Shown here in pieces: positions 1-64,000 of a DNA stretch of 64,000 nt (its first letter is position 1; every line of letters starts with the position of its first letter). This DNA is from Acidomonas methanolica (GTDB lineage: Bacteria; Pseudomonadota; Alphaproteobacteria; Acetobacterales; Acetobacteraceae), in NCBI RefSeq assembly GCF_004346035.1, contig NZ_SLZN01000001.1, forward strand, positions 62,001 to 126,000. The letters are read 5' to 3'. The notes under the pieces were generated by a model. That model was not told where the DNA came from, searched no databases, and saw nothing but the letters and a program-made list of their open reading frames with translations. The position numbers and the translations under genes are program-made.

Positions 1-2261
<2,261 letters not shown>

Positions 2262-2284
2262 ATTCAACATATTGGAGAGGCTTT

Positions 2285-2965
2285 CTAAACGGGAATCTCA
2301 GCGATGATGGCGGGAATGCGGGAGATCGATTCCGCCATGATGACCGGCTCCGAGACGTTGCCGGGTGTCCCGTAGCCCCATTCCGCGAAAATTCCCCGCA
2401 CATGCGCGCCATGCGCGGCGAGCAGGTCATTGTGATGATCGCCGATCATGACCGCGTTTTCCGGCGCGTGCCCGGCCAGTTCGATCACGCCGAGCAGATG
2501 GCGCGGGTCCGGTTTGCGCCAGGGAAAGGTGTTGCCGCCCGCCAGAGCGACGAAGGCGTCGGACAGTCCCAGCGCCTGGAGAATATCCCGCGCAGGAGCC
2601 TCGGGCTTGTTCGTGCACACGGCGCAGGCGATTCCTCTCCCGCGCAGCGTGTCGAGAGCCTCGCGCGTACCGGGAAAGGGACGGGTCAGGCGCGAGGAAC
2701 GGGGCGTGTAGAGCGCCACGAACTCCGCTATCGCCTTTTCCGGCGCGATCTCCGGAGACGCGCCCCCGAAGGCGAGAAGCCGCTCCACGAGCACGCCCGC
2801 TCCATCGCCGATCATGCCGCGAATGACGTCGTCATCCGGACGCGGCAGTCCGTAGCGGGCCATCATTTCGCGCGCGGCGTCGGCAAGATCGGGAAGGCTG
2901 TCCACGAGCGTGCCATCGAGGTCGAAAACGGCGAGGGTGACGGCGGGAATATGTGTACGCGTCAT
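2285..2965 (-). CDS. gph: HAD hydrolase, phosphoglycolate phosphatase type
   Basis: Protein of 226 residues in the haloacid dehalogenase superfamily, probably removing phosphate from 2-phosphoglycolate or a similar small phosphoester. Motif I is FDLDGTLVDS near residues 14-23 (nucleophile D and acid/base D), motif II is the T of VCTNKPEA, and motif IV is IGDHHNDLLAA near residue 195. The cap inserted after motif I is helical, as in subclass I. The exact substrate cannot be read from sequence, so the gph symbol is a best guess. The gene converges on the DUF3108 gene with a 23-base gap and diverges from glmU. Confidence 0.8.
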   Translation of the reverse strand: MTRTHIPAVTLAVFDLDGTLVDSLPDLADAAREMMARYGLPRPDDDVIRGMIGDGAGVLVERLLAFGGASPEIAPEKAIAEFVALYTPRSSRLTRPFPGTREALDTLRGRGIACAVCTNKPEAPARDILQALGLSDAFVALAGGNTFPWRKPDPRHLLGVIELAGHAPENAVMIGDHHNDLLAAHGAHVRGIFAEWGYGTPGNVSEPVIMAESISRIPAIIAEIPV

Positions 2966-3031
2966 GTCGGCTCCGGGGCGGTCACGAGGGAGCAGGCAAC
3001 AAACGGCAACCTGAAGTGACTCGCAAGCGGT

Positions 3032-3061
3032 TTGACAGTTCTCCGGCGCTTTGGCTACGGC
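3032..3061 (+). promoter_or_regulatory. candidate promoter for glmU-glmS
   Basis: A perfect TTGACA at 3032-3037 lies 18 bases before TACGGC at 3056-3061. The -35 is consensus, but the -10 is poor, matching only its first two bases. It sits in the divergent gap between gph and glmU, 40-70 bases before the glmU start, which is a sensible place. A palindrome begins at its 3' edge. Confidence 0.35.
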
Positions 3062-3074
3062 GTGACTCAGTCAC
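3062..3074. repeat. 13-base palindrome upstream of glmU
   Basis: GTGACT-C-AGTCAC is a perfect inverted repeat with one central base. It is immediately downstream of the candidate -35/-10 and 28 bases before the glmU start. A further half-site (GTGACTC) lies about 45 bases upstream, on the far side of the -35. It could be an operator, but no regulator is known to me for this sequence. Confidence 0.35.
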
Positions 3075-3101
3075 TGTCTTTTGTTCCGAGGTTTCCACTC
3101 C

Positions 3102-4430
3102 GTGCCAGCCCCCCGTCCGACCACCGCCGTGATCCTCGCCGCCGGGCTCGGCACGCGGATGCGCTCGACCCTGCCCAAGGCCATGCACCGGCTCGGCGGA
3201 CGCCCCATGATCGCCCATCTGATCGCGACGGCGGAAACGGTGTTCGACCGCATCGTCGTGGTCGTCGGCCCCGGCATGGAGGCGCTGGCCGCCTTGTGCG
3301 CGCCGCATGCGACGGTCGTCCAGCAGGAGCGTCTCGGCACCGGCCACGCGGCCCGCATGGCGCAGGATCTGTTCGGCGAGGGCGACGTCGCCGTGCTCTA
3401 TGCGGATAATCCGCTCATCACCGCCGTCACCATGCGCGCGCTGCTCGATGCACGGCAGGGAGCCGAACTGGCGCTCGTCGCCATGCGCCCGGCCGATCCC
3501 GGACGCTACGGCCGCGTCGTCACCGAGGGCGACCGCGTCCTGCGGGTGGTCGAATGGAAGGACGCCACGTCCGAGGAACGCGCGATCGACCTGTGCAATG
3601 CGGGGGTCATCTGCGCCGGGGCCGACGCCCTGCGCGGCTGGCTCGGCGACGTGCGCGCGGAGAACGTCCAGGGGGAATATTATCTCACCGATGTCGTGGC
3701 GCTCGCCGCGGCCAAAGGAACGGTGCGCTTCGTCGAGGCGCCGGAAGCCGAACTGGCGGGGATCAATTCCCGCGCGGAGCTGGCGCGCGCCGAGGCGGCG
3801 CTTCAGGACCGCCTGCGCGGCGAGGCGATGGAAGCGGGCGTCACGCTCGTCGCGCCCGAAACGGTGTTCCTCTGCGCCGACACGGTGATCGAGCCGGATG
3901 TGGTGATCGAACCCAACGTCGTGTTCGGCCCCGGCGTCACCCTCCGCAGCCATGTCACCATCCGCGCCTTCAGCCATCTGGAAGGGTGCGAGGTGCGCGG
4001 CGGCGCGATCATCGGACCCTATGCCCGGCTGCGCCCCGGCACACTCTGCGCAGAGAACACGCATGTCGGCAATTTCGTCGAACTCAAGGCCGTCACGCTG
4101 GGCGAGGGGGCGAAGGCCAATCATCTCACCTATCTCGGCGACGCGGCGATCGGCCCGCGCACCAATGTCGGCGCGGGGACCATCACCTGCAATTATGACG
4201 GCGTGTTCAAACATCGCACGACGATCGGCGCCGATGCGTTCATCGGCTCGGATTCCATCTTCGTCGCGCCGGTGACGGTCGGGGACGGCGCTCTGGTCGC
4301 CGCCGGAAGTGTCATCACCGAGGCGGTTCCGGCAGAGGCGGCCGCTTTCGGGCGTGGACGGCAGGTCAACAAGGAAGGGCGTGCGAAAATCCTGCGCGAC
4401 TCCCTGCTGGCGCGGAAGGAGAAACGCTGA
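3102..4430 (+). CDS. glmU: bifunctional GlmU: N-acetylglucosamine-1-phosphate uridylyltransferase / glucosamine-1-phosphate acetyltransferase
   Basis: Makes UDP-GlcNAc from glucosamine-1-phosphate, acetyl-CoA and UTP for peptidoglycan and LPS. The N-terminal pyrophosphorylase domain has LAAGLGTRMRS and LPKAMHRLGG. From about residue 245 onward the hexapeptide left-handed beta-helix carries the acetyltransferase part (TYLGDAAIG, GAGTITCNYDG). The GTG at 3102 is preferred because GAGG lies about ten bases upstream; a TTG at 3081 in the same frame has no ribosome site. Length is 442 residues, normal for the family. Its TGA shares one base with the ATG of glmS, so the two amino-sugar genes form one unit. 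Confidence 0.96.
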   Translation: MPAPRPTTAVILAAGLGTRMRSTLPKAMHRLGGRPMIAHLIATAETVFDRIVVVVGPGMEALAALCAPHATVVQQERLGTGHAARMAQDLFGEGDVAVLYADNPLITAVTMRALLDARQGAELALVAMRPADPGRYGRVVTEGDRVLRVVEWKDATSEERAIDLCNAGVICAGADALRGWLGDVRAENVQGEYYLTDVVALAAAKGTVRFVEAPEAELAGINSRAELARAEAALQDRLRGEAMEAGVTLVAPETVFLCADTVIEPDVVIEPNVVFGPGVTLRSHVTIRAFSHLEGCEVRGGAIIGPYARLRPGTLCAENTHVGNFVELKAVTLGEGAKANHLTYLGDAAIGPRTNVGAGTITCNYDGVFKHRTTIGADAFIGSDSIFVAPVTVGDGALVAAGSVITEAVPAEAAAFGRGRQVNKEGRAKILRDSLLARKEKR

Positions 4431-6253
4431 TGTGCGGGATCTGTGGCGTGGTCGGGACGCGCCCTGCGGCCCCGCTCATCTTCGAGGCGCTGCGGCGGCT
4501 CGAATATCGCGGCTATGATTCCGCCGGAATCGCCACGCTCGGCCCGCAGGGGATCGACCGGCGGCGCGCGGCGGGCAAGCTCGACAATCTGGAACGCGTC
4601 CTGCACGCCGCGCCGCTGGACGGCACGACGGGTATCGGCCACACGCGCTGGGCCACCCATGGCAGCCCGAACGAGACGAACGCCCATCCCCATGCGGTGG
4701 GCGGGGTGGCCGTCGTGCATAACGGCATCATCGAGAATTACGAGACCCTGCGCGAGGAGCTGAGCGCGGCGGGCCGCGTCTTCACTACCGAGACGGATAC
4801 GGAAACCGTCGCCCAGCTTGTCGATTCCCTGCTGGAACAGGGGCTTGCTCCGGAAGAAGCCGCCTTCCGCGCCCTGCGGCGTCTCGAAGGCGCCTATGCG
4901 CTGGCGATGATCTTCACCGGGCATGAAGGGTTGATGATCGGCGCGCGCCATGGCGCGCCGCTGGCGGTGGGGATCGGAGAAGGGGAGATGTTCCTTGGTT
5001 CGGACAGTCTCGCCCTCGCGCCGCTGGCGCGGAAGATCGCCTATCTCGAAGACGGCGACTGGTGCGTCCTGCGCCCGGGAGGAGTCGTTTTCCACGACGC
5101 GCGGGGCGAGGCGGTCGAGCGCCCGATCCAGACCGTCGCCCTGATCGGCGGCGCGGTCGGCAAGGACGGATATCGCCATTACATGGAGAAGGAACTGCAC
5201 GAGCATCCGGTCGTCATCGGCCAGACGCTTCAGCGCATCATCGACCCCGTGACGCGGCAGATCACGCTGCCGGACCTGCCCTTCGCCCTGGAGGAAATTC
5301 CGCGCGCCGTCATCACCGCCTGCGGCTCCGCGTTCTATGCGGGGCTGGTGGGACGGTACTGGCTGGAAGCGGAAGCGCGTTTGCCGGTGGATATCGATGT
5401 CGCGTCCGAGATGCGCTACCGCAATCCGCCGCTGAGCGAGGGCGGCCTCGGCCTGCTCATCTCGCAATCCGGCGAGACGGCGGACACGCTGGCGGCCCTG
5501 CGCGGCTTGCGGGCGGCGAAGCAGCACATCCTCTCCGTGCTGAATGTCGAGACCAGCACCATGGCGCGGGAGAGCGACGTGACGCTCGGCATGGTGGCCG
5601 GGCCGGAAATCTCGGTCGCCAGCACCAAGGCCTTCACAGCGCAGCTCTCCGTTCTCGCCGCGCTCACCATCGCCATCGGCCAGGCGCGCGGCGCCATCGG
5701 CCCGGCCCGCCAGCAGCATCTCATCGCGTGCCTGCTCGATCTTCCCTCCCGGGCGGCGGAGGTGTTCGGCCAGGACGAGGCCATCCGCGCCATGGCGCAG
5801 GTCATCGCGGAGGCGCGGGACGTGCTCTATCTCGGGCGCGGCATCTGCTTCCCCGTGGCGCTGGAAGGCGCGCTCAAGCTCAAGGAAATCTCTTACATCC
5901 ATGCCGAGGCCTATGCGGCTGGCGAAATGAAGCACGGCCCGATCTCGCTGATCGACCGCACCGTCCCCATCGTCGCCATCGCGCCCTCGACCATTCTCTT
6001 CGACAAGACCCTGTCGAATCTTCAGGAGGCCAAGGCCCGCGGCGGCCGCATCCTGGTGTTCACGGACGCTAAAGGCGCGGCGCGCCTGCGCGACCTGGCG
6101 GAGATCGTGGTGGTGGTGCCGGACGTGGACGCCTTTGTCACGCCGATCCTCTATACCATCCCGGTGCAGATCCTCGCCTATGAGGTTGCGCTTCTCAAGG
6201 GGACGGACGTGGACCAGCCGCGCAACCTCGCCAAATCGGTGACGGTGGAGTAA
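4430..6253 (+). CDS. glmS: glutamine-fructose-6-phosphate aminotransferase (isomerizing)
   Basis: First committed step of hexosamine synthesis: glutamine plus fructose-6-phosphate gives glucosamine-6-phosphate. The 607 residues start MCGICGVVG, so Cys2 becomes the N-terminal nucleophile of the glutaminase domain. Two SIS sugar-isomerase domains follow (SQSGETADT and the EGALKLKEISYIHAEAY region). The protein ends with the invariant AKSVTVE tail. It is coupled to glmU by a one-base stop/start overlap, so GlmS and GlmU supply the same pathway. No glmS ribozyme is expected or seen upstream, because the start abuts glmU. Confidence 0.97.
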   Translation: MCGICGVVGTRPAAPLIFEALRRLEYRGYDSAGIATLGPQGIDRRRAAGKLDNLERVLHAAPLDGTTGIGHTRWATHGSPNETNAHPHAVGGVAVVHNGIIENYETLREELSAAGRVFTTETDTETVAQLVDSLLEQGLAPEEAAFRALRRLEGAYALAMIFTGHEGLMIGARHGAPLAVGIGEGEMFLGSDSLALAPLARKIAYLEDGDWCVLRPGGVVFHDARGEAVERPIQTVALIGGAVGKDGYRHYMEKELHEHPVVIGQTLQRIIDPVTRQITLPDLPFALEEIPRAVITACGSAFYAGLVGRYWLEAEARLPVDIDVASEMRYRNPPLSEGGLGLLISQSGETADTLAALRGLRAAKQHILSVLNVETSTMARESDVTLGMVAGPEISVASTKAFTAQLSVLAALTIAIGQARGAIGPARQQHLIACLLDLPSRAAEVFGQDEAIRAMAQVIAEARDVLYLGRGICFPVALEGALKLKEISYIHAEAYAAGEMKHGPISLIDRTVPIVAIAPSTILFDKTLSNLQEAKARGGRILVFTDAKGAARLRDLAEIVVVVPDVDAFVTPILYTIPVQILAYEVALLKGTDVDQPRNLAKSVTVE

Positions 6254-6265
6254 AATCCTGTCCCG

Positions 6266-6285
6266 CTGCCGCCGCCATTCGGCAG
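6266..6285. repeat. small inverted repeat after glmS
   Basis: CTGCCG and CGGCAG form a perfect 6-bp stem with an 8-base loop, just after the glmS stop. It lacks the T-run of a classical terminator (A-rich bases follow on the plus strand). It may be a weak or Rho-assisted end signal, or chance in GC-rich DNA. Confidence 0.25.
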
Positions 6286-6426
6286 GAAAAAGATCGGTCG
6301 GTCGCTCATGCGCTTGATCTTCCCCTCCGTCAGAGGTGTATCTCCTTGCCGGACGATGCGCGGCGCGACCATCCGCTCCGGCGGAAGCGTCGTCTTTGCA
6401 CGCCATGGCGAAAAGGCACGCAAGCA

Positions 6427-7401
6427 ATGAGCGGCAGGATGAAGCCTGAGATTCTGGTCAGCGGGGCAGGGGTGGCGGGTCTCGTCACCGCCGTCATACT
6501 GGCCGAGCGCGGCGGCGCCGTCTGCCTGCACGAGGCCGGCGCGCGGATCGGCAGCGGCGCGTCCTGGATGGCGGGGGGCATGCTGGCCCCGTGGTGCGAG
6601 GCGGAGAGCGCGCCGGAGGAGATCACGCGGGACTCGCTGGACGCGGTCGGCTGGTGGCGCGCGCACGTGCCGGAATGCGCCGCCAACGGCACGCTTGTCG
6701 TCGCTCCCCCCCGCGATCTGCCGGAACTCGCCCGTTTCGCGCGCAGGACCAGCCATTTCGAGACGCTCGACGGTCGGCGCATCGCCGCTCTCGAACCCGA
6801 TCTGGCGGATCGCTTCGACAAGGGGCTCTTCTTTCCCGAGGAAGCCCATCTCGATCCCCGCGCCGCGCTTGTCGCCCTGCGCGAACGGCTGATCGCACTG
6901 GGCGGAAAAATCTTCCACGGCGAGGATCGTCCCGCGCCGGAGGCGTTCGACTGGCACATCGACTGCACGGGGATCGCCGCCCGCGACTCGCTCAGGGGAT
7001 TGCGCGGCATGCGCGGCGAGATGCTTCTCCTGCGCTGCCCGGAGCTTCATTTCCGGAGGCCCGTCCGCCTGCTGCATCCCCGCATCCCGGTCTACATCGT
7101 CCCGCGCGCGGAGAGCGTCTTCATGGTCGGCGCAACGATGATCGAGGCGGAAGATTCGCGTGGGATCACGGTCCGTTCAATGACGGACCTGCTCAATGCG
7201 GCGTATGCTCTCCATCCCGCCTTCGCCGAGGCGGAAATCATCGAGGCCAATGCCGGTCTGCGCCCGTCCTTTCCCGATAACATCCCGAAAGTGATCCGGG
7301 ACGGGTGGACGATCCATGTGAACGGCATGTATCGCCATGGTTTCCTTCTCTCCCCCGCGCGCGGAATGGAGGTCGCCGCCATGGTGTTCGGCGCTGAGTA
7401 A
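6427..7401 (+). CDS. thiO: glycine oxidase ThiO-type FAD-dependent oxidoreductase
   Basis: Predicted to oxidise glycine to iminoglycine (dehydroglycine), the nitrogen/carbon donor for the thiamine thiazole ring. The 324-residue protein opens with a Rossmann FAD site (VSGAGVAGLVTAVILAE) and ends with the DAO-family block around VNGMYRHGFLLSPARG. The ATG at 6427 is chosen because AAAAGG lies ten bases upstream; ATG 6439 is an alternative. It heads a plus-strand group with thiS, thiG and thiE, which supports the thiazole role. The 173-base leader shows none of the conserved elements of a TPP riboswitch. Confidence 0.88.
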   Translation: MSGRMKPEILVSGAGVAGLVTAVILAERGGAVCLHEAGARIGSGASWMAGGMLAPWCEAESAPEEITRDSLDAVGWWRAHVPECAANGTLVVAPPRDLPELARFARRTSHFETLDGRRIAALEPDLADRFDKGLFFPEEAHLDPRAALVALRERLIALGGKIFHGEDRPAPEAFDWHIDCTGIAARDSLRGLRGMRGEMLLLRCPELHFRRPVRLLHPRIPVYIVPRAESVFMVGATMIEAEDSRGITVRSMTDLLNAAYALHPAFAEAEIIEANAGLRPSFPDNIPKVIRDGWTIHVNGMYRHGFLLSPARGMEVAAMVFGAE

Positions 7402-7412
7402 CGGAGGTCCAT

Positions 7413-7610
7413 ATGGAAATTCTGGTCAATGACGAGCGGCGCGACGTACGCTCCGGCGTTCTCGCCGACGTGCTGGCCGAGCTTGGCTTCGGCTCGGCGC
7501 GTATCGCGACGGCGGTGGACGGCGCGTTCGTCCCCGCCTCGGCCCGGGAGAATTTCCGTCTCGAACCCGGTTGCCGGCTGGAAATCGTCGCGCCCATGCA
7601 GGGAGGTTAG
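7413..7610 (+). CDS. thiS: sulfur carrier protein ThiS
   Basis: Small ubiquitin-like protein of 65 residues whose C-terminal thiocarboxylate delivers sulfur to ThiG. It ends in the required Gly-Gly (PMQGG) and has the family pattern of an N-terminal strand (MEILVN), a helix over ADVLAELGF and a basic/hydrophobic C-terminal strand (LEIVAP). A strong GGAGGT ribosome site sits seven bases before the ATG. It lies 11 bases after thiO and directly before thiG, its partner. The activating adenylyltransferase ThiF is not in this window. Confidence 0.93.
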
Positions 7611-7615
7611 CAACG

Positions 7616-8389
7616 ATGCGCGCCTATGGGCATGACTTCGCCTCGCCGCTTCTTCTTGGCACGGCGCTCTACGACAGCCCGGCCGTGCTGGCCGACTCCG
7701 TGCGCGCGGGCCAGCCCGGCGCCGTGACGGTTTCGCTGCGGCGGGAATCGGCGGGTCAACTGGCCGGGCAGGCGTTCTGGACGCTGGTGCGGGACCTCGG
7801 CGTGCCGGTGCTGCCGAACACGGCAGGCTGCCACGGCGTGCGCGAGGCGGTCACGACGGCGCAGATGGCGCGGGAGGTGTTCGGCACCAACTGGATCAAG
7901 CTCGAGGTCATCGGCAGCGGCGACCTGTTGCAGCCGGATCTGTTCGGGCTCGTCGAAGCCGCGCGCCTTCTCACCGAGGACGGATTCCAGGTCTTTCCCT
8001 ACACCACGGAAGATCTCGTGGCCGCCGAGCGCCTGCTGCGCGCCGGGTGCGAGGTGCTGATGCCATGGGGCGCGCCGATCGGCTCGGGGAGGGGGCTCAA
8101 CAACCTTTTCGGCCTTCGCGCGCTGCGTGCCCATTTCCCCGAAATTCCCATGGTGATCGACGCCGGGATCGGCCGCCCGTCCCATGTCGCGGCGGCGTTC
8201 GAAATGGGGTTCGACGCCGTGCTGCTGAACACGGCGGTGGCGAAGGCGGGCGATCCCGTCGCCATGGCGCGCGCCTTCCGCCTCGCCTGCGAGGTCGGGC
8301 GCCTCGGATTCGAGGCCGGCCCCATGCCGGAGCGGGACATGGCTGTCCCCTCGACGCCGACGCTTGGCCGGGCCATGCTGGACGCATGA
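7616..8389 (+). CDS. thiG: thiazole synthase ThiG
   Basis: Condenses dehydroglycine, 1-deoxyxylulose-5-phosphate and ThiS-thiocarboxylate into the thiazole phosphate. The 257-residue TIM-barrel protein contains the Schiff-base lysine in WIKLEVIGS, the [11 protein letters not shown] phosphate-binding loop and [13 protein letters not shown]. The ATG at 7616 follows a GGGAGG site that overlaps the thiS stop, so the start is well supported. The last bases overlap the thiE start (ATGA). With thiO and thiS this is a complete thiazole branch apart from Dxs and ThiF. Confidence 0.95.
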
Positions 8390-9000
8390 CACGTCTGATC
8401 TCCCCCATTTATCCCGTCGTGGATCATCCCCGCTGGGTCGAGCGTCTCGGCGGAGCCGGCGCGCGCTTCATTCAGCTTCGCCTCAAGGATCTGCCGCCCG
8501 AGACGTTGCGCGCGCAGGTCGTGGAAGCGCAGGAAGCCGCGGCGCGCCACAATGTCTGCCTCGTGCTGAACGATTACTGGCAACTCGGCATCGAACTCGG
8601 CGTCGATTATCTCCATCTTGGCCAGGAGGATCTCGACACGGCCGATGTGGCGCAGATCAGGGCCACGGGCATCCGGCTCGGCATTTCGACCCATTCCCAC
8701 GAGGAACTGGACCGCGCACTGTCCTTCGCGCCGGACTATGTCGCTCTCGGCCCGATCTGGGAGACGACGCTGAAGAAAATGGTCTGGGCGCCGCAAGGTC
8801 TCGGGCGTCTGCGCGAATGGCGGCGTCTCTGCGGGGAGACGCCATTGGTGGCCATCGGCGGCATCACGCGCGACCGGCTGAAATCCTGCCTCGATGCCGG
8901 AGCGGACTCTGTCGCGGCGGTCTCGGACTTCATCCGCGCGCCCGACCCCGAACGTCAGGTCGCGCGCTGGCTCGCGGCGGCGAGGCAAGGGGCGGCCTGA
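8386..9000 (+). CDS. thiE: thiamine-phosphate synthase
   Basis: Couples hydroxymethylpyrimidine diphosphate with the thiazole phosphate to give thiamine monophosphate. The 204-residue TIM barrel has the substrate-binding QLRLKD motif, [10 protein letters not shown], the YLHLGQEDL strand and the phosphate loop VAIGGI. Start and stop codons of thiG and thiE overlap by four bases. The pyrimidine branch genes thiC and thiD are not present, so the pyrimidine must come from elsewhere in the genome or by uptake. Confidence 0.93.
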
Positions 9001-9131
9001 GGCGACATCCATGCCGCAAGCGTGGCAAAATTATTATCAACGCGATGGTATTACGTCGTCAACGTCATGATTTGGCGCTATGTTTCTCGTGAGCGGCGAG
9101 GCCGAGCGCAACGAGGGAGGGTGTTGACGGA

Positions 9132-11753
9132 ATGACGATCACGGGACTCGCAGCGATCATGCTCGCCCTTGCGCTGCTGCTGGTTCTCGTCAGTCTCATT
9201 CAGCCGGTGGCCCGCAAGCTGGAAATCTCGGAGACGGTGCTGCTTGCTCTCGCCGGCATCTTTCTCGGCGCGCTGGCGGCTTTGACGCTACATTCCTCCA
9301 CGACGGACGCTTTTGACGGAGCGGCGGAAACGCTGCTGGATTTCCCGGTCAACAGCGAATCCTTCCTGCTGATCTTCCTGCCCATTCTCGTGTTTCAGGG
9401 CGCGCTGGCCATCGACGTGCGGCGTCTGGCGCACGAGGCGGCCACGGTGCTGCTGCTGGCCGTGGTGGCTGTGGTCGTTTCCACGGCCCTGATCGGCCTC
9501 GCCCTGTTGCCTGTCGCCGGGCAGCCGCTGATCGTCTGTCTGCTTCTGGGCTCGATCGTCGCGACGACCGACCCGTCCGCCGTGGCCGGGATCTTCCGCG
9601 AGATCGGCGCCGCCACCCGCCTGACCCGGCTGGTGGAGGGGGAGGCGCTCCTGAATGACGCAGCCGCCATCGCGATCTTCACTATCCTGCTCGCGTCGGT
9701 GACGCAGCATCATCACATCCAGCTCGGCGAAGCGGCGCTGGATTTCGTGGTCTCCTTCGGCGGAGCCCTGATCGTCGGAATCCTGGCGGGGCGGCTGACC
9801 CTGTACGGCGTGGCGGCGCTCAGCGGCCTGCCCGCCGCCGAAATCACGCTGACCCTCGCGCTCCCCTATGTCGTCTATATCGTCTGCGAGCAGTTTCTCG
9901 GCTTTTCGGGCGTGGTCGCCACGGCGTCGGCGGGGTTGACCATCTCCGCATACGGACCATCCACCTTCCGCCCGCAGGTCTGGCGCTTTCTCAACGAATT
10001 GTGGGAGCAGCTCGTCTATTGGAGCGGCTCGCTGCTCTTCCTGCTGGCTGCCCTGCTCATTCCGCGCCTGATGATCGGCATGACGCGCTGGGATTGCGTC
10101 CTGATCGCCATTGCCAGCGTGGCGGGCCTCGCGGCGCGGGCCTCGGTCGTGTTCGGGCTGCTGCCGCTGCTGGCATCGGCGCGATTGTCCCCGCCCGTGC
10201 CCACGCCCTTCAAGGTGACGATGGTCTGGGGCGGCCTGCGCGGCGCGATCACCCTGGCCCTGGCCCTGGCCGTGACCGAGAACCAGCGCGTCTCCACGAG
10301 CGTCGCGCATTTCATCGGCATCATCGCCACGGGCTTCGTGCTGGTGACGCTTCTGCTCAACGGCACGTCGCTGCGCTATCTCGTGATCTTCCTGAAGCTG
10401 GACCAGCTTTCGCCGATCGATCAGGCGTTGCGCCATCAGGTGCTGAGTTCGGGCCTGACCCATATCGCCGAACGCACCGAGGAACTGGCCGAGGAACTGG
10501 CCTTCAAGCCGAGCATCCGCAAGATCGTGACGGAGCAGATCGAGCGGCGGGCGGATGAGGAGAGGGCGGCCAACACCTTCGACACGGCGCTGGGCGACCG
10601 GCAGCGCGTGACGCTCGCCCTCATCATCATCGCCAATCGCGAACGCTCCCTGCTGCTCGATATTTTCCGCATCCAGGGCCTCAACCGCCGCGTCATGGAG
10701 ACGCTGCTCCGCTCGGCGGAAGCCGTGGTGGACGGCGCGCGGCTGGAGGGGCGCTTCGGCTATGCGCGCGCCCTGAGGCGACGCCTCAAGCCGTCCCTCC
10801 GTTTCCGTGTGGCGCAGATGCTGCATCACCGGCTGCATATCGACCCGCCCCTGATGCGCGCCATGGCGGAACGGTTCGAGATGCTGATGATCGCCCATCT
10901 CGTCTCGCTCTCGCTGATGCGCTTCATGCGCGAACGGCTGGAGCCCACGCTGGGCCATCGCATCAGCGAAATCGTGTCGGAGGTGCTCGGCCGCCAGCGG
11001 CGCATGCTGGACGACGCCGTCGAGACCCTCCGCCTGCATTATCAGGGTTATTTCGAGGCTCTGGAAACCCGCATCCTCACCCAGATCGCCTTGCGGCTGG
11101 AAGGGGAGGAGTACGATCAACTCATGACCGAGGATCTCATCACGGATGAGATCCATGAGGAATTGCGTCGCGATGTGGAGCGCCGGGCGGAGCGGATCAG
11201 CTCGCCGCTGCATTTCAGCCTCCGGCACGGCATCGAGAACCGCCTGCGGGTCTTTCCCGCCTTCCGCGGCGTGCCGGACGCGGTGCTGCATGATCTCGCC
11301 TCCGAAATCTCGCTGCACTTCGCTTCGCCGGGTGAGGTTCTGGTCCGCCGCGGCAAGAAAATCCGGACCGTCTATGCGATCGTCGCGGGACTGGTGGAAC
11401 TGCATGTGGCCGAGCAGGACATCCAGCTCGGCACGGGCGATCTGATCGGCGCGATGCAGCTCCTGCGCGGCGAGAGGCTGGACGGCGTCGTGCGCACCCT
11501 CCAGTTCGGGCACCTTCTGGCCATTCCCGCGCCCATATTTCTGAAATTCCTGCATGACTATCCCATCGTCCGCCGCAATATCGAGCAGCGCGCGGCGGAG
11601 CGGCGGCAGGGGCAGGACAGGCAAGGCATGTTCAACACGCCGCTCATGCTGACCCAGGAGGGCAATGCCGCCAGCCATGCAACGCCGAGCCGCGCCGAGG
11701 CGCAGCTTGCGCCGGACTCCGATCTCACCGTCACGCAGAAAACGCAGGATTGA
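9132..11753 (+). CDS. CPA1-family Na+/H+ antiporter with C-terminal cNMP-binding-like domain
   Basis: Large 873-residue inner-membrane exchanger. The first ~420 residues hold about a dozen hydrophobic segments with the CPA1 motifs TTDPSAV and VEGEALLNDAAA (the acidic ND pair is typical of the ion site). Residues ~430-720 are a charged, helical cytoplasmic region. From about 700 a domain of the cyclic-nucleotide-binding fold follows (VFPAFRGVPDAVLHDLA, then GEVLVRRG). Its phosphate cassette is degenerate: LIGAMQLL and GVVRTLQF stand where FGE and RxA would be expected, so nucleotide binding is doubtful. A GGGAGGG site precedes the ATG at 9132. Likely role: pH or Na+ homeostasis, gated by the tail. 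Confidence 0.9.
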   Translation: MTITGLAAIMLALALLLVLVSLIQPVARKLEISETVLLALAGIFLGALAALTLHSSTTDAFDGAAETLLDFPVNSESFLLIFLPILVFQGALAIDVRRLAHEAATVLLLAVVAVVVSTALIGLALLPVAGQPLIVCLLLGSIVATTDPSAVAGIFREIGAATRLTRLVEGEALLNDAAAIAIFTILLASVTQHHHIQLGEAALDFVVSFGGALIVGILAGRLTLYGVAALSGLPAAEITLTLALPYVVYIVCEQFLGFSGVVATASAGLTISAYGPSTFRPQVWRFLNELWEQLVYWSGSLLFLLAALLIPRLMIGMTRWDCVLIAIASVAGLAARASVVFGLLPLLASARLSPPVPTPFKVTMVWGGLRGAITLALALAVTENQRVSTSVAHFIGIIATGFVLVTLLLNGTSLRYLVIFLKLDQLSPIDQALRHQVLSSGLTHIAERTEELAEELAFKPSIRKIVTEQIERRADEERAANTFDTALGDRQRVTLALIIIANRERSLLLDIFRIQGLNRRVMETLLRSAEAVVDGARLEGRFGYARALRRRLKPSLRFRVAQMLHHRLHIDPPLMRAMAERFEMLMIAHLVSLSLMRFMRERLEPTLGHRISEIVSEVLGRQRRMLDDAVETLRLHYQGYFEALETRILTQIALRLEGEEYDQLMTEDLITDEIHEELRRDVERRAERISSPLHFSLRHGIENRLRVFPAFRGVPDAVLHDLASEISLHFASPGEVLVRRGKKIRTVYAIVAGLVELHVAEQDIQLGTGDLIGAMQLLRGERLDGVVRTLQFGHLLAIPAPIFLKFLHDYPIVRRNIEQRAAERRQGQDRQGMFNTPLMLTQEGNAASHATPSRAEAQLAPDSDLTVTQKTQD

Positions 11754-11833
11754 AGTGCTCGGCTCCAATTGCCCGATAAGATATATTATGCCAACTCATA
11801 CCACTGGAGCGCCGCAAAGCGACGCCTTGCGAC

Positions 11834-13330
11834 TCATTGCAGCGTGTAGCCGCCGAGTTCGCGCCCGGTCTGGCTGTCAATCTCCCGCATCTCCACGCCA
11901 TACCCCCAGAGATCCTTCAGATGCGCCAGCGTCAGCCGCGCATCCGTCGGCTGCAACAACTGGCCCGGCCGCGTGCGATGTTCCAGCTTCAATATGCGAT
12001 CGCCCTGAAGATCGGCGCCGACGATTTCGATCTCCTCCGCCAGCATTCCCGGATCGTAGGACGCGGCGACCGAGCGGCGGATCTCGTGATATCCTTCCTC
12101 ATTGTGAATCGCGTCCACCAGCAGATAAGGCTGGGCCTGGTCGTCGGTCAGACGGAAGAGCCGCAGGTCGCGAATGACTTTCGGCGAGAGGAACTGCTGG
12201 ATGAAGCTCTCGTCCCGATAATCCGCCCAGCCATATTTCAGCGTCCCGACCGGATCGCCATTTCCCGCGATGTCGCGGAACCAGCGTCGATCTTCCTCCG
12301 TCGGCGTGGTGCAGATGCGCACGATGTCGGACATCATCGCGAGCCCGAGCGCGTAGGGATTGAAGTTCGGGCCGCCGCCTTGTTCGAAGCCCGGCTGCAT
12401 GATGACGTTGGTGGTCGAATGAATGGCTTCCAGCATCGCTGAATCGTCGATCAGCCCTTTTTCGTGCAGCCGCCGCATGATGAAGTCATGCACCCAGGTG
12501 GCGCACCCCTCATTCATGACCTTGACCTGCGGCTGGGGATAGAAATACTGCGCCGTGAGCCGCACGATGCGGATGATCTCCCGCTCCCAGGTTTCCAGCT
12601 TCGGAGCGTGTTTTTCGAGGAAATAGAGAATATTCTCTTCGGGCAGGCCCAGTTGACTGGGGCCGTCCGCCGCTTCGTCGCCCTTTGCGCCCAGCCCGGT
12701 CGGGATGGTTCGCCAGAGGTCGTTGTACTGGCTGTGCTCGTATTCCCGTCGTTCCCGCGCGCGCTGCGCCTCGGCGCGGAGATCGATGCGTTTGGCGCCG
12801 GTATGGCGGTTGACCCCCTGCCCCTGCAACGCGTGAGCCGCATCGAGAATCCGCTCGACCGCCCTTATCCCGTAACGCTCCTCGCACCGCGCCACATAGC
12901 CGCGGGCGAATTCGAGATAATCGAGAATCTGCGTCGGGTCCGTCCATTCCCGGAAGAGTCTGTTCGTGCGGAAAAAATGATTATGCCCGAACGCCGCATG
13001 GGCAATCACCAGCGCCTGCATCGTGGCGCTGTTCTCCTCCATCAGATAGGAGATACAGGGGCTCGAATTGATGACCACCTCATAGGCGAGCCCCATCAAC
13101 CCCCGCTTATAGGCGTTTTCATGCGTGACGAAACGCTTTCCCGCCGACCAGTGCGGGTAGCTGACGGGCATGCCGTGGGATGTATACACATCCAGCATCT
13201 GCTCGGAGGTGATGATCTCGATGCGGTTGGGATAGGTCTCAAGCCCCAGCTCCTCCTCGGCGATCCGCTCAATCTCGTCATAGCATTTCCAGAGAATGCT
13301 GAAATTCCAGTCGGTTCCCGTATAAAGCAT
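11834..13330 (-). CDS. SpoVR family protein (YcgB-like)
   Basis: A 498-residue member of the SpoVR family, named from Bacillus cortex formation but widespread in non-sporulating proteobacteria, where it accompanies PrkA and a DUF444 protein. Family landmarks are TDWNFSILWKCYDEIERIA at the start, MPVSYPHWSAGKR, the HAAFGHNHFF segment with histidines, and a C-terminal domain after about residue 400. Biochemical function is unknown. It is last in a three-gene minus-strand operon, 15 bases after the DUF444 gene, which points to the shared stress or starvation role known for yeaGH. Confidence 0.93.
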   Translation of the reverse strand: MLYTGTDWNFSILWKCYDEIERIAEEELGLETYPNRIEIITSEQMLDVYTSHGMPVSYPHWSAGKRFVTHENAYKRGLMGLAYEVVINSSPCISYLMEENSATMQALVIAHAAFGHNHFFRTNRLFREWTDPTQILDYLEFARGYVARCEERYGIRAVERILDAAHALQGQGVNRHTGAKRIDLRAEAQRARERREYEHSQYNDLWRTIPTGLGAKGDEAADGPSQLGLPEENILYFLEKHAPKLETWEREIIRIVRLTAQYFYPQPQVKVMNEGCATWVHDFIMRRLHEKGLIDDSAMLEAIHSTTNVIMQPGFEQGGGPNFNPYALGLAMMSDIVRICTTPTEEDRRWFRDIAGNGDPVGTLKYGWADYRDESFIQQFLSPKVIRDLRLFRLTDDQAQPYLLVDAIHNEEGYHEIRRSVAASYDPGMLAEEIEIVGADLQGDRILKLEHRTRPGQLLQPTDARLTLAHLKDLWGYGVEMREIDSQTGRELGGYTLQ

Positions 13331-13345
13331 GAGGGTGTCCCCTCC

Positions 13346-14650
13346 TTATTTCGCAGTTTTACGACGGGCAAAAAGCTCCCGGAACACCGGGAAGATCTCC
13401 TTGCGGTCACGCACCTGCCGGATGGCGAGATGGGGAGAGGCTTCGGAAAGTTCGCGGTAACAACGCCACAAATCGCTGTCGTTGCGAATGATCGCGCCGG
13501 AGCCCACAACCTCGATATAGGCGAAATACTGCACGATCGGGAGAATATTCTCCGTCATCAGCTCCATGACTCTCGCTTTGTCGGAAGAAATATTGTCCCC
13601 GTCCGATGCCTGCGCGACATAGATATTCCACCGGTCAACGGGATACCGCGCCTTCTGCGCCGAAAGCATGACTTCGAGCGCCGTTGACACGACCGTTCCT
13701 CCCGTCCGCGGATCGGTGAAGAAGGTTTCCTCATCGACCTCCTCGGCCGTCTCCGCATGGCGGATGAAGACGATGTCCAGCTTCTCGTAGCGCCGCTCCA
13801 GAAAGACATGCAGCAGCAGAAAGAACTGCTTGCCGAGTTCCTTCATCTTCTCCGTCATGGAACCCGAAACATCCATGATACAGAACATCACGGCCTGCGT
13901 CGTCGGCTTCGGGACGGGCGTGAAGCGCCGATACCGCAGATCGACCGGATCGACCCATGGAATCCGAATCAGCCGCCGCGACTGCATCTCCCTCTCCTCG
14001 CGCAACGTCTGAAGCCGCTCGTAATCCGCCTCCTCAAGCGGCATCTTTTCCTCGAGCGCGGCGATCTCCGCCTCGATCTCCTGCAACCGCGCGGGCTTGG
14101 GCCGCTTGAGTCCGATACGCCGCGCCACGGAATGACGCATCGTCCGCCCCAGATCGAGTTGCGATGGCGACCCGTCCGAACTCAACCCGGCCCGGCTCGT
14201 GGCCAATGATGTGGTCGTGGCGATCTCGCGCTTCACCAGATCCGGCAGTTCCAGATCGTCGAAAAACAGGTCGAGGAACTCGTCCCGCGAAAGGACGAAG
14301 CGATAGGAATCCTCCCCGCCCCCTTCCGCGCTGGCCTCGCCATCCCCGTTTCCGCCCTCGCCCCCTGCCCCGCCGGGCGGCCTGCGCAGTCTGTCGCCGG
14401 GCACGAACTCCCTGTTCCCCGGCAGCACGAACTGGCGCACGCCCTGCGTGAACACGCGATGAAAACTGGGTTCGTGCAACACATCGGCCGGAATGTCGAC
14501 GGTGTTGCTCTGCGCGTTATCCCGGATACGCCCCTGACTCACGGCCTCGCGCACGGCGGTCTGAACCGCGTTGCGCGCCCGCACCAGAACACGGCGCCGG
14601 TTCTCCGTGTTCTTGCCGTGCGGGTTGGGGCGACGGTCGATGATTTCCAT
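13346..14650 (-). CDS. DUF444 / YeaH-YhbH family protein
   Basis: A 434-residue protein of the YeaH/YhbH family, partner of the PrkA kinase. The N-terminal half is basic and contains a glycine/glutamate-rich stretch (about residues 85-115), likely disordered. The C-terminal half is a von Willebrand A-like domain with a MIDAS motif (MDVSGSM) near residue 275 and a following FIRHAETAEEVDEETF segment. The ATG at 14650 gives MEIIDRR, as in the family. It sits between prkA (55 bases upstream) and spoVR (15 bases downstream). Confidence 0.92.
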   Translation of the reverse strand: MEIIDRRPNPHGKNTENRRRVLVRARNAVQTAVREAVSQGRIRDNAQSNTVDIPADVLHEPSFHRVFTQGVRQFVLPGNREFVPGDRLRRPPGGAGGEGGNGDGEASAEGGGEDSYRFVLSRDEFLDLFFDDLELPDLVKREIATTTSLATSRAGLSSDGSPSQLDLGRTMRHSVARRIGLKRPKPARLQEIEAEIAALEEKMPLEEADYERLQTLREEREMQSRRLIRIPWVDPVDLRYRRFTPVPKPTTQAVMFCIMDVSGSMTEKMKELGKQFFLLLHVFLERRYEKLDIVFIRHAETAEEVDEETFFTDPRTGGTVVSTALEVMLSAQKARYPVDRWNIYVAQASDGDNISSDKARVMELMTENILPIVQYFAYIEVVGSGAIIRNDSDLWRCYRELSEASPHLAIRQVRDRKEIFPVFRELFARRKTAK

Positions 14651-14705
14651 GAAACCTATGCTCCGTCATCGGCTGGACGTCTTGCAAATGAAAACGCCGC
14701 ACCAC

Positions 14706-16652
14706 TCAGGCGGATTGTTTCACACGCATATACCATTCGATCAGCCGCCTCACCTGACGTTCCGTATAACCACGCGCAACCATGCGGGCGACGAACTCGT
14801 CATGTTTGCGTTCGCTGTCGCTGTCCTTCTTCGAGCCGAAGCTGATGACGGGCAGCAATTCCTCGACCTGGCTGAACATCCGCTTCTCGATCACGTCGCG
14901 GATCTTCTCGTAGCTGGTCCAGGACGGATTGCGGCCGCCATTATTCGCCCGCGCCCGAAGTGAGAACTTGACGACCTCGTTGCGGAAATCCTTGGGATTG
15001 GCGATCCCGGCGGGCTTCTCGATCTTGGTCAGCTCCGCATTGAGTAGATCCCGATTCATCAACTGGCCCGTATCGGGGTCCTTGAAATCCTGATCCTCTA
15101 TCCAGGCATCCGCATAGTCCAGATAGCGGTCGAAGAGGTTCTGGCCATAATCGTTATAGCTCTCCAGATAGGCCTTCTGGATCTCATGTCCAAGAAAATC
15201 CGCGTAACGCCGCGCCAGTTCGGATTTCAGTACCGCAAGATAGCCCGCCTCGATCTCGGAGGGGAATTGTTCACGCCGAACGGCCTGCTCCAGCACATAC
15301 ATCAGATGCACGGGATCGGCCGAGACCTCATTCGGGTCATGGTTGAACGTCGCGGAAAGCACCTTGTACGCGAAACGCGTGGAGATGCCCTCCATGCCTT
15401 CATCCACCCCCGCCGCGTCCTTGTATTCCTGCATCGCACGGGCCTTGGGATCGGTCTCGCGGATATTCTCGCCGTCATAGACACGCATCTTGGCGAATTG
15501 CGTGGAATTCGGATGCGGCTTGAGCCGTGACAGGACGGCGAACTGCGCCAGCATGTTGAGGGTGTTCGGCGCGCAGGGCGCATCCCCCAGCGCCGAGGAG
15601 TGGATCAGCTTCTCATAGATCTTCGCCTCCTCCGTCACGCGGAGGCAATAGGGCACCTTGATGACGCAGACACGGTCGAGAAACGCCTCGTTCGTGCGGT
15701 TGTTGCGGAAACTCTGCCATTCCGCCTCGTTCGAATGCGCCAGGATCACGCCGGTGAACGGGATCGACCCGATATTCTCCGTGCCGACGTAATTGCCCTC
15801 CTGCGTGGCCGTCAGCAGCGGATGCAGCATCTTGATCGGCGCCTTGAACATCTCGACGAATTCGAGAATGCCCTGATTCGCGCGGTTCAACCCTCCGGAG
15901 AAGCTGTAGGCGTCGGGGTCGTTCTGGCTGAAATGTTCGAGCTGGCGGATATCCACCTTGCCGACGAGCGCGGAAACGTCCTGGTTGTTGTCGTCTCCCG
16001 GCTCCGTCTTGGCGACGGCCAGTTGCCGCAGCTTGGACGGATGCAGCTTCACCACGCTGAAGCGCGCGATATCGCCGTCGAATTCCTCCAGCCGCTTCAG
16101 CGCCCAGGGACTCGCAATGCCGTTCAACACCCGGCGCGGAATGCCATATTGCGCTTCGAGCGTAGGGCCCATCCGCTCGGGATCGAAAATCCCCAGCGGA
16201 CTTTCAAACACCGGACTGATCTGCTTTCCCGCCTTGAGCACGTAGATCGGCTCGCGCTCCATCAGCGTCTTGAGCCGTTCGCCGAGCGACGACTTGCCCC
16301 CGCCCACAGGGCCGAGCAGATAGAGGATCTGCTTGCGTTCCTCCAACCCCTGCGCGGCATGGCGGAAGAAGCCGACGATCTGCTCGACGGCGTCCTCCAT
16401 TCCGTAGAAATCGGAGAAGGCCGGATAGGTCCGCACCGTCCGGTTCATGAAGATCCGCCCCAGCCGCGGATCGCGCGCCGTGTCGAGCATCACGGGCTCG
16501 CCGATCGCCTTGAGCATCCGTTCCGCCGCCCCGGCATAGCACGAGGGGTCTTCGCGACAGAGTTCGAGGAAGGAGGCCAGGGACATTTCCGTCTCCCGGC
16601 GCTCGTCGCGCATCGTGGCGGCCAACGAAAAAACGTTAGAAAATGAACCCAT
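14706..16652 (-). CDS. prkA: PrkA/YeaG family serine protein kinase (AAA-type)
   Basis: A 648-residue PrkA protein (E. coli YeaG is of nearly the same length). It combines an AAA ATPase core with a C-terminal kinase-like region. The Walker A is GPVGGGKSSLGERL near residue 120, and the conserved IILAHSNEAEWQSF-like segment marks the sensor region (here VILAHSNEAEW). The ATG at 16652 is chosen because GGAGAG lies nine bases upstream and the resulting length fits the family; longer in-frame starts give an unlikely arginine-rich extension. It is first of a three-gene operon with the DUF444 and SpoVR genes. In enterics this module responds to nitrogen starvation and stationary phase. Confidence 0.93.
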   Translation of the reverse strand: MGSFSNVFSLAATMRDERRETEMSLASFLELCREDPSCYAGAAERMLKAIGEPVMLDTARDPRLGRIFMNRTVRTYPAFSDFYGMEDAVEQIVGFFRHAAQGLEERKQILYLLGPVGGGKSSLGERLKTLMEREPIYVLKAGKQISPVFESPLGIFDPERMGPTLEAQYGIPRRVLNGIASPWALKRLEEFDGDIARFSVVKLHPSKLRQLAVAKTEPGDDNNQDVSALVGKVDIRQLEHFSQNDPDAYSFSGGLNRANQGILEFVEMFKAPIKMLHPLLTATQEGNYVGTENIGSIPFTGVILAHSNEAEWQSFRNNRTNEAFLDRVCVIKVPYCLRVTEEAKIYEKLIHSSALGDAPCAPNTLNMLAQFAVLSRLKPHPNSTQFAKMRVYDGENIRETDPKARAMQEYKDAAGVDEGMEGISTRFAYKVLSATFNHDPNEVSADPVHLMYVLEQAVRREQFPSEIEAGYLAVLKSELARRYADFLGHEIQKAYLESYNDYGQNLFDRYLDYADAWIEDQDFKDPDTGQLMNRDLLNAELTKIEKPAGIANPKDFRNEVVKFSLRARANNGGRNPSWTSYEKIRDVIEKRMFSQVEELLPVISFGSKKDSDSERKHDEFVARMVARGYTERQVRRLIEWYMRVKQSA

Positions 16653-17020
16653 GAACAGAACTCTCCGTGTATGGGTCGCCCGAAGGGCGCCCCAGCGTGA
16701 GCCCTGGTGAACTCCGCGGCGGACGAGATCCGCAACGGTTCTCACGCAGGCATATTTTCTTGAACACTCATCCGCTTACGCCGTATTCCCGGCGTGACGA
16801 TCATTGTCGGACAAGGGCGGCACGGGTCGGTGAACTCCCCTGCCTGCATGCGGAAGAAAACAGGCGGCGCAGCCCTGTCTTCCTCCCGGGAAGAACATCC
16901 AAGCCGGCCCCCGCGGGGCACCGCCATGTCCGGGCAACCGACCCGGTCCCATAAGGCTATTCTCTTAAAGAGCCGCGTTTCAACAAGAAAACATCATGAC
17001 GAGTCGATGACACGGATGTT
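16653..17020. other. non-coding gap upstream of prkA
   Basis: A 368-base gap without a convincing gene, between the end of the metallo-hydrolase gene and prkA, both read leftward. It should hold the prkA promoter, but no clear sigma-70, sigma-54 or EcfG box was found on the minus strand. It contains two short inverted repeats (ACGCCG/CGGCGT at 16778-16795 and CTTCC/GGAAG at 16879-16893) and a CTCTT-A-AAGAG repeat near 16960-16975. None is followed by a T-run. Confidence 0.6.
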
Positions 17021-17809
17021 TCAGGAAACGGTGATGACCATCCCATCATATGCCGGCTCCACGCCGGCCGGCAGGTCACGCAGGAGCGACGCGTAATCCA
17101 TGTCCGGCCCCATATGCGTCAGAATCGTCCGTCGCGGCTTGAGCCGCTCGCGCCATTCCAGCACGAGACCCACCCATGCATGCGCCACATGCGGTTCGTG
17201 CTGGAAACACCCCACGACCCAGGTATCCAGCCCCGTCAGCCCGTCCAGCACCGCGTCCGTCATGAATTCGACGTCCGTGCAATAGGCGAAGGCGCCACAC
17301 CGCAATCCCAGCGACGTCGTGCGCCCGTGGCGCTGCTCGAACAGCGCGACCTCCAGCCCCGCCGCCCGTATGCTCTGCCCCGCCGCCACGAGATGCGTCT
17401 CCAGAACCGGGCGGAAGAACCCGCTCCCCTGCCACGGACGAAACGCATAGGCGAAGCGCGCGCGCAACTCCTCCAGCACGTCCTCGGCCGCATAAAGCGG
17501 CAGCGGCGCGTCGATGACGCGATTGACGGCGCGCAATTCGTCCAGCCCGGCCACATGATCGCTATGCGGGTGGGTGTACACGACCGCATGAACAGCCGGG
17601 ATTCGCGCGGCAAGGAACTGCGTGCGTAGATCCGGCCCCGAATCCACCAGCAGCGATTCGCCGCCCGGTCCTTCGATGACGATCGAGGAGCGCGTCCGCG
17701 TGTTCCTGGGCTCGCGGGGATCGCACCGGCCCCAGAGGCCCGCGCCGTCCTGACCGCCGATCATCGGCACACCCGCCGAGCCGCCACAGCCGAGAATCGT
17801 GATCTTCAT
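17021..17809 (-). CDS. MBL-fold metallo-hydrolase (PhnP-like)
   Basis: A 262-residue metallo-beta-lactamase-fold enzyme. It starts with MKITILGCGGSAGVP, and has the metal-binding THPHSDHVAGLDEL motif (HxHxDH) near residue 80 and the later LTHMGPDMDY histidine. The GCGGSAGVP start and overall layout resemble the PhnP/RNase Z-like group, which cleaves cyclic phosphodiesters, but the substrate here is unknown. Its ATG overlaps the tatD stop by four bases. It ends the long mltB-to-MBL chain, a gene pair (tatD then MBL) often kept in alphaproteobacteria. Confidence 0.88.
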   Translation of the reverse strand: MKITILGCGGSAGVPMIGGQDGAGLWGRCDPREPRNTRTRSSIVIEGPGGESLLVDSGPDLRTQFLAARIPAVHAVVYTHPHSDHVAGLDELRAVNRVIDAPLPLYAAEDVLEELRARFAYAFRPWQGSGFFRPVLETHLVAAGQSIRAAGLEVALFEQRHGRTTSLGLRCGAFAYCTDVEFMTDAVLDGLTGLDTWVVGCFQHEPHVAHAWVGLVLEWRERLKPRRTILTHMGPDMDYASLLRDLPAGVEPAYDGMVITVS

Positions 17810-18597
17810 ACGGCGCGCCGGAACAATCGGTGGAAATTCGCCGTCGTCACCTCGGCCAGCCGCTCCGCCGCAAGGCCGCGCTCCGCCGCGAGACGCGCGG
17901 CCGTATGGACGACGAAGCCCGGCGTGTTCGGCTTGCCGCGCCGGGGGACCGGCGCGAGGAACGGACTGTCCGTTTCCACCAGAATCCGATCCTCCGGCAG
18001 CGCCCGCGCCACCTCGCGGATCGTCTCACATTTCGGAAAGGTCAGCAGACCCGAGAAACTCACATAACCGCCCAGAGCGATCGCCACTTGCGCCAGCTCC
18101 GGTCCCGAGGCGAAACAATGCAGCAGGAACGGAAACGCGCCGTTGCGCTCGACTTCGTCGCGCAGAATGGCGGCCACGTCCTCATCGGCCTCCCGCGCGT
18201 GAATCACCAGCGGCAGCCCCGTCAGCCGCGCCGCGCCGATATGCGCGCGAAATCCCGCCTTCTGCGCCTCGCGCACCTCCGCCCCGCCATGGAGGTAATC
18301 CAGCCCGGACTCGCCGATCCCCACCACGCAGGACGGTTCCGCCAGCCCGGCGATCTCGTCAGAAGAATGCGATTCGCCCGCCTCATGCGCGTGATCGGGA
18401 TGCGTCCCCACCGCGCACCAGACCCGCAGCTCCGGGCGGTCGAACCGCGTCAGGCCGATCTGCGTCTGCGCATGCGACAGCCGCGTGCCGATCGTGACCA
18501 TGCCCGCCAGCCCCTGCTCCCGCGCCAGCTCCAGCGCCGCGGGCACATCGTCGAGCCTGTCGAGATGGCAATGGGAGTCGATCAACCCGGCGGTCAA
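17806..18597 (-). CDS. tatD: TatD family metal-dependent hydrolase
   Basis: A 263-residue TIM-barrel hydrolase of the TatD family (3'-5' exonuclease/DNase activity is described for members). Landmarks: IDSHCHLDRL at the start with the HxH metal site, IGESGLDY, LVIHAREADEDV, LHCFASG and ETDSPFLAP near the end. The start appears to be a TTG at 18597 that overlaps the metG stop (TTGA), placing the HCH motif at the usual distance from the N-terminus; no ATG is available before the motif. Translation is likely coupled to metG. Confidence 0.92.
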   Translation of the reverse strand: MTAGLIDSHCHLDRLDDVPAALELAREQGLAGMVTIGTRLSHAQTQIGLTRFDRPELRVWCAVGTHPDHAHEAGESHSSDEIAGLAEPSCVVGIGESGLDYLHGGAEVREAQKAGFRAHIGAARLTGLPLVIHAREADEDVAAILRDEVERNGAFPFLLHCFASGPELAQVAIALGGYVSFSGLLTFPKCETIREVARALPEDRILVETDSPFLAPVPRRGKPNTPGFVVHTAARLAAERGLAAERLAEVTTANFHRLFRRAV

Positions 18598-20138
18598 GAC
18601 GTCGCCGCCTCAGGCGCCACATAACGCGGAAACACCCCTTGCGGGGCGGGAAGCGCCCGGCCGCCCGGCAACGCCGTGGCGAGCGCCGCGAAATCCCGCT
18701 CCCCCGCCTGCACGCCCAGTTGGTCGAGCATGCGCCCCATCGTCTCCGGCATATAGGGTTGCAGCACGGTGCCGATGACGCGCAAGGCGTCGTGCAACAC
18801 GCGCAGAACCGCCGCCATACGCGCCTGATCGGTCTTGCGCAGTGTCCAGGGCGCCTGCCGGTCGATATAGGCATTGCAGGCGCGGACGAGTTTCCACACC
18901 TCTTCGAGCCCGTCCGTCAGCGCGAAGCGCCCGATCTGCCCGCGCAGAAGATCGGGCAGCAGGCTCGCCTGCGCCAGCAACGCGGCATCGTCCTCCGTCG
19001 CCGCCGCCCGGTCCGGCAACGTCCCGTCGCAATTCCGCGCGATCAGGGTCAGCGTGCGCTGGGCGAGATTCCCGAGATCATTCGCCAGTTCGCCGTTCAG
19101 GCGGTTGACGAGCGACCGACGGTTGAGATCGGAATCCCCGCCGAACGGCACCTCCCGCAACAGGAAGAACCGCACCGGGTCCAGCCCGAACGCACCGACG
19201 AGATCGCGGGGATCGATGACATTGCCGAGCGACTTGCTCATCTTCTCGCCTTCGATCGTCCACCAGCCGTTCGACATGACCGAGACAGGCGGCTCGATCC
19301 CGGCGGCCATCAGGAAGGCCGGCCAGTATACCGCGTGAAACCGGATGATGTCCTTGCCGACGACATGCACATTGGCCGGCCAGAACGCCATTTTCGGCGC
19401 CGTCATGTCCGGATAGCCCAGCGCGGACAGATAATTCGTCAGCGCGTCGAACCAGACATACATGACATGGCCGGGATCGTTCGGCACCGGGATGCCCCAT
19501 TTGAAGCTCGTCCGGCTGATGGACAGATCGCGCAACCCGCCCTTCACGAAGCTGGTGATCTCCCGCCGCCGCGCTTCCGGCCCGATGAAATGCGGATGCG
19601 CCTCGTAGAACGCCAGCAGCCGCTCCTCAAGGGCCGAGAGACGGAAGAAATAGGACGGCTCGCGCACCCATTCCACCGGCGCGCCGGTCGGGGCCACCTT
19701 CGTCCCGTCCGGGCGGATGACGAGCTCCTCCTCGCCGTAGAAACTCTCGTCGCGCAGGGCGTACCAGCCTTCATAGGCGTCGAGATAGATATAGCCATTC
19801 GCCGCGACCTGCTCCCAGAGCGCCTGCGCGGCCCTCTTGTGGCGCGGCTCGGTGGTGCGGATGAAATCATCGTAAGAGATATTCATCGCATCGGCCATCG
19901 ACCGGAAATCCGCGGCGATCCGGTCGGTGAACGCCTGCGTCTCCATCCCGGCGGCCTGCGCCGCCTGCTCGACCTTCTGACCGTGCTCGTCCGTTCCGGT
20001 CAGGAACAGCACCTCCTGTCCGTCCAGCCGGTGGAAGCGGGCGATCACATCGGCGGCGATCGAGGTATAGGCATGACCGATATGCGGCGCGCCGTTGACG
20101 TAATAGATCGGTGTAGTGACGTAGAAACGCGCGGTCAT
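18594..20138 (-). CDS. metG: methionyl-tRNA synthetase
   Basis: Charges tRNA-Met with methionine. The 514-residue class I synthetase shows the HIGH signature (PHIGHAYTS) near residue 20 and KMSKS (GEKMSKSLGN) near residue 305. The connective region lacks a cysteine zinc knuckle (it reads GWYALRDESFYGEEEL), and there is no C-terminal tRNA-binding extension; this is the short MetG form usual in alphaproteobacteria. The ATG overlaps the holB stop by four bases, and its own stop overlaps tatD. The tRNA-Met gene lies some 11 kb away. Confidence 0.96.
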   Translation of the reverse strand: MTARFYVTTPIYYVNGAPHIGHAYTSIAADVIARFHRLDGQEVLFLTGTDEHGQKVEQAAQAAGMETQAFTDRIAADFRSMADAMNISYDDFIRTTEPRHKRAAQALWEQVAANGYIYLDAYEGWYALRDESFYGEEELVIRPDGTKVAPTGAPVEWVREPSYFFRLSALEERLLAFYEAHPHFIGPEARRREITSFVKGGLRDLSISRTSFKWGIPVPNDPGHVMYVWFDALTNYLSALGYPDMTAPKMAFWPANVHVVGKDIIRFHAVYWPAFLMAAGIEPPVSVMSNGWWTIEGEKMSKSLGNVIDPRDLVGAFGLDPVRFFLLREVPFGGDSDLNRRSLVNRLNGELANDLGNLAQRTLTLIARNCDGTLPDRAAATEDDAALLAQASLLPDLLRGQIGRFALTDGLEEVWKLVRACNAYIDRQAPWTLRKTDQARMAAVLRVLHDALRVIGTVLQPYMPETMGRMLDQLGVQAGERDFAALATALPGGRALPAPQGVFPRYVAPEAATS

Positions 20139-21082
20139 GACTCACTCACGATGGCGGCGGCCTGAAGCGTGGCCTGCGCCTTGTCCAGATTGAAGCGTTC
20201 GGTCTCCCGGCGCAGTTCCATCAGCGCGGCATAAGCCGCCCCGGCCCGCGCCGCCCCGGTGATGTCGTCGCGCGCCGCCCGAAGACGCCCGCGCTCGATC
20301 AGACCCTCCCCTAGCAAATCACAGAGCAACGCAAAACCGTCATCCTGACGCAGGATGCGCTCCGCCTCCTCGGGCGTCGCCTGCGTCGCCCCCCCATTCA
20401 GCCAGCGTCCCGCCAGTGCGGCGGCTTTGCCGTCATGATCCTGCCCGAGATAGACCGCCCGCCCCGGCGCGCCATGCGAGGCCGGAAGCAGCCGGTCGAT
20501 CTCCTGCCTGTCATATCCCATGGAAACAAGAGCCTGTTCCATAGTCTTCTCATCGAGCGGCGCGAGCGCCAGCTTCCGGCAGCGGCTGCGAATGGTCGGC
20601 AGCAACGCGCCCGGCGCGGAGGTGACAAGAAAGATCACCGTGCGTTCGGGCGGTTCCTCCAGAAGTTTCAGCACGGCGTTGGCGGCGCTGCGATTCAGAT
20701 ATTCCGCGCCATCCAGAATGACGACACGCCAGCCGCCCTCCGCCGCCGTGTGATGGAGAAAGGATTGCAGCGGCCGGACGTCGTCAAGCACGATTTCCGC
20801 CCGCGCTCGCTGTCGTTTTTCATCAAAACTCCGGGCGATCACCAGCAGATCGCCATGCGTTCCGGCGCTGACCCGCCGCGCCGCCGCGCCCTCCGTCGCA
20901 TCCAGCAGCAGGCGCGCCAGATGAAAGGCCAGAGTCGCCTTGCCGATTCCCGGCGGTCCCGTCAGCAGCCATGCGTGGTGCAGACGCCCCGACTCCCTCG
21001 CCGCGCGGAACCGCGCCTCCGCCTCCTCATGTCCGAGAACGACCGCCGTTTCACGCGGCGAGGGCACCGGACTCGCGCTCAT
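20135..21082 (-). CDS. holB: DNA polymerase III delta' subunit
   Basis: Clamp-loader subunit of the replicative polymerase, 315 residues. It has an AAA fold with GPPGIGKATLAFHLA near residue 40 and the family SRC motif (TIRSRCRKL) near residue 165. The segment VILDGAEYLNRSAANAVLK matches the Walker B/sensor region, and the EPPERTVIFLVTS strand follows. The start overlaps the tmk stop (ATGA). The tmk-holB-metG-tatD order is standard in many bacteria, which supports the call. Confidence 0.93.
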   Translation of the reverse strand: MSASPVPSPRETAVVLGHEEAEARFRAARESGRLHHAWLLTGPPGIGKATLAFHLARLLLDATEGAAARRVSAGTHGDLLVIARSFDEKRQRARAEIVLDDVRPLQSFLHHTAAEGGWRVVILDGAEYLNRSAANAVLKLLEEPPERTVIFLVTSAPGALLPTIRSRCRKLALAPLDEKTMEQALVSMGYDRQEIDRLLPASHGAPGRAVYLGQDHDGKAAALAGRWLNGGATQATPEEAERILRQDDGFALLCDLLGEGLIERGRLRAARDDITGAARAGAAYAALMELRRETERFNLDKAQATLQAAAIVSES

Positions 21083-21729
21083 CGACTCGCGAGACGCTTA
21101 TGCACGACGGTGAGGATCGTCGCAGCCACCTGATCCTGCGGCGGCGAGGCGTCGATCACCCGAAACCGCTCGGGCTGCCCCTGCGCCAACGCCGCAAAAC
21201 CATCCGCCACGCGCTCGTGAAAGGCTCGCGCTTCGGCCTCATACCGGTCCGGCCGACCACCGCGTTCCGCGATACGGGCCGCACCCAGCTCGGGCGGAAC
21301 GGTCAGAAGCAGGGTCAAATCCGGCTCGCCTCCCACTTCTTCGCGAATGGCGGCGATGAAGGCCAGAAGCGCCGGATCACCCATGCCCAGCCCATAGCCC
21401 TGATACGCGACCGTCGAGTCGTGAAATCGGTCGCAGACCACGATCGCCCCCCGGGCAAGCGCCGGGCGGATCAGCCCGTCCAGATGGTCCGCGCGCGCGG
21501 CCATGTGTCCCAGAACCTGCGCCCGGCGCGACAAGGGCGCCGCGCCGAACAGGAGAACGTCGCGCAACGCTTCCGCTCCTGGCGTGCCGCCCGGTTCGCG
21601 CGTCAGTTCCACCTCATGCCCTTCGAGACGCAGGGCCTCGGCGAGAAGCCGGGCCTGAGTGGATTTCCCGGCCCCTTCCCCGCCTTCGAGCGTAATGAAG
21701 ACTCCGGGCATGAAGACACCGGGCGCCAT
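21079..21729 (-). CDS. tmk: thymidylate kinase
   Basis: Phosphorylates dTMP to dTDP with ATP. The P-loop is LEGGEGAGKSTQARLL, the DR(Y/F) motif reads CDRFHDSTVAYQG, and the LID-region arginines follow near residue 150. Three in-frame starts exist: GTG 21732, ATG 21729 and ATG 21711. The last gives MPGVFITLEGG, the commonest N-terminus for the family; 21729 is listed because it sits close after the upstream stop, as expected in this tightly packed chain. Length is 216 residues from 21729. Confidence 0.93.
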   Translation of the reverse strand: MAPGVFMPGVFITLEGGEGAGKSTQARLLAEALRLEGHEVELTREPGGTPGAEALRDVLLFGAAPLSRRAQVLGHMAARADHLDGLIRPALARGAIVVCDRFHDSTVAYQGYGLGMGDPALLAFIAAIREEVGGEPDLTLLLTVPPELGAARIAERGGRPDRYEAEARAFHERVADGFAALAQGQPERFRVIDASPPQDQVAATILTVVHKRLASR

Positions 21730-21735
21730 CACATC

Positions 21736-23004
21736 TCAGCCATGAGCCGCCGGCGGATGACCGAGCCGCGCCAAGGCCCGCCCCACAAGGCCGAGCTTCG
21801 CCACGTTCCGCCCGGCGACGAGGGCGACCCGGATATCCGGCATGCCCGGATTGCTCAGCACCAGCGAGCCCAGACTCTGCCCGGCCCGCACCGGTGCGAT
21901 CGCCGGAGACTGGCAATCCACCCCGAAATGACTGCGCTGCTGCCAGCCATGCGGCAGGGTGAGAACCACGTCCCGCGCCGCCACCAGAGGCACATCCCGC
22001 ACCTCTCCCATCCAGACGGGCACGCGATCCACCTCCTGTCCCTTGCGGAACACGGTGACATTGTCGAAATTCATGAACGCCCAGCCCAGCAGCCGCTCGC
22101 CTTCATGGGCGCGCTCATTGCTCGACGCGGTGCCGTTGATCGTCATGACGATCCGATTGCCGTTGCGGTCCGAACTCGCACACAGCCCGTACCCGCCCGC
22201 TTCGGTATGGCCGGTCTTGAGGCCGTCGGCGAGGCCCTTGTCCACCAGCACGTTGCGGTTGCCCTGGTGAATCTTGCTGAAGGTGTAATCCTTCGCCCCG
22301 AAGAAATGATAATATTCGGGAAAATCGCGGATCAGGTGGACGGCCAGCGTCGTGACGTCCCGCGCGCTCATGTAGTGGTTATCCGCAGGCCAACCCGTGC
22401 AGTTGACGAAATGCGAGTTGGTCAGGCCGAGGCGCGTGGCCTCCTGATTCATGAGCGCGGCGAACTGATCCTCGGACCCCGCGATCCCCTCCGCCAGCAC
22501 GATGCAGGCGTCGTTGCCGGACTGGATCAGCATCCCTTCGATCAACTGATCGACCGGAACGCTCTGGCCCAGCGGCACGAACATCTTCGACCCCTGCATC
22601 CGCCAGGCCTTCTCGCTGACCGGCAGGCTCTGCGTCAGGCTCAGCCGCCCGACTTTCAGCATGGTGAAGACGATATAGGCCGTCATCAGCTTGGTCAGCG
22701 ACGAGGGCGTCATGCGCTCATCCGCCGCTTTTTCCAGCAGCGTGGCGCCGGTGTTGAAATCCACGATGCACGCCCAGCGCGCCACGGTGTCGAGCGGCCC
22801 GACCGGCGTGGTCGCCGGTCCCGCCGACGGCGTGACCGCAGCCTTGTCGTCCGACTCTCCGTCCTCATCCCCGTCGGTTTTGTGCGCGCCATGGTGATGC
22901 GCCTTGCGGGGATGGGCGGCATGGGCCGGTAAGGCGGCGAAACCTGCGGCGCCGCAGAGGAGCGCGCGCCGGGTCTGACAGAAGTGTTGCCGATGATCGT
23001 TCAC
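21736..23004 (-). CDS. D-alanyl-D-alanine carboxypeptidase (penicillin-binding, DacA/DacC type)
   Basis: Periplasmic enzyme trimming the terminal D-Ala of peptidoglycan stem peptides; 422 residues. It begins with a GTG (23004) preceded by AGGGAC. A signal with a twin-arginine look (QTRRALL) runs to an AHA site near residue 30, followed by a His/Asp-rich linker. The catalytic triplets are SSLTKLM (SxxK), SGND (SxN) and LKTGHT (KTG). A C-terminal beta domain of the PBP5 type follows. It sits between rlpA and tmk, next to two other wall enzymes. Confidence 0.93.
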   Translation of the reverse strand: MNDHRQHFCQTRRALLCGAAGFAALPAHAAHPRKAHHHGAHKTDGDEDGESDDKAAVTPSAGPATTPVGPLDTVARWACIVDFNTGATLLEKAADERMTPSSLTKLMTAYIVFTMLKVGRLSLTQSLPVSEKAWRMQGSKMFVPLGQSVPVDQLIEGMLIQSGNDACIVLAEGIAGSEDQFAALMNQEATRLGLTNSHFVNCTGWPADNHYMSARDVTTLAVHLIRDFPEYYHFFGAKDYTFSKIHQGNRNVLVDKGLADGLKTGHTEAGGYGLCASSDRNGNRIVMTINGTASSNERAHEGERLLGWAFMNFDNVTVFRKGQEVDRVPVWMGEVRDVPLVAARDVVLTLPHGWQQRSHFGVDCQSPAIAPVRAGQSLGSLVLSNPGMPDIRVALVAGRNVAKLGLVGRALARLGHPPAAHG

Positions 23005-23013
23005 ATAAAGTCC

Positions 23014-23898
23014 CTATTCCACCACGATCCGCGCCCCGGCGATGCCACAGCCTCGCGCGCGCGCCAACTCCATATCGGCCTCCGGTACGGTTGCGAAGGG
23101 GCCGAGACGAACCTGCCAGTTCAATCCCGTCCCCGAATCCGTCACGGGCGAGACCCTGCCGCCGCACCGCAACGCCACCTGAGAGGCCGCTCCGTGGCCC
23201 GCGAAGCTTCCCAGCGTGATGGCATAAGAGACCGGCTGACTGAAGCCTTGAGTGACATTCGCGGGCAGCGGTTCAAGCCTCATCCCGCTCCGCGCCGCCT
23301 GCGCCGTTTCCTGCCGGCCGCCGACGAGGTGCCTGTCGCGTCCGGGAGGCGCGTCGAGCGACTCGGCCGTCACGTCGCCCCGCGGCGCGGCCGCGACATC
23401 GAGCTTCGGCGCATCGGGGCTCGATTCGGCAATCGCGCGGCTGGCCGCCTCGTCCACGACGAGTTCCACCGGCGCGGGCGCGTCGCCCCCGATTCCCAGC
23501 AGATCCGCGACCTTGGGGGTCACGGCCACGATCCGCCCCCTGGAGGACGGCCCGCGGTCATTGAGCCGGATTCGCACGGTCCGGCCATTCGTCAGATTGC
23601 GCAGCGTGACGATCGCGGGAAGCTGAAGCGTCTGATGCGCGCCGGTCATCGACTCGGCGGACCAGATCTCTCCATCCGTCGTGACATGCGGCCGCATGCG
23701 ATTCTCGCGCACCGCCAGACCTGTCTGGCGCAGGCTGAACGATTCCGACGGGTAGAACCACCCGTCGCTGCCCTGCCACGCGGAGCCGATGACGTAATGC
23801 GGGTGCGGCGGAGGCAAAGGCGGCGCGCTTTTCTGACACGATGTCAAAGCGAGCGGCGTCAGGGCCAGCGGCGCGAGATAGGGAAGAACGCGCCGCAT
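23014..23898 (-). CDS. rlpA: RlpA-like septal-ring lipoprotein with SPOR domain
   Basis: Predicted outer-membrane lipoprotein, a lytic transglycosylase that binds septal peptidoglycan. The ATG at 23898 (one base shared with the mltB stop) gives MRRVLPYLA and a lipobox LALTSC with the acceptor Cys near residue 20. Next come the WFYPSESFSLRQTGLAV block and the double-psi barrel with VRIRLNDRGP, where the Asp is the catalytic acid known in RlpA. A C-terminal SPOR repeat (SYAITLGSFAG and WQVRLGPFATVPEA) ends the protein. Length is 294 residues. Longer upstream extensions lack a signal peptide. Confidence 0.92.
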   Translation of the reverse strand: MRRVLPYLAPLALTPLALTSCQKSAPPLPPPHPHYVIGSAWQGSDGWFYPSESFSLRQTGLAVRENRMRPHVTTDGEIWSAESMTGAHQTLQLPAIVTLRNLTNGRTVRIRLNDRGPSSRGRIVAVTPKVADLLGIGGDAPAPVELVVDEAASRAIAESSPDAPKLDVAAAPRGDVTAESLDAPPGRDRHLVGGRQETAQAARSGMRLEPLPANVTQGFSQPVSYAITLGSFAGHGAASQVALRCGGRVSPVTDSGTGLNWQVRLGPFATVPEADMELARARGCGIAGARIVVE

Positions 23899-24869
23899 CA
23901 CGCCACCGCGTATCCAAGCAGCCCCACGCCGAGCGCGTAGAAATCCGACGGGTTGTAGCGGCGGATGACGTTGAAGTTCTGATAGACCATGAACGCGTCC
24001 GTTCCCGGCCCGTCCGGACGAATCAGCGCCCCACTCACATCCGGCCTCGAGAAAGGCTGCCCGTCCGCCCGTCGTACGCCGGCCGACATCCATTGCCCCA
24101 GCGTGCGTCGATGGTCGCGCCCCGTCTGGGATTGCGGCAACGAGACGGGAACCTGGACGGGCTGACCCCAGGGCTCGCCCTGCCGCCAGCCGCTTCGGGC
24201 GAGATAATTGGCGATCGAGGCGAAGACATCCGCCTTGCTGGTCCAGATGTCCCGGCGGCCGTCACCGTCCCCATCGACGGCGAAGCGCAGATAGGCGGAG
24301 GGCATGAATTGCGGCTGCCCCATCGCCCCTGCGTAGGAGCCCGTCATCCCTTCCGGGCTGATGTCGCGATGATCGAGAATGACCAGCGCCTTGAGGAGTT
24401 CGCTGCGGAAGAAGGCGCTCCGCCTGCCGTCATAGGCGAGCGTCGCCAGCGCGTCGATGACGGAAAAACCCCCGGTCGTCTTGCCGAACCCCGATTCAAG
24501 CCCCCAGATGCCGACGATGACGCGCGGATCGACGCCGTAACGCGTCTCTACCGACTCCAGCAGAGTGCTCTGCGCGGCGAACGCCTGCCGCCCGGTCTCG
24601 ATCCGGCTCGCCGGCAGGACACGCGCCCGGTATTGCGCCCAGGTCAGCGTGAATTCCGGCTGGTGCCGGTCGAGTTTCAGCACATGCGCGTTTGGTTCCC
24701 GCGTCAGCGCCAGCGCCTGCGAGACGATCTGCGGCGACAATCCCCGCGCGAGCGCCTCATCGCGGATGGAGGCAAGAAACGACGCATATCCTCCCGCGGC
24801 GAATGAAGCCCCGGATAACGGCGTGACTGCGACCGGAAGAGCAGCAAGCAGAGTGCGGCGAGTGAGCAT
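23898..24869 (-). CDS. mltB: lytic murein transglycosylase, MltB family
   Basis: Exported enzyme cutting peptidoglycan between MurNAc and GlcNAc. The 323 residues begin with a signal containing TRRTLLAALPVAV and an ASFA site. The catalytic glutamate lies in IVGIWGLESGFGK near residue 120. The AMGQPQFMPSAYLRFAVDGDGDGRRDIW block is the MltB hallmark (split here: AMGQPQFMPSAYL, then DGDGDGRRDIW). It heads the eight-gene minus-strand chain. Its SD is AGGA, eight bases before the ATG. The 12-bp repeat array sits about 60 bases upstream. Confidence 0.93.
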   Translation of the reverse strand: MLTRRTLLAALPVAVTPLSGASFAAGGYASFLASIRDEALARGLSPQIVSQALALTREPNAHVLKLDRHQPEFTLTWAQYRARVLPASRIETGRQAFAAQSTLLESVETRYGVDPRVIVGIWGLESGFGKTTGGFSVIDALATLAYDGRRSAFFRSELLKALVILDHRDISPEGMTGSYAGAMGQPQFMPSAYLRFAVDGDGDGRRDIWTSKADVFASIANYLARSGWRQGEPWGQPVQVPVSLPQSQTGRDHRRTLGQWMSAGVRRADGQPFSRPDVSGALIRPDGPGTDAFMVYQNFNVIRRYNPSDFYALGVGLLGYAVA

Positions 24870-25170
24870 CAAATATCCTGTATCCTGTCCCGCGATCGGG
24901 CCCGGTCCGATTTTAGAGTATCCGCTCGCCGGAGGGAATTCCGGAGGGAATTCCGGAGGGAATTCCGGAGGAAATTCCGGAGGAAATTATCGTATCGGAC
25001 GAAGAACTGCGTCCGGCCACCTCTATACTGCCCAAAAGCAAACAAAAAGTGAACGCCCTCGTCGCCGCCGCGCTGCGGTTTTGCGTTTCCCGCCGGTCAT
25101 GGCAAAGGGCATCCGTCATGGCTTTCACTTTGTCCTTCCCGCGGACGTCCTCGCAGGACTCCTTCCTTTC
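24870..25170. other. divergent control region between mltB and the dedA-like gene
   Basis: About 300 bases with no clear gene. It holds a five-copy 12-bp tandem repeat (24931-24990). On the minus strand GATACT near 24915-24920 could be the mltB -10. On the plus strand TATACT at 25024-25029 could be the -10 for the DedA gene, though no good -35 stands 17 bases before it. Part of this stretch stays open in the dedA-like frame, but an extended protein there has no recognisable content. Confidence 0.55.
24931..24990. repeat. 12-bp tandem repeat, five copies
   Basis: Units: GGAGGGAATTCC three times, then GGAGGAAATTCC, then GGAGGAAATTAT. The first three are identical and the last two drift, giving a polar decay to the right. 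Each full unit contains the self-complementary GGAATTCC or a close variant, so both strands look alike. The unit length is a multiple of three. It lies in the divergent gap between mltB and the dedA-like gene. Confidence 0.95.
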
Positions 25171-25785
25171 ATGCCTTTCAGGCTCTCCAAGCGCATGAGC
25201 GCCCTGTGGACGACGATCCGCGTTACGATCGAAGCTTCGTGGACCTCCGCCGCGTGGTGGCTCAAGGCATTCTGGATCATTCTCGGCACCTTCGTCCTGG
25301 AGGACGCCACCACCATCCTGGCCGCGATGGCCAGCGCGCAAGGCCGCCTCGCCGTTCCCCTGGCTCTCGGCGCGCTCTATGTCGGTGTCGCGGCCGGAGA
25401 CTGCCTGCTCTACGCAATGGGGGCGCTCGGAAAGCACTGGCACTTTTGGCGGCGATTTCTTACATTGCCGAAACACGAACACGGGCATAAGTGGTTCGTC
25501 CGCAACGTGGTGCGCGTGGTGGTGGTCAGCCGGTTCATTCCCGGCGCACGCCTGCCGCTCTATACGGCGGCAGGTTTTTTTGCCGCCCCGTTCAAGGCTT
25601 TCGCGTTGAGCGCGGTAAGTGCGACGCTGGTCTGGACGTCGCTCCTCTTCGGCGTGTCCCTGCATGTCGGAACCTGGATGAACGCACACCTGGCCGAATG
25701 GCGCTGGGTCGGGATGATCGGATTCATGGCAACGATACTTTTCGTCGGGCGCGTGATCGCGCGATTCCAGACCTATAGCGACTGA
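25171..25785 (+). CDS. DedA/VTT-domain inner-membrane protein
   Basis: Predicted polytopic membrane protein (about 204 residues) of the DedA/SNARE-associated superfamily, some members of which act as lipid (undecaprenyl-phosphate or phospholipid) transporters. The membrane helices read ILGTFVLEDATTILAAM, LALGALYVGVAAGDCLL, and the terminal GMIGFMATILFVG. The family signature is VVSRFIPGARLPLYTAAGFF. The start is uncertain: ATG 25171 is taken here, with ATG 25195 and 25099 possible. A TGA two bases before the next ATG ties it to the ATP-grasp gene downstream. Confidence 0.82.
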   Translation: MPFRLSKRMSALWTTIRVTIEASWTSAAWWLKAFWIILGTFVLEDATTILAAMASAQGRLAVPLALGALYVGVAAGDCLLYAMGALGKHWHFWRRFLTLPKHEHGHKWFVRNVVRVVVVSRFIPGARLPLYTAAGFFAAPFKAFALSAVSATLVWTSLLFGVSLHVGTWMNAHLAEWRWVGMIGFMATILFVGRVIARFQTYSD

Positions 25786-25787
25786 GC

Positions 25788-26921
25788 ATGCTGCTGCAAC
25801 GCCTCGATCCGGCCGCACCGTCCCACGACATGGCGTCCGAGGATTTCCTGTCCGGCGATCTGCTGTCCCGCCTGCCCCCCGCCGGGGCGCCGATCTCGTT
25901 TTTCGAGTTCTGGCCCGGCTGGCTCTTCTATACGCCCATCGTGCTGTACTGGATCGCCATGGGGCTCAGGCACGGCGACCTGAGCCTGCCGACGGCCGCC
26001 AATCCGCGGATCGAGACCGGCGGCCTCTGCGGCGAAAGCAAGAGCGGCATTCTCGACATGGCCGGCCCGCTCGCCCGGCGCTGGATCGCGCCGTACGCGA
26101 CCTTCATGTCCGGCAACGCGGAAGCGGCGTTCGCGGCCATGACGGAGGCCGGGCTGTCATTCCCCGTCGTGATCAAGCCGGACATCGGCTGCAACGGCAC
26201 GGGCGTCAAGAAGGTCGATGACGCCACCTCCCTGCGGTCCGTCGTCGAATCCTTTCCGTCGCACACGCGGCTTCTGGTGCAGGAACTGATCGACATGCCC
26301 GTCGAGGGCGGCATCTTCTGGATGCGGGAGCCAGGTCAGCCGCGCGGACGCATCAGCTCGATCACCTACAAGGAAGTCCCGACCCTGATCGGCGACGGGG
26401 TGGCGACGATCGAGGATCTCGTCCGCCGCGACCGCCGCACGGGCCGGATTCCGGACCTCTATCTGCCGCGTCTGAAACGTCGTCTGCATGAGAGTCCCGC
26501 CGCCGGCGAGCGCGTGCCGCTCGTCTTCGCGGGCAATCACTGCAAGGGCTCGATCTTCCATGACGGCCGCCGCGATGTCACGGACGCCCTCTCCCGGCGG
26601 CTCGACGACATCCTGAGCGACGTGCCCGAATTCCATTTCGGCCGGATCGACCTGAAGGCCCGCTCCGTCAGTGCCCTGCGCAAGGGCGAGGACTTCCGCA
26701 TCATCGAGATCAACGGCGTCGGTTCCGAGGCGACCCATATCTGGGACGGGCATACCACCCTGTACGAGGCGTATCGCGCTCAGTTCGAACATTACGGCGC
26801 GGCGTTCCGGATCGCCGCCGCCAATCGCGCGCGCGGCTGGAAAAGCGCCGGCGCCTGGTCGCTCCTGCGGGCCTGGCGGCGACAGAAGCGCCTGATGCGC
26901 GCCTATCCTCTGAACGACTGA
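25788..26921 (+). CDS. ATP-grasp domain protein, substrate unknown
   Basis: A 377-residue protein with a C-terminal ATP-grasp fold, related to D-Ala-D-Ala ligase-type carboxylate-amine ligases. Visible elements are FPVVIKPDIGCNGTGVKKV (nucleotide lysine and glycine-rich loop, near residues 123-142), LLVQELI, and the metal-binding end FRIIEINGVGSEATHIWD. The N-terminal part has an aromatic, hydrophobic segment (FEFWPGWLFYTPIVLYWIAM) and NPRIETGGLCGESKSGIL, which I recall as conserved in this uncharacterised family. It begins two bases after the DedA-like stop, so the two are likely co-translated. The reaction is not known. Confidence 0.8.
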   Translation: MLLQRLDPAAPSHDMASEDFLSGDLLSRLPPAGAPISFFEFWPGWLFYTPIVLYWIAMGLRHGDLSLPTAANPRIETGGLCGESKSGILDMAGPLARRWIAPYATFMSGNAEAAFAAMTEAGLSFPVVIKPDIGCNGTGVKKVDDATSLRSVVESFPSHTRLLVQELIDMPVEGGIFWMREPGQPRGRISSITYKEVPTLIGDGVATIEDLVRRDRRTGRIPDLYLPRLKRRLHESPAAGERVPLVFAGNHCKGSIFHDGRRDVTDALSRRLDDILSDVPEFHFGRIDLKARSVSALRKGEDFRIIEINGVGSEATHIWDGHTTLYEAYRAQFEHYGAAFRIAAANRARGWKSAGAWSLLRAWRRQKRLMRAYPLND

Positions 26922-26955
26922 GCGCCGGATCTTCGGCGGCGGTGCGATCGAGGCG

Positions 26956-27423
26956 TCAGCCGCCCCCCACGCCGCCCAGACCGCTGCCGAAAATATAGTT
27001 GCTGACCTGCTGCTCCAGCGAAACCGCGTCCCGCGTATCGGTGATCGTTGCACCCGGCGGCAGGATCTCGCGCGCCTTGCCGGGCGTGAGCGTGAGCGTG
27101 TCGTCCGACGTCATGTCCGGCGCGGCGATTCCGGCGACCGTATCACGCGGCAAGCGCAGCGACGGGTTGACGGTGAAATCCACGATCGCCACCTCCGCTT
27201 TCGGGTCGAGCCTGATGCTCTGGATCTGCCCGACCGTCACACCCGCGATATTGACCTTCCCGCCGCCCACCAGACCGTTGGCGGAAAGGAACTGGGCATG
27301 CATCAGCACGCCGTCAGGCGCGATGCCGTGACGCTGGTGCCGCGCATACAGGCCGAATCCGAACGCCACGACAAGCACGAGCGCGCTCGCCAGCGTCGAT
27401 CCTCCGCGTGTCGGTGTCGCCAT
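26956..27423 (-). CDS. MlaD/MCE-domain protein, single domain
   Basis: A 155-residue protein with one N-terminal membrane anchor (LASALVLVVAFGFGLYA) and one MCE domain, the fold of MlaD that carries lipids between inner and outer membranes. The domain reads FLSANGLVGGGKVNIAGVTVGQIQSI, then DPKAEVAIVDFTV and DTLTLTPG. The ATG at 27423 is used because GAGAG lies just upstream and the product begins MATPTRGG. No mlaE, mlaF, mlaB or mlaC partner is adjacent, which is unusual. It converges on the ATP-grasp gene and diverges from uppP. Confidence 0.85.
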   Translation of the reverse strand: MATPTRGGSTLASALVLVVAFGFGLYARHQRHGIAPDGVLMHAQFLSANGLVGGGKVNIAGVTVGQIQSIRLDPKAEVAIVDFTVNPSLRLPRDTVAGIAAPDMTSDDTLTLTPGKAREILPPGATITDTRDAVSLEQQVSNYIFGSGLGGVGGG

Positions 27424-27509
27424 GCTCTCTTCGCTCCATCCCTGCTTTCCGCTCTTCGCCCGGCGCGCGGTCCCGGTCAAGCAGCGAAGCTGTCACACAT
27501 AAGATGACG

Positions 27510-27539
27510 GATGGGCCGACTCGGGACTTGCGGCCCATC
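27510..27539. repeat. 9-bp perfect inverted repeat upstream of uppP
   Basis: GATGGGCCG and CGGCCCATC form a perfect 9-bp stem around a 12-base loop, in the 170-base divergent gap between the MlaD-like gene and uppP, about 55 bases before the uppP start. No T-run follows on either strand, so it is not an ordinary terminator. It could be an operator or a leader hairpin. Confidence 0.7.
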
Positions 27540-27593
27540 ACAGGCTAGGGCAGGACGACGAAGAAGATTCTTTCTGTCACCGAACGGAGCGCC

Positions 27594-28436
27594 ATGACTT
27601 TTCTTCAGGCCATCCTGCTTGCCGTCATCCAGGGCATCACCGAACTCTTTCCGATCAGTAGTCTCGGCCATGCCGTTCTGGTCCCCGCGCTGCTCCACTG
27701 GAACGTCGATGAACACGGCGATCTGTTCCTGCCGTTCCTCACCATGTTGCATTTCGGAACCTTCGTGGCGCTGCTGCTGGTCTTCGCGGGAGACTGGCTG
27801 GCGATCGCGACCGGCGTGCTCGGACGGCGCGGCCCCGCGCGACAGGAAGAGGCGATTCGCATCCTCGTCCTGCTCGTGGTCGCGACAGTGCCGCTCGTGC
27901 TCGTCGGAGGGCTGTTCGAGCATCGCCTGCGCGCCTTCTTCGGCGCGCCGCTGATGGTCGCGGGGTTCCTCGTCCTCAACGGCGTGCTGCTCATCGCGAC
28001 CGAGTGGCTGCGCAACCACAGGGGCAGGCAACCGCATCGCTCCATCGCGGACATGTCCGTCGCGGATGCGGCGGTGATCGGCCTCTGGCAATGTCTTGCC
28101 TTCCTGCCGGGCATTTCCCGTTCGGGCGCGACGATCAATGGCGGCCTGCTGCGCGGCCTCGATCACGAGACCTCGGCCCGCTTCTCGTTCCTTCTCGCCC
28201 AGCCCGCCATTCTCGCGGCAGCCACACATGAAGCCTTCCAGCTTCGTCATACCGCCATTTCGCATGCCGTGCTGGTGCAGTCGGCCGTCGCCGCCGTCAT
28301 CGCCGGCATCACCGCGCTGATCAGCACGCTGGTCCTGCTGCGCTACTTCCGCAATCACGACAACTGGGCGCTCTCGCCTTTCGCCTTCTACTGCATCGGC
28401 GCGGGAATCGTTTCGGCAGTGTTGCTGTTTGTGTGA
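27594..28436 (+). CDS. uppP: undecaprenyl-diphosphatase
   Basis: Membrane enzyme (BacA family) that recycles undecaprenyl diphosphate to the monophosphate carrier used for peptidoglycan and O-antigen; overexpression is linked to bacitracin resistance. The 280 residues form about eight membrane helices. The two active-site motifs are present: QGITELFPISSLGH near residue 15 and FLPGISRSGATINGG near residue 170. The ATG is preceded by GGAG at six bases. No regulator lies beside it. Confidence 0.95.
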   Translation: MTFLQAILLAVIQGITELFPISSLGHAVLVPALLHWNVDEHGDLFLPFLTMLHFGTFVALLLVFAGDWLAIATGVLGRRGPARQEEAIRILVLLVVATVPLVLVGGLFEHRLRAFFGAPLMVAGFLVLNGVLLIATEWLRNHRGRQPHRSIADMSVADAAVIGLWQCLAFLPGISRSGATINGGLLRGLDHETSARFSFLLAQPAILAAATHEAFQLRHTAISHAVLVQSAVAAVIAGITALISTLVLLRYFRNHDNWALSPFAFYCIGAGIVSAVLLFV

Positions 28437-28457
28437 TCCCTGCGGCATGGTGGGAGC

Positions 28458-29975
28458 ATGACGGCCGAGCCCACCCCCCAATCGCTCTCTCGACGCAAAC
28501 CGCTCGACCAGATTCTGGCGGAATTCGAAACCAACGGCCTCAAGCGCACGTTGACGGCGAGCCAGCTCGTCCTGCTCGGCGTCGGCTCGACCATCGGCGC
28601 GGGCATCTATGTCATGACGGGCACGGCGGCGGCTGAATATGCCGGGCCGTCCATCCTGCTCTCCTTCGTCATCGCCGCCCTCGCCTGCCTGTTCACGGCC
28701 TTTTCCTATGGCGAGCTCGCCTCCTCCATGCCTGTCTCGGGTTCGGCCTATTCCTACGCCTATGTCTCGATGGGCGAGGTCGCCGCCTGGACGGTCGGTT
28801 GGCTGCTGGTGCTGGAATACGGCATTTCCTGCGGCGCGGTGGCCTCGGGCCTTTCGGGCTACGCCACCAGCCTGCTCGCGCAGTTCGGCGTCCACATCCC
28901 TTCCGCCCTGACCCAGGCGACCCTGCAGACCGTCCCGGGCAGCGGCGGCACGGCGATCACCGCCGGATGGCGGCTGGATTTCGTCGCCGTCATCGCCATC
29001 GCGCTCGTCTCGGCGCTGCTCGCCAAGGGCGTGTCGGAATCGGCGAAGGTCAACGCCGTCATCGTGTGCATCAAGGTCGGCGTCCTCTTCATCTTCATCG
29101 GCTGCGGCCTGTTCGCGCTGCACCCGGCCTATTTCCACCCGTTCATTCCCCCGTCGAAGGGCGCGTTCCGCTTCGGCGTGCCGGGCATCTTCCGGGCCGC
29201 TTCCGTGATCTTCTTCGCCTATGTGGGGTTCGAGGCCGTCTCCACGGCCGCGTCGGAAGCGCGCAATCCCCGTCGCGACGTGCCGATCGGCGTCATCGGC
29301 AGCCTGATCGTCTGCACGCTGGTCTATCTCTGCGTCGCCGCCGTGCTGATCGGCGTCGTGCCCTACGGGCAGCTCAACGTCGCCGATCCGCTCTCCGTCG
29401 CGGTCAAGGCCATGGGGCAACCCTGGCTCGCCCTGCTGGTCAACATAGGAGCGACGATCGGCCTGTGCTCGGTGCTGATGGGTCTGCTCTACGGCCAGAT
29501 CCGCGTCTTCTTCACCATGGCGCGGGACGGGCTGGTGTCGCCGCTCTTCGCCCGTGTCCATCCGCGATTCCAGACACCGGTGATCGGCACCGCGCTCGTC
29601 GGCGGCATGGTCGCCTTCGCCACCGCCGTGCTGCCGATCGACATCATCAGCGATCTCGTCAGCCTCGGCACGGCCACCGCGTTCGGCATGGTGTGTTTCA
29701 CCGTCATCTGGCAGCGCAACGCCCATCCGGCGATGCACCGGCCCTTTCAGGTGCCGATGGGCGCGTTCCGCGTTCGCGGTTTCTGGATCGGCTGGGCGCC
29801 GCTGCTGGGAATCGTGTTCGCGCTGATCATGACGCTGCCGCTCTTCCTCGACATGCTGAATGCCCTGATCCGCGGCAACCCCGTTCCCGCCCTGCTGCTG
29901 ATCGCCTATACGATTCTCGGCGTGCTGACGTACCTTTTCTATGGACGGCATCACTCCCGTCTCGATCCGCAATAA
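28458..29975 (+). CDS. APC-family amino acid permease (YfnA/YhdG type)
   Basis: A 505-residue inner-membrane transporter with about twelve hydrophobic segments. The APC signature GVGSTIGAGIYVMTG is near residue 42, and PVSGSAYSYAYVSMGE and FFAYVGFEAVSTAASEARNP follow, as in the cationic amino acid transporter-like branch. The substrate cannot be told. It follows uppP by 21 bases on the same strand, so both may be co-transcribed, but their roles are unrelated. Confidence 0.9.
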   Translation: MTAEPTPQSLSRRKPLDQILAEFETNGLKRTLTASQLVLLGVGSTIGAGIYVMTGTAAAEYAGPSILLSFVIAALACLFTAFSYGELASSMPVSGSAYSYAYVSMGEVAAWTVGWLLVLEYGISCGAVASGLSGYATSLLAQFGVHIPSALTQATLQTVPGSGGTAITAGWRLDFVAVIAIALVSALLAKGVSESAKVNAVIVCIKVGVLFIFIGCGLFALHPAYFHPFIPPSKGAFRFGVPGIFRAASVIFFAYVGFEAVSTAASEARNPRRDVPIGVIGSLIVCTLVYLCVAAVLIGVVPYGQLNVADPLSVAVKAMGQPWLALLVNIGATIGLCSVLMGLLYGQIRVFFTMARDGLVSPLFARVHPRFQTPVIGTALVGGMVAFATAVLPIDIISDLVSLGTATAFGMVCFTVIWQRNAHPAMHRPFQVPMGAFRVRGFWIGWAPLLGIVFALIMTLPLFLDMLNALIRGNPVPALLLIAYTILGVLTYLFYGRHHSRLDPQ

Positions 29976-29996
29976 TCCGGCGCCGCCTGAGAGTCG

Positions 29997-31181
29997 TCAG
30001 ACCGGCCGCGGCCCCAGATAGGAACCGGGCGGCGGCCGCGCCACCGGCGGAGAGATCGCCTCGTCGCCGGGCCAGGCCGCTTCGCCGGGCGCGGGCGGCA
30101 CCATGGCGATGCGGCCGCGCGGCAGCGCCTCAGGACACTCCTCCCGCAGCCGCGTGATGATCTTCTCGCGGATGTCGCAGCGCAGATCCCAGCTTTGCAG
30201 CGCGGTGCGCGCGCTCGCAATGATCCGCACCCTGATGCCGTGCGCGTCGGAATCCGCCACCTGCACGTCGAACACCTTCCCGTCCCACAGCGGACAGGTC
30301 GCGATGATCTCCCTGAGATAGGCACGGATGCGATCCATCGGCGCCTGATAATCGAGGGTGAGGAACACGACCCCGATGATCGCCGCCGAGTTGTGCGTCC
30401 AGTTCTCGAACTGGTTTTCAAGGAAATAGGAAATCGGCACGATGTGCCGCCGCCAGTCCCACACCCGCAGCACGACATAGGTCGCGGTGATTTCCTCCAC
30501 CCAGGCCCAGTCGCCGTTGATGATGATGAGATCCTCCATGCGGATCGGCTGGGTGATGGCGATCTGCACCCCGGCGATCAGATTCGTCAGCAGGCCCCGC
30601 GCCGAGAGACCCACGATCAGCGACGCCGCCCCCGCCGAGGCGAAGAGCGAGACGCCATATTGCCGGACCGTCTCGAAGGACATGAGCGCCGCGGAAACGG
30701 TGATGATCCCGCCGAGAATCTCCATCATGCGCCGAAGGACGCGAATCTGCGTCTGCTGCGCGCGCATCAGGATGTCGTCATCCACCTCACGGCTCATCAT
30801 GCGGCCGAGATAGGCTTCCGTCGCCACCCGGAAGGCGAGGATCGCCGCCACGCCCAGCGTCAGAATGAACAGGAAGATCAGTGTCTTCTGCAACGCATAG
30901 AAGGTGTCGTAGGAGAGGCCGTACGCCGCCGGAAGGGCCGAGAACACGGCGACGATGACGATCATCAGCCGCACCGGCCTCCGCAGGGACGCGACCACCT
31001 TGCGGATCAGCGCCGTCCCTCCCTGATCGGGAATACGGAGAATGAGATCGGAGGCGAAATTGCTGGCAAGGAACGCCACGATCCCGACCACCGCCAGCAT
31101 CAGCAACGATCCGACCGGCGGGGGTAGCCAGCCGAACCACGAACGGAACATGTCAAGCGCATTGATGAAGTGCTGTCTCAA
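29997..31181 (-). CDS. MscS-family mechanosensitive channel
   Basis: A 394-residue membrane protein. Three to four N-terminal helices run to about residue 185, the last being the pore-lining segment with small residues (ASLIVGLSARGLLTNLIAG). After this comes the MscS beta domain (MEDLIIINGDWAWVEEITATYVVLRVWD), and then the cytoplasmic cage (PLWDGKVFDVQVADSD). It should protect against hypo-osmotic shock, though many such paralogs have other roles. Read leftward from a region shared with the tRNA-Met gene. Confidence 0.9.
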   Translation of the reverse strand: MRQHFINALDMFRSWFGWLPPPVGSLLMLAVVGIVAFLASNFASDLILRIPDQGGTALIRKVVASLRRPVRLMIVIVAVFSALPAAYGLSYDTFYALQKTLIFLFILTLGVAAILAFRVATEAYLGRMMSREVDDDILMRAQQTQIRVLRRMMEILGGIITVSAALMSFETVRQYGVSLFASAGAASLIVGLSARGLLTNLIAGVQIAITQPIRMEDLIIINGDWAWVEEITATYVVLRVWDWRRHIVPISYFLENQFENWTHNSAAIIGVVFLTLDYQAPMDRIRAYLREIIATCPLWDGKVFDVQVADSDAHGIRVRIIASARTALQSWDLRCDIREKIITRLREECPEALPRGRIAMVPPAPGEAAWPGDEAISPPVARPPPGSYLGPRPV

Positions 31182-31260
31182 ATGATACCCCGACTCCCTG
31201 TTTTGTGTGCCAGCCCTGTCAACCCCTCGGTCCGGTCAACGGTTGCCCGAAAGACTCCGG

Positions 31261-31286
31261 AAAAAACGCCGGGAAATTTCCCCGGC
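31261..31286 (-). terminator. Rho-independent terminator on the minus strand
   Basis: Read on the minus strand: GCCGGG, a seven-base loop GAAATTT, CCCGGC, one G, then six T residues. A strong classical terminator in sequence. No minus-strand gene ends here; the nearest upstream is the DUF4167 gene more than 1.1 kb away, across an oppositely oriented gene and the tRNA. It may insulate the MscS-type gene from antisense read-through. Confidence 0.65.
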
Positions 31287-31293
31287 CATGGTG

Positions 31294-31320
31294 TTGACAG
31301 GACAGAGGCGGGACTCTAAT
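31294..31320 (+). promoter_or_regulatory. candidate promoter of tRNA-Met
   Basis: Consensus TTGACA at 31294-31299, with TCTAAT at 31315-31320 as the -10 (five of six matches to TATAAT). The spacer is 15 bases, shorter than ideal. The tRNA begins 20 bases later, a normal distance. Confidence 0.6.
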
Positions 31321-31340
31321 TCCCTGCCACCGGCCGCGAT

Positions 31341-31415
31341 GGCGGCGTAGCTCAGCGGTAGAGCAGGGGAATCATAATCCCTTGGTCGGCGGTTCAAATC
31401 CGTCCGCCGCTACCA
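31341..31415 (+). tRNA. tRNA-Met (anticodon CAT)
   Basis: A 75-base cloverleaf. Acceptor stem GGCGGCG pairs with CGCCGCT (first pair G-U), and the D arm is GCTC/GAGC. The anticodon stem GGGGA/TCCCT surrounds the loop ATCATAA, giving anticodon CAT. The T arm is GGCGG/CCGTC with loop TTCAAAT, and ACCA is encoded at the end. CAT anticodons also occur in tRNA-Ile2 (lysidine-modified) and in initiator tRNA. The G-U at 1-72 and the three-G-pair-free anticodon stem argue against the initiator; elongator Met is preferred over Ile2 on the acceptor sequence. Confidence 0.9.
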
Positions 31416-31551
31416 TCCGGTCCGGTCCGATCATGAAAGAGCAGGCATGCGCCGTCGAGAGTCTTTTCTCGCATCGGGGCATTTTGTTCCGGCAGGCGCC
31501 TCGGTGCGATGAGGTGTTCCACCCCCTCGCGATCTGCTCTAGCGTCACCGC

Positions 31552-32421
31552 ATGAAAGCTCCCCTCGCCGTCGTGACCATGGTTTACAATGAGGCGGAGT
31601 TCCTGCCCCTGTGGCTGCGCCATTACGGCGCCCAGATCGGCCTCGGCGCCTGCCATGTCATCGACCACGGCTCGGAGGACGGCTCGACCACCGGATTGCC
31701 CGGCGTCAACGTCCTTCGCATCCCGCGCTCCCCGCAGGATGACGACCGCCGCGCCCGCGCCATTTCGGATTACTGCGCCTCGCTTCTCGCATGGTACGAC
31801 GCGGTCATCTCCGTCGATGTGGACGAACTGCTGGTCGCGGACCCGGCGTTCAGCAGCGGCCTGGTCGAGTTCGCGCGGAACTGGCGCGGCGATGTGGCGT
31901 CGGCCACCGGCTTCGACGTCATCCATCTCCCGGATGAGGAGCCGTCCATCGACTGGTCGCACGTGATCAGCGGGCAGCGGCCCTGGCTGCGCTTCTCCAG
32001 CGCCATGTGCAAACCCGCGCTGATCCGGAGCGCACAACGCTGGGTTCCGGGTTTCCATAATATCGAGGGACGTCCGCCCGTCCTCGACGCGCCGCTCTTC
32101 CTCTTTCACCTTCGCTACGCCGATCTGGCGAGCGGGCTGAAACGTCTCAATCGCACGCGGGAGCAGCCATGGGCCAGCGAAAACGCCGGCCTGCACCAAC
32201 GCATGGCGGATACGAACTGGGAGGGCATGCTGCGGGCAATGGCCGGGCTGCCGAAACGCGAGACGATCACGCTCGCCCCGCATGACCCGGCTCTCATGGA
32301 GTGGCGGACTCGCGTCGAGCAAAGCGCGATCGGCCGGGAGCATGAACGCTACCGGCTGGATCTGCACCTGAGCGGTGACGAACTCTGGAAACTGCCCGAG
32401 CGCTTTCTCGGGCGTTTCTGA
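31552..32421 (+). CDS. glycosyltransferase family 2 protein
   Basis: A 289-residue protein with a GT-A-like N-terminus: TMVYNEAEFLPLWLRHYGAQ near residues 8-28, the HVIDHGSEDGST strand-loop and the DVDELL acidic motif (a DxD variant) near residue 83. It resembles the family-2 subgroup often called glycosyl transferase family 2 (WLRHY type) rather than secreted exopolysaccharide synthases. The acceptor is unknown. No ribosome site is evident before the ATG, so leaderless or weak translation is possible. It converges with the DUF4167 gene with only three bases between. Confidence 0.82.
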   Translation: MKAPLAVVTMVYNEAEFLPLWLRHYGAQIGLGACHVIDHGSEDGSTTGLPGVNVLRIPRSPQDDDRRARAISDYCASLLAWYDAVISVDVDELLVADPAFSSGLVEFARNWRGDVASATGFDVIHLPDEEPSIDWSHVISGQRPWLRFSSAMCKPALIRSAQRWVPGFHNIEGRPPVLDAPLFLFHLRYADLASGLKRLNRTREQPWASENAGLHQRMADTNWEGMLRAMAGLPKRETITLAPHDPALMEWRTRVEQSAIGREHERYRLDLHLSGDELWKLPERFLGRF

Positions 32422-32424
32422 CAC

Positions 32425-32874
32425 TCAGTCCGCGGACGCCTCGGAGGCGACGGCGGTTTCTTCCTCCGCGTCGTCCTCGCCGTCTTCCTCGCCCTCGCCC
32501 TCTTCGCCGTCACGGGCGGAGGCGCGGCGCTCTTCCGGCTGCTCGGTCCAGTTCCGCTGGCGCTGGGCCTGCCGCTCCTGCCGCTCGATCTGATTCTGTT
32601 GCGCGGCCTGGTTCATCGCATTGAGAATGCGGAAGTAATGTTCGGCGTGCTGGAAATACGCCTCGGCGAGAATACGATCGCCCGTACCGGTCGCATCGCG
32701 CCCCAGCTGGAGGTATTTCTCGAAAAGCTGCTGGGCCGTTCCGCGCACGCGAAGGTCCGGACCGTTACTGTCGAACACATGGTTGCGGTTGAGAGGAGTC
32801 TGGCCATTATTATGGCGCACAGCCCCGCCACCGCCCGAACGGTGATGACGGCTTCTCATACGTTTCATGTTCAT
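32425..32874 (-). CDS. DUF4167 domain protein
   Basis: A 149-residue alphaproteobacterial protein. It starts with a basic, Arg/His/Gly-rich head (MNMKRMRSRHH), then the family core LNRNHVFDSNGPDLRVRGTAQQ and FEKYLQLGRDATG, AYFQHAEHYFRILNAM. A long glutamine/arginine stretch follows, and then an acidic tail (EEGEGEEDGEDDAEEE). Function is unknown. It follows prmC by 260 bases and reads the same way. ATG 32868 is an alternative start. Confidence 0.88.
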   Translation of the reverse strand: MNMKRMRSRHHRSGGGGAVRHNNGQTPLNRNHVFDSNGPDLRVRGTAQQLFEKYLQLGRDATGTGDRILAEAYFQHAEHYFRILNAMNQAAQQNQIERQERQAQRQRNWTEQPEERRASARDGEEGEGEEDGEDDAEEETAVASEASAD

Positions 32875-32962
32875 GGATCTGCCGAAGCACTTTCGTATTC
32901 GCAGCTTCACCGTCCCACGGGACAAATGAAAAGCCTGCCGGGGTAAACGACCCTTGGTCCGT

Positions 32963-32992
32963 AAAAACTCGGCCGGGCTTTCACACCGGGCC
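32963..32992 (-). terminator. possible terminator after prmC
   Basis: Minus-strand hairpin GGCCCGG / CCCGGCC with one central mismatch and an eight-base loop, followed by GAG and five T residues. Lies 140 bases after the prmC stop. The rest of the 260-base gap shows nothing else clear. Confidence 0.4.
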
Positions 32993-33134
32993 TGTCCGCT
33001 GCCTCACGAAAGAAGAACGACCTCTCCCGGGCGCGGCGTGCGGAAACCAGTTCCCGTGAACACAACCCACGCAGACCAGACAACCGCCAAAAAGTCTCTA
33101 CCAAGAACCGCGCTCTCTGCCAATATCTATTTCC

Positions 33135-34007
33135 TCACGATTCAGTCTGTAACGCCAGCGCCCGCACGATCCCGCCCAGATCGCTCCGCCGCGCGACCAC
33201 TTTCAGGCCCTGCGCGCGTCCGAGGGCCGTGACGGCGTCATCCTGCCCCTGCCCCAGTTCGAGAAGTCCGACCCCGCCCGGCGTCAGCATCCCGGGCAAG
33301 GCGCGGCTCAGTGCGCGATAGGCGTCGAGCCCGTCCCTTCCCCCATCCAGCGCCCGCTCCGGCTCATAGCGAGACACCTCCGGCATCAGACCCGGAATCG
33401 CCGTGCTTTCGATATAAGGCGGGTTGCTCAACACCACATCGAAACGCGCATCGAGCGCCTCGGCCCAGTTCCCGCACAGAAAGACCGCCCGGTCTCCAAG
33501 CCCGTTTTCCAGCGCATTGTCGCGCGCCAGCAGCGCCGCATCAGGCGAAAGATCGATGCCCACCCCCCGCGCCTGCGGATATTCCGCCAGTGCCGCGAGG
33601 AGCAGCGCCCCCGTTCCCGTTCCCAGATCGAGAACGGAACGCACGGCACTCCGGTCCGGACGAAGTTCCAGCAACGCCTCGATCAGCGTTTCCGTATCCG
33701 CGCGCGGAATCAGGGTCGCGGGCGAGACGCGGACATCCAGCGACCAGAATCCCGCCCGTCCGGTGATGAACGCCAGCGGTTCCCGCGCCGCGCGGCGTTT
33801 CAGCCCCTCCCGGAAGCGCCGCGCCGCCACGGCTTTCAGGCTCACCCGCCCGAGCAGCCCGGTCAGGTCCGTTCCCGCAGCCCACCCCGCCAGCAGGCGC
33901 GCCTCGCGGCGGGCATCGTCGATCCCGGCCGCAGCCAGCAGCACCGCCGCCTCGTTCAGCAATGTCGCCAGCGGAATATCCGCGTCATCTGTCGCTTTTT
34001 CACTCAT
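33135..34007 (-). CDS. prmC: release-factor glutamine N5-methyltransferase
   Basis: Methylates the glutamine of the GGQ motif in release factors. The 290-residue protein has the PrmC N-terminal helical domain, then the SAM-binding motif VLDLGTGTGALLLA and the catalytic NPPYI motif (VLSNPPYIES), which are the main evidence. It lies just downstream of prfA's operon, with one small gene on the other strand between, in the usual prfA-prmC neighbourhood. Confidence 0.95.
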   Translation of the reverse strand: MSEKATDDADIPLATLLNEAAVLLAAAGIDDARREARLLAGWAAGTDLTGLLGRVSLKAVAARRFREGLKRRAAREPLAFITGRAGFWSLDVRVSPATLIPRADTETLIEALLELRPDRSAVRSVLDLGTGTGALLLAALAEYPQARGVGIDLSPDAALLARDNALENGLGDRAVFLCGNWAEALDARFDVVLSNPPYIESTAIPGLMPEVSRYEPERALDGGRDGLDAYRALSRALPGMLTPGGVGLLELGQGQDDAVTALGRAQGLKVVARRSDLGGIVRALALQTES

Positions 34008-34037
34008 CCTGCGCCGTCATCCGTTATATTGAGCGCC

Positions 34038-34475
34038 ATGAACAGGCTTTTCCTCTTCCTGACCATTTTGTCCGCCTGCCCGTCCCTCGCTCACGCAGGC
34101 AGTTTCACGGTGATCGACCAGCGCGCGCCCGATGAAATCTCGGAAGTCTCCCGCCTCTATGTGGACGGCAATCTGGCCGCCGTCTTCAAGCTGGGCCCCG
34201 ATATTTCCTCCCTGACGCGGCGGATCGAAACCCCGGCCGGGCGCGTGAACCACGACTATGCGCTTTGCGGAGAAATCACGATCCTGACCGAGGACGGACG
34301 GCACGAAACCCATCAGGTCAGCAGCGAAGGCATTCTCCGCCATCCGGACGGCCATCAGTTCGAAGCGCTGGGCGCGGATAATTTCACGGATTTCTATCTG
34401 CACGATCTGGAGGACGACGCGACCGTCGAGCACCATGCCGGCAAGGCCCGGGTCTGCGCCGCGCCGATCACCTGA
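34038..34475 (+). CDS. small secreted hypothetical protein
   Basis: A 145-residue predicted exported protein. The ATG at 34038 gives a Sec signal (LFLFLTILSACPSLAHAG) cut after AHA near residue 21. The mature part has paired beta-like segments (SFTVIDQR, RLYVDGNLAAVFKL) and two cysteines, one in ALCGE and one in RVCAA, that could form a disulfide. I do not recognise the family. It sits divergently from prmC and converges on prfA, interrupting an otherwise continuous minus-strand gene group. Confidence 0.65.
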   Translation: MNRLFLFLTILSACPSLAHAGSFTVIDQRAPDEISEVSRLYVDGNLAAVFKLGPDISSLTRRIETPAGRVNHDYALCGEITILTEDGRHETHQVSSEGILRHPDGHQFEALGADNFTDFYLHDLEDDATVEHHAGKARVCAAPIT

Positions 34476-34513
34476 CCACCTCAACCCGGGAGACTGTTCC
34501 CTGAAGCAGTCTT

Positions 34514-35572
34514 TTACAGCCCTTCCGCGGCGAGCAGGGCCGACTGCTCGTCCCGTGCCAGGGTATCGACGATTTCGTCGAACTCTCCCAGCATCACACG
34601 GTCGATCTTGTGCAGCGTCAGGTTGACCCGATGGTCCGTCACCCGCCCTTGCGGAAAATTATAGGTCCGAATCCGCTCGGACCGGTCGCCCGTCCCGACC
34701 TGGGACTTGCGGTCCGCCGCCCGCGAGGCATGGGCGAGCGCGCGCTCCCGCTCATAGAGCCGGGCGCGCAGGATCTTCATCGCCTTCGCCCGGTTCTTGT
34801 GCTGGCTCTTCTCTTCCTGCATCGCCACGACGATGCCTGTGGGAAGATGCGTGATCCGCACGGCCGATTCCGTCTTGTTGACGTGCTGCCCCCCAGCGCC
34901 GGAGGCACGATACACGTCGATCCGCAACTCCGTCTCGTCGATGGCGACATCAACCTCCTCCGCTTCCGGCAAGACCGCCACGGTCACGGTCGAAGTATGA
35001 ATGCGCCCCTGACTTTCCGTCGCCGGAACGCGCTGGACGCGGTGCACCCCGGATTCGTATTTCATCCGCGCGAAGACACCCCGGCCGGAGATCGTGGCGA
35101 TCCCCTCGCGCAAGCCGCCCAGATCGCTCTCGGCATATTCCATGACCTCGAAGCGCCAGGAATTGAGATCCGCGAACCGCCGATAGGCGTCGAACAACTC
35201 GCCGGCGAACAGCGCCGCCTCGTCGCCGCCCGCGGCCGGGCGGATTTCGAGAATGGCGCTGCGCTCATCCGCCTCGTCACGCGGCAGGAGCGCGAAACGA
35301 AGCGCCTGCCGCAGCGCAGGCAAGCGCGATTCGAGAACGGCGATCTCCGCCTCGGCCAGATCCCGCATCTCGGAATCGGCCAGCAGACTCCGCGCCGCCG
35401 CCAGATCCCGCTCCGCGGCGCGACAGGCCGCAATCGACGCCACCACGGGTTCGAGATCGGCGAATTCACGCGAGGCCTGGACGAACTCGTCGCCCCCGAC
35501 TCCCGCCGCCATCAGTGCCTGCAACTCCTCATGGCGCGCGACAATGCGCTCCAGCCGTTCTTCCAGCGTCAC
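34514..35572 (-). CDS. prfA: peptide chain release factor 1
   Basis: Recognises UAA/UAG stops and triggers peptide release. The 352 residues contain the GGQ peptidyl-hydrolysis motif ([10 protein letters not shown]) and the tripeptide region near PATESQGR; the SAVRITH segment follows GGQ, as in RF1. The start is a GTG at 35572 with GGTGAG just before, four bases after the hisS stop. The methyltransferase that modifies its GGQ glutamine (prmC) is close by. Confidence 0.96.
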
Positions 35573-35576
35573 GGAC

Positions 35577-36821
35577 TCACCGTTCCGCCGCGAGCAGGGC
35601 CGGAAGATCGGCGAGCGGCACCGCGCGTTGGGCGCGCAGACGCAGATCGCGCAGTTGCGCTTCTCCCCGGGCCAGTTCCTCGTCGCCCATCAGCACGACA
35701 TGAGAGGCATTGGCCTTCACGGCACGCTCCATGCGCTTCTTCACCGATCCGCGCAGATCCAGTTCCGCCCGCAATCCTGTTTCGCGCAGGGATTGCGTGA
35801 CGGCGATGGCCGTCGCCGTCATGTCGTCTCCCATGGGCAGAACGACGATGGTCGCGGGAGCCTCCGGCGCCGCGTCCAGCAAAAGCGCCAGACGCTCGAT
35901 TCCTCCGGCCCAGCCGATCGCTGGCGTCTGCGGGCCGCCCATTTCCGCCACCAGACCGTCATAGCGCCCGCCCGCAAGAACCGTCCCCTGCGCGCCCAGC
36001 CTGGTCGTGGTGAACTCGAACGCCGTGTGGCTGTAGTAATCCAGCCCCCGCACGATTCGCGGATTGACGACGAACGGCACGGAAAAAGCGTCCAGCCCCC
36101 GCCGCACCCCGTCCCAGAACCGACGCGAATCCTCGTTCAGAAACCCCTCCAACGCCGGCGCGTCATCCAGCAGCGCCCGGTCCTGCGGCGATTTGCTGTC
36201 CAGAATGCGCAGGGGATTGGCTTCCAGGCGCGCCCGGCTCTCTTCGGACAGCGCCTCCGCGCGCTCCCGGAAATACGCCACCAGCGCCGCCCGCCAGGCC
36301 GCCCGGCTCTCCGGATCGCCCAGCGTGTTGAGTTCCAGCGTCACATCCCCGCCCAGCCCCAGAGCCCTGAGAATGGCGTAGCCCATGGCGATCGTTTCGG
36401 CATCCATCAGAGGATCGGCGGACCCGAGCAGTTCAGCGCCGATCTGGTGAAACTGCCGGTAACGCCCCTTCTGCGGCCGCTCATAGCGGAACATCGGACC
36501 GTTATAGAAAACCTTCCGCGGCAGGCTCTGCGTCAGCCCGTTCGTCACCAGCGCGCGACAGATCGACGCCGTTCCCTCCGGACGCAGCGTAAGACTTTCC
36601 CCGCCCCGGTCGGGGAAGGTGTACATCTCCTTCGTCACCACATCCGAGGTGTCGCCCAGCGTGCGCGAGAACACCCGCGTATCCTCGAAAACGGGTGTCG
36701 CCCATTCCTCATAGCCGTAGCTCGCCGTGACCCGGCGGGCGGTCTCGACGACATGGGCGTGGCGGCGCGCATCCTCGCCGATCAGGTCATGGGTGCCGCG
36801 CGGCGGCTGAAGCTGGCTCAT
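35577..36821 (-). CDS. hisS: histidyl-tRNA synthetase
   Basis: A 414-residue class II synthetase. It has the N-terminal [12 protein letters not shown] block, motif 2 ([20 protein letters not shown]), the histidine-site [12 protein letters not shown] and the C-terminal anticodon-binding domain (IVVLPMG and [22 protein letters not shown], quoted in part). Length is normal. It is 15 bases after ispG, in the lysC-to-prfA operon. Confidence 0.96.
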
Positions 36822-36836
36822 CGAAAAATTTTCAAA

Positions 36837-37979
36837 TCAGGCAACGGGGTCCATCTGTTTCGCCGTGGCGTTCTCCACCATCCCGGCCTCGATCGCGGCG
36901 ATCTTCTTCTCCACCAGATCGACGATATGCTCGATCATGTCCGCACCGTCCATGGTGTGGTCCTGCTTGCCAGCCGCATAGACCATGTGCCGCCCGGACC
37001 CGCCGCCCGTCACGCCGATATCGGTCATCAGCGCCTCGCCCGGCCCGTTCACCACGCAGCCGATGATGGAGAGCGTCAGCGGCGTCTTGATATGCGCGAG
37101 ACGGTCTTCCAGCGTCTGCACCGTCTCCACCACATTGAACCCCTGACGCGCGCAGGACGGGCAGGAGATGATCTTCACCCCGCGATGGCGCAGCCCCAGC
37201 GACTTGAGAATATCCCAGCCGACGAGCACCTCCTCCTCCGGTGGCGCGGAGAGCGAGACGCGCATCGTATCGCCGATCCCCGCCCAGAGCAGGTTCCCCA
37301 GTCCGATCGACGATTTCACCGTTCCCGCGCGCTTCGACCCCGCCTCGGTGATGCCGATATGCAGCGGATGGTCGCACGCCTCGGCAAGCTGCTGATAGGC
37401 GGCGACAGCCATGAACACGTCCGACGCCTTCACGCTGATCTTGAACTCGTGAAAATCGTGGTCCTGGAGGATCTTCGCGTGCTCCAGCGCGCTTTCCACC
37501 AACGCCTCGGGGTTCGGCTCGCCGTATTTCTCCAGCAGATGCTTCTCCAGCGAACCCGCATTCACGCCGATACGGATCGAGCAGCCATGATCCTTCGCCG
37601 CGTTCACCACCTCGCGCACGCGCTCCGAACTGCCGATATTGCCCGGATTGATGCGCAGGCACGCCGCCCCGGCCTTCGCCGCCTCGATGGCGCGCCTGTA
37701 GTGGAAATGGATGTCCGCGACGATCGGCACATTCACCTCATGCACGATCTCCGCGAGCGCCGCCGTGCTCTCCTCGTCAGGGCAGGAGACGCGCACGATA
37801 TCCACCCCCGCCAGCTCCGCCCGGCGGATCTGCTCGATCGTCGCCTGTGCGTCCGAGGTCAGCGTGTTGGTCATGGTCTGCACGGAAATCGGCGCATCCC
37901 CGCCTACCGCCACCTTGCCGACATGAATCTGGCGCGACTTGCGACGTTCGATATGCTGATACGGGCGATAGCTGCTCAT
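36837..37979 (-). CDS. ispG: 4-hydroxy-3-methylbut-2-enyl-diphosphate synthase
   Basis: MEP-pathway enzyme with a 4Fe-4S cluster that converts MEcPP to HMBPP in isoprenoid synthesis. The 380-residue protein has a TIM barrel ([32 protein letters not shown]) and the cluster cysteines in [14 protein letters not shown] and [12 protein letters not shown] near residues 270-310. Reading frame is intact. It is preceded by rodZ and followed by hisS. Confidence 0.96.
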
Positions 37980-38048
37980 GATCCGTGTCCTTTACGCGCC
38001 GGCCTCGCGAGCCGACGTTTCCCGGTGCGTGGAAAACCTTCCAACGCT

Positions 38049-39200
38049 CTAGCGCGGTTGGTCCGTTTGATCCAGTTGCGGTTGTGCCATTTTGCCGGAA
38101 GGCGGCTTGACGCCGGACGCGCCGCCCGTCACGGAGCCGTCGCGGATCGCCTCGGCGGAAACCAGCAGATTGCGCAGCACCGCGCCCGACCTGCCCAATG
38201 GCGGGGTCGTCACGCCGCCGCTGCTCAGCGTGATTCCGCCCGCATTGCCCACCGTGATCCGGTAGGGCGCGCCCGATGCGGGCGCCTCCCAGCTTTCCCC
38301 GGCCTTCAACACCTTGTTGAGCACCACGGCCCCCGACTGGTCGCGCGCAGAAATCCAGGCATTCGCCGAGGCGTGCAGAACGATCCCGCCCGCCTCTTTC
38401 GCCTCTGCATCAGGTGCTGCGTCAGGCGTGGCGACGGGAGAGTCCGGCGAAGAGACAGGAGGCTGAGCGGGCGGCGGCGTCTCGGGCTGCGACACGAAAG
38501 GCGCGGTGGACGGCGCGGGAGCCGGCATGGCCGGCGGCGACGCATTCGCCTGGGCGCTCTCCGTAGCTGCATTTCCCGCCGCCGCACCGGATGTCGCCCC
38601 AGAAGAAGACGGCGCAGAAGAGGACGGCGCACGAGAAGACGGGGGAGCGGGCGCGGGACTCGGCGTCGCCCCCGGGTCCGGCATCACCGAAGCCACCTGC
38701 GGCGAGGTGCTGCCCTTCGTCGTCACGCCGGGCATGACGTCGCTGACCGGCGGCACGGGCCGCGCGGGAGCGATCTCCTGCCCGCCTGAAAAATGATAAT
38801 ACCCGACATAGGCCAGCACGATCACCGCCAGCCCGGCCCCGATCCACAGCCCGACAGGCGCTCCCCGCTCCGAGACCGGCTGGGGGAAGACAAGCTCCTG
38901 CTTGCGGTCCAGCTCGCCCTGCGCATCCTGCCGGAACCGCCGGACCACGCGATCCACATCCATGTCCAGCGTCTCGGCATAACTCCGCAGGAAGCCCACG
39001 GCATAGGCCGCGCCGGGCAGATCCCGCACGCGCCCGGCTTCCAGCGCTTCCAGATAGGACTGGCGAATCCTCAGCCAAGCCGCCACATCCGCCAGCGACC
39101 ATCCCAGCGATTCACGCCGCGCGCGCAATTCGTCTCCCAACGTCGCGCTCTGATGAGAGCGTGCGCTTTCATCATCCGGCGCGGCGTTCGGACGGTTCAT
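38049..39200 (-). CDS. rodZ: RodZ-like cytoskeletal protein (HTH + TM + DUF4115)
   Basis: A 383-residue protein with an N-terminal cytoplasmic helix-turn-helix (LGDELRARRESLGWSLADVA near residues 21-40), one membrane span (GLWIGAGLAVIVLAYVGYY) at ~145, a long Pro/Ala/Ser-rich linker, and a C-terminal DUF4115 domain (IVLHASANAWISARDQSG). This is the RodZ order, which links MreB to cell shape. The linker is long and low in complexity. Its ATG overlaps the stop of the nitronate-monooxygenase gene (ATGA). Confidence 0.85.
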   Translation of the reverse strand: MNRPNAAPDDESARSHQSATLGDELRARRESLGWSLADVAAWLRIRQSYLEALEAGRVRDLPGAAYAVGFLRSYAETLDMDVDRVVRRFRQDAQGELDRKQELVFPQPVSERGAPVGLWIGAGLAVIVLAYVGYYHFSGGQEIAPARPVPPVSDVMPGVTTKGSTSPQVASVMPDPGATPSPAPAPPSSRAPSSSAPSSSGATSGAAAGNAATESAQANASPPAMPAPAPSTAPFVSQPETPPPAQPPVSSPDSPVATPDAAPDAEAKEAGGIVLHASANAWISARDQSGAVVLNKVLKAGESWEAPASGAPYRITVGNAGGITLSSGGVTTPPLGRSGAVLRNLLVSAEAIRDGSVTGGASGVKPPSGKMAQPQLDQTDQPR

Positions 39201-40270
39201 ACCGAGCGCCCGACCCCTTGGCCGCGCCGCGCCAGCGCAGCCACAGCCTGCGCGACCAGCTCGTCGATGATCTCGCGAACCGGGCGAACCGCCTTCACCA
39301 TGCCCACGGACTGACCCGCCATCACCGAGCCCTCCTCCACATCACCCTCGATGACGGCACGCCGCAAGGCTCCTGCCCAGAAATGCTCGATCGCAAGCTG
39401 CGCGTCCTCACGCGAAAGCTCCCCGGTCTGGAACCGGCGCACCGTTTCTGCCTGATGCGCCATGAAGCGCCGAGTGCCCCCATTGGTCAACCCACGCACG
39501 GGAATGACAGGAAAACGTTCATCAAGCTGAACGGATGTCACTGCGTCCCGCGCATTGGCGCGCAGAAAAGCCGTTTTGAAATTCTCATGGGCGATGCTCT
39601 CCGTCGAAGCGGCGAACAGCGTGCCGAGCTGGGCGCCCGACGCGCCCTGCTCGAGATAGCCCAGCACCGTATCGCCCCGCGCCAGACCGCCCGCCACGAA
39701 GACCGGCACATCGCGGATATGCGGCAGGATTTCCTGCGCCAGCACATTGAGCGAAACCGGCCCCACATGGCCGCCCGCCTCGGAGCCCTCGATCACCAGC
39801 GCCTCGATGCCGAGCTTCACGAGACGCTTGCCCAGCGCCAGCGCGGGCGTGAACGCCACAACCCGTGCCCCGCCATCGCGCACTTTCCGGATCGTCGCCG
39901 CCCCCGGCACCCCACCCGCCAGCACGATATGCCCGACACCCTGCTCCAGACAGGTATCGACCAGCGCCTCCAATCGCGGGTGCATGGTGATCAGATTGAC
40001 GCCGAAAGGCCGCGTCGTCAGCGCCTTGGTCGCCGCGATCTCCTCGGCCAGCCGGGCAGGCTCCATCGCGCCGCAGGCGATGACGCCGAACCCCCCGGCA
40101 TTGGAAATGGCGGACACCAGATGCCGTTCGCTGACCCAGGACATCGCGCCGCCCAGAATGGCGACCTCGCTGCCCAGAAAATCGCACCCGCGCTGCCAGA
40201 GCGCCTGAAGCGTCCGCCGGGCCTGCGCCTGCGCCGTATCGGAACTCTCGATGATGGACGTCCCGCTCAT
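39197..40270 (-). CDS. nitronate monooxygenase / 2-nitropropane dioxygenase family protein
   Basis: A 357-residue FMN-dependent TIM-barrel oxidase. It has AILGGAMSWVSERHLVSAISNAGGFGVI at the start (split: GAMSWVSE, then AISNAGGFGVIACG), the IEGSEAGGHVG motif with the family histidine, and VFVAGGLARGDTV at the phosphate site. The start ATG at 40270 is one base after the lysC stop. The physiological substrate is unknown; members oxidise alkyl nitronates or act as quinone reductases. Its place between lysC and rodZ does not explain a role. Confidence 0.88.
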   Translation of the reverse strand: MSGTSIIESSDTAQAQARRTLQALWQRGCDFLGSEVAILGGAMSWVSERHLVSAISNAGGFGVIACGAMEPARLAEEIAATKALTTRPFGVNLITMHPRLEALVDTCLEQGVGHIVLAGGVPGAATIRKVRDGGARVVAFTPALALGKRLVKLGIEALVIEGSEAGGHVGPVSLNVLAQEILPHIRDVPVFVAGGLARGDTVLGYLEQGASGAQLGTLFAASTESIAHENFKTAFLRANARDAVTSVQLDERFPVIPVRGLTNGGTRRFMAHQAETVRRFQTGELSREDAQLAIEHFWAGALRRAVIEGDVEEGSVMAGQSVGMVKAVRPVREIIDELVAQAVAALARRGQGVGRSV

Positions 40271-40271
40271 T

Positions 40272-41516
40272 TCAGACTGCATCCAGCCCATAAGCGGTAT
40301 GCAGCGCACGCATGGCAAGCTCCGTATACTCCGAATCGATCAGCACGGAAATCTTGATCTCGCTGGTGGAAATCACCTGCACATTGATACCGCGATCCGC
40401 GAGCGTCTGGAACATCGTGCTGGCGATCCCGGTATGCGACCGCATCCCGATCCCGACCACGCTGATCTTCACGACGTCATCGGCCGGCTGCAACTCGCCG
40501 TAGGAGATGTCCTCGCGGCAGGCTTCCAGAACGTCGAGCGCGCGCGCGCGGTCCGCCTTGCCCACCGTGAAGGTCAGGTTCGTCATGCCGTCCGCGCCGG
40601 TGCTCTGCACGATCATGTCCACATTCACATGCGCGCGCGCCAGCGGCGTGAAGATCGCCGCCGCGATGCCCGGCCGGTCCGGAATGTCACGGATGGAGAT
40701 TTTCGCCTCGTCCGTGGAGTAGGCGATGCCCGTGACAACCTCGTTTTCCATGATCTCGTCCTCATCCACCACAAGCGAGCCGCACCGCTCCGTCTCCGGC
40801 TCGAAGCTCGACAGCACCCGGACACGCACCTTTTCCTTCAACGCCAGCCCGACGCTGCGCGTCTGCAACACTTTCGCCCCCACCGAGGCGAGTTCCAGCA
40901 TCTCCTCGAAAGCCACCCGCTCCAGCTTGCGCGCCTTCTTCACGATCCGCGGATCGGTCGTGTAGATCCCGTCCACATCGGTATAGATATCGCAGCGATC
41001 CGCGCGCACCGCCGCCGCCACGGCCACGGCCGACGTATCCGAGCCGCCGCGCCCGAGCGTGGAAATCCGCCCGTCGGGCGCGATCCCCTGAAACCCCGCG
41101 ATCACCGGCACCTCGCCGGCCTCCATGGCCGCGATCAGCGCCGCGCCCTCCACCGCGTCGATCCGCGCCTTGCCGTGCGCGTCGTCCGTGCGGAGCGGAA
41201 TCTGCCAGCCCTGCCAGGAGCGGGCGGCCACGCCCAGCTTCTGCAGGGCGATCGCCGTCAGCCCGCTCGTCACCTGCTCGCCGCTCGCCACCACCGCGTC
41301 ATATTCGCGCGGATCGGCGACAGGATCGAGGCTGTGGCAATAGCCCACCATGCGGTTCGTGACTCCCGCCATCGCCGAGACGACCACCGCGACCTGATGC
41401 CCCTTGTCGCGCTCGATCCTGACCCGCTCCGCCACGGCGCGGATGCGATCGAGATCGGCGACGGAGGTGCCCCCGAACTTCATCACGATACGAAGGGCTG
41501 AGGAAGGGCTGGACAT
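40272..41516 (-). CDS. lysC: aspartate kinase
   Basis: First step of the aspartate family pathway to lysine, threonine and methionine. The 414-residue protein starts near MKFGGTSVADLDRIR, has GRGGSDTSAVAVAAAVRADRCDIYTDVDG (split: LGRGGSDTSA, then DIYTDVDGIYTTDPR), and ends with two ACT domains (KISIRDIPDRPGIA and ISVVGIGMRSHTGIA). The final ACT motif implies amino-acid feedback inhibition. It heads the minus-strand chain to prfA and diverges from ubiG. Confidence 0.96.
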   Translation of the reverse strand: MSSPSSALRIVMKFGGTSVADLDRIRAVAERVRIERDKGHQVAVVVSAMAGVTNRMVGYCHSLDPVADPREYDAVVASGEQVTSGLTAIALQKLGVAARSWQGWQIPLRTDDAHGKARIDAVEGAALIAAMEAGEVPVIAGFQGIAPDGRISTLGRGGSDTSAVAVAAAVRADRCDIYTDVDGIYTTDPRIVKKARKLERVAFEEMLELASVGAKVLQTRSVGLALKEKVRVRVLSSFEPETERCGSLVVDEDEIMENEVVTGIAYSTDEAKISIRDIPDRPGIAAAIFTPLARAHVNVDMIVQSTGADGMTNLTFTVGKADRARALDVLEACREDISYGELQPADDVVKISVVGIGMRSHTGIASTMFQTLADRGINVQVISTSEIKISVLIDSEYTELAMRALHTAYGLDAV

Positions 41517-41709
41517 CGTGCACGTGGCTCCGATACGAAACGGGCATGGCCTTCCCTCTTGCCCATCTTTCCGCTCACCCCCTTGCAGGCGTGACCGGAC
41601 TTGGCGATCAGGGACAGGAAAGGCCGCGTCACATACAGACTCCCGTGCCGAACGTCCAGTGCGGAGCCGTTCCGTCAGGGCGTCTCAGGCGCCGCAGATA
41701 AGGTATCCC

Positions 41710-42459
41710 ATGTCCACCTCATCCGTTTCGCCGGGCGAGATCGCCCGCTTCAGCGCACTCGCCGAGCGCTGGTGGGACCCGGTCGGCCCGATGCGCCCGC
41801 TTCATGAGATGAATCCGCTGCGCACCGGATGGGTGGACGCCCGGCTGCGCGCGCTGCACGCCGCGCGGGCGGGCGGCGGGGCGGGCCGCCTCTCCCTGCT
41901 CGATATCGGATGCGGAGCGGGACTGGCCAGCGAGGCCTTCGCGCGGCTGGGCCATGACGTGCTCGGCCTCGACGCCTCGGAGGAGGCGATCGCCGCCGCC
42001 CGCGCGCATCTCGCCGGCCACGACCTGCCGCCCTCCGCGGGCGCGCTGACCTATCGCGCGGGCAGCGCGGAAGATCTCGCGGCGGAACATGCGCGGTTCG
42101 ACGTGGTGACGGCGCTGGAAGTGATCGAACACGTGACCGATCCGGCTGCGTTCCTGCGCCTGCTCGCGGAGCTGACCAAGCCCGGCGGCACCGTCGCGGT
42201 CTCCACCATCAACCGCACGATCCGCTCGCTCGCCGTCGCGAAGATCGGCGCGGAATACGTCGCCCGCCTCCTGCCGCGCGGCACGCATGACTGGGCGCGG
42301 TTCCTGCGTCCCGACGAACTCGCCCGGATGGCGCGGTCAGCCGGTCTCCGCATGACGGATATCGCCGGAATGAGCTGGGCCCCCCTCCCCTGGCCGCCGT
42401 CATGGAAGGCGACGCGCGACACGTCGATCAACTATATCGCCGTCTTCACCCGAGACTGA
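41710..42459 (+). CDS. ubiG: ubiquinone biosynthesis O-methyltransferase
   Basis: SAM-dependent methyltransferase acting twice in ubiquinone synthesis (2-octaprenyl-6-hydroxyphenol and demethylubiquinol). The 249-residue protein has RWWDPVGPMRPLHEMNPLR, the SAM site LLDIGCGAGLASE and the LEVIEHVTDPAAFL motif typical of UbiG, followed by PRGTHDWARFLRPDEL. The ATG at 41710 is taken; upstream extension in the same frame is non-homologous. It diverges from lysC across a 193-base gap with no clear promoter. Confidence 0.93.
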   Translation: MSTSSVSPGEIARFSALAERWWDPVGPMRPLHEMNPLRTGWVDARLRALHAARAGGGAGRLSLLDIGCGAGLASEAFARLGHDVLGLDASEEAIAAARAHLAGHDLPPSAGALTYRAGSAEDLAAEHARFDVVTALEVIEHVTDPAAFLRLLAELTKPGGTVAVSTINRTIRSLAVAKIGAEYVARLLPRGTHDWARFLRPDELARMARSAGLRMTDIAGMSWAPLPWPPSWKATRDTSINYIAVFTRD

Positions 42460-42480
42460 GCGGGAGCCCGACGCGCCGGA

Positions 42481-42996
42481 TCAGGGTTTCGGCATCTTGC
42501 AGGCCGCCCCCATCGGCGGCCCGGCATAACGCGTCCAGCTCTGCGTCTCCCCCAGAAAGGGGATGCCGAGAATATAACCCCGCAGCTTGAGCACGCCGCG
42601 TTGGGGAGACCAGATCATCGAATCATATTGCCGCCCGGTCTGCGGATCGAGAATGGTGCCGTGCCACCGCCCGTCATCCTGGCGTGTGAAGCCCGTCAGC
42701 ATCACCAGCCCACATTCCGGCCGCCCCCAGACATCCTTCGGCATTTCGGCGTCGTAATCCAGCCCGACGAGCCGCCCGCAAAGCTGCCCGCCGCCGCAAT
42801 GCCCGATCAGGAACACCCCGTCTCGGTCCTGCGCGAGCCAGTAGCCCTCGACGGCCAGGGGAGGTGTGCCCACCGTCTGGGCATATACCGGCCAGTCAGG
42901 CGCCAACCAAGACGTTGCGAGCGCGGCCGCCAGCGCCAGAACGGCGGCGAGACCCGCGTTACGCATCCGCCGACCGCACCCAGGGAAGGGTCGCAT
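42481..42996 (-). CDS. DUF2147 family secreted protein
   Basis: A 171-residue predicted periplasmic protein. After an N-terminal signal region (NAGLAAVLALAAALATS), the body is the DUF2147 beta fold (VEGYWLAQDRDGVFLIGHCGG, in part: EGYWLAQDRDGVF; LTGFTRQDDGRWHGTILDP; LKLRGYILGIPFLGETQSW). The start at 42996 has AAGGGG upstream; ATG 42966 is an alternative overlapping the DUF1178 stop. It is the last gene in the galU-comF-grx group and converges on ubiG. Function is unknown. Confidence 0.82.
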   Translation of the reverse strand: MRPFPGCGRRMRNAGLAAVLALAAALATSWLAPDWPVYAQTVGTPPLAVEGYWLAQDRDGVFLIGHCGGGQLCGRLVGLDYDAEMPKDVWGRPECGLVMLTGFTRQDDGRWHGTILDPQTGRQYDSMIWSPQRGVLKLRGYILGIPFLGETQSWTRYAGPPMGAACKMPKP

Positions 42997-43417
42997 ACTC
43001 CACCCCTTCATCTTCCAGCCGCTCGCGTTGCGTCATGGTCATGGTGCCGTAAATCCCGCGCTCAGGCAGCGTTTCCCCCTGTTCCTGAAGGGTATGCCGC
43101 CGCAGGGCTTCCTCCGCGAACCTTTCCCCCACATTCTCACATTGAGCTTCGACCGTCCTGCGCAAACGTCGCAACAACGTCAGCATCGCCTCCGGCCCCG
43201 GCCCCGGCCCCGGCGACTGCGGCTGCGTCTCGGCAACCGGCGCGGCCTCGGCACGCCTTGCGATGGCGGGGGCCATCAGCGCTTTCTCGACCGACGCGTC
43301 GCCACATTCCGGGCAGATCACCAGCGCTCTTCGCGCCTGCTCCTCGAACGCCGCCCCATCCCGGAACCAGCCTTCGAATCCATGCCCGTGTCCGCAGCGA
43401 AGCTGATAGCGGATCAT
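42959..43417 (-). CDS. DUF1178 family protein
   Basis: A 152-residue protein with the family start MIRYQLRCGHGHGFEGWF and a zinc-ribbon-like pair (CGHGH and CPECGDASVEKALM). The middle is rich in Pro/Gly (PGPGPGPEAM) and the C-terminal part is helical (REERLEDEGVE-like). Its ATG overlaps the glutaredoxin stop (ATGA), so translation is coupled. Function is unknown. Confidence 0.86.
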   Translation of the reverse strand: MIRYQLRCGHGHGFEGWFRDGAAFEEQARRALVICPECGDASVEKALMAPAIARRAEAAPVAETQPQSPGPGPGPEAMLTLLRRLRRTVEAQCENVGERFAEEALRRHTLQEQGETLPERGIYGTMTMTQRERLEDEGVEYATLPWVRSADA

Positions 43418-43674
43418 GCGGCCCCGAGCAGCGCGTCCAGTTGCCCGGACCGCTCCAGCGCCATGAGATCGGTGCATCCGCCGATCGCCCGATCATCGAT
43501 GAAAATCTGCGGCACCGTCCTGCCGCCCCCCGAGCGCGCGACCGCCTCGTCCCGCGCGGGCGTCCCACGCGGCGCGTCGATCTCCGTGAAAGCGACCTTC
43601 TTGTCCCGCAGCAACGCCACCGCCTGATGGCAGTAGGGGCAACCGGGCTGGGTATAGATTTCGACCTTAGACAC
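43414..43674 (-). CDS. grxC: glutaredoxin (GrxC type)
   Basis: An 86-residue dithiol glutaredoxin. It has the active site GCPYCHQAV near residue 10-18, TVPQIFIDD (cis-Pro motif) and GGCTDLMALE, the glutathione-binding and helix parts. The start is a GTG at 43674, which overlaps the comF stop by eight bases and has a strong AGGAGGG five bases upstream. Reduces disulfides with glutathione. Confidence 0.93.
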   Translation of the reverse strand: MSKVEIYTQPGCPYCHQAVALLRDKKVAFTEIDAPRGTPARDEAVARSGGGRTVPQIFIDDRAIGGCTDLMALERSGQLDALLGAA

Positions 43675-44374
43675 GCATGCCCTCCTCAAACTCCTCTGAC
43701 TCCCCGCCCGCCCGCGCGACCGTCAGCAGGTCGACCGACCGCGCCCCGGCCGCCAGCAGGGCGCGCGCGCAATCCCCGGCCGTGGCCCCGGTGGTCAACA
43801 CATCGTCGACAAGCAAGACACACCGTCCACGCACCTGCTCCACCTGCCTCGCAGGGACGCCGATCGCTCCGCTCACCACCGTTTTCCGCTCTTCCGCCGA
43901 CAGCCGCGCCAAGGGAGTGGTCGAACGAAGACGCCGGAGGAGTCCGGGAGCATAGATCGGGCTTTCCCCGCCTTTCGACAAGACTCTGGCGAGAAGCGCG
44001 CTCTGATTGTATCTTCTGCGCCACATGCGGCTGAAATGCAGCGGCACGGGCACGAGAAGATCATTGGCCGCCAGCAGATCGGGCGCGGCCTTCCGCATCT
44101 CCCCGGCGAGAAACCGCGCAAGCTCCGTGCGATCGCCGTATTTCAGCCCGAAGATCAGATCGCGCGCCACCGGGCCATAAATGAAAGCCGCGTGATGCCG
44201 CCGCAGCGGCACGGGCGCATCGATGCGCGGTGCGGGCCTGATCTGTCCGGCGCAGGCCGCGCAAAGCATCCGATCCCACGACGCCGGGAGCATCGCGTCA
44301 CATGCCGGGCATCGTGGCGGAAGGACGAAATCGAGAAGGCGACGCGGCCAGAACGCGACCAGCGCGCCGGACAT
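43667..44374 (-). CDS. comF: ComF family phosphoribosyltransferase-like protein
   Basis: A 235-residue protein: an N-terminal zinc-finger-like region with two CxxC pairs (RCPACDAML and LCAACAG), LIFGLKYGDRTELAR, PVPLHFSRMWRRRYNQSALLA, and the PRPP loop VLLVDDVLTTGATA near residue 190. In transformable bacteria ComF aids uptake of single-stranded DNA, but in most proteobacteria its role is unknown. The start ATG at 44374 has GAGGAG about nine bases upstream and follows the DUF3553 gene by four bases. Confidence 0.9.
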   Translation of the reverse strand: MSGALVAFWPRRLLDFVLPPRCPACDAMLPASWDRMLCAACAGQIRPAPRIDAPVPLRRHHAAFIYGPVARDLIFGLKYGDRTELARFLAGEMRKAAPDLLAANDLLVPVPLHFSRMWRRRYNQSALLARVLSKGGESPIYAPGLLRRLRSTTPLARLSAEERKTVVSGAIGVPARQVEQVRGRCVLLVDDVLTTGATAGDCARALLAAGARSVDLLTVARAGGESEEFEEGMRV

Positions 44375-44378
44375 GTCC

Positions 44379-44564
44379 TCACTCCTCAAGCGTCAGAACC
44401 ACCCGCGAGGCGTCGATCAGAAGCTTGCCCGCGTTTTCGAACGTGACCGTGACCCGCGTTCCGATCGCGGACTGCACCTGCCCGCGCCCCCATTCGGGAT
44501 GATCCGGATGGGAGACGAACTGGCCGGGTTCGAGGAAGGAGTCGAAGACTCGTCCGCTGCCCAT
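44379..44564 (-). CDS. DUF3553 family small protein
   Basis: A 61-residue protein: FLEPGQFVSHPDHPEWGRGQ, then VTVTFENAGKLLIDASRV. This is the DUF3553 pattern, also found as a domain at the C-terminus of UvrD/PcrA-like helicases. It may bind RNA or a partner enzyme, but its function here is unknown. It is between galU and comF on the same strand. Confidence 0.85.
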   Translation of the reverse strand: MGSGRVFDSFLEPGQFVSHPDHPEWGRGQVQSAIGTRVTVTFENAGKLLIDASRVVLTLEE

Positions 44565-44595
44565 GGCCCCTCCGCTCCCTTTCGGGCTGATCCTG

Positions 44596-45468
44596 TCAGA
44601 CGTATTTCTTCAGGAACTCGTGCACCGCCGGCGCGAGATCCTCGCGGTCGAGCGAGAAGGCGATCTGCGCTTCGAGGAAACCGATCTTGTCGCCGCAGTC
44701 ATAGCGCGTGCCGTCATAGCGCAATCCGTGGAACGGATGATGCCCGATCATCTTCGCCATGGCGTCGGTCAGTTGCACTTCCCCGCCCGCGCCCTTTTCC
44801 AGCTTCGAGAGATGCTCCAGCACGTTCGGCAGCAGGACATAACGCCCGATGATGGAAAGATTGGACGGCGCGTCCTCAGGCTTGGGCTTTTCGACCAGGC
44901 CCTTCACCTCGACCAGCTTTCCGTCATCCGCGCCAATATCGAGAATCCCGTAACGATGCGTATGCTCGTTCGGAACCTCGGACACGGCAACCACATTGCC
45001 GCCCGTCTGGTTATACGCATCCACGAGCTGGCCGACGCAGCTCCGGCCGCCGCTCTTCACGACGTCGTCGGGCAGCAGGATGGCGAACGGATCGTCGCCG
45101 ATGAACGTCCGCGCGCACCAGATCGCATGACCCAGCCCCAGAGGCTCCTGCTGGCGCACGGCGGAGAGCGACCCGGCCTCGATGCTGCTCGGCTTCAGAA
45201 TGTCCAGGGTGCTGAGCCGGCCGCGCTCGCGCAGAGTCGTTTCGAGTTCGAAGGCGACATCGAAATAATCGATCAGGCTGTCCTTGCCGCGCCCGGTGAT
45301 GAGGCAGAACTGATCGATCCCCGCTTCGCGCGCCTCGTCGATCGCATACTGGATCAACGGTCGGTCCACGATGGGAAGCATTTCCTTGGGCATGGCCTTG
45401 GTGGCCGGAAGAAATCGTGTTCCGAGGCCCGCGACTGGGAGGACCGCTTTCTTGAGAGGCTTGACCAC
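44596..45468 (-). CDS. galU: UTP-glucose-1-phosphate uridylyltransferase
   Basis: Makes UDP-glucose for surface polysaccharides and cellulose or other glycans. The 290-residue protein begins KPLKKAVLPVAGLGTRFLPATKAMPKEMLP (split: PVAGLGTRFLPAT, then MPKEMLPIVDRPLIQY) and has the catalytic VEKPKPED block. The GTG at 45468 with GGGGTGAG seven bases upstream gives the normal family length; an ATG at 45492 adds eight residues. A minus-strand TTGACA lies at 45547-45552, but its -10 is poor. The 231-base leader shows no other signal. Confidence 0.94.
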   Translation of the reverse strand: MVKPLKKAVLPVAGLGTRFLPATKAMPKEMLPIVDRPLIQYAIDEAREAGIDQFCLITGRGKDSLIDYFDVAFELETTLRERGRLSTLDILKPSSIEAGSLSAVRQQEPLGLGHAIWCARTFIGDDPFAILLPDDVVKSGGRSCVGQLVDAYNQTGGNVVAVSEVPNEHTHRYGILDIGADDGKLVEVKGLVEKPKPEDAPSNLSIIGRYVLLPNVLEHLSKLEKGAGGEVQLTDAMAKMIGHHPFHGLRYDGTRYDCGDKIGFLEAQIAFSLDREDLAPAVHEFLKKYV

Positions 45469-45699
45469 GTTAAGCTCACCCCGAATTTGCATATGGTGAC
45501 ACTGATGGAAGGCGCTCCCACCAGCAGATTGTTACGCCATGTCGCATGTCAACGCATCGACACGACGCGCGTTCGTTCCGGCCGGTACGGCAGCCGAAAC
45601 TATCTCGCCTCCATGGCAAGAGAATGGCAACCGGCGCCGTCTGACAAGATACTACCTGCCATTGACGACACCGCTCCATTGCAAATTTTTCATGAAACA

Positions 45700-45785
45700 T
45701 GGTGCGGTCGAGAAGACTCGAACTTCCACAGGGTTTCCCCCACAAGCACCTCAAGCTTGCGCGTCTACCATTCCGCCACGACCGC
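45700..45785 (-). tRNA. tRNA-Leu (anticodon GAG)
   Basis: An 86-base cloverleaf read on the minus strand. Acceptor GCGGTCG pairs with CGACCGC, and the anticodon stem CAAGC/GCTTG surrounds the loop TTGAGGT (anticodon GAG). There is a long variable arm, GTGGGGGAAACCCTGT, and a T arm with TTCGAGT. CCA is encoded at 45702-45700. The long variable arm and GAG anticodon fix it as leucine. Confidence 0.94.
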
Positions 45786-45833
45786 ATCGTGACAAGCTGC
45801 CCGCCTTTCGGCGTGACCGCTCGGGTGAGAGGG

Positions 45834-45862
45834 GCTATAGCCGAAGCCCAAGAGAGGGGCAA
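45834..45862 (-). promoter_or_regulatory. candidate promoter of tRNA-Leu
   Basis: On the minus strand TTGCCC (45862-45857), 17 bases, then TATAGC (45839-45834). Each box matches four of six consensus bases. The tRNA begins 48 bases downstream. The -35 box overlaps the lipB start codon region on the other strand. Confidence 0.45.
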
Positions 45863-46575
45863 TGACCGAAAACGATATTTTTTCCAGAATCGCCTGGGCC
45901 CGCAGCGACACCCCGGTTCCCTATGAAAAGGCTGTGGATTTCATGGAGAATCGCGCCCGCGCCATCAGCGAGGGCAAGGCGGGCGAACTCCTCTGGTCGC
46001 TCGAACATCCCGCCCTCTTCACCGCCGGAACCTCCGCCCGTCCCGAGCATCTGACGAACCCGCGCAACCTTCCCACCCACAAGGCCGGGCGCGGCGGCCA
46101 GTGGACCTATCACGGCCCGGGCCAGCGGCTCGTCTATGTGATGCTTGACCTCACGCGGCCGCACGGCGCCGTCCCGCCGCGCGACCTGCGGGCCTTCGTC
46201 GCCGCCCTGGAGCGCTGGATCATCGCCGCCCTCGCCGCGTTCGACGTCCGGGGCGAGACGCGCGACGGCCGCGTTGGCGTCTGGGTCACGGACCCGCTGA
46301 CGCGTCGGGAAGCCAAGATCGCGGCCCTGGGTATCCGCGTGAGCCGCTGGGCGAGCTGGCACGGCGTCTCCGTCAATCTCGACCCCGACCTGACGGATTT
46401 CGAGGGAATCGTTCCCTGCGGCATCAGCGAGTTCGGCGTCACCAGCCTCGCCCGCTTCCAGCCCGGCCTCACCATGGCCGATCTCGATTCAGCCCTTGAA
46501 ACCGCCTGGGCAGACATCTTCCGGCAAACGCCTCTCGCAACGCCTCAGCCGGAAGAAACGGGTTGCACGTCATAG
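45862..46575 (+). CDS. lipB: octanoyltransferase LipB
   Basis: Transfers octanoate from acyl-carrier protein to lipoyl domains, the first step in lipoate attachment. The 237 residues carry the LipB signature [19 protein letters not shown], the catalytic Lys segment [17 protein letters not shown], and the Cys nucleophile in [18 protein letters not shown] ribosome site precedes the ATG. Its last 31 bases overlap the LolA-like gene on the opposite strand. Confidence 0.95.
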
Positions 46576-47123
46576 AAGCGCAGTTGCACATGGTGATCGC
46601 GGGCGTCCACCCCGTCCAGCCCGATCAGCCGCAGTCCCCCCGATCCGTCCTTCGCGAATTGCAGCGTCAGCCGCCCTTGGGACGGATTGTCCGCCTGTGA
46701 GGCGGAAAGCTGCACCACGCCCGCCGTCTCCTGCACGGACGTCACCTGAATCCCGTTATTGAAGTGGAACGGCACGCGCAGGAACAGTCCCAGAGGATTG
46801 CGTGCGAGGGAGAGCCGCGTCACCGCGCCGCTGACCTCATCCGTCATGACGATGCGCCCGTCACCGGCGACCAGATGCATGACATGCGGCGTGTCATAGG
46901 CGAGTCGCAACTGACCGGGAGTGAAGACGAAGCGGCCGCCGCTCGTCGCTCCTGCCTCCGGCCCCGTCTGCAAAAAACGCCCCTGCAACCCCGTCACGCC
47001 GTCGAGATAGGCTTCGACATGCCGCGCGGTCGCCTGCTGCTCCGGCGGCAGGCCGGACAGACCGCCCGTCGCACAACCCGCCAGCGCCACCGCCGAAACC
47101 AGCGCCGCGCATAAACGCCTCAT
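46545..47123 (-). CDS. LolA-like lipoprotein (outer-membrane lipoprotein carrier family)
   Basis: A 192-residue protein with the LolA-like beta-half-barrel pattern: [33 protein letters not shown] and [15 protein letters not shown]. Unlike ordinary LolA, its signal ends in a lipobox (VALAGC), with Cys16 as the likely acylation site, so it may be membrane anchored. The ATG overlaps the bolA stop by four bases. The C-terminus converges on lipB, with a 31-base overlap. Family assignment is good; role in lipoprotein sorting is an inference. Confidence 0.8.
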
Positions 47124-47401
47124 GCCCGTTCACTCAGAACGAGGGACAGAGCATGCAACCCGCCCGCGAATTCGTCCGCCAGCGCCTCATGCACCAGCCG
47201 ATGCCGTTGCACCCGGCTCAGTCCCTTGAACCGCGCGCTCGCCATGGCGATGTTGAAATGCGTCTCGCCCGCGCCGCCCAGTTCCCGCGCCGAGGCGTGA
47301 TGGGCATGGCGCGCGCTTTCATCCCGTATTTCCAGCGTCTCGGGCGCGAACTCCGCCTTCAATCGTCTCCCGATCCGCTCGGCCCGCGTCTCGCTCACCA
47401 T
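47120..47401 (-). CDS. bolA: BolA family protein
   Basis: A 93-residue BolA-like protein, a partner of monothiol glutaredoxins in iron-sulfur metabolism. It has RRLKAEFAPETLEIRDESARHAHHA, HFNIAMAS, and VHEALADEFAGGLHALSLVL (each split motif matches the BolA fold). The ATG at 47401 follows GGAGG at seven bases. It is divergent from the J-domain protein and read with the LolA-like gene. Confidence 0.93.
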   Translation of the reverse strand: MVSETRAERIGRRLKAEFAPETLEIRDESARHAHHASARELGGAGETHFNIAMASARFKGLSRVQRHRLVHEALADEFAGGLHALSLVLSERA

Positions 47402-47464
47402 TCCGCTTCCTCCAACATTTCGGGTCTTGCAACCCGCCGCGTCGAAAGCACATAAAACCCCATC

Positions 47465-48067
47465 ATGTACCGTAAATCCACACGTCACCGCGCCTTCGAT
47501 CCGGATCCCGCCGCACCCGAAACGGTCTGCGAGATGCCGGGGTGCACCGCGCGCGCAGGATACCGGGCCCCGCGCAGCCGGGACTCCCTGAACGACTATG
47601 TCTGGTTCTGTCTCGACCATGTCCGCGACTACAACGCCCGCTGGGACTACTACAAAGGCATGAGCCCGGGCCAGATCGAAGCCCATATCCGGGCCGACAC
47701 CGCCTGGCAGCGCCCGTCCTGGAAGCTCGGCACACGCGCCCAGCAGAGCTTCAGCGAGGAGGACGTGCTCGACCCGCTCGATCTCCTCAGCCGCCGGGCG
47801 AAGGCGCGCGCCGCCGACCACGCCGCCACGCCGAAGCCGCCGCCTCCCCTCCGCCAGCCGCTCTCCACGCTCGGGCTGGACTGGCCGGTTTCGCTGGACG
47901 ATCTGAAATCGCGCTACAAATCCCTCGCCCGCCAGCATCATCCGGACACGAACGGCGGCGACAAGGCGGCGGAAGAACGCTTCAAGGCCGTCAACATCGC
48001 CTATGCCGTCATCCGCGCCCATCTGCGCGAGACCACGGCCGAATTTGCGACGGCGAAAGCCGGATAA
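47465..48067 (+). CDS. J-domain protein with N-terminal Cys/His motif
   Basis: A 200-residue protein. The N-terminal half has a C-x4-C-x21-C-x2-H pattern (CEMPGC, then FCLDH) that could bind zinc, and the WDYYKGM and WQRPSWKLG segments typical of an alphaproteobacterial family. The C-terminal ~55 residues form a J domain with the HPD motif (ARQHHPDTNGGD) needed to stimulate DnaK. Immediately upstream of cobS, with about 100 bases between. The client is unknown, though a CobST link is suggested by position. Confidence 0.88.
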   Translation: MYRKSTRHRAFDPDPAAPETVCEMPGCTARAGYRAPRSRDSLNDYVWFCLDHVRDYNARWDYYKGMSPGQIEAHIRADTAWQRPSWKLGTRAQQSFSEEDVLDPLDLLSRRAKARAADHAATPKPPPPLRQPLSTLGLDWPVSLDDLKSRYKSLARQHHPDTNGGDKAAEERFKAVNIAYAVIRAHLRETTAEFATAKAG

Positions 48068-48165
48068 TCGCGCCATCCGCCACGCTTCCTCTGGCGGATG
48101 AAGAATTCCGGGCCTATCTTCACATCGACAAGCCCCAACCGCCGCTCACAGGATTCCTGTCGAAT

Positions 48166-49185
48166 ATGAGTGATTTCGTGTCCATCGATGCCCCCGAAAC
48201 CGTCGTGACGAACGAGTCGAACACCGTTCCCACCAGCGCCCTCGGCCTGCCCGACCGCATGGTCTCGGCACGCGAGGTCTTCGGCATCGACGCGGACATG
48301 CAGACGCCCGCCTTCAGCTTCCGCAGCGAACACGTCCCCGATATCGATCCGACCTACCAGTTCGACCGCGACACTACCCTGGCCATTCTCGCGGGCTTCG
48401 CCTTCAACCGGCGCGTCATGATCCAGGGCTTCCACGGCACCGGCAAGTCGTCTCACATCGAGCAGGTCGCCGCCCGCCTGAACTGGCCCACCGTCCGCAT
48501 CAATCTCGACAGCCACATCTCGCGGATCGACCTGATCGGCAAGGACGCCATCGTCCTGCGCGACGGCAAGCAGGTCACTGAATTCCGCGAGGGCCTGCTC
48601 CCCTGGTGTCTGCAACATCCCTGCGCGCTGGTCTTCGACGAATACGACGCCGGACGGCCGGACGTGATGTTCGTCATCCAGCGCGTGCTGGAGGGCGAGG
48701 GCCACCTGACCCTTCTCGACCAGAATCGCGTCATCCGCCCGAACCCGGCCTTCCGCATCTTCGCGACGGCCAACACCGTGGGGCTGGGCGACACGACCGG
48801 CCTCTATCACGGCACCCAGCAGATCAATCAGGGCCAGATGGATCGCTGGAACGTCGTCGTGTCTCTGAACTACCTTCCGCTGGAGCAGGAAGTCGCCATC
48901 GTCGCCGCCAAGCTCGGCGTTCCGGCGGATGACGGGGCCGCGCGCCGCAAGCTGGAGAACATGGTCGCCCTGGCCAATCTCACCCGCACGGGCTTCATGA
49001 GCGGCGACCTGTCCACCCTCATGTCCCCGCGCTCCGTCATCGCCTGGGCCGAGAACGAACGGATCTTCGGCGATCTCGCCCTCGCCTTCAGGCTGACCTT
49101 CCTCAATAAATGTGACGAGGCGGAGCGCCCCATCGTGGCGGAATACTACCAGCGCTGCTTCGACAAGCCTCCGTTGACGGTCTGA
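48166..49185 (+). CDS. cobS: cobaltochelatase subunit CobS (AAA ATPase)
   Basis: MoxR-type AAA subunit of the aerobic cobaltochelatase, which with CobT and CobN inserts cobalt into hydrogenobyrinic diamide. The 339 residues carry the P-loop GFHGTGKSSH near residue 90, Walker B (ALVFDEYDAG), and sensor FRIFATANTVG. The ATG at 48166 starts MSDFVSIDAP. It precedes cobT by 15 bases. CobN and other cobalamin genes are not in this window. Confidence 0.95.
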   Translation: MSDFVSIDAPETVVTNESNTVPTSALGLPDRMVSAREVFGIDADMQTPAFSFRSEHVPDIDPTYQFDRDTTLAILAGFAFNRRVMIQGFHGTGKSSHIEQVAARLNWPTVRINLDSHISRIDLIGKDAIVLRDGKQVTEFREGLLPWCLQHPCALVFDEYDAGRPDVMFVIQRVLEGEGHLTLLDQNRVIRPNPAFRIFATANTVGLGDTTGLYHGTQQINQGQMDRWNVVVSLNYLPLEQEVAIVAAKLGVPADDGAARRKLENMVALANLTRTGFMSGDLSTLMSPRSVIAWAENERIFGDLALAFRLTFLNKCDEAERPIVAEYYQRCFDKPPLTV

Positions 49186-49200
49186 TACGGGCGGCGACCG

Positions 49201-51114
49201 ATGGCTGGCCCAAAGACCGCCCCGAGAACGGCCCCGAAAACGGCCTCAGGGAAATCCGCTCCCACGGGCGGCCAGCCCAGCCCGGCAGGCTCAGAGAAGA
49301 GCGAAGCCTTTCGCCGCGTGACCGTCGCCACCCTGCGCGCGGTCGGCGGCAAGGCGGAGACTGACGTCGCCTTCGCCAATCCCACCGGCCCCGGCAACAG
49401 CACTGCGGCCACCGGAGCGGACAGCATCCGCCTGCCCTACGTCTCCCGCGCCCTGCCGGATACGGAGCGGAACCGGGTGCGTGGCGCGGCGGACGCCGCC
49501 GCCCTGCGCATCCGCCACCACGATGAGCGCGTCCATGCCGCCATCCTGCCCGCCGAGCCGCTCGCCCGGCAGGTCTATGACGCCATCGAACAGGCGCGCT
49601 GCGAGATTTACGGGTCGCGCCACATGCTCGGCATGCGCGCCAATCTCGAGCGCAAGCTCGTCACGGATCTGCAGGAAGCCGGCGCCGGACGCATGACCAC
49701 GCGGGACGACATGCCCGCGCCGCTCGCCCTTTCCCTGCTCGCCCGCGAGGCGATGACGGGCGAACCGCCGCCCCGGCAAGCCGGACAGGCGCTCGACGCA
49801 TGGCGCGACGCGCTCACCCCGGAAGCGAAAGCCGCGCTCGCTGCTCTTGCCGCGCATCAGGGCGACCAGCAAGCGTTCGCTCATGCCACGCGGCGCCTTC
49901 TCGGCGCCTGCAACCTCACGGAAGCGCTCGAACCCGATAGCGAGGCCGATGACCAGGGCGAGGACGCCGAAACCGAAGACGACGCGGAGGACACGCCCGG
50001 CGGCGAAGAAGAGGAGAGACCTCAGGAAAGCGCCGATGAGCAGAATCCCGGCTTTCCTTCCGCCCAATCCGACGAACCGGACAGCGTCGAGGGCGAACAG
50101 GAGGGCGAGGAACAGGAGGATGGCGGCGCGGAGGAAGCCGCCGGCGAGACGCGCGGCCGCGAGAACGAGGCCGCCGACGAGGCGATCGGCGGCTACAAGG
50201 CGTTCACCACCGCCTTCGACGAGGAAGCGGAGGCCGAGGCGCTTTGCGATCCCGAGGAACTGACCCGCCTGCGCCAGCAGCTCGACCAGCAACTGGCCAG
50301 CATGCAAGGCCTGATTTCCCGCCTCGCCCATCGGCTCCAGCGGCGTCTCATGGCGCAGCAGCAGCGGGCCTGGGAATTCGATCAGGAGGACGGCATCCTC
50401 GACGCCGCCCGCCTCGCCCGCGTCGTGGTCAATCCTACCCTCACCCTCTCTTACAAGATCGAGCGCGAAGCCGATTTCCGCGATACCGTCGTCACGCTGC
50501 TGATCGACAATTCCGGCTCCATGCGCGGCCGTCCCATCACCGTGGCCGCCATGTGCGGCGACATCCTCGCCCGAACGCTGGAACGCTGCGCCGTGAAGGT
50601 CGAGGTACTGGGCTTCACCACCCGCGCCTGGAAAGGCGGCATGAGCCGTGAGCGCTGGATCGCGGCGGGCCGCCCGCCCGAACCCGGACGCCTGAACGAT
50701 CTGCGCCACATCATCTACAAGAGCGCCGACACGCCATGGCGCCGCGCGCGCCGCAATCTCGGCCTGATGCTGCGCGAGGGGCTGCTCAAGGAGAACATCG
50801 ACGGCGAGGCCCTCCTCTGGGCGTGGAAACGCCTGCGCCGCCGCGCCGAACACCGGCGCATCCTGATGGTGATCTCCGACGGCGCGCCGGTGGATGACAG
50901 CACCTTCTCCGCCAATCCGAGTTCCTATCTGGAAGACCACCTTCGCCGCGTGATCGCCAGAATCGAGTCCTCCGCCGATACCGAACTCGTCGCGATCGGC
51001 ATCGGTCATGACGTGACACGCTATTATCGAAGCTCGGTGACGATCAACAACGCCGAGGAACTCGGGGGCACCATGATGCAGAAGCTGACGGAACTGTTCT
51101 CGCCCGCGCGCTGA
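49201..51114 (+). CDS. cobT: cobaltochelatase subunit CobT
   Basis: Partner of CobS; 637 residues. The N-terminal part is basic and helical. A strongly acidic linker runs about residues 240-330 ([20 protein letters not shown]). The C-terminal third is a von Willebrand A domain with MIDAS motif [12 protein letters not shown] near residue 440, and the GLAMMREGL-like segment ([21 protein letters not shown] in part). Follows cobS by 15 bases, so both are one operon. The acidic linker is a family trait. Confidence 0.94.
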
Positions 51115-51119
51115 CCACC

Positions 51120-52472
51120 TCAGACGCGCCCGACGAGACGCCGCGACGCGCTCAAGGCCGCACCGCCGAGCGCGACCACCGCCGCCAGGGCGAGGCAAAG
51201 CGACGACGGATGAGCCGCATGGGCGAACACCCCCGCCACCATCAGCGCGCCCGCCGTCTGCCCGCCCAGCCGCGCGACCGAGACGAGCCCGCTTGCCCCG
51301 CCTTCCCGTCCCTTCGGCGCGGCCAGCATCATCGCGCGATTATTCGGCGGCTGAAAGATCCCGAACCCCGTGCCGGCAAGGCCCGTGCGCCACACGATAT
51401 CGAAATTCGAGGCGTCCGTCGGCAGAAGCCAGAGCGCCAGAAACCCGCTCGCCGTCACCAGCATCCCCACGCTTGACAGAATCGCCGCCGGAACGCGGTC
51501 GGCAAATTTCCCCACCGCATAGGAAGCGATCCCCACACAGGCCGCCCACGGAGTGATGAGAAAGCCGGTGATCGTCTCAGGGCGATGGAACGTCTCCTCC
51601 AGGGTGAAAGGCATTGCGATGATGAAGAAATTCGATGCGACGAAAGCGGAAACGCCCACACCGAACGCAACCAGAAATTCAGGCAGCCGCAGCAGATCCA
51701 ATGGCAGGATCGGATTTTCCCGCCCCCGCTGATGCGCCAGCAACCCGACCCAGCTCGCCACGCCGAGCAGCAGGAAGAGCAGCGCCGCGCCGCTCCCGCC
51801 ATGCACCAGGTCATCCGCCCCGATCACGCTCGTGCAGAACGCCGTCGCCGTCAGCACGATGCCGCGGATATCGACCGGCGTCGCGCCGCGCGGCGTGACA
51901 GGCAGCGCCGCCGTCGCCAGCAGCAACGCCGCAAGGGCTAGGGGAATATTGATCCAGAAAATCCAGGGCCAGGTCGCGAAGGACAGCACAATGGAGCCCA
52001 CCGTCGGCCCCAGAGCGACACCGAATCCCACGACCAGCCCGTTCAGGGCGATTCCCTTGCCGAGCGATTCCGACGGATAGATAAAGCGCAGAAGCGCGAC
52101 ATTCACGCCCATGATGCAAGCGCCGCCAATCCCTTGCAACGCGCGCGCGAGAGCGAGTTCCAGCAGCGTATGGGAAACTGCGCAACATGCCGACGCCACG
52201 AGGAACAACGCGATGCCGATCCGGCAGACGCGCGCGAACCCGATGCGCGCGCCGATCGAGGCGAGCGGCAACAGCATCGACAGGGACGCCAACTGATAGG
52301 CGTTGATGACCCAGATGGAGTCCGAGGCCGAGGTGTGGATGTCGCGCGCTATCGTCGGCAGGGCGACATTGGCGATGGCGTAGTCGAGAACCGAGAGAAG
52401 AACGGAAAGCGCGACCGCCGCCATGGCGCGCGTTCTGTGTGCGCCATGCAGCCCGTAGATCGTTTCCGACAC
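51120..52472 (-). CDS. MFS drug/solute exporter (DHA2-like, QacA group)
   Basis: A 450-residue major facilitator with about 14 hydrophobic segments. Motifs are SVLDYAIANVALPTIARD near residue 30, WVINAYQLASL, a motif C-like GGACIMGVNVAL, and GFGVALGPTVGSIV. These match the DHA2 multidrug group. A GTG at 52472 is chosen, two bases after the hydrolase stop; ATG 52424 is an alternative. It ends the bamB-der operon chain. Substrate is unknown. Confidence 0.88.
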   Translation of the reverse strand: MSETIYGLHGAHRTRAMAAVALSVLLSVLDYAIANVALPTIARDIHTSASDSIWVINAYQLASLSMLLPLASIGARIGFARVCRIGIALFLVASACCAVSHTLLELALARALQGIGGACIMGVNVALLRFIYPSESLGKGIALNGLVVGFGVALGPTVGSIVLSFATWPWIFWINIPLALAALLLATAALPVTPRGATPVDIRGIVLTATAFCTSVIGADDLVHGGSGAALLFLLLGVASWVGLLAHQRGRENPILPLDLLRLPEFLVAFGVGVSAFVASNFFIIAMPFTLEETFHRPETITGFLITPWAACVGIASYAVGKFADRVPAAILSSVGMLVTASGFLALWLLPTDASNFDIVWRTGLAGTGFGIFQPPNNRAMMLAAPKGREGGASGLVSVARLGGQTAGALMVAGVFAHAAHPSSLCLALAAVVALGGAALSASRRLVGRV

Positions 52473-52474
52473 GC

Positions 52475-53227
52475 CTAGGCGGGTCGAGGCAGGAAATTGC
52501 GCTGAAACAGCGTGTTGGTCCAACTCATCGCCTGAAGAAAAAGTGCCGCGTCGAAGCGCGGCGCGCCATCACGCAGGAACGCGTGCTGCCCATCAACCTC
52601 ATGCCACTCCAGCTTCACGCCTGCCTCTTCGAGCCGGTCGCGGATCACCCGCCGTCCGGCATAAGGCACATGCGGGTCCGACTGTCCCCAGACCATCATG
52701 AGATCGCCCTTGATCTCATCGGCCCGCGCGAGAGAATCATCCGCCTGCCCCGCCCCGAGCGTCGCGCCGTGCAGGTCGGTCGCATAGAAACACGCCGCCG
52801 CCTGGACACGAGGATGAAGCGCCGCGCGATAGGAGAGATGCCCGCCGAGACACACCCCGAAGGCGCCGAACGCGCCGCTACAGGCGGGATGTTTCTCCAG
52901 CCAGTCGATCAGCGCCACATTGTCACTGTCGAACGAAGCGATCGGCTTGAGATATTTCAGGTCATTGCCCCGGTCCGTACCCGCATTGTCATAAGACAAC
53001 ACGCAGCCCGGCGGCTCATATTCGTGATAGACTTCAGGAATCACGACCAGATAGCCCTGCCCGGCGATCATCGCCGCCAGGCGGCGGATCGGCTGCGTCA
53101 CCTGGTAAATCTCAGAAAACAGCAGAATGGCCGGAAATCGCCCCTCCCGTGTCGGACGGGAAAGATACACCCGCATCTTGCCCGTCGGCGTTCCGACATC
53201 CGCCGTCTCATCCGTGCGAATCAGCAT
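52475..53227 (-). CDS. dienelactone hydrolase family protein
   Basis: A 250-residue alpha/beta hydrolase. The nucleophile elbow is FGVCLGGHLSYRA (Cys as nucleophile) near residue 120, and the triad is completed by an Asp and the late His (QHAFLRDG region). Members hydrolyse dienelactone in chlorocatechol breakdown, but many have other substrates. The ATG at 53227 has AAAGGA at about seven bases. It lies between the isochorismatase-like gene and the MFS exporter, all on one strand. Confidence 0.87.
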   Translation of the reverse strand: MLIRTDETADVGTPTGKMRVYLSRPTREGRFPAILLFSEIYQVTQPIRRLAAMIAGQGYLVVIPEVYHEYEPPGCVLSYDNAGTDRGNDLKYLKPIASFDSDNVALIDWLEKHPACSGAFGAFGVCLGGHLSYRAALHPRVQAAACFYATDLHGATLGAGQADDSLARADEIKGDLMMVWGQSDPHVPYAGRRVIRDRLEEAGVKLEWHEVDGQHAFLRDGAPRFDAALFLQAMSWTNTLFQRNFLPRPA

Positions 53228-53238
53228 CAAGTTTTCCT

Positions 53239-53853
53239 TTAAGAGACTGATTCCAGAATAAATTCCTGATGCGTCATGGGCCGCGAGAACATCGGAAACG
53301 TGTAGCTTATCGCCGCGTCATGCTGAGTCCGGGAAAGTGTGGCGACACAATCCGTCAGGGTTACGACATCATAACCGTGCTCATAGGCCGTCCGCATCGT
53401 CGATTCCACACAACAATCGGTAAGAAACCCGCCCAGCGCGACGCGCCGTATCCCGCTGTGCCGGAGGAGAAATTCCAGATTGGTACTGGCGAAGGCGCAA
53501 AGCCCGCGCTTTCCGGACACCACCAGATCGCCCGGCAGGGGCGTAAAACCCTCGGCCTGATCACCGCCCCATGCGCCCTGAAGGAACGCATTCGCGCCTT
53601 TCACCACGCCGAGCACGCCATAGGGCGCATCGCCGAGTTCGGGATGTCCCGCCGCGAAAAGAATCGGCGACCAGACGATCTTCATTCCCGATTGTCGTGC
53701 CTTCGCCACAACGTCCCGCGTATGCGCAAGCATCTGCGTGCGGTCGATCTCCCCCTTCACCCCGTCATGCAGGGCGCCGCCGGGGCTGATGAAATCGTTC
53801 TGATATTCGATCAGGACAAGAGCGGTTTCTTCCGGAGTGATGCGGGTCGTCAT
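53239..53853 (-). CDS. isochorismatase-like cysteine hydrolase
   Basis: A 204-residue member of the cysteine hydrolase (isochorismatase-like) superfamily. The triad is visible: Asp20 (EYQNDFIS), a Lys in SGKRGLCAF and Cys in GGFLTDCCVESTMRTAYEHGYDVV (split: FLTDCCVEST). The GGFLTDCC loop is the standard catalytic site. Substrate is unknown: nicotinamidase, ureido or N-carbamoyl amide hydrolases share this fold. Its ATG overlaps the der stop by four bases. Confidence 0.88.
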   Translation of the reverse strand: MTTRITPEETALVLIEYQNDFISPGGALHDGVKGEIDRTQMLAHTRDVVAKARQSGMKIVWSPILFAAGHPELGDAPYGVLGVVKGANAFLQGAWGGDQAEGFTPLPGDLVVSGKRGLCAFASTNLEFLLRHSGIRRVALGGFLTDCCVESTMRTAYEHGYDVVTLTDCVATLSRTQHDAAISYTFPMFSRPMTHQEFILESVS

Positions 53854-55238
53854 CGGGACTCTCCTTCGGTGAATGGATTGCGGGTTCCGCGAAGCTGAAG
53901 ACGAATGGGAATGCCCGGCAGATGAAAGGTTTCCCGCAACCCGTTGACGAGATAGCGCTTGTACGATTCCGGCACCTGCTCGGCCCTCGTGCCGAAGAGG
54001 AGAAATGTCGGAGGCCGCGCCTTGACCTGCGTCATATAGCGCAGCTTGAGGCGCTTGCCCTCAACGAGCGGCGGCGGGTGACGCTCCAGCGCCTCCTCGA
54101 ACCAGCGATTGAGTTCGCCTGTCGTGACGCGACTGTTCCAGATCCCGTAAACACGGCGGATGGCGGGAAGCAGCTTGTCCACCCCGGCGCCCGTCAGCGC
54201 GGAGAAGGTGACGACCTCGATGCCGCGCATCTGCGCCAGCGAGGTCTCGATGCGGTCGGAGATCGCCCTGCGCGTCGCCGCCCGGTCCTCGACCGCGTCC
54301 CATTTGTTCAACGCCAGCACGCAGGCCCGCCCCTCGCGCTCGATCAGCCGGGCGATCTGAAGATCCTGCTCATGCACGCCCAGCGTGGCGTCCAGCGCCA
54401 GGACGACCACCTCCGCCATCTTCAGCGCCTCGATCGAGGCGGAGACGGACATCCGCTCCAGAGATTCCTCGACCCGCGCGCGCTTGCGCATCCCGGCCGT
54501 GTCCACCACCTGGATCGGACCATGCCCGTCGTCGAACGTCACCGCGACGGCGTCACGCGTGAGGCCCGGCTCGGGCCCGGTGATCATCCGCTCCTCGCCC
54601 AGAAGACGATTGAGCAGCGTGGATTTCCCGGCATTGGGACGACCGATGATCGCAATCCGCAACGGCCCGGCGGGGCGCTCGTCCTCTTCCGCGTCATGCC
54701 GCGGGGCAGGAGCCGTATCCGGCAGCCGGTCCGCGATCTCGCTCATGAGATGGGCGACGCCCTCGCCATGTTCCGCCGAAAGCGCCAGCGGCGTGCCGAG
54801 ACCCAGCGCATAGGCTTCCAGCGCCTCGGCCGTCGCCGCCGCACCCTCCGCCTTGTTGGCGACCAGCAGGACGGGCTTGTTCTGCCGGCGCAGCCACGCC
54901 GCGAAATGCTTGTCCGCCGGCGTTACCCCCGCCCGGGCGTCTATGCAGAACAGCACCAGATCGGCGGCGGCGACGGCATGTTCAGAGGAGGCGCGCATCC
55001 GTCCGAACAGCGTGTCCGGCGCGGCCTCCTCGAGCCCGGCCGTGTCGATCAGCCGGACCAGCCGCCCGCGCAGAAGCGCCTCGCCCTCCTTGCGGTCGCG
55101 CGTCACCCCCGGCTGATCGGAGACGATGGCCTGCCGCCGTCCGACGAGCCGGTTGAACAGGGTCGATTTGCCGACATTCGGCCTGCCGGCGATCACGACG
55201 ACGGGCAATGCCTCCGGCATGACATCCAACTCAGCCAT
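53850..55238 (-). CDS. der: ribosome biogenesis GTPase Der
   Basis: Essential GTPase with two tandem G domains that matures the 50S subunit. The 462 residues carry GRPNVGKSTLFNRL near residue 20 and GRPNAGKSTLLNRLL near residue 200, with NKAEG and NKWDAVED G4-type motifs and a C-terminal KH-like domain (FEEALERHPPPL, LKLRYMTQVKARPPTFLLF in part). The start overlaps the bamB stop by eight bases. The yfgM-bamB-der order is the standard proteobacterial one. Confidence 0.97.
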   Translation of the reverse strand: MAELDVMPEALPVVVIAGRPNVGKSTLFNRLVGRRQAIVSDQPGVTRDRKEGEALLRGRLVRLIDTAGLEEAAPDTLFGRMRASSEHAVAAADLVLFCIDARAGVTPADKHFAAWLRRQNKPVLLVANKAEGAAATAEALEAYALGLGTPLALSAEHGEGVAHLMSEIADRLPDTAPAPRHDAEEDERPAGPLRIAIIGRPNAGKSTLLNRLLGEERMITGPEPGLTRDAVAVTFDDGHGPIQVVDTAGMRKRARVEESLERMSVSASIEALKMAEVVVLALDATLGVHEQDLQIARLIEREGRACVLALNKWDAVEDRAATRRAISDRIETSLAQMRGIEVVTFSALTGAGVDKLLPAIRRVYGIWNSRVTTGELNRWFEEALERHPPPLVEGKRLKLRYMTQVKARPPTFLLFGTRAEQVPESYKRYLVNGLRETFHLPGIPIRLQLRGTRNPFTEGESR

Positions 55239-56601
55239 AGGCGCTCAACTTGCCGTCGGTGGAAAGCACCAGAACCTTCCCGTCGCAGATGATGGGCGTC
55301 ACCATCGTCGGCGCCTGGGTCTTGATCACCACGTCCTTTTTGCCCTTGGGCTGCCCGTGCACCGCATCGACCACCTGCATCCCCGTTTCGGTGAGTGTCG
55401 AGACGCAGACGAGCTTGCCGCCCGCCAGCACCGGCCCGAACCACGTCACCGCGTCCTTCTGCTTGCGGATGCGCCGGAAGCGCCGCAGCGGCTTGATCCA
55501 GCGCACATGGCCCGACAGGCGGTCCAGACAGGCCAGTTCCTCATTGTCGGAAATGACATAGAGCCAGTCGCCGCAAATCACCGGCCCGTTGAGACTGCTG
55601 ACCTCGCGCTCCCACAGGCGACGACCGGAACGCATGTCGATGGCGACCAGCACGGCGGACATGCTGACGGCATAGGCCGTCCCGTCGCAGATCACCGGCG
55701 CGCCGCGCACGCAGGCCAGATCGAGCATGGCGCCGCGACCGTTCGAACCCCCGAGGCTGTCGCTCCACACCACTTCGCCCGAGGCCGCGCGCAGGGCGAC
55801 GAGGTCGCCGCTGCCGAACCCCGCCAGCACCACCCCGTCCACGACGGCCGGGGCCGCCTGGCCGAAAATCACCGTGTCGACGACCGTCGCCTGATAACTC
55901 CAGGCCTGCTTGCCGGTCGCCGCATCCAGCGCGAAGAATCGTTCGTCGATCGTGCCGAAGAACACCTTCCCCTCGGCGATCGTCGGTGCCGAGCGCCCGG
56001 GCGTGCCGATATTGACGCGCCATTTCACCGCGCCCGTAGCCGCGTCCACCGCAAGCGTCTGCGCCACGCCGTCAACGATGTAGAGCACGCCGTTCTCGAC
56101 CGCCATGCCGCCGCCGATATCGGTGGAACGCGAATCCTTCGGCTTGGGCGTGAAATGCCAGAGTTCTCCCATGGCGGGCCAGCTCCAGGCCCGCACCACA
56201 CCCTGCGCGTCGCGGGTGAAGATACGCCCGTCGGCAATGACCGGCGGCGACTGGATCGCGCCCCGCCCGTTCGATCCCAGCGCCGCGAAGGAGAGGAAAC
56301 TCGGCTCCGACACGCCGGCGCCGATGGAGCGACGCCAGAGCAGGGACGGACCGTTCCAGGGCGTGTCGACGGCGATATGCGAGGGCACACGCCCGGCCTG
56401 CGGCCAGACCGTGATCGCCTGAGGCGCCGGCAGCGTGATCGGCGTGTGATCGTCGGGATCGACCGTCAGCCCCGCGCCCGTGGAAAGGATGTCGATGCGC
56501 TTGCCCGCGATCCGGGGCTTTTCCTCATCTTTGAAGACACTGCATCCCCCCAGCATCGTGCCGGCGGCAAGGGTGGTGGCGAGAAACCGTCTGCGTCGCA
56601 T
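55231..56601 (-). CDS. bamB: BamB-like outer-membrane assembly lipoprotein
   Basis: A PQQ-like beta-propeller lipoprotein of the Bam complex, assisting insertion of outer-membrane proteins. From ATG 56601 it is 456 residues, starting RRRRFLATTL with lipobox MLGGCS. Repeated WRV/WS-type blades are seen (GRIFTRDAQGVVRAWSW, KVFFGTIDERFFALDAATG, VLYIVDGVAQTLAVDAATG). An upstream ATG pair at 56637-56634 overlaps the previous stop and has AAAGG nearby, so a longer start is possible, but it would put acidic residues before the signal. Confidence 0.92.
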   Translation of the reverse strand: MRRRRFLATTLAAGTMLGGCSVFKDEEKPRIAGKRIDILSTGAGLTVDPDDHTPITLPAPQAITVWPQAGRVPSHIAVDTPWNGPSLLWRRSIGAGVSEPSFLSFAALGSNGRGAIQSPPVIADGRIFTRDAQGVVRAWSWPAMGELWHFTPKPKDSRSTDIGGGMAVENGVLYIVDGVAQTLAVDAATGAVKWRVNIGTPGRSAPTIAEGKVFFGTIDERFFALDAATGKQAWSYQATVVDTVIFGQAAPAVVDGVVLAGFGSGDLVALRAASGEVVWSDSLGGSNGRGAMLDLACVRGAPVICDGTAYAVSMSAVLVAIDMRSGRRLWEREVSSLNGPVICGDWLYVISDNEELACLDRLSGHVRWIKPLRRFRRIRKQKDAVTWFGPVLAGGKLVCVSTLTETGMQVVDAVHGQPKGKKDVVIKTQAPTMVTPIICDGKVLVLSTDGKLSAYG

Positions 56602-56633
56602 CGTCTGCGTCTGTTCCTCCGTGATCTGGCGCA

Positions 56634-57365
56634 TCATCCGGCCTTTCGAGCCTCTGGCGCGGCAGGAACAGGCCCGAATGTCTGCAGAAGCGCGCCCGCC
56701 CGCTGCCGCACGCCGTCCGGCGCATCGGGCGCTTCGGAAATTCGCAGCAGAAGGTGGTGCGCCTCCTCCTGCTGCGCCGCCGCCGCCCCCGGTCTCAGAT
56801 CGAGCGCCACCAGCCCTTCCTGCGCCAGAGCGCGCCAGGGTCCGGCGCTGGAGGCGAGCTGCTCGAAGCCGCGTCGCAGGGCGGCGGGATCGCCATCCGC
56901 CATCGAGGCGTTCAAGGAAAGATAACGTGCCAGCGATCTGAGATCGGGGCTCGCCTTCGTGTCATCGACGACGCTCTTCCACGCAGCCATCGCGCCCGGG
57001 CGGTCATGATCGGCCAGACGCAACGTGGCAAGACGAATGGCCGCGAAATCCCGGATATCGGCGGGCGCGGTGCTGACGAGATGGGCGAGGCTCTTCTCCG
57101 CCGCCCGCTGGGCGTCGGTCAGGCCAGAGGAACCCGCCGCCGCACCGGCATCCTCGATCGCCTGAACCGCTTCGAAATACTGTGCGGACGCCGCCAGCCG
57201 CTCCTGGCGATTTTCATAAGCCCGCCATTGCCAGACTCCCGCCGCACCCAGCACGACGACGGCAACACCCGCCGCCCATGGCGCGGAGCGCCGCAACAGC
57301 GCCCGTGTCTGCTGCGCGCGATATTCGGCACGCGCCTCGCTGATGAAATCCTCCGCCACTGTCAT
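56634..57365 (-). CDS. YfgM-like tetratricopeptide membrane protein
   Basis: A 243-residue protein with an N-terminal cytoplasmic tail, one membrane span (APWAAGVAVVVLGAAGVWQW near residue 30), and a helical periplasmic TPR-like part. This matches YfgM/DUF2133, an inner-membrane partner of the PpiD chaperone found before bamB. The ATG at 57365 has AAGAGG directly adjacent; GTG 57359 has the same site at a better spacing. Its stop overlaps the bamB region. Low sequence conservation makes the family call moderate. Confidence 0.75.
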   Translation of the reverse strand: MTVAEDFISEARAEYRAQQTRALLRRSAPWAAGVAVVVLGAAGVWQWRAYENRQERLAASAQYFEAVQAIEDAGAAAGSSGLTDAQRAAEKSLAHLVSTAPADIRDFAAIRLATLRLADHDRPGAMAAWKSVVDDTKASPDLRSLARYLSLNASMADGDPAALRRGFEQLASSAGPWRALAQEGLVALDLRPGAAAAQQEEAHHLLLRISEAPDAPDGVRQRAGALLQTFGPVPAAPEARKAG

Positions 57366-57564
57366 CCTCTTGTTTGTCTTGCGAGGCAGGCCCGATGCCG
57401 CGCGCGTCCATGGGGGCTGACCATACAGGGGCCGGACGAAGGTCGCAAACCGGCGTCTCGGGCGAAAACGCGGGGCGACGCCGAAGCCGGAGGTTTCCGC
57501 GCGGCGATTAACGCGCCGTTTACCCTTCGCCTCCAAACTAGCGCGGCACGCTCCGGAGACGCCG

Positions 57565-57864
57565 ATGACCCGTCCTGTTTTTCTCTTCGCCCTGTGTCTC
57601 GCCGTCTGCCTGAGCGGCTGTGCGCCGGACCGTATCGCCTCCGCTCTCACCGGCAAGGAATGCAACACCGCCTATCTCTATGACGACGAAGATTTCTGCG
57701 CGGCGCCCAAGGGACCACCCCCTCCCCAGCCCTATTGCACCACCGGGTTCGAAGGTACGGATTGCTGGGCGCGGCCGGATCTCATGCCCAACGTAGCGCG
57801 CCAGACAGCGGAAGGCCCGACCACCCTCACGCCGTTGCAGAACCGCACGCGCATGAACGAATGA
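57565..57864 (+). CDS. small lipoprotein, uncharacterised
   Basis: A 99-residue predicted lipoprotein with a short signal (VFLFALCLAVCLSGC; Cys20 is in the lipobox LSGC). The mature part has six further cysteines and a proline-rich centre (PKGPPPPQPYC), then a C-terminal TLTPLQNRTRMNE. I do not recognise a family. It reads rightward, divergent from the YfgM-like gene across a 199-base gap with no obvious promoter. The cysteine content hints at disulfides in the envelope. Confidence 0.65.
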   Translation: MTRPVFLFALCLAVCLSGCAPDRIASALTGKECNTAYLYDDEDFCAAPKGPPPPQPYCTTGFEGTDCWARPDLMPNVARQTAEGPTTLTPLQNRTRMNE

Positions 57865-57947
57865 CGGCGCGTCCGAATGGCTGGCCCGGACGTTCCGACA
57901 CCGTGTGGGAGCGGGACTGCCACCGCGAGTTCCCAGTAATGTTGTTC

Positions 57948-58313
57948 TCAGTGATGTTCGAGCTTCTTCGCCCCAGCCGCGAGAGCCGCGCCGATCTTCC
58001 GGAAGTTGTCCGCGATGCGCTGCTGGACGGCAACGCTCTGCGCATGGATTTTGGCGATCCGCGCCCCGGCCTCGTCGCTGATTGCGCTTTCCTCTTTCCT
58101 GGCGGCGGCGCTGATGCAGGCATTATAGGCCCGCGCGTCCTTTTCATAACTCTGAAAGCGATCGACGCTGGCGTTGTAATGCTCGACATCCTTCGTGGAG
58201 ACCGGCGGCGCTTCCGGCTCCGCCCCGCAATTGGCGAGCGGGTCCGCAAACGCCACGGACGGCGCGCAGGCGAAGAGAAGCGAGAGGATTGAAAGGCGGG
58301 CACGCGGGATCAT
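57948..58313 (-). CDS. secreted hypothetical protein
   Basis: A 121-residue predicted exported protein. From ATG 58313 the signal is RLSILSLLFACAPSVAFAD, cut after AFA near residue 22. The mature part has two cysteines (LANCGAEPEAPPV and AYNACISAAA) and long amphipathic helices with many Ala/Lys/Glu. Family is unknown to me. It converges with the small lipoprotein gene and is 72 bases downstream of pyrC on the same strand. Confidence 0.65.
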   Translation of the reverse strand: MIPRARLSILSLLFACAPSVAFADPLANCGAEPEAPPVSTKDVEHYNASVDRFQSYEKDARAYNACISAAARKEESAISDEAGARIAKIHAQSVAVQQRIADNFRKIGAALAAGAKKLEHH

Positions 58314-58385
58314 TTTGCCTCGTACTTGTTTCATCGGCATGTCGTCATCGCCGGACTGAAAGGAAATTCCACCCATATGCGAGGG

Positions 58386-59705
58386 TCAAGGCGCAAATCG
58401 GGCCAACCGGCCGATCGGCGGCGACGTGATCTCGTCATCCTGCATCACGACATGCCCCCGGACGATGGTCGCCACCGGCCAGCCCGTGACGTCGAGTCCG
58501 TCGAACGGCGTCCAGCCGACGGGACTTGCAATCCATTCATTGCGGATGGTGCGGCGTTCCCGGAGATCGACGAGCGTGAAATCCGCATCGAATCCGACGG
58601 CCAGCCGCCCCTTCGTTTGCAGCCCGTAGATCCGCGCCGGACCCGCGGCCATGAGATCGACGAGACGGCCCAGCGACAGCCGTCCCTGCGCCACATGGTC
58701 GAGCATGACCGGCAGCAGGGTCTGCACGCCCGTCAGCCCGGCGGGACAGTCCGGCCAGGGACGGGTCTTGGCCCCCAGCGCGTGCGGCGCATGATCGGAG
58801 GACACGACATCCACCCGCCCGTCGCGAATCGCCGCCCAACTGGCGTCATAATGCCGGCGGTCGCGAATCGGCGGGTTCATCACGGCCAGGCCGCCCAACG
58901 CCTCGTAGCAGTCTGGCGCCACCTGCGTGAGATGGTTCACCAGAACCTCGCAGGACGCGATCTCCCGATGGTCCGCGAGATAATCGAGTTCCTCCGCCGT
59001 CGAGACATGCAGGATATGCGCGGGGCGATTGGTCCTGCGCGCGAGCGCCACGATCCGGCGCGTGCCGAGAAAGGCGCATTCCTCGTCCCGCCAGAGCATG
59101 TGGGTCGCATAGGGTTGCCCGGTCTTGAACAGCTTGCGTCGCGCCTGAAGGCGATATTCGTCCTCCGAATGAAAGGCGATGCGGCGATGGCCGCTCCTCA
59201 TCACCGCCTCGATGCCGTCATCGTCCTCGATCATGAGATCGCCGGTGGACGAGCCCGCGAAGAGCTTGACGGCGCACACGCCGGGGAGACGTTCCAGCGC
59301 GGCCAGATCGGGCGTATTCGCGCGGGTCGCGCCGACATAGAGACCGATATCCACCAGACAACTCGCCCCGACGCGCGCCGCCTTGTCGGCGATCGCTTCG
59401 GCGGAGGTGATCGACGGCGTGGTGTTGGGCATGTCGAAAATCGTCGTGATCCCGCCCAGCGCCGCGCCGCGCGTGCCGCTGGCCATGGACTCGATCGACG
59501 CATCTCCCGGATCGCGGAAATGGACATGGGCGTCGATCATGCCCGGCAGCACATGCAGATGCCGGGCATCGATCTCTCGCTCGGCCGTATCCGTCATCCT
59601 GGCGTCCAGCGTCGCGATACGCCCGTTCCGCACGCCGATATCCGTCTCTTCCGCCCCCCAGGGGAACAGGCAGAGTCCATGGCGGATGATGAGATCGTAC
59701 TGCAT
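58386..59705 (-). CDS. pyrC: dihydroorotase
   Basis: Amidohydrolase that closes carbamoyl-aspartate to dihydroorotate in pyrimidine synthesis. The 439 residues have LPGMIDAHVHFRDPG with the HxH metal site near residue 58, a carbamylated-lysine region (CAVKLFAGSSTGDLM), metal histidines later, and the hallmark VVSSDHAPHA near residue 300. The class I dihydroorotase type (not E. coli PyrC length, 348) fits. It lies 39 bases after the asparagine-synthase-like gene. Confidence 0.9.
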   Translation of the reverse strand: MQYDLIIRHGLCLFPWGAEETDIGVRNGRIATLDARMTDTAEREIDARHLHVLPGMIDAHVHFRDPGDASIESMASGTRGAALGGITTIFDMPNTTPSITSAEAIADKAARVGASCLVDIGLYVGATRANTPDLAALERLPGVCAVKLFAGSSTGDLMIEDDDGIEAVMRSGHRRIAFHSEDEYRLQARRKLFKTGQPYATHMLWRDEECAFLGTRRIVALARRTNRPAHILHVSTAEELDYLADHREIASCEVLVNHLTQVAPDCYEALGGLAVMNPPIRDRRHYDASWAAIRDGRVDVVSSDHAPHALGAKTRPWPDCPAGLTGVQTLLPVMLDHVAQGRLSLGRLVDLMAAGPARIYGLQTKGRLAVGFDADFTLVDLRERRTIRNEWIASPVGWTPFDGLDVTGWPVATIVRGHVVMQDDEITSPPIGRLARFAP

Positions 59706-59744
59706 GGCGTGTTCCCTTCCCGTAACCGAACGGCCGCCGCTCCG

Positions 59745-61493
59745 TCAGGCGGCCAGCGTATCGAAGAGATCGCCGTGCGAGGCAACGCCCTCGATATGGA
59801 TTTTATGCCAGAGCGCATAGAAAAGCAGATGCCATGCCGCGCGCCCGCCACGATGCCCGGCTCTGGCGAAAACCCGCTCCACCTGCCTGCGGCCCGCAAC
59901 AGGCGCGATGCCCGCGCTCGCCGCCACGAGCGGTGCGAGCCGCGCCGCCTCTTCGCCCAGCCATGTCCCGACCGGCACCGTGAACCCCTGCTTCGGCGCA
60001 AACGCCCTCGCCTCGGGCATCTCGGTGTCGAGCCAGCGGCGCAGGAGATATTTGCCTTGACCGTTGCGCAGCTTGAGCGCGTCCGGCAGGGCCGCCGCGA
60101 CGGCTGCGACGGCGGGATCGAGAAACGGGGTCCGCCCCTCGATCGCATGAACCATCAGGCAGCGATCCAGCTTGAGAAGGAGATCGTTCGGCAGCCATTC
60201 CGCCACGTCGAGCGCCTGCGCCCGGCTCAACGCCGTTACACCGGAATGCGGAAGCCGCATGGCCGCGCGCCACTCGCCGCCGATCGCCATTCCGCACCCG
60301 TCGAGCGCGCCGCTCCGCCAGGGCGCACGCCCCCCGCGCCACCAGGGCTTCGTCACGCGACGATACCGTCCGTAACCGCCGAAAAGTTCGTCCCCGCCCT
60401 CGCCGCTGAGGATCACCTTCACGCTCCCCCGCGCCGCGCGGGCGAGAAACCATGTGGGGATGACGGCGTAATCCGCGACGGGATCATCCAGCGCCGCGAC
60501 GATCTCCGGAAGATGGCGGAACACCTCTTCCCTCCGGACCGTCAGGACGCGATGCTCCGCGCCCGCCAGACGGGCCAGACGCGCGGCCTCCGCCGATTCG
60601 TCCGCCTCGCCCGCATCGAAACGCGCCGTCCAGGCCAGCGGATTCTGCGCACCCAGCTTCCGCATGGCGGCGAGAATCACGCTGCTGTCGATACCGCCCG
60701 ACAGGAACAGCCCGAACGGCACGTCGGCGCGTTCATGCGCGGCGACACTGTCCAGCAACGCCCGGTCGAGCAGGGCCAGCGCCTCTGTCTCATCATGGAC
60801 CTCGTCATGGACGGTCCCGGACGGCGCCGGAAGCGCATCGCGCCGATAACTGGCGACGATTTCTCCCCTCTCGATCCGCAGCGTCCCGCCCGGGGCCAGA
60901 CGGCGAATTCCGGGATAAATCGTGTCATTCCCGGGCGTGAATTGCAGGGCCAGCAGCGCATCGCGCGCCGCCGGGCGGACCGCCCGCGTTCCATACCCTC
61001 CCGCGAGCAAGGCTCGAGGCTCGGAGGCGAAGGCGAGTCCGGTATCATCCTCCGCGATATAAAGCGGCTTGATGCCGAACGGATCGCGGCTCAGCAGCAC
61101 GGTTCCCGCCTCATCGTTCCGGTCGGTCAGCGCGATCGCATACATGCCCCTCAGGGAATCGGCATATTGGAGCCCCTCGCGCGGCCAGAGGGCGAGCGGG
61201 GTCTCGCAATCGCTGCCGGTCCGGAACACCAATTCCGGGAAACGGGCGCGCAGGGCGGGATCGTTATAGATCTCGCCATTGGCGACGAGCACGACCGGCC
61301 CGAGGGCAAGCGGCTGCGCGCCGCCCGCGATGTCGATGATGGACAGCCGCCGATGCCGCAACGCGACATGATCGCCGTCGAATTCCCCTGCCCCGTCCGG
61401 CCCCCGATGGCGCAGCGCCAACGACATCAGGCGCAGGCGTTCCGGATCGGGCCGATGCCCGGGACGGCAGGCGATGCCGGCGATGCCGCACAT
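59745..61493 (-). CDS. asparagine synthase-like glutamine amidotransferase
   Basis: A 582-residue enzyme. Cys2 is the N-terminal glutaminase nucleophile (MCGIAGIA), with LRHRGPDGAG and VANGEIYN. The ATP pyrophosphatase loop LSGGIDSSVIL is near residue 265 and the SGEGGDELFGGYGRY block near 360. Such proteins may make asparagine, or amidate sugar acids in surface glycans; a glycan role is favoured by adjacent glycosyltransferases. It directly follows the GT4 gene with no gap. Confidence 0.88.
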   Translation of the reverse strand: MCGIAGIACRPGHRPDPERLRLMSLALRHRGPDGAGEFDGDHVALRHRRLSIIDIAGGAQPLALGPVVLVANGEIYNDPALRARFPELVFRTGSDCETPLALWPREGLQYADSLRGMYAIALTDRNDEAGTVLLSRDPFGIKPLYIAEDDTGLAFASEPRALLAGGYGTRAVRPAARDALLALQFTPGNDTIYPGIRRLAPGGTLRIERGEIVASYRRDALPAPSGTVHDEVHDETEALALLDRALLDSVAAHERADVPFGLFLSGGIDSSVILAAMRKLGAQNPLAWTARFDAGEADESAEAARLARLAGAEHRVLTVRREEVFRHLPEIVAALDDPVADYAVIPTWFLARAARGSVKVILSGEGGDELFGGYGRYRRVTKPWWRGGRAPWRSGALDGCGMAIGGEWRAAMRLPHSGVTALSRAQALDVAEWLPNDLLLKLDRCLMVHAIEGRTPFLDPAVAAVAAALPDALKLRNGQGKYLLRRWLDTEMPEARAFAPKQGFTVPVGTWLGEEAARLAPLVAASAGIAPVAGRRQVERVFARAGHRGGRAAWHLLFYALWHKIHIEGVASHGDLFDTLAA

Positions 61494-62543
61494 TCAGACC
61501 GCCTCCACACGCAGGAAATGCTCCCAGCGCGCCAGAACGGTCGGCGCAGCGAATTCGCGCTCGAAACGCGCCCGGCCGTTCGATCCCAGCCGCGCCGCCA
61601 AAGCCGGATCGTCGAGAATCCGGCTCAGTTCCGCAGCCAGCGCGTCATGATCTTCGACAGGAAACAGGAGACCGTCCTCCGTGCCCGCGATCAGTTCGCG
61701 CGGGCCTTGCAGATCGGCGGCGACGACGGGACGTCCCGCTGAGAATGCCTCGATGACCACGTTCCCCAGCGGCTCGATGCGCGACGGGCAAATCAGCGCG
61801 TCGCACGCCTTGAGCCACGGCGCGGCATTCTGCACCCAGCCGGGGAAATGCACCCGTTCCGCGACACCGAGGCGGCGCGCCAGTGCCGCAAGAGACTCGC
61901 GTTCCGGCCCGTCCCCCGCGATCACCAGATCCAGATCGGGCAGGGTCCGGACGGCATGGATCGCCGTGTCGAACGCCTTGTTGCGATGCAGCCGCCCGAG
62001 TGCCAGCACGAAGGGCCGTCGCGCGTGGAGAAAGGGAGGGCGGCAGGCGGAAACATCCGCATAATCGGAGGCGAAATTCGGAACGTAATGCACCTGCTCG
62101 GCGGACCAGCCCTGCGCGATCATCCAGGCGACAAGCCCGCGCGTATTGCCGACCAGATGACGACAGCCGCGATAATTCGACAGATCGTAATACCCGCCCA
62201 GACGCCCGACGGCCGTCCAGTTCCCTTCGGGCAGATGCCGCGCCGCACGGCTCATCCAGGCCACGACGACGTTCGGTGCGAAGCCGCGCAACGCGCGGGC
62301 GAGGCGCGGGCGCGTCCTCCAATCCAGCGCGCCGCCGAAGCGGAACGTCCGCACCGGCACGCCTCCGTCACGCAACCGCTCCACCCGCCCCGCATCGCGG
62401 CGGATGAAGGCCGCGACATCCACCCCGCCCGCGTGCTGCGCGCGGGTCAGACGCTCGAAGAACAGTTCCGCCCCTCCGGTCGGCGCACCCGCCATGACGT
62501 GAGCGACGCGCAACGGGGTGCCGCTGTCGGAAAGAAAGGCCAT
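61494..62543 (-). CDS. glycosyltransferase family 4 (GT-B fold)
   Basis: A 349-residue GT-B enzyme. The C-terminal Rossmann part has FVLALGRLHRNKAFDTAI, DLVIAGDGPERESL and the nucleotide-binding EPLGNVVIEAFSAGRPVVAADLQG (split: LGNVVIEAFSAGRPVVA). An EX7E-like pair is present. The donor and acceptor are unknown. It sits between the asparagine-synthase-like and GT9 genes. Confidence 0.88.
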   Translation of the reverse strand: MAFLSDSGTPLRVAHVMAGAPTGGAELFFERLTRAQHAGGVDVAAFIRRDAGRVERLRDGGVPVRTFRFGGALDWRTRPRLARALRGFAPNVVVAWMSRAARHLPEGNWTAVGRLGGYYDLSNYRGCRHLVGNTRGLVAWMIAQGWSAEQVHYVPNFASDYADVSACRPPFLHARRPFVLALGRLHRNKAFDTAIHAVRTLPDLDLVIAGDGPERESLAALARRLGVAERVHFPGWVQNAAPWLKACDALICPSRIEPLGNVVIEAFSAGRPVVAADLQGPRELIAGTEDGLLFPVEDHDALAAELSRILDDPALAARLGSNGRARFEREFAAPTVLARWEHFLRVEAV

Positions 62544-62549
62544 GCGCCT

Positions 62550-63461
62550 CTATCCGCCGCCCGCGGAGACTTGGCAAGCAAGCAGGGCAAGCGCCGCATC
62601 GCGCACCTCGGCGACGGAAATATCCACCATCGCCCCCTCACCTTCCGCGCCGGGCGCCTGAACGAACGCCGCGCATCTCCCGGACGGAGCATATTCCGAA
62701 GGTTTCGACGGGCCGAACAGCCCGAGCGTCGGGATGCCGCTCGCCGCCGCGAGATGCATCAGCCCCGAATCATTGCCGACGAACAAGGCGCATCGCCCGA
62801 GCAACGCGGCGACTTCGCCTACTGGACGCCCACCCCCGAGATCATGCGCCAGCGGGAGCAACGCGATGACTTGCGCCGCCCGGCGACGTTCGTCCTCTCC
62901 CGGGCCGTAGAACAGCACGGGCACGAAGCCCTCGCGCGTCAGATCCTGCGCCAGCGCGGCGAAGCTCTCGGGCGGCCAGATTTTCCCGTCCCAGTTCGCG
63001 GTCGGCGCGAGCGCGAGATAGCGCGATCCTGCGGGCAACAGTTCCACGGCGCGGCGTCGCTGCTCCACCGTGGACCAGGTGACGGGCAGAGGCCATGGCG
63101 CGATGCCAAACAAACCGGCGATATGTCCCAGACGCCTTCCCGGCCGCCGACCGCCGCGCAGGATGCGCCGCCGCTTCGCGCGGAGGAACAGGCTCACCCC
63201 CGATCCGCGCAAATCGACCGCCAGATCCCAGCGCGTGCCGATGCAGGCCCGCCAGAGCGCCAGCCAGTGCCGGTCATGCCGCTGTTTGACCAGCGGAATG
63301 ACGCGCTCCACGTGCGGGCAGGGTTCGAAGAGGCTCGCCGCCACCGGCCCGCAGACGACCGTCACGCGCGCCGTCGGATACCGGGTGATGAGGGCGTTCA
63401 GCAACCCCGTGGAAATCACGGCGTCGCCGAGGCGGTTGGCCGTGATGAAGAGAATGTTCAT
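62550..63461 (-). CDS. glycosyltransferase family 9 (heptosyltransferase-like)
   Basis: A 303-residue protein of the GT9 family, which includes LPS heptosyltransferases. It begins MNILFITANRLGDAVISTGLLNA (split: FITANRLGDAVISTG), has LALAPTANWDGKIWPPESF and FVGNDSGLMHLAAASGIPTLGLF (GNDSGLMHLAA is the GT9 signature). Linkage specificity is unknown. It follows dnaQ by seven bases and precedes the GT4 gene. Confidence 0.9.
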   Translation of the reverse strand: MNILFITANRLGDAVISTGLLNALITRYPTARVTVVCGPVAASLFEPCPHVERVIPLVKQRHDRHWLALWRACIGTRWDLAVDLRGSGVSLFLRAKRRRILRGGRRPGRRLGHIAGLFGIAPWPLPVTWSTVEQRRRAVELLPAGSRYLALAPTANWDGKIWPPESFAALAQDLTREGFVPVLFYGPGEDERRRAAQVIALLPLAHDLGGGRPVGEVAALLGRCALFVGNDSGLMHLAAASGIPTLGLFGPSKPSEYAPSGRCAAFVQAPGAEGEGAMVDISVAEVRDAALALLACQVSAGGG

Positions 63462-63468
63462 AGGGCGT

Positions 63469-64000
63469 TCAACGGAGCCAGATCGGCTCCTTCAACGTGC
63501 CGACGAAGGCCGCATGGGCGGCGTCCTCTTCGGCGGAAGGAGGCGCCATGCGACGCGGCGAGCGGTTCGGATCGCGCACATATGTCGCCACCCCGCCGCG
63601 TCCGCCGCTCTGATGCATCAGACCGAGACCGCGCTGACGCCCTCCCATCAACTCCACATAGACCTCCGCCAGCAGCTTGCAGTCCAGCAGGGCGTTATGG
63701 GTGGTGCGTGCCGATAGGTCGATCTCGAAGCGGCGGCACAAGGCGTCGAGGCTGTTGGGCAGGCCGGGAAAGCGCTTCTTGGCGATTTCGAGCGTGTCCA
63801 CCATGCGGGACGATTCGAGGGGCGGCAACCCGCATGCCGCCAGCTCGGCGTTGAGAAAGCCGAAATCAAAGCGCGCATTATGCGCGATCAGCGGATCGCC
63901 CTGAACGAAATCGAGGAAGCCTTGCGCGACCTCGGCGAATTTCGGCTGGCCGTGCAGATCCTCCCGCGTGAAGCCATGCACGCGCGTTGCCTCCGCGGGC
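63469..64000 (-). CDS. dnaQ: DNA polymerase III epsilon subunit, 5' end missing from window
   Basis: Proofreading 3'-5' exonuclease of the replicase. Only the C-terminal 177 or so residues are present; the frame stays open to the right edge (reading EATRVHGFT). The exonuclease motifs II (LIAHNARFDFGFLNAEL) and III (THNALLDCKLLAEVY) are visible; motif I is outside. The C-terminal tail is longer and more basic than the domain itself, consistent with the polymerase-binding part. It is read leftward into the GT9 gene. Confidence 0.93.
   Translation of the reverse strand, partial: PAEATRVHGFTREDLHGQPKFAEVAQGFLDFVQGDPLIAHNARFDFGFLNAELAACGLPPLESSRMVDTLEIAKKRFPGLPNSLDALCRRFEIDLSARTTHNALLDCKLLAEVYVELMGGRQRGLGLMHQSGGRGGVATYVRDPNRSPRRMAPPSAEEDAAHAAFVGTLKEPIWLR

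Follow-up and report, generated by a model that had tools for sequence, protein, structure and literature searches.

The gene pair and its products

The window, the whole stretch of DNA analysed here with a length of 64 000 nucleotides (G000:C1:62001–126000), is part of a 3.68 Mb genome and contains a gene for a membrane protein of the DedA/VTT superfamily that is followed on the same strand by a gene for an ATP-grasp ligase, with a gap of two bases (GC) between the stop codon of the former at 25783–25785 and the ATG of the latter at 25788 (Table 1). Two such genes two bases apart had been described in the initial annotation, and the coordinates, the strand and the domain matches all bear this out. 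The start codons of both genes are not fixed, and most homolog matches to the ligase start at residues 24–36. The flanks of the pair in the window also include RlpA and a PBP5-like carboxypeptidase, as assigned by Pfam.

Table 1. Features of the DedA–ligase locus (positions within the window).
Feature	Coordinates	Strand	Basis and remarks
VTT/DedA-superfamily integral membrane protein	25171..25785	+	204 aa from this start; Pfam VTT_dom 38.9 bits, cut-off 33.9
ATP-grasp ligase	25788..26921	+	377 aa; Pfam RimK 23.6 bits, cut-off 21
Hydrophobic N-terminal helix of ligase	25905..25973	+	residues 40-62, EFWPGWLFYTPIVLYW type; two alignments, hydropathy, predicted model
MltB-like lytic transglycosylase	23898..24872	-	Pfam SLT_2 370 bits; synteny; flank kept in part of family, context only
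MlaD/MCE-domain protein	26956..27480	-	Pfam MlaD 57.8 bits; synteny; flank kept in part of family, context only
UppP/BacA undecaprenyl-diphosphate phosphatase	27594..28436	+	NCBIfam NF001397 407 bits, cut-off 363; synteny; flank kept in part of family, context only

The membrane protein belongs to the DedA/VTT superfamily, with its VTT domain above the Pfam cut-off, and its best NCBIfam match, the UptA equivalog, stays below the cut-off (29.4 versus 250 bits). Conserved acidic (LED) and arginine (RF-PG-R) motifs are important in DedA proteins; both are present in the window protein, the second as SRF-PG-R, and are common to most of 17 other DedA sequences, with partial alterations in those of loci L112, L113 and L083 in the alignment of 18. 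To our knowledge, most members of the superfamily have no assigned cargo.

The ligase reaches the RimK-like ATP-grasp profile of Pfam, and its membership of the ATP-grasp superfamily is borne out by both sequence profile and fold. The initial annotation had called it a ligase of the D-Ala-D-Ala ligase type, and this label does not hold: the score for Dala_Dala_lig_C of Pfam is 15.6 bits against a cut-off of 24 and that for the D-Ala-D-Ala ligase family of NCBIfam (TIGR01205) is 14.5 against 245.65, and the best structural match is to cyanophycin synthetases. The RimK α-L-glutamate ligase family (TIGR00768, rimK_fam; 32.4 versus 143.4 bits) and LysX (21 versus 276 bits) are likewise missed, and because all NCBIfam matches are below their cut-offs the ligase lies outside every named NCBIfam family. 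Its identification as a D-Ala-D-Ala ligase or as RimK proper was therefore ruled out by the family cut-offs of Pfam and NCBIfam, and it did not cluster with a ligase of known, unrelated substrate, no NCBIfam cut-off of such an enzyme being reached.

The structure of the ligase was predicted from 37 sequences with a pLDDT of 89.9 and a pTM of 0.86, residues 1–32 having a pLDDT below 50. As judged from this model, the fold is nearest to those of peptide-bond-forming ATP-grasp ligases: the best solved match is cyanophycin synthetase (7wae; Z 16.6, rmsd 4.4, 265 residues aligned, 17% identity), followed by LysX/ArgX (5k2m; Z 14.7), Ddl (13.3) and RimK (13.2), where matches within 1 Z count as tied and glutathione and carbamoyl-phosphate synthetases are among these rows. 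Lys130, Arg286, Asp288, Glu307 and Asn309 are invariant in the alignment of the 37 ligase sequences, and we take them to be the counterparts of the DdlB residues that bind ATP, phosphate and metal. ATP-grasp relatives couple a carboxylate to an amine via an acyl phosphate.

The hydrophobic N-terminal segment that had been proposed for the ligase is present: residues 42–60 have a mean Kyte–Doolittle hydropathy of 1.11 and the model places a confident helix at residues 44–62. This segment is too weak for a classical transmembrane helix, residues 111–129 being more hydrophobic (1.29), and by structure comparison the region is alignable with the N-terminal part of other ATP-grasp enzymes. The peak hydrophobicity of the N-terminal part falls at about residues 42–60 in 29 of the 37 aligned ligases, and the helix may serve as a contact with the membrane surface.

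Conservation and fusion of the pair

Within the window's family, 47 of 120 genomes carry the ligase; the search there gave 53 places, of which the best 30 were taken as loci, and a contig scan of genomes confirmed 61 loci among 80 pattern-matching stretches. Altogether, 135 ligase-bearing loci gave 116 distinct ligases as defined by their last 250 residues, and a DedA gene lies directly upstream on the same strand, or is fused to the ligase, in 104 of these 116, which come from best matches and are not a random draw of loci. The co-occurrence of the two families across genomes that was to be looked for is thus seen, the pair being present in related genomes, and the pairing is more than chance.

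Twelve of the 116 ligases have no DedA gene beside them. One of these loci (L032) starts at a contig end, which leaves 11 with room to show DedA: in two (L084 and L121) it is an OlsF gene, not DedA, that adjoins the ligase; four (L125, L126, L127 and L128) form one divergent ligase clade, three of them being second or third copies in their genomes; three (L123, L124 and L131) belong to another clade, two of them being extra copies; and L025 and L054 complete the set. Since DedA is missing beside 11 ligases, two of which are at OlsF, the transporter is not obligatory.

The immediate surroundings of the pair vary. Part of the family, including all ten loci examined from the genus Gluconobacter, has the gene order MltB–DedA–ligase–MlaD–UppP. 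In Acidocella-type loci the MltB, MlaD and UppP flanks were not found while the DedA–ligase pair stays, and in each of the 13 such loci inspected the two genes overlap by four bases, the DedA stop codon and the ligase start codon sharing ATGA (the same overlap is seen in L114). Because the pair stays where the flanks differ, it is retained across altered neighbourhoods.

A fused form, for which a search had been suggested, was found twice. In a Desulfobulbaceae MAG (L081) a single open reading frame of 558 codons from 5383, with a likely start at 5419, encodes a DedA part and then the ligase, and in a genome of the window's own phylum (L113) a second DedA–ligase fusion has 574 aa. In the ligase tree (39 rows, midpoint root, SH-aLRT support only) L081 falls in a set of 12 rows (support 97) and L113 in a set of five rows (98), and the two are not sisters; their positions in different supported sets suggest separate fusion events. 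Within the phylum of L081 the ligase was found in one of 198 genomes, that of L081 itself. The L081 fusion was predicted with a pLDDT of 87.7 and a modest pTM of 0.68, and only a short linker lies between its membrane domain and the hydrophobic segment of its ligase, an arrangement that would fit a ligase working on lipids at the surface of the membrane.

OlsF-type genes beside the ligase

The loci were divided into a family group (Acetobacteraceae, Acidocellaceae and about 14 MAGs that carry only a class or phylum name and have ligases 48–57% identical to that of the window) and loci outside this group, with ligases 37–44% identical to it by contig scan. Outside the family group the clusters contain a protein of 579–620 aa in which a PlsC-like acyltransferase is combined with a GNAT domain (PF13444), and each of these exceeds its Pfam cut-off in all four proteins scanned. 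The best NCBIfam model for this third gene is OlsF, the bifunctional ornithine lipid synthase, although at 405–435 bits the cluster proteins do not reach the canonical cut-off of 620 bits (NF052615). Most gammaproteobacterial clusters have the order DedA–ligase–DinB–TANGO2/NRDE–YHS–(DoxX-like)–OlsF. The cluster of Grimontia celer contains both the pair and OlsF.

An OlsF-type gene is present in the ligase cluster at 16 of the 18 loci outside the family group, so that a common third gene, which the initial annotation had proposed to look for, has been found. These include six of seven named loci (L077, L078, L080, L081, L084 and L086), none being seen on the 8.3 kb contig of L083, and nine of ten phylum loci (L113–L121). 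The exception among the latter is L112, whose genome (G421) carries the DedA–ligase pair and has no OlsF gene in the cluster or elsewhere by the OlsF model at E 1e-60. In another genome, G370, the ligase and OlsF genes lie 2.3 kb apart on one contig, the linkage being one of position. At L086, in a draft genome, the ligase and OlsF genes are both in broken frames.

In a sample of 398 genomes of the phylum, the ligase was found in 14, of which 11 lie outside the family, and the OlsF model matches 85 at E 1e-60, with 72 passing its cut-off; both sets of counts may be low, not every first-look candidate having been scored. We define divergent OlsF as matches of 396–435 bits, a band that was set after the scores had been seen and that excludes three matches at 308–346 bits. 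Among the 392 phylum genomes outside the family, the ligase is found in ten of 17 with divergent OlsF versus one of 375 without it (Fisher p 1e-14, uncorrected for kinship). The remaining seven divergent OlsF genes are in genomes without the ligase, and no DedA, ligase, DinB, TANGO2 or YHS gene was found within about 8 kb on each side of them (less for L164). Four of the ten genomes with both genes (G148, G276, G406 and G501) also have a canonical OlsF elsewhere, and the cluster there therefore has its own synthase.

The type of this third gene points to acylated amino-acid lipids of the ornithine type, and not to a carrier such as undecaprenyl phosphate. In a study on Vibrio cholerae, ornithine lipid was formed in Escherichia coli by each of two OlsF homologs, which share 30 and 33% identity with the enzyme of Serratia; one of the two lies at the end of a putative operon of four genes and has its own promoter, from which it is induced at low salt (PMC12186959). 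By analogy, the cluster OlsF proteins may make the same product, as their divergence is similar.

Genetic linkage to an ornithine-lipid synthase is thus seen outside the family group and not inside it: within flanks of 1.5 to 6 kb (less where a contig ends), neither an OlsF-like nor an OlsB-like gene was found beside the ligase in the family-group loci of L001–L091. A PF13444 (OlsB-like) gene is present in 46 of the 47 ligase-bearing genomes of the family, the exception being G080, which is 93% complete. The same gene occurs in 117 of all 120 genomes anyway, and its co-occurrence with the ligase within the family is therefore weak evidence. With a patchy ligase (47 of 120) and a near-universal PF13444 gene, the step would be optional, and the family distribution is compatible with, rather than proof of, the ligase being an optional modifying step.

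Proposed role and alternative readings

The pair travels together, has twice been fused and lies beside OlsF outside the family group, and it therefore probably adds a second group to ornithine lipids, which are widespread phosphorus-free bacterial lipids, and moves the product. An N-acylated amino-acid lipid, probably of the ornithine type, would be made at the cytoplasmic face by OlsB and OlsA in the window's family or by divergent OlsF in other proteobacteria, a synthesis that is known chemistry. The ATP-grasp enzyme would then phosphorylate the free head-group carboxylate with ATP, and a small amine would attack to form an amide, as its fold, its conserved residues and the gene linkage suggest. 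The superfamily of the DedA protein, its pairing with the ligase and the fusions point to its moving the enlarged lipid to the outer leaflet, as a transporter or scramblase. We give this outline, in which the pair modifies and exports an ornithine-type acyloxyacyl amino-acid lipid, a probability of roughly 0.6; the analysis shows the pair, the fusions, the OlsF linkage outside the family and the conserved ATP-grasp residues, from which the lipid as substrate, the group that is joined and the transport are inferred, the link to the lipid resting on gene linkage. Of the membrane-linked two-gene system first proposed for this locus, the conserved pair thus stands, the D-Ala-D-Ala ligase type does not, and the lipid carrier (for example undecaprenyl phosphate) is replaced by ornithine-type lipids.

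A candidate for the amine comes by analogy from cerilipin. This lipid, reportedly described by Tahara in 1976, has its taurine on the ornithine carboxyl group, and such a taurine amide needs a carboxylate–amine ligation, which is the chemistry of the ligase's fold. In the accessible parts of the papers concerned, cerilipin is a lipid of ornithine and taurine produced by Gluconobacter cerinus and described in 1976 (PMC12493201, PMC4484230, PMC6669457, PMC10191378, PMC4929514), and one of them lists `taurine transfer' among ornithine-lipid modifications with no gene named in the part available (PMC12493201). In the available excerpts and listings of the open-access literature, with subscription papers outside its scope, no gene was tied to cerilipin or to an ornithine–taurine lipid, and this includes papers listed for ATP-grasp/DedA operons; papers listed for ornithine-lipid flippases and Acidiphilium taurine lipids gave nothing on the DedA–ligase pair. 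Open-access papers linking DedA with ornithine lipid were not found, and the combination of ornithine lipid and ATP-grasp gave a reference-list match only.

The genus Gluconobacter was located through the alcohol dehydrogenase (AdhA) chain of PDB entry 8gy2, presumably the enzyme of G. oxydans, to which G872 has a match of 100% identity across 381 residues. All 26 genomes available for this genus contain the ligase, G. cerinus not being singled out among them, and the window ligase and two Gluconobacter rows fall in one supported set of seven rows (97) in the ligase tree. In G983 the ligase is in two pieces with stop codons, and those of G995 and G996 have one internal TGA each. In addition, the available part of the description of Acidisoma mentions an aminolipid of unknown identity in two species, with no structure given there (PMC8537097), and both of these species carry the ligase (L046 and L082).

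At one locus of the 18, L081, a gene for a group II PLP decarboxylase (Pyridoxal_deC, 245 bits) directly follows the fusion. Its nearest solved structures are cysteine sulfinic acid decarboxylase (CSAD; 6e-74), glutamate decarboxylase 1 (2e-73), GADL1 (2e-71) and glutamate decarboxylase 2 (3e-71), and these CSAD/GAD-type matches are at least 88 bits ahead of the diaminobutyrate and aromatic types; in NCBIfam the best match is diaminobutyrate decarboxylase below its cut-off (194 versus 900 bits), with no CSAD row returned. CSAD/GAD-like decarboxylases produce hypotaurine or taurine, GABA, or β-alanine. Relatives of the L081 enzyme (E ≤ 1e-30) occur in 44 of the 120 family genomes, in 30 of the 47 with the ligase versus 14 of the 73 without it (odds ratio 7.4, p 1e-6, uncorrected for kinship). 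The family matches are only 26–33% identical to the L081 enzyme, and that of the window genome has as its closest matches a PLP decarboxylase without a name as well as DOPA and tyrosine decarboxylases, and not CSAD; the family matches are therefore not counted as support, and the family decarboxylase was dropped as a taurine source. The sole genome of the genus Gluconobacter among the 120 (G053) has no such relative at E ≤ 1e-30.

The ligase might accordingly be seen, tentatively and by analogy with cerilipin, as the missing taurine ligase of cerilipin-type lipids, which would join taurine, or a similar amine (hypotaurine or β-alanine, for example), to the ornithine-lipid carboxyl group, with DedA as the dedicated transporter; that the amine in Gluconobacter would be taurine is a guess from cerilipin, and this narrower proposal is clearly less probable than the outline above.

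The ligase could also act before acylation, by coupling, for instance, ornithine to a second amine to give a soluble, dipeptide-like head group for OlsB or OlsF to acylate. The same genes and the same final lipid would result, and the ATP-grasp enzymes that the ligase resembles use soluble substrates; however, the two fusions to a membrane protein and the hydrophobic N-terminal helix favour a membrane substrate, and E. coli that expresses the V. cholerae homologs, and no such ligase, forms plain ornithine lipid (PMC12186959), so that we consider this order of events unlikely. A place in envelope-carrier metabolism, with DedA moving undecaprenyl phosphate and the ligase modifying a peptidoglycan or carrier-linked intermediate, would agree with the MltB, MlaD and UppP flanks kept in the loci of acetic acid bacteria and with the sub-threshold match to UptA. 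However, the pair persists in the Acidocella-type loci, in which these flanks were not found, none of the 17 probed loci outside the family group has an MltB, RlpA, MlaD or UppP match while 15 of the 17 have OlsF, and the ligase does not reach the cut-offs for D-Ala-D-Ala ligases; as the probed flanks are confined to part of the family group and the pair is elsewhere found with OlsF, an envelope or peptidoglycan role was set aside as the main reading and appears improbable. Least probable is that the lipid is the amine partner, its side-chain amine being acylated with a free amino acid or dicarboxylate, since, although RimK-type and LysX-type enzymes extend a larger partner with a free amino acid and aminoacyl-lipids such as lysyl-phosphatidylglycerol are common, cerilipin has its taurine on the ornithine carboxyl and the decarboxylase adjoining the L081 fusion would be a source of an amine rather than of an acid.

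The system proposed for the window would share features with several known ones. The ATP-grasp part of cyanophycin synthetase (CphA), an enzyme that uses ATP to couple carboxylates with amines as amides, is like the ligase in fold, but the ligase has 377 residues versus 877 and has a hydrophobic N-terminal helix and DedA or OlsF partner genes. The amino-acid ligases RimK, LysX and ArgX are alike in the Pfam RimK profile and in fold, whereas the rimK_fam and LysX cut-offs of NCBIfam are far off. OlsC, OlsD, OlsE and OlsG likewise would tune the head group or acyl chain of ornithine lipids, but they are hydroxylases and methyltransferases, whereas here an ATP-dependent ligase and a membrane protein would be involved. 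UptA-like DedA/VTT lipid transporters have a similar VTT domain, whereas the partner genes of the window protein point to an amino-acid lipid.

In conclusion, this study describes a conserved and twice-fused DedA–ligase pair that probably acts on ornithine-type lipids. If this is correct, a DedA-family protein would gain a cargo. If the taurine reading also holds, a zwitterionic lipid would become sulfonate-bearing, and the pair would include the first ATP-grasp ligase for a lipid head group, and the first DedA protein with a phosphorus-free lipid as its dedicated cargo, that are known to us. The pair would then give the ornithine–taurine lipid step a gene, which would be testable in a tractable acetic acid bacterium.

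Sequence features around the pair and the ligase–OlsF clusters

The tandem repeat that lies upstream of the DedA gene in the window is composed of three copies of GGAGGGAATTCC, one copy of GGAGGAAATTCC and one imperfect copy. In the gammaproteobacterial clusters (loci L114–L120 and L077), the interval between the ligase and OlsF genes contains genes for DinB-like, TANGO2/NRDE-like and YHS-domain proteins, to which a DoxX-like gene is added in some of these clusters.

Coordinates of the individual features
Feature	Location	Remark
Tandem 12-base repeat, five units	window 24931–24990	upstream of the DedA gene
Divergent ligase paralog with upstream neighbours	L126:1212–3567	
Second PF13444 match	G054:C9:266945–267220	weak (46 bits)
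Ligase in two pieces with stop codons	G983:C1:30949–31993	

Divergent relatives of OlsF and the ligase

Beyond the canonical and the divergent OlsF there is a third group of OlsF-like proteins, more divergent again (308–346 bits), in three genomes (G126, G385 and G334), in which canonical OlsF is also present. The second match to the OlsB-like acyltransferase domain PF13444 in genome G054 is located approximately 8 kb from the ligase, and is the only case noticed in the Acetobacteraceae sample of such a match near the ligase on one contig. The divergent ligase paralog of locus L126 is found without DedA and is directly preceded by a DUF1989 gene (198 bits), which is overlapped by an upstream YqcI/YcgG gene (166 bits); these neighbours hint at a different conjugate for this paralog.

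Reported lipids and a broken ligase

In Vibrio cholerae, as described in the legend to Fig. 3 of PMC12186959, label from ornithine appeared both in ornithine lipid and at the TLC origin; the signal at the origin has several possible explanations, one of which is an ornithine derivative of higher polarity. An unknown aminolipid is reported for Acidisoma silvae and A. cellulosilytica in PMC8537097, and the ligase is encoded in the genomes of both species (loci L046 and L082). The broken ligase, seen in one of the 26 genomes of the Gluconobacter genus (G983), is possibly a natural loss that may be used for the comparison of lipids.
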